NCBI GenBank assembly: GCA_012515365.1
Contig: JAAYYM010000041.1
Location: forward strand, 1-8,704
Length of the DNA: 8,704 nucleotides
DNA from: Clostridia bacterium
GTDB lineage: Bacteria > Bacillota_A > Clostridia > Lachnospirales > Lachnospiraceae
Reading direction: 5' to 3'
Shown: positions 1-8,704 of the stretch, piece after piece
How the letters are laid out: every line of letters begins with the position of its first letter
Numbering within the stretch: position 1 is the stretch's first letter
The notes under the pieces: generated by a model
Told to the model about the DNA's origin: nothing
The model's input: only the letters and a program-made list of their open reading frames with translations
The model's database searches: none
Program-made: the position numbers and the translations under genes

Positions 1-1725
1 AACCATTGGCAACCGCTGTGCGACATATAATGTAAGTTCATACAACATCTGGCTTTCTCCCATTGCCTGCAAATCCGACATTGTATAACCATTTTCTTCC
101 ATATAACTTTCCAAGTAATTCATCATTGTCTCTTGTGACATATCCTGATTTTCTATATCAAGACTTCTCGTGACATGTACCCTCACATAAGCTTTATTTC
201 CATCCTCAAAATATGATAATGTTTCACACGTATAGGTAATTTCCTGCAACCACCCATCTGCAATCTTTTCAATTTCAGCTATCTGGCTTTCATTTATTCC
301 ATACTTGCTAAGACGTGAAGTCAAACTGTTTGCTAGAACTTTCCCAAAATCGGTAACATCTGATGTTTCTCCATCATTGTAATACTTAATAAACTCTTCT
401 TTTTGATTATTGTCATAAATATCAAAAATCGGATCTTCCAGACTTCCGCCTTTTATCAAAGCATATAACATATGAACTGCTGTTTCAGGTGTCATGATAG
501 TTTTTGATTGCTCCACCTCTCCAGCTTCTGGCTCCCCTGCTTTTGGCTCCATCGGCGGTGTGTTTTGTGGCTCCTTATTTTTCTCCCCTTGCCCTGTTCC
601 TTGATCCGGAGTGGGAGTTGGAGTTGGCTTTGGCTTTGGATTTTTTGTTTTATGCATAACACTTTCCAAATAATTGTACCATTCTCCCACTTGCTTCACT
701 GCGCAATATGAGAATGGATACAGCCCACTCTCCTTGCTAATTATAATATTGGTTGTACCGTTCGCACATACACCGTTAATTAGTCCATTATCATAAACAT
801 CGAAGTTTCGGATTTTGCAGCACGAGATTACTTTTGCCTGCGTCTCTCCATGTTGCATTTCATATAAATATCCATCCTCTACACCAAGGAAAAAGAGATA
901 AGGACCATATACTCGCAGACTAGAACCCCAGATATAATCCATTGTCCCAGTTCCATTGTCCCTATCGATTCGTAAAATATACCCGCCATTCATACCATTA
1001 TCAGCAAGTTTTTGTATTTCCAAATACAAACATCCGTCTATTTCCGCCGAATTTACAATAGTCTCCCCTTCTCCACCGGCAATTTCGCCCTCAGGCATAC
1101 CCATACCATCCATCTTGCAGTAAGTCCAATCATCGCCATTTGCTGCTGTATTTCCAACTAGTGCAAATATATTCTCCCGGTTCATGGTCACCTGGTAATA
1201 TGCCTTATCGGTTTCGCCAATCTGCTGTATAACAGGTTTACTTTCCTCCTTAAGTGAGAGAATACCATCAACACGATACAGATTGCCACCATAAATCATT
1301 CTGGTAGCCGTACCATATAAATCAGTTCCCTCCTCTACTGTCAATTCAACATCTGTAAAAACCAAAGCATCTCCAATTACATTTAGGTTTGCAGCCAAAA
1401 AATCAGCAATCTGTACTTTCTCATGTGTGACTGTATTCTCTGCGGTCAATACATAATCATTTTCTGAATCCGGATAAAACGCCCAGTCGCCCTGTGTTGC
1501 ATAGAATCCGCCTACACTCAAAACTTCCGGTGTATTGCCTTTCAGATTCATGCCAGAATTGTCTGTGGGTTGCAGTGAAGCATCTAAATACATATAGAAA
1601 TCATTTTCAGTTTCTTCCGTTTTTGCATACGCCGTGTGCGGAAACAGCATAATCATAACTAATACAAATGAAATAGTTCGCCTTATTCCTGCTCCTATTC
1701 TTTTACGATTTTTAAGTTGTTCCAT
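1..1725 (-). CDS. Large secreted protein with signal peptide, Pro-rich linker and C-terminal helical/beta domain (3' end beyond window)
   Basis: The frame is open from the ATG at 1725 to base 1 (575 codons, no stop), so the C-terminus lies outside the window. A GGAGAGG ribosome site six bases upstream fixes the start; an in-frame ATG at 1749 lacks one. Residues 1-34 form a Sec signal peptide: basic KNRKR and RR, a hydrophobic core near 18-28, and a probable cleavage after AYA (34). Residues 35-350 are rich in aromatic, Gly and Asp residues with repeated strand-like phrases (GGNLYRVDG, DNGLING), suggesting a beta-rich or propeller-like fold. A Lys/Pro/Thr then Glu/Pro linker spans 361-405. From 411 a mixed helical domain begins at TPETAVHMLYALIKGG; its style resembles the DUF5105-type modules of Firmicute lipoproteins, but this is a weak match from memory. 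It is the last visible gene of a four-gene operon, 28 bases after its neighbour. The protein probably acts outside the membrane; function unknown. Confidence 0.85.
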   Translation of the reverse strand, partial: MEQLKNRKRIGAGIRRTISFVLVMIMLFPHTAYAKTEETENDFYMYLDASLQPTDNSGMNLKGNTPEVLSVGGFYATQGDWAFYPDSENDYVLTAENTVTHEKVQIADFLAANLNVIGDALVFTDVELTVEEGTDLYGTATRMIYGGNLYRVDGILSLKEESKPVIQQIGETDKAYYQVTMNRENIFALVGNTAANGDDWTYCKMDGMGMPEGEIAGGEGETIVNSAEIDGCLYLEIQKLADNGMNGGYILRIDRDNGTGTMDYIWGSSLRVYGPYLFFLGVEDGYLYEMQHGETQAKVISCCKIRNFDVYDNGLINGVCANGTTNIIISKESGLYPFSYCAVKQVGEWYNYLESVMHKTKNPKPKPTPTPTPDQGTGQGEKNKEPQNTPPMEPKAGEPEAGEVEQSKTIMTPETAVHMLYALIKGGSLEDPIFDIYDNNQKEEFIKYYNDGETSDVTDFGKVLANSLTSRLSKYGINESQIAEIEKIADGWLQEITYTCETLSYFEDGNKAYVRVHVTRSLDIENQDMSQETMMNYLESYMEENGYTMSDLQAMGESQMLYELTLYVAQRLPMV

Positions 1726-1753
1726 TTTCACCCTCTCCAATTGTTTCATATTA

Positions 1754-2170
1754 CTATTCGTCTTCCAAAATCATCTGTGTATCACTAGTAGGTACAACAA
1801 CGCCTGAATCGTTTAATGCTGCTTCATATGATTGAAAAGAAAGACGTTTACCGCTGTCATCTGTTATTTTTGCAGACTGTATCAAATCCTCCTGATTCAT
1901 AACCTGATCTTTTTTAACAGCAAACGAATATAGTAAGAAAACTACTAATATGGCAACCCCCGCGTAAGCTGCTAAAGAGACAATGTTGTTATTCTTTTTC
2001 TTTTCGGGTGCTAAATTATAACTTTTCTGAATGTACTCACCCGTTTCGTCATTAAACCAAATCATATGACGAATAGGCTTTCCCAATTCATTCTCTAATC
2101 GCATTTCTCTGTAATACAGACCACTTCCCGCATCATATGTATAGTTTTTAGGTGCTTTGTATTTTGCCAT
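1754..2170 (-). CDS. Small single-pass membrane protein with N-terminal aromatic (OCRE/WW-like) module
   Basis: 138 residues from the ATG at 2170 (MAKYKAPKNY). I prefer this to the in-frame ATG at 2194 because TAGGAG lies seven bases upstream; that ribosome site overlaps the TAG stop of the protease gene, so translation is probably coupled. Residues 1-53 align without gaps to the N-terminus of the 522-residue protein two genes upstream (21 identities over 53), sharing KY, P7, Y10, D13, GLYY (17-20), WFN (38-40), E42, GEY (44-46), Q48 and Y51. KKK at 56-58 precedes one transmembrane helix near 63-84, so the positive-inside rule places the aromatic module in the cytoplasm. The remaining roughly 54 residues, outside, are acidic, polar and have no recognised domain. 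Placement between the M48 protease and a large secreted protein suggests an adaptor or accessory subunit. Function is inference. Confidence 0.88.
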   Translation of the reverse strand: MAKYKAPKNYTYDAGSGLYYREMRLENELGKPIRHMIWFNDETGEYIQKSYNLAPEKKKNNNIVSLAAYAGVAILVVFLLYSFAVKKDQVMNQEDLIQSAKITDDSGKRLSFQSYEAALNDSGVVVPTSDTQMILEDE

Positions 2171-2180
2171 TTTGTTTCTC

Positions 2181-3878
2181 CTACAGTACAGCAAATCTCA
2201 CCTGTGCAGGTGTGACTGTTTCTATGATTTCTTGATCTTCTTCATATTGAATTGTCAAATTATCCTGACCTATTTCAAGAATTCTTGCAGGATAATAACC
2301 ACCTCCATTATTCCAATTTCCGAAGCATTGCATCTGTTTGAAAGCTTCATCTGTTTTAAAAATTTTTGAAACAGATATCGTTTGCTTAACCCCATCAAAA
2401 AACACGAAATCCACTTCCTGTTCAGATACCTTTTCTACCTGTCCGTAATAATACAATCCATCTCTAAAATATCTTGCAAAGCAATACTCACCAGGATTGA
2501 TTTTTTTTACTCTTTCCTGCTCTTCTCTCGCCCTTCTTTCGGCTTCCTCCAGCTCTTTTTTTTCGGCTTCGGCTTTCGCTTTTTCAGCAGCAATTTCCGA
2601 TAAGCTCTTTGTCACCCGTCCGGTTGTTGCATTGGACGGTGGTGCCTGCATCGGTGTCGCAGACATTGGTGGCGTCGGCATTCCCTGAACTCCCGATCGC
2701 ATTGGCTGTATTCCCACCGGCATTGGCGGTGGCGGTGGTGGTACCATCTGACCGCTGATCGGCATTGGCGGCGGTGGTGGTGCCATCTGAACGTTTGTCG
2801 GCATTGGCGGTGGCGGTGGTGCCATCTGACCCGTACCCGCATAGGCTACTTGTGTATTCATTTCTCGCTTCGTCTGGTATTGATTTTTTGTATCTCCTAC
2901 TTTATTCTTTACATTCTGCAAAAGTTCGCCCCCCTGACTTGTCACTTTATTCTTCAATTCAAAAAACTGCTCACCGAGCTTGCTCGATTCAGATGGTTCG
3001 TTAATTTTTAAAGAACCCGGTCTCCATTCCTCGATTGCATCCAAACGATCCGCCGTATCAGGATGTGAAGCACCAAGCGCTGCAAATACACTTTTCTCTT
3101 CTTTATCTCCAAAACTCTGTTCCAAAACATATAGAGCGCTATACAGATTCTGTGAAAACCCACACTCACATGAAAATGCATCCGCACGATATTCATTCAT
3201 ACGAGATGATTTCATATGGAATAGATTTCCGAGTTTTGTCCACAGACTCATCAGCCATACAAGCAACAAATCAATAAAGAAACTTGCAAGAATGCTTCCA
3301 ATTGGTCTTTCTTCCCCACCAGCCAGAATAACAACAAATGAAACAATGATTCTTACAATGAAAAAGACTGCTGTCAATAAGAAATTGCTGACATTAATAA
3401 CAAGAAGCATATCCGTATCTTTATTGGCGATATGTCCAAACTCATGACCTAAAATCCCCAGAATCTGCGAATCCTCTAATTCACAAAGGCCTCTTGTCAC
3501 GCACACCGTCTTTCTGCCCACCGCAAATGCATTCGGTATCATGCTTTTGCTCATAAATAGCTTGACATTATCTGAAATTGTAGGATCCAGTTGTTTTGCT
3601 CTTCTATAAGCCTCATTAAATAAAGGTTCCAGTCGATTCTTATACTTCTCTTTCTTAATCTTTTTACATCCACATTGCAATCTGAGAACAAATTCACCAA
3701 TCGGTGACAGTGCAATCGTTAAGCAAATTAAATAAAGAAAAATTGCCATTGGAATCATTTCTGGTAAAGCAAATCCTCCCAACAATGCTATGTACATTAC
3801 CATGTTCATACACAAATAGATGATGGTTCCCACATTATTTTTTTTAAATAGTCTTTTCATAAAATCAATTACATACAT
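2181..3878 (-). CDS. Membrane M48 (HtpX-like) zinc metalloprotease with polyproline repeat and C-terminal tandem Tudor-like domains
   Basis: 565 residues; AAAGGAG seven bases before the ATG supports the start. Probable transmembrane segments lie near 17-37, 40-62, 157-187 and 194-214. The zinc site is complete: HEFGH at 145-149 with E146 catalytic, and the third ligand E229 in NEYRAD. PNAFAVG (115-121) and SHPDTADRLDAI (271-282) are also typical of M48/HtpX peptidases, which cleave membrane or misfolded proteins at the cytoplasmic face. The usual family length is about 280-300 residues; this protein adds some 270. That tail holds a polyproline repeat with three PPPPPMP-type units (352-387), a charged Ala/Glu/Lys helix (423-460), and two related modules (about 463-508 and 517-562) of pattern CF..[YW]..[DG]G.YY followed by alternating strands, resembling Tudor/SH3-like barrels. 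The tail should be cytoplasmic. It is the second gene of the operon, 19 bases after its neighbour and 10 before the next. The protease call is firm; the Tudor-like call is moderate. Confidence 0.93.
   Translation of the reverse strand: MYVIDFMKRLFKKNNVGTIIYLCMNMVMYIALLGGFALPEMIPMAIFLYLICLTIALSPIGEFVLRLQCGCKKIKKEKYKNRLEPLFNEAYRRAKQLDPTISDNVKLFMSKSMIPNAFAVGRKTVCVTRGLCELEDSQILGILGHEFGHIANKDTDMLLVINVSNFLLTAVFFIVRIIVSFVVILAGGEERPIGSILASFFIDLLLVWLMSLWTKLGNLFHMKSSRMNEYRADAFSCECGFSQNLYSALYVLEQSFGDKEEKSVFAALGASHPDTADRLDAIEEWRPGSLKINEPSESSKLGEQFFELKNKVTSQGGELLQNVKNKVGDTKNQYQTKREMNTQVAYAGTGQMAPPPPPMPTNVQMAPPPPPMPISGQMVPPPPPPMPVGIQPMRSGVQGMPTPPMSATPMQAPPSNATTGRVTKSLSEIAAEKAKAEAEKKELEEAERRAREEQERVKKINPGEYCFARYFRDGLYYYGQVEKVSEQEVDFVFFDGVKQTISVSKIFKTDEAFKQMQCFGNWNNGGGYYPARILEIGQDNLTIQYEEDQEIIETVTPAQVRFAVL
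2193..2492 (-). other. Tandem Tudor-like/SH3-like domains at the C-terminus of the M48 protein
   Basis: Residues about 463-562 contain two copies of one module. Copy 1 has CFARYFRDGLYYYGQV then strand-like VDFVFFDG and ISVSKI. Copy 2 has CFGNWNNGGGYYPARI then LTIQYEED and VTPAQVRF. Aligned residues include C, F, an aromatic at +4, G, YY, a small residue then V/I, and an acidic turn after the third strand. This spacing (x-G-x-YY-x-A-x-[VI], then a V/I-x-[FY] strand, an acidic turn and a final strand) is that of Tudor barrels. The repeat is visible directly; the Tudor assignment is from motif memory and needs a structure or profile search. Confidence 0.55.
2709..2825 (-). repeat. In-frame tandem repeat encoding MAPPPPPMP-type polyproline units
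   Basis: Three successive copies of roughly 39-42 bases encode residues about 352-390 of the M48 protein: QMAPPPPPMPTNV, QMAPPPPPMPISG and QMVPPPPPPMPVGI. The third copy carries one extra Pro codon. A degenerate Pro/Met stretch follows (to about residue 414). The near-identical DNA (ggcattggcggtggcggtgg on the plus strand) suggests expansion by slippage or recombination, so copy number may vary between strains. Confidence 0.9.
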
Positions 3879-3897
3879 TTTTGTTCTCCTTTATCCA

Positions 3898-5466
3898 TTA
3901 ATATATTTTTTCAAACGAAACCTCATTTACGATTCCTTCCAAGTCAATCTGTAGCGCCCTGTCATTATAAATAACCCAATTTTGTGAAACTCCATTTAAA
4001 TAGACTTCCTCTGCCAGACACGGCACTTTATCATTAAATGCAAAATATTCTGTCTTATATCCATTGCCATCTACCGTAAAAAATTGTGTATCATAATCAC
4101 ATTCGCTAAAAAACAACCCATTCTCCAAAAGTGATGATGTGAAACTAACATTCCATATATCTATTTCACAATATTCATTTATGAAGTTTGGACTATAGCC
4201 AAATCGATTAATGTAATCAAACATATATTCCGAGTAACCGGCGTCTATCAAATCCGAGGCATCTGTTGTAGATAATATCTGTGTCTGTCCATTTGAGAAA
4301 TCATATTTTCCATAGCAAATCGTATAATCTCCCCATCCTCCATAATATAAACAGCCATTATAAATTGAGAAAGGACTAAATGCTTTAACCGACTGCTTTC
4401 CGCCAATACCGGTTGCCATTGTCAATGCATAATCAGTTGTCTGTAAATTTAATTCACCAGTTATCGGATCATAAATTCCTATATCCTGTCTTTCATTTTC
4501 TGCAAAAAACAAATAAATTTTACCGTCATATGCCTGCAAAAGAGAATAATCTTCATTAAAGAGCTGTTCCTCTTCTCCAGTGTTTTTATTTTTACGACAA
4601 TATGTATAATCTCCGCCATAATTAACTGAATAATAAACATAATCACCCATCACAGCAATTGAATAAATACCATCTATCGCTTCTGCAAATAACTCCGGCT
4701 CACCACCTGTTTTGGGAAATCTTATCATGTTCCCACTCGGTAGTCCGCCATTGTACATCCAACCTCCCATATCAACGCGAATTGCATACACGAATTGTTC
4801 ATCCTCATCTGCCAATTGCGTCACGTAATTACATGTTGCATAATTGGGAAACGGATAAATAGATGAACTCTCCTCTGTCAGGCTTTTCTCATCGTTTGAA
4901 TCAGAATTTGATGCAATTTCACTAGATAGGGCTGCACCTTCTGATGCGAATGCATCGGTCTCTTCAACTACTGCTGTATTTTCTGTGTTTTCTGTATTTT
5001 CAGTCATAACATTTACTTCTTTTCCATTGGCAGCATTCTTATCCGATAAACCTTTCACTACAAGAACGACAACGAAAATGACCAGCAGAGCACCAATAAT
5101 TGGAAGATAAGCTTTTCGCGAATCCCCCCTTTTGCTCTTAGTGTGTAATCTTTCATTTTCATATTCTTTATCTGCTTTGATATTTGTAATCTGAATTTCC
5201 GGTTCTGGCGGTGATTCCAATAATTTAGACTCTTCGAAAGATTGCGTATCCGATATATTCTGTGATACGTGTTGCATTGATGAATGTGCCGTTATATCGG
5301 CATTTTCAATTGGATACGTATATTGTGAGTATTCTCCGCTCTCAGTATTGAACCAAGTCACAATCTGCATCTGACTGCCGGTTTCGTCTACCCCTATAAT
5401 CTGAGAGTAATACAATCCCGTCCGTTCATCCAAAATGTAGCCCTCAGGCTCCCTGTACTTTCCCAT
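3898..5466 (-). CDS. Single-pass membrane protein with N-terminal aromatic module and propeller-like ectodomain
   Basis: 522 residues; the start ATG has AGGGAG about eleven bases upstream. Residues 1-53 are the same module as in the 138-residue protein downstream (GLYY 17-20, WFN 38-40, GEY 44-46). A polar, acidic linker with PPEPE (86-90) follows, then the basic KSKRGDSRK and one transmembrane helix at about 119-140. The positive-inside rule puts the N-terminal module in the cytoplasm and the C-terminal part outside. Residues 150-205 are a Ser/Thr/Glu/Asn-rich stalk including a TEN repeat (154-163). Residues about 205-522 show repeated strand phrases such as GDYVYYSVNYGG, YDGKIYLFF and NGCLYYGGWGD, reminiscent of the DUF5050-type propeller-like repeats of Firmicute surface proteins (resemblance from memory). 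It is the first gene of unit B, behind the conserved promoter block. It could be a sensor or docking receptor working with the M48 protease; that role is inferred only from gene order and modules. Confidence 0.9.
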   Translation of the reverse strand: MGKYREPEGYILDERTGLYYSQIIGVDETGSQMQIVTWFNTESGEYSQYTYPIENADITAHSSMQHVSQNISDTQSFEESKLLESPPEPEIQITNIKADKEYENERLHTKSKRGDSRKAYLPIIGALLVIFVVVLVVKGLSDKNAANGKEVNVMTENTENTENTAVVEETDAFASEGAALSSEIASNSDSNDEKSLTEESSSIYPFPNYATCNYVTQLADEDEQFVYAIRVDMGGWMYNGGLPSGNMIRFPKTGGEPELFAEAIDGIYSIAVMGDYVYYSVNYGGDYTYCRKNKNTGEEEQLFNEDYSLLQAYDGKIYLFFAENERQDIGIYDPITGELNLQTTDYALTMATGIGGKQSVKAFSPFSIYNGCLYYGGWGDYTICYGKYDFSNGQTQILSTTDASDLIDAGYSEYMFDYINRFGYSPNFINEYCEIDIWNVSFTSSLLENGLFFSECDYDTQFFTVDGNGYKTEYFAFNDKVPCLAEEVYLNGVSQNWVIYNDRALQIDLEGIVNEVSFEKIY

Positions 5467-5489
5467 AGCTATAACTTCTCCCTTCTCAT

Positions 5490-5522
5490 TTAAATATCAC
5501 TTGCTCTTTTCTCTTCACCCAT
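5490..5522 (-). other. Possible ten-codon leader ORF (weak)
   Basis: Between the unit B promoter and the ATG at 5466, a ten-codon ORF (MGEEKRASDI) is preceded by GAGG about ten bases upstream. Its TAA is directly followed by a second six-codon ORF (MRREKL, 5489..5469) that ends two bases before the first structural gene. Such tiny ORFs arise easily by chance in purine-rich leaders. No attenuator hairpin is evident, so this is only noted. Confidence 0.15.
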
Positions 5523-5573
5523 TAAATACTATCCTCACTATATTCTTGATTCCTTTTTCACCTTATTTTACTA

Positions 5574-5606
5574 ATTTTATGTAATAGCCATCAAAAAGTA
5601 CATGGA
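5574..5606 (-). promoter_or_regulatory. Probable unit B promoter, minus strand
   Basis: On the minus strand CATAAAAT (5574-5581) is a candidate -10. It aligns with TATAAAAT at 8633-8640 at the same offset from the repeat. About seventeen bases upstream, the -35 position falls inside the repeat (ATGTAC region) and does not resemble TTGACA, which would fit an activator-dependent or alternative-sigma promoter. The transcript would begin roughly 100 bases before the ATG at 5466. Confidence 0.45.
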
Positions 5607-5645
5607 CTAGATTAAGATTCGTTGGTAATATCTTCACATCTTTAT
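5595..5645 (-). repeat. Promoter-associated 51-bp repeat, copy 1 (upstream of unit B)
   Basis: This block matches 8654..8704 at 50 of 51 positions, the only difference being base 5629 (t versus a). Within it, on the plus strand, are an imperfect palindrome AGTACATGGACT and a dyad AAGAT-N11-ATCTT. Both copies lie the same distance from a conserved A/T-rich -10-like element on the minus strand and upstream of a gene encoding an envelope protein. That placement argues for a regulator site or promoter upstream element rather than a mobile-element end. Confidence 0.9.
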
Positions 5646-5660
5646 TACATTGAATATTCT

Positions 5661-5703
5661 AAACAAAAAGAGTAAGCATCGACACACCGATAACGCTTAC
5701 TCT
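5661..5703 (-). terminator. Rho-independent terminator of unit A
   Basis: Reading the minus strand, AGAGTAAGC (5703-5695) pairs perfectly with GCTTACTCT (5677-5669). An inner ATCG/CGAT pairing surrounds a GTGTGT loop, and the stem is followed by TTTTTGTTT. It lies about 45 bases after the stop of the 207-residue protein and just before the unit B promoter block, so it separates the two units. Confidence 0.92.
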
Positions 5704-5747
5704 CATCATCACTCAAAGTAGCTGTTTCAAAAAACCATTAAATCTAT

Positions 5748-6371
5748 CTACCTCGGATCACGATCTCCTTCAATATCATAATACCAGTCCCACCCCGCTT
5801 CTGCTTCTGTTATATCCTTATCTGTCCTATGAAAGATAATGCTGTCAACAGTGTCCGTTCCAGACAGCCAGCTTATTATCATGCCACCGCTATAACATGT
5901 GTATGTGATGGTATCGCTGGTCTGATCATAGATAAGCTCCTCTTTCGTTTCTTCCATCATACCCGAATCATCAGGTGCCGGGCAATCATGGCAATCACTG
6001 AATTCCATTCCATTTTCAATATCACTCACACAGGAACCATCTTCTCTGGTTACTTTGAACCATTCATCATGCGCAGGACAATATATAATTGCATCAAGTG
6101 CAAATGAGCTATCTGCCAATGCTCTCTCCCGTACTCCCAATATCCAGCCATCCTCCGATTCCCATACACCGGTCAGTGTTTTTTCATCTTCTGTCAAACG
6201 ACTATTCTCAAGAATAGCACCTACGGGTTTAGAGTCCACAGTTTCCTCTGTTTGTATTTCACTCATTACTTCTCCATCGCTTTCCTTTTGCTTGTTAATA
6301 AAAAGGAAAATGCCAACACCGATTCCTGCTATTAATAGTATACATATCACAATGATTCCAATCTTTTTCAT
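5748..6371 (-). CDS. Membrane-anchored Cys-containing protein, unknown function
   Basis: I favour the ATG at 6371 (MKKIGIIVIC, 207 residues) because AGGTGA lies five bases upstream; the frame also opens at a GTG at 6380 and an ATG at 6374, which are too close to that ribosome site. Residues 4-26 are a single hydrophobic anchor without a lipobox, so it is probably an uncleaved N-terminal helix with the rest outside. An acidic linker runs to about 60. The domain from about 67 (LTGVWESEDGWILGV) is strand-rich. It carries five Cys (98, 114, 127, 130, 159) within YCPAHDEW, SCVSD and CHDCPAP, which suggests metal binding or disulfides, plus Trp-rich WDWYYD near the C-terminus. The GxW start recalls small lipocalin-like barrels, but I do not recognise the family. 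It is the last gene of unit A, 24 bases after the lipoprotein gene and before the terminator. Confidence 0.85.
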   Translation of the reverse strand: MKKIGIIVICILLIAGIGVGIFLFINKQKESDGEVMSEIQTEETVDSKPVGAILENSRLTEDEKTLTGVWESEDGWILGVRERALADSSFALDAIIYCPAHDEWFKVTREDGSCVSDIENGMEFSDCHDCPAPDDSGMMEETKEELIYDQTSDTITYTCYSGGMIISWLSGTDTVDSIIFHRTDKDITEAEAGWDWYYDIEGDRDPR

Positions 6372-6395
6372 CATCTTCACCTATATCTTTTTTTA

Positions 6396-6897
6396 TTATT
6401 GTTTACTGAAGGTTTCTTCATAAGTCCCATCATCATATTCCAGTTTAAGAACAATTTGATTATCGGGTAAAAACGTGACTGTGCAGAAGTCTAAATATGT
6501 AGGACGTCTAATAGAGAAGTTTCCATCTGCATTCTGCTCAAGCTCGCTTGCTGAAAATGGAGAGCAAATACCATCCGGGCTTGTTCGTGTAGCATTGTTA
6601 ACCGCAATCTCTTCAACCTTATAAACACGTCCATTATTCCCATCATAGCCGATAAATGAGCATGTATTATTAGTACTGGTATTTATGTAGGTTCCAACAT
6701 AAGTCTCTAGCTGTTCTTCTGATAGTGCTTGTGTATTTGCATTCGGAGTACTGCTATCTGCTGCCTGTGTATTGCTCTCTGGAACATTATTATTTGCAGT
6801 ATTAGTTTTTTCCGTACTTAAGTTATCTATTACTTCCACAAGCTACCAGCGTTGTCATTATCAGCACTGTTGCTAAAATCAAAAACACTTTTTTCAT
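6396..6897 (-). pseudogene. Lipoprotein gene split by a one-base frameshift after the lipobox Cys
   Basis: From the ATG at 6897 the frame encodes a textbook lipoprotein signal: MKKVF, a hydrophobic core, then the lipobox LVAC with Cys20. It then reaches a TAA after CGSNR. The +1 frame continues at once as DNLSTEK and runs 143 residues to the stop at 6396. Removing one base near 6823-6828 would join them into a protein of about 166 residues (CGSNDNLSTEK). The body begins with an Asn/Thr/Ser-rich tether, normal after a lipidated Cys, then a domain from about LETYVGTYI with three Cys and a C-terminal strand pair (VTFLPDNQIVLKLEYDDGTYEETF). A ribosome site (GAGG, then AAGG) precedes the ATG. Possible explanations are a real null mutation, a sequencing error or recoding; the intact body argues for an error or a very recent lesion. 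A GTG at 6839 could start the body alone, but it would lack export. Confidence 0.8.
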
Positions 6898-6932
6898 AAA
6901 CCTTATCCTCATCGTTCTTATAAATTTTATTA

Positions 6933-6949
6933 GGCGTTTGCGAAACGCC
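6933..6949. repeat. Perfect hairpin, 7-bp stem with 3-base loop
   Basis: GGCGTTT-GCG-AAACGCC is a perfect inverted repeat in the gap between the split lipoprotein gene and the transposase remnant. It is not followed by a T-run on either strand, so it is not a clear terminator. It may belong to the left end of the insertion element or be a regulatory dyad near the lipoprotein gene. Confidence 0.6.
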
Positions 6950-6951
6950 AC

Positions 6952-6976
6952 AAGCCTTGATTTTACAGGCTTTTTT
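6952..6976 (+). terminator. Possible plus-strand terminator upstream of the transposase
   Basis: AAGCCT (6952-6957) pairs with AGGCTT (6967-6972) across a nine-base loop, and the stem runs into TTTTTT on the plus strand. No plus-strand gene precedes it, so it may be an element-borne terminator that blocks outside transcripts from reading into the transposase. The stem is short. Confidence 0.4.
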
Positions 6977-7007
6977 ACCTTTAAAATAGAATAACTCCTC
7001 ACAGGTA

Positions 7008-7060
7008 TGTTATAATTGAATTGACTAGAAACAACCATATACACCACCCAGAAAGGAGTT
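7008..7060 (+). promoter_or_regulatory. Transposase promoter and ribosome site
   Basis: An extended -10, TGTTATAAT (7008-7016), lies about 50 bases before the transposase ATG at 7066. The region where a -35 should be (6988-6993) is not consensus. AAAGGAG (7053-7059) is the ribosome site, six bases before the ATG. Confidence 0.55.
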
Positions 7061-7065
7061 ATCTT

Positions 7066-7582
7066 ATGGCTATTATACCATGTAATCAGCTTTCTTTGGC
7101 AGATGTTTTTTCAGATTGTCAGGATATTTATGAATCTGACAAACCTGAATTTCTGTCTCTTCTTCAATCTAACATTAATCTTGATGAGATTATTCCTGAT
7201 TCCTTTCGGAATCACTTCTATGCATCAACGGGAAGATCCCGTAAATACCCTTTACATGCCTTTTTATGGGCACTTATCATCCAGCGGATTTTTTCAATCC
7301 CTACTGATTCGTTACTTCTTGTTTTTCTCAAGTATTCCAGGCATCTTCGTGAATTCTGCGGTTTTACTAAGGTTCCTGATGCTTCTAAGATTACTCGTTT
7401 CAAACAGGATTTTCTTTCAGACTTACAATCAGTTTTTGATAATCTCGTTGATGTTACCGAACCAATCTGCCAAGCTATTGACTCTTCCAAGGCAGATATG
7501 ACTATTTTTGATTCATCTGGTATTGAAGCCTGGGTAACTGAAAATAATCCTAAGTTTGCTAACCGAATCATTAAACAGCTAC
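7066..7582 (+). pseudogene. Truncated DDE transposase (IS1182-like, DUF772-type N-terminus)
   Basis: It starts at MAIIPCNQLSL behind AAAGGAG. Residues about 50-125 (STGRSRKYPLHAFLWALII, then ITRFKQDF) match the helical N-terminal domain common to IS5/IS1182-type transposases. MTIFDSSGIEAWV at about 145-157 carries what should be the first catalytic Asp. Homology as I remember it stops after NRIIKQL (about residue 172). The frame stays open to 7716, but that tail is antisense to the neighbouring lipoprotein gene and is not transposase. The second Asp and the Glu of the DDE triad are missing (full-length members exceed 400 residues), so it should be inactive. It is the only plus-strand gene and sits between two lipoprotein genes. 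The family name is a memory-based call; the truncation follows from the overlap with the lipoprotein reading frame. Confidence 0.8.
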
Positions 7583-8554
7583 CAGTCCAAGCCCTTTTTT
7601 GTAATCTTCTTTATGAAGTTCACCCATTTCTACGTTCATATAATATGCTCCATATACTACTCCTGGAAATCTCTGATAACCGCGTGAATCCACGTCTTCA
7701 CAGATATAATCAATAATTACATCGTCGCCCACCATTTTTGAGTAAGTAGTAAAATGTCCGTCGCCGTCATCAAGATACCAGATGACATTTTGTACTTCAT
7801 ATTCCTTTGTCACTCTGATTTCCGTAAAAACATTAGCCCAATCACTAAAATCTCCAACTCTGCTTTCGTCCAATCCAAAATTTGTATAAAACTTATATCC
7901 ATTCTTAAAACATTCATCTAGGTCTCCATTACCATATTTTCCTGCATAATCAGAATACTCAACACTCTTTGCAAATATTTCTCCATAGTATTCTTTATAC
8001 ATGACCACAAAAAAATCCAGCTCGCCATTTACCATGGCCTGACTTACACAATCTGCGTCACTATCATGATACGGAAATACATCCGGCATATAATGAGCCA
8101 TACTGCTCTCGTTACCGTTAAAATTCGGCACATTTGTAATATCAATAGTATTGAATCCAATCCACGATCCCTCTTCACAGCCTATCGAACACGACATACC
8201 ATATTCATCACGATATATTGAGTTCTCACTTCCCTCATATGTAAAACAAACAACCGGAACCCCGCTTTTAAAGAGGTCTGTTTGTATTCTTGTCACCTCA
8301 CATTTTTGTCCATTCACAGTAATTCCATTATTTGAAATCACTAAATAATTTGTTCCGTCTGAATATGCACCGTTATATGAAGACAGCGTTTCACTAAATT
8401 GACTGTCAGTTTGTGTCTCTTCTCCTCTACCCTCAGTAAGTGATGTACTCTGAACAGCTTCAGTCGCTGCTCCTGCTCCATCATCTGAAACTTCCTTCGC
8501 ACCACATGCCAAAAGACCTATTACCAAATATCCAGACAATACGATTGCTATCAT
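7571..8554 (-). CDS. Lipoprotein of unknown function; start region frameshifted and 3' end fused to IS remnant
   Basis: The open frame (327 residues from the ATG at 8554) begins MIAIVLSGYL and has the lipobox LLAC with Cys17, then an acidic Gly/Ser/Thr tether to about 55. The body opens with LSSYNGAYSDGTNYL, resembling LETYVGTYI in the lipoprotein downstream, and is rich in aromatic residues, Asp and Cys (85, 103, 122, 126, 169, 215, 285). I recognise no family. The start is odd: the good ribosome site GGAGG (8577-8581) fits an ATG at 8564, ten bases upstream and out of frame. With one A fewer in the A8 run after that ATG, the protein would start MKKMIAIVLSG, a standard signal. The last three residues and the TAA come from DNA that also encodes the transposase remnant, so the original C-terminus was probably lost. 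It is the first visible gene of unit A, behind promoter repeat copy 2. Confidence 0.8.
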   Translation of the reverse strand: MIAIVLSGYLVIGLLACGAKEVSDDGAGAATEAVQSTSLTEGRGEETQTDSQFSETLSSYNGAYSDGTNYLVISNNGITVNGQKCEVTRIQTDLFKSGVPVVCFTYEGSENSIYRDEYGMSCSIGCEEGSWIGFNTIDITNVPNFNGNESSMAHYMPDVFPYHDSDADCVSQAMVNGELDFFVVMYKEYYGEIFAKSVEYSDYAGKYGNGDLDECFKNGYKFYTNFGLDESRVGDFSDWANVFTEIRVTKEYEVQNVIWYLDDGDGHFTTYSKMVGDDVIIDYICEDVDSRGYQRFPGVVYGAYYMNVEMGELHKEDYKKGLGLVAV

Positions 8555-8619
8555 TTTTTTTCATTTCGTTCTATCCTCCAGTTATTTGTTTCATATTTTA
8601 GTACCAACACTTCTAACTA

Positions 8620-8660
8620 CTTTTATTCACTCATTTTATATAGTTGAGAGTACAAAGTAC
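8620..8660 (-). promoter_or_regulatory. Probable unit A promoter, minus strand
   Basis: TATAAAAT on the minus strand (8633-8640) is a good -10 candidate about 70 bases before the ATG at 8564. It aligns gap-free with the equivalent element of unit B (5574-5581). The -35 position lies within the conserved repeat and is not consensus. Confidence 0.45.
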
Positions 8661-8704
8661 ATGGACTAGATTAAGATTCGTTGGTAAAATCTTCACATCT
8701 TTAT
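8654..8704 (-). repeat. Promoter-associated 51-bp repeat, copy 2 (upstream of unit A, cut by window edge)
   Basis: It is identical to 5595..5645 except for one base (8688). Here the plus-strand dyad is perfect over six bases: AAGATT-N9-AATCTT. The match is still running at the last base of the window, so the true repeat is longer than 51 bp. Confidence 0.9.

Follow-up and report, generated by a model that had tools for sequence, protein, structure and literature searches.

Tudor folds are familiar above all from eukaryotes, in proteins that recognise chemical marks carried by other proteins, and their apparent presence on a bacterial membrane protease raises the question of what such a domain does there. 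The case arises in an 8,704-nucleotide stretch of DNA from a Clostridia bacterium with kinship to the Lachnospiraceae, referred to here as the window, in which gene B is predicted to encode an M48 membrane protease followed by a polyproline part, a charged stretch and a tandem Tudor tail. Is this tail a component of the protease, or an element that can be joined to it?

Gene B runs from an ATG at position 3878 to a stop codon at 2181-2183, with GGAG seven bases upstream of the ATG (Table 1). Promoter and terminator scans gave no signal above shuffled level. An earlier, sequence-only reading had described a complete peptidase of almost twice the normal HtpX length, and both descriptions hold. 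The M48 match passes the Pfam cut-off (76.5 bits versus 20.3), the HEFGH and NEYRAD motifs are in place, and the 565 residues compare with 285-338 positions in the eight NCBIfam HtpX models. All eight models match the window protein, and none passes its equivalog cut-off (best 58.1 versus 341 bits). The conservation of the two motifs was read from an alignment of 18 sequences, comprising the window protein and 17 of the fused homologues P0001-P0030 described below; E229 of NEYRAD is presumably the third zinc ligand of M48. Gene B is the sole PF01435 match in genome G001. The N-terminus and active site are predicted to be cytosolic, which the basic flanks of residues 15-67 fit. The tail is also predicted to be cytoplasmic, as had been proposed, consistent with hydropathy and charge, and we take the topology of HtpX to agree with a cytosolic active site and tail.

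Table 1. Features of gene B and its neighbours in the window
Feature	Residues	Position	Strand	Basis or remark
Gene A: 522-aa single-pass membrane protein		3898..5466	-	
N-terminal aromatic module of gene A	1-55	5302..5466	-	weakly OCRE-like, 19.8 bits vs 24.7
Gene B: M48 membrane protease + polyproline + charged stretch + tandem Tudor tail		2181..3878	-	565 aa ORF
Hydrophobic stretch, probably two membrane helices	15-67	3678..3836	-	hydropathy; both flanks basic
Peptidase M48 domain	105-285	3024..3566	-	Pfam PF01435, E 3.1e-21
HEFGH zinc-binding motif	145-149	3432..3446	-	5/5 residues invariant, 18 aligned sequences
Hydrophobic stretches	155-190 and 191-214	3237..3416	-	hydropathy
NEYRAD	228-233	3180..3197	-	invariant, 18 aligned sequences
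Proline-rich array, three PPPPP(P)MP stretches	353-388	2715..2822	-	motif positions, motif census
Charged stretch	421-460	2499..2618	-	12 K/R, 11 D/E
Tudor-like repeat 1	461-515	2334..2498	-	domain scan, model, superposition
Tudor-like repeat 2, with W522, Y528, Y529, Y545, E547	516-565	2184..2333	-	
Gene C: aromatic module + one hydrophobic helix		1754..2170	-	138 aa from ATG at 2170
N-terminal aromatic module of gene C	1-56	2003..2170	-	OCRE 14.5 bits, cut-off 24.7
Gene D: N-terminal hydrophobic signal-like stretch		1..1749	-	cut by window end; counterpart in L001

The repeats that the sequence-only reading had noted in the tail are present, with PPPPPMP at residues 354 and 367 and PPPPPPMP at 380. 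The DNA under the polyproline part is a 39-base repeat (2718-2831, Tandem Repeats Finder). A helix at residues 426-456 of the charged stretch appears only in a low-confidence single-sequence model; that model, which covers the whole protein, is poor (pLDDT 48.5) and was kept out of the fold searches. Two repeats follow, previously described as CF..Y..DG.YY modules, with cores CFARYFRDGLYYYGQV (466-481) and CFGNWNNGGGYYPARI (518-533). Both patterns are matched by 30/30 fused homologues and by 38/38 separate proteins, and 15 columns of the tail are invariant across 14 diverse aligned members, so the two repeats are not due to chance.

The model of the Tudor pair shows a confident fold. Model and superposition together predict a tandem Tudor barrel, in keeping with the Tudor-like strand spacing noticed earlier, and the fold prediction proposed at that time as a check returned an SH3-like barrel twice. 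On this modelling, which establishes the fold computationally, the tail is predicted to be a 53BP1-like tandem Tudor domain. The window protein falls below the Tudor-type Pfam cut-offs (TUDOR 19.4 versus 23, DUF4537 18.1 versus 27), and five of ten separate homologues scanned, from the 38, pass one. By whole-protein score, P0051 matches Agenet, and P0067, P0069, P0073 and P0083 match SMN_Tudor. A tail profile built from the fused relatives alone ranks Tudor chains first, but at E 0.064; wider tail profiles reach Tudor chains at E 0.0032 and then 2e-5. A phmmer search with P0073 alone was uninformative (best SAKe6AC-LB at 1.7e-4, with a single Tudor chain, SPF30, at 0.79).

How the tail is distributed among proteases was addressed by a protein search with the window protein, which listed 50 matches. 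Among these, P0001-P0030 are 57-99% identical to the query, and HExGH and the tail are found in all 30; every close homologue found thus carries the tail. Neither of the outcomes that the sequence-only reading had named as refuting it, a fold other than an SH3/Tudor barrel or a tail missing from close homologues, was therefore obtained. The names of the MAGs encoding P0023 and P0030 are Lachnospiraceae. The next matches, P0031-P0048, are 33-52% identical over 49-73% of the query, and their precomputed Pfam annotation gives M48 alone or with a zinc ribbon, GYF or FHA. Neither a PPP-x-P stretch nor the repeat 2 core pattern occurs in any of these 18, of which 14 sequences were read and five domain-scanned. 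The tail is thus an addition made in one lineage to an M48 core that in other relatives takes different small domains. P0032 and P0036 end in GYF_2 or FHA, other peptide readers on a related protease core. Two remaining matches were set aside. One, P0049, has an M56 domain and PPPPPPMPP stretches; the list gives it no match to the tail, and its polyproline may have matched by chance. The other is P0050 (M48/M56, 33% over 26%).

The tail also occurs without a protease. In genome G474, the single match to the window protein covers the tail only and lies in a 239-aa ORF in which no M48 domain was found. A search with this ORF listed 38 proteins of 158-281 aa with a tandem Tudor domain and no HExGH. 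When a strict proline motif is defined as P(3 or more)-[LMIF]-P-x-[GDN]-[MLFI], it is present in 37/38 of these separate proteins, with 95 instances in total (typically PPPPPLPAGM and PPPPPLPEGM); the exception, P0057, is also the shortest of the 38. Among fused proteins, 23/30 have the strict motif (26 instances), many stretches being altered to PPPPPMPISGQ or PPPPPMPTNVQ, and one of the three window motifs has the G-hydrophobic end (PVGI). The tail, with its proline motifs, charged stretch and tandem Tudor domain, is therefore portable as a cassette, and computation establishes both this portability and the regularity of the motif. That relatives make the tail as a protein of its own suggests an adaptor that plugs in, not a component of the protease.

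Tail profiles were searched at E 0.001 in genome samples that overlap and always include their centre genome, with matches in 1/250 family genomes (profile A2), 11/295 order genomes, 1/280 genomes of the G474 family, 2/145 and 1/116 relatives (all A6), and 1/348 phylum genomes (A7). Nine of the 11 order matches are diverged tandem Tudor domains, either small proteins or joined to other parts. In other genomes of the order, an apparent zinc ribbon precedes the diverged tandem Tudor domain of L034, L035 and L036; an apparent membrane helix is present as well in L034 and L035, and L035 continues into a glycosyl-hydrolase-like part.

Genes A, B, C and D are co-directional, separated by 19, 10 and 4 bases, and locus L001 holds four counterparts in identical order. 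Genes A and C (the latter given in the ORF list with a TTG start and 146 aa) share a module of about 55 residues, Y..P..Y.YD..[ST]GLYY...G......WF...[ST]GEY.Q..Y, followed in each by one hydrophobic helix with four basic residues directly before it. The L001 counterpart of gene A weakly matches DUF5050 (24.2 bits, cut-off 27), and PADLOC models gave one weak match, to gene A (E 0.0081). In G474 and G554, several module membrane proteins surround a separate cassette gene. The cassette adjoins single-pass module membrane proteins in 4/4 contexts read (window, L001, G474 and G554), a computationally established clustering that amounts to about three contexts, the G474 and G554 loci being near-identical. 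A search with the gene A module recovered seven gene A homologues among 17 candidates and missed other module proteins; five of the seven listed homologues probably lie on the same contigs as fused homologues, since their contigs match those in length.

By reading, genes resembling solute-binding proteins and sensor kinases were recognised near the clusters of G001, G188, G474 and G362, and a response regulator near those of G001, G188 and G362. Module architectures vary: a 438-aa protein of G001 (L012, 4643-5959, minus strand) has two aromatic modules in tandem before a hydrophobic helix, and a module protein of G188 (L011, 4345-5646, minus strand) ends in a NADase_transloc F5/8-type domain (E 4.7e-31). 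Elsewhere in the window, a 231-aa DUF772 transposase ORF (7021-7716, plus strand), perhaps a piece of an insertion element, overlaps the end of the opposite-strand ORF 7571-8554, which has a lipoprotein-like start. The minus-strand ORFs 5748-6380, 6396-6839 and 7571-8554 (210, 147 and 327 aa) have no Pfam match over cut-off.

The aromatic module bears some resemblance to OCRE domains. Pfam OCRE (PF17780) matches 12/14 module members at E up to 0.05, all below cut-off (best E 1.9e-4, 21.8 bits versus 24.7), and 5/10 whole module proteins at 0.05. In the PDB, module profiles ranked unrelated chains ahead of RBM5, which came up only with E values of 0.53 and 4.4. With scores below the Pfam cut-off and no PDB profile support, OCRE identity was not accepted; judged from its sequence, the module perhaps works like OCRE rather than being one. 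According to PMC5127646, the RBM5 OCRE domain uses a surface of tyrosines to bind proline-rich motifs with avidity, and favours motifs flanked by arginines. No arginine lies within three residues of the window proline motifs; P0023, P0024, P0025 and P0028 have one C-terminal of the motif (GMRP).

Co-occurrence of module and cassette was followed across genomes. Module profile A3 matched 3/250 genomes and A4 matched 7/295 order genomes, of which G001, G474 and G362 were accepted after reading. The other four were not counted: G291 and G350 match within large enzymes, apparently by chance (E 4e-4 to 5e-4), and in G309 and G469 the matches fall within large proteins of other kinds. Close-cassette matches in the same order sample are G001 and G474, a co-occurrence that is partly circular, as G474 was found by module search and its cassette then entered the wider tail profile. 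Because 8/9 genomes with a diverged tandem Tudor domain in this sample have no module match, the link to modules holds for the close proline cassette only and not for tandem Tudor domains in general. In G362, a single module and a diverged tandem Tudor domain lie in separate places. G188 has genes like A, C and D, and G169 has a module at a contig end; in neither genome did the window protein, the motif pattern or M48 give a match.

Taken together, the reading we favour, tentatively and at somewhat less than an even chance, is that the cassette is an adaptor that docks the protease to module membrane proteins while the Tudor pair takes a second ligand. In the cytosol, the PPPPP[LM]P-x-G-hydrophobic repeats would form polyproline helices that dock onto the aromatic modules of A and C, the neighbouring proteins, with avidity gained by repetition. 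The Tudor pair may recognise another peptide, whose lysine or arginine is possibly modified and which belongs either to a client or to the assembly itself. The fusion seen in the window lineage would keep the protease at a receptor cluster and let it cleave either the proteins of that cluster or clients delivered by the Tudor domain. What weighs most against this model is that G188 and G169 have modules but no cassette, and that the motif is relaxed among the fused proteins. The sub-threshold OCRE resemblance, the partial circularity of the co-occurrence count, the lack of arginines by the window motifs, and the G362 module with its diverged Tudor domain elsewhere also count against it.

The residues of the putative Tudor pocket bear on the second ligand. 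Position 522 in repeat 2 is W in 30/30 fused proteins; among the 38 separate proteins, 19 have W there, 18 have Y and one has H. At the position of Y528, 68/68 proteins have Y or F, and Y545 is present in 68/68, followed by D, E or K and then E. Position 470 in repeat 1 is Y in 30/30 fused proteins and S in 38/38 separate proteins. We take 522, 528, 545 and 470 to correspond to positions that form the cage in known Tudor domains. For repeat 2, a pocket of the methyl-binding type is plausible, not proven; for repeat 1, a full aromatic cage is not general, because of the serine at 470 in all separate proteins. The suggestion of methylated ligands in the sequence-only reading may therefore hold for repeat 2, where W522, Y528 and Y545 are kept with acidic neighbours, and does not extend to a general cage in repeat 1. 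Its other suggestion, proline-rich ligands for the Tudor pair, is less likely than the reverse, since the proline motif belongs to the same protein and is itself repeated and ligand-like. The recruitment of substrates or partners that it proposed is an inference.

The same serine at 470 also fits the strongest competing explanation, in which the ligand of the Tudor pair is nucleic acid or a peptide without modification, and a different protein of the cytosol, instead of the A and C modules, recognises the proline motif. DNA-binding Tudor and chromo-like domains are known, as PMC5906684 indicates, and G188 keeps modules without the motif. However, the clustering of cassette and modules in all four contexts and an aromatic W or Y at position 522 in 67/68 proteins speak against it. 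We consider this explanation unlikely, although a serious competitor.

A further alternative, which we hold to be distinctly improbable, is that the tail serves the protease itself, in autoregulation or dimerisation, with the polyproline merely a flexible spacer and the Tudor pair packing on the protease or on another copy. The constant company of tail and protease in P0001-P0030 would agree with this, as would the free variation of spacer length and motif number among homologues, the lack of a PPP-x-P stretch in P0030 and the seven fused proteins without the strict motif. Nevertheless, 38 proteins have the cassette without a protease, a profile search at E 0.001 found no M48 in G474 or G554, and the motif of the separate proteins is more regular than a spacer needs.

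An extension of the adaptor model is more speculative still, and we give it little credence: a bacterial membrane signalling complex with the grammar of eukaryotic splicing or chromatin assemblies, in which a proline-rich Tudor adaptor would meet OCRE-like readers on several receptors, and a protease fused in one lineage would let a (possibly methylated) mark direct membrane proteolysis. Finally, it is barely credible that the tail has no function and is a low-complexity extension arisen by degeneration or chance: the proline array is a 39-base tandem DNA repeat of a kind expandable by slippage, but the confident fold, the conservation over 68 proteins and the 15 invariant columns contradict it, and for the Tudor part conservation has already refuted it.

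Tandem Tudor domains have been studied mainly as eukaryotic readers of methylated proteins. A bacterial tandem Tudor domain predicted to be cytosolic provides a system in which to ask what such domains read without chromatin, and the tail of gene B a way to ask how a membrane protease is aimed at its targets. Our findings also suggest that, within this group, a single M48 catalytic core is combined interchangeably with different small binding domains, namely Tudor, FHA, GYF or zinc ribbon. Searches of an open-licence collection of papers found no description of a tandem Tudor domain on an M48 protease or of a proline-rich Tudor cassette. What is new here is the portability of the tail, i.e., the cassette with and without the protease.

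Several known systems resemble parts of this arrangement. HtpX and other M48 membrane proteases share with gene B the M48 domain, HExxH, the NEYRAD region and hydrophobic stretches around the active site, to which gene B adds a tail of some 270 residues. M48 relatives also have a small binding domain at the end of a related M48 core (zinc ribbon and GYF_2 in P0032, FHA in P0036, zinc ribbons in P0033, P0038 and P0042), but the domain is a different one, with no PPP-x-P stretch and no Tudor match. For bacterial chromo-like domains, PMC5906684 describes consistent secretion, under-representation in Firmicutes and, in some cases, fusion to caspase-like or zincin-like peptidases. The likeness lies in a chromo- or Tudor-like domain on a bacterial peptidase, whereas the gene B product is predicted to be cytosolic, and its domain is tandem, on M48, with relatives labelled Lachnospiraceae. 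The spliceosomal OCRE domain and the proline-rich Sm tails, as PMC5127646 describes them, offer a tyrosine-rich module, a repeated proline motif with a G-hydrophobic end and avidity by repeats; compared with the OCRE ligand RPPP(P)G-hydrophobic-R given there, the window motif has an extra residue between P and G and no flanking arginines. For the tandem Tudor domains of 53BP1 and Crb2, identity with the bacterial tail is only 12-16% and the pocket residues are kept only in part, and the bacterial domain differs in sitting on a protease or in a separate protein together with a proline array.
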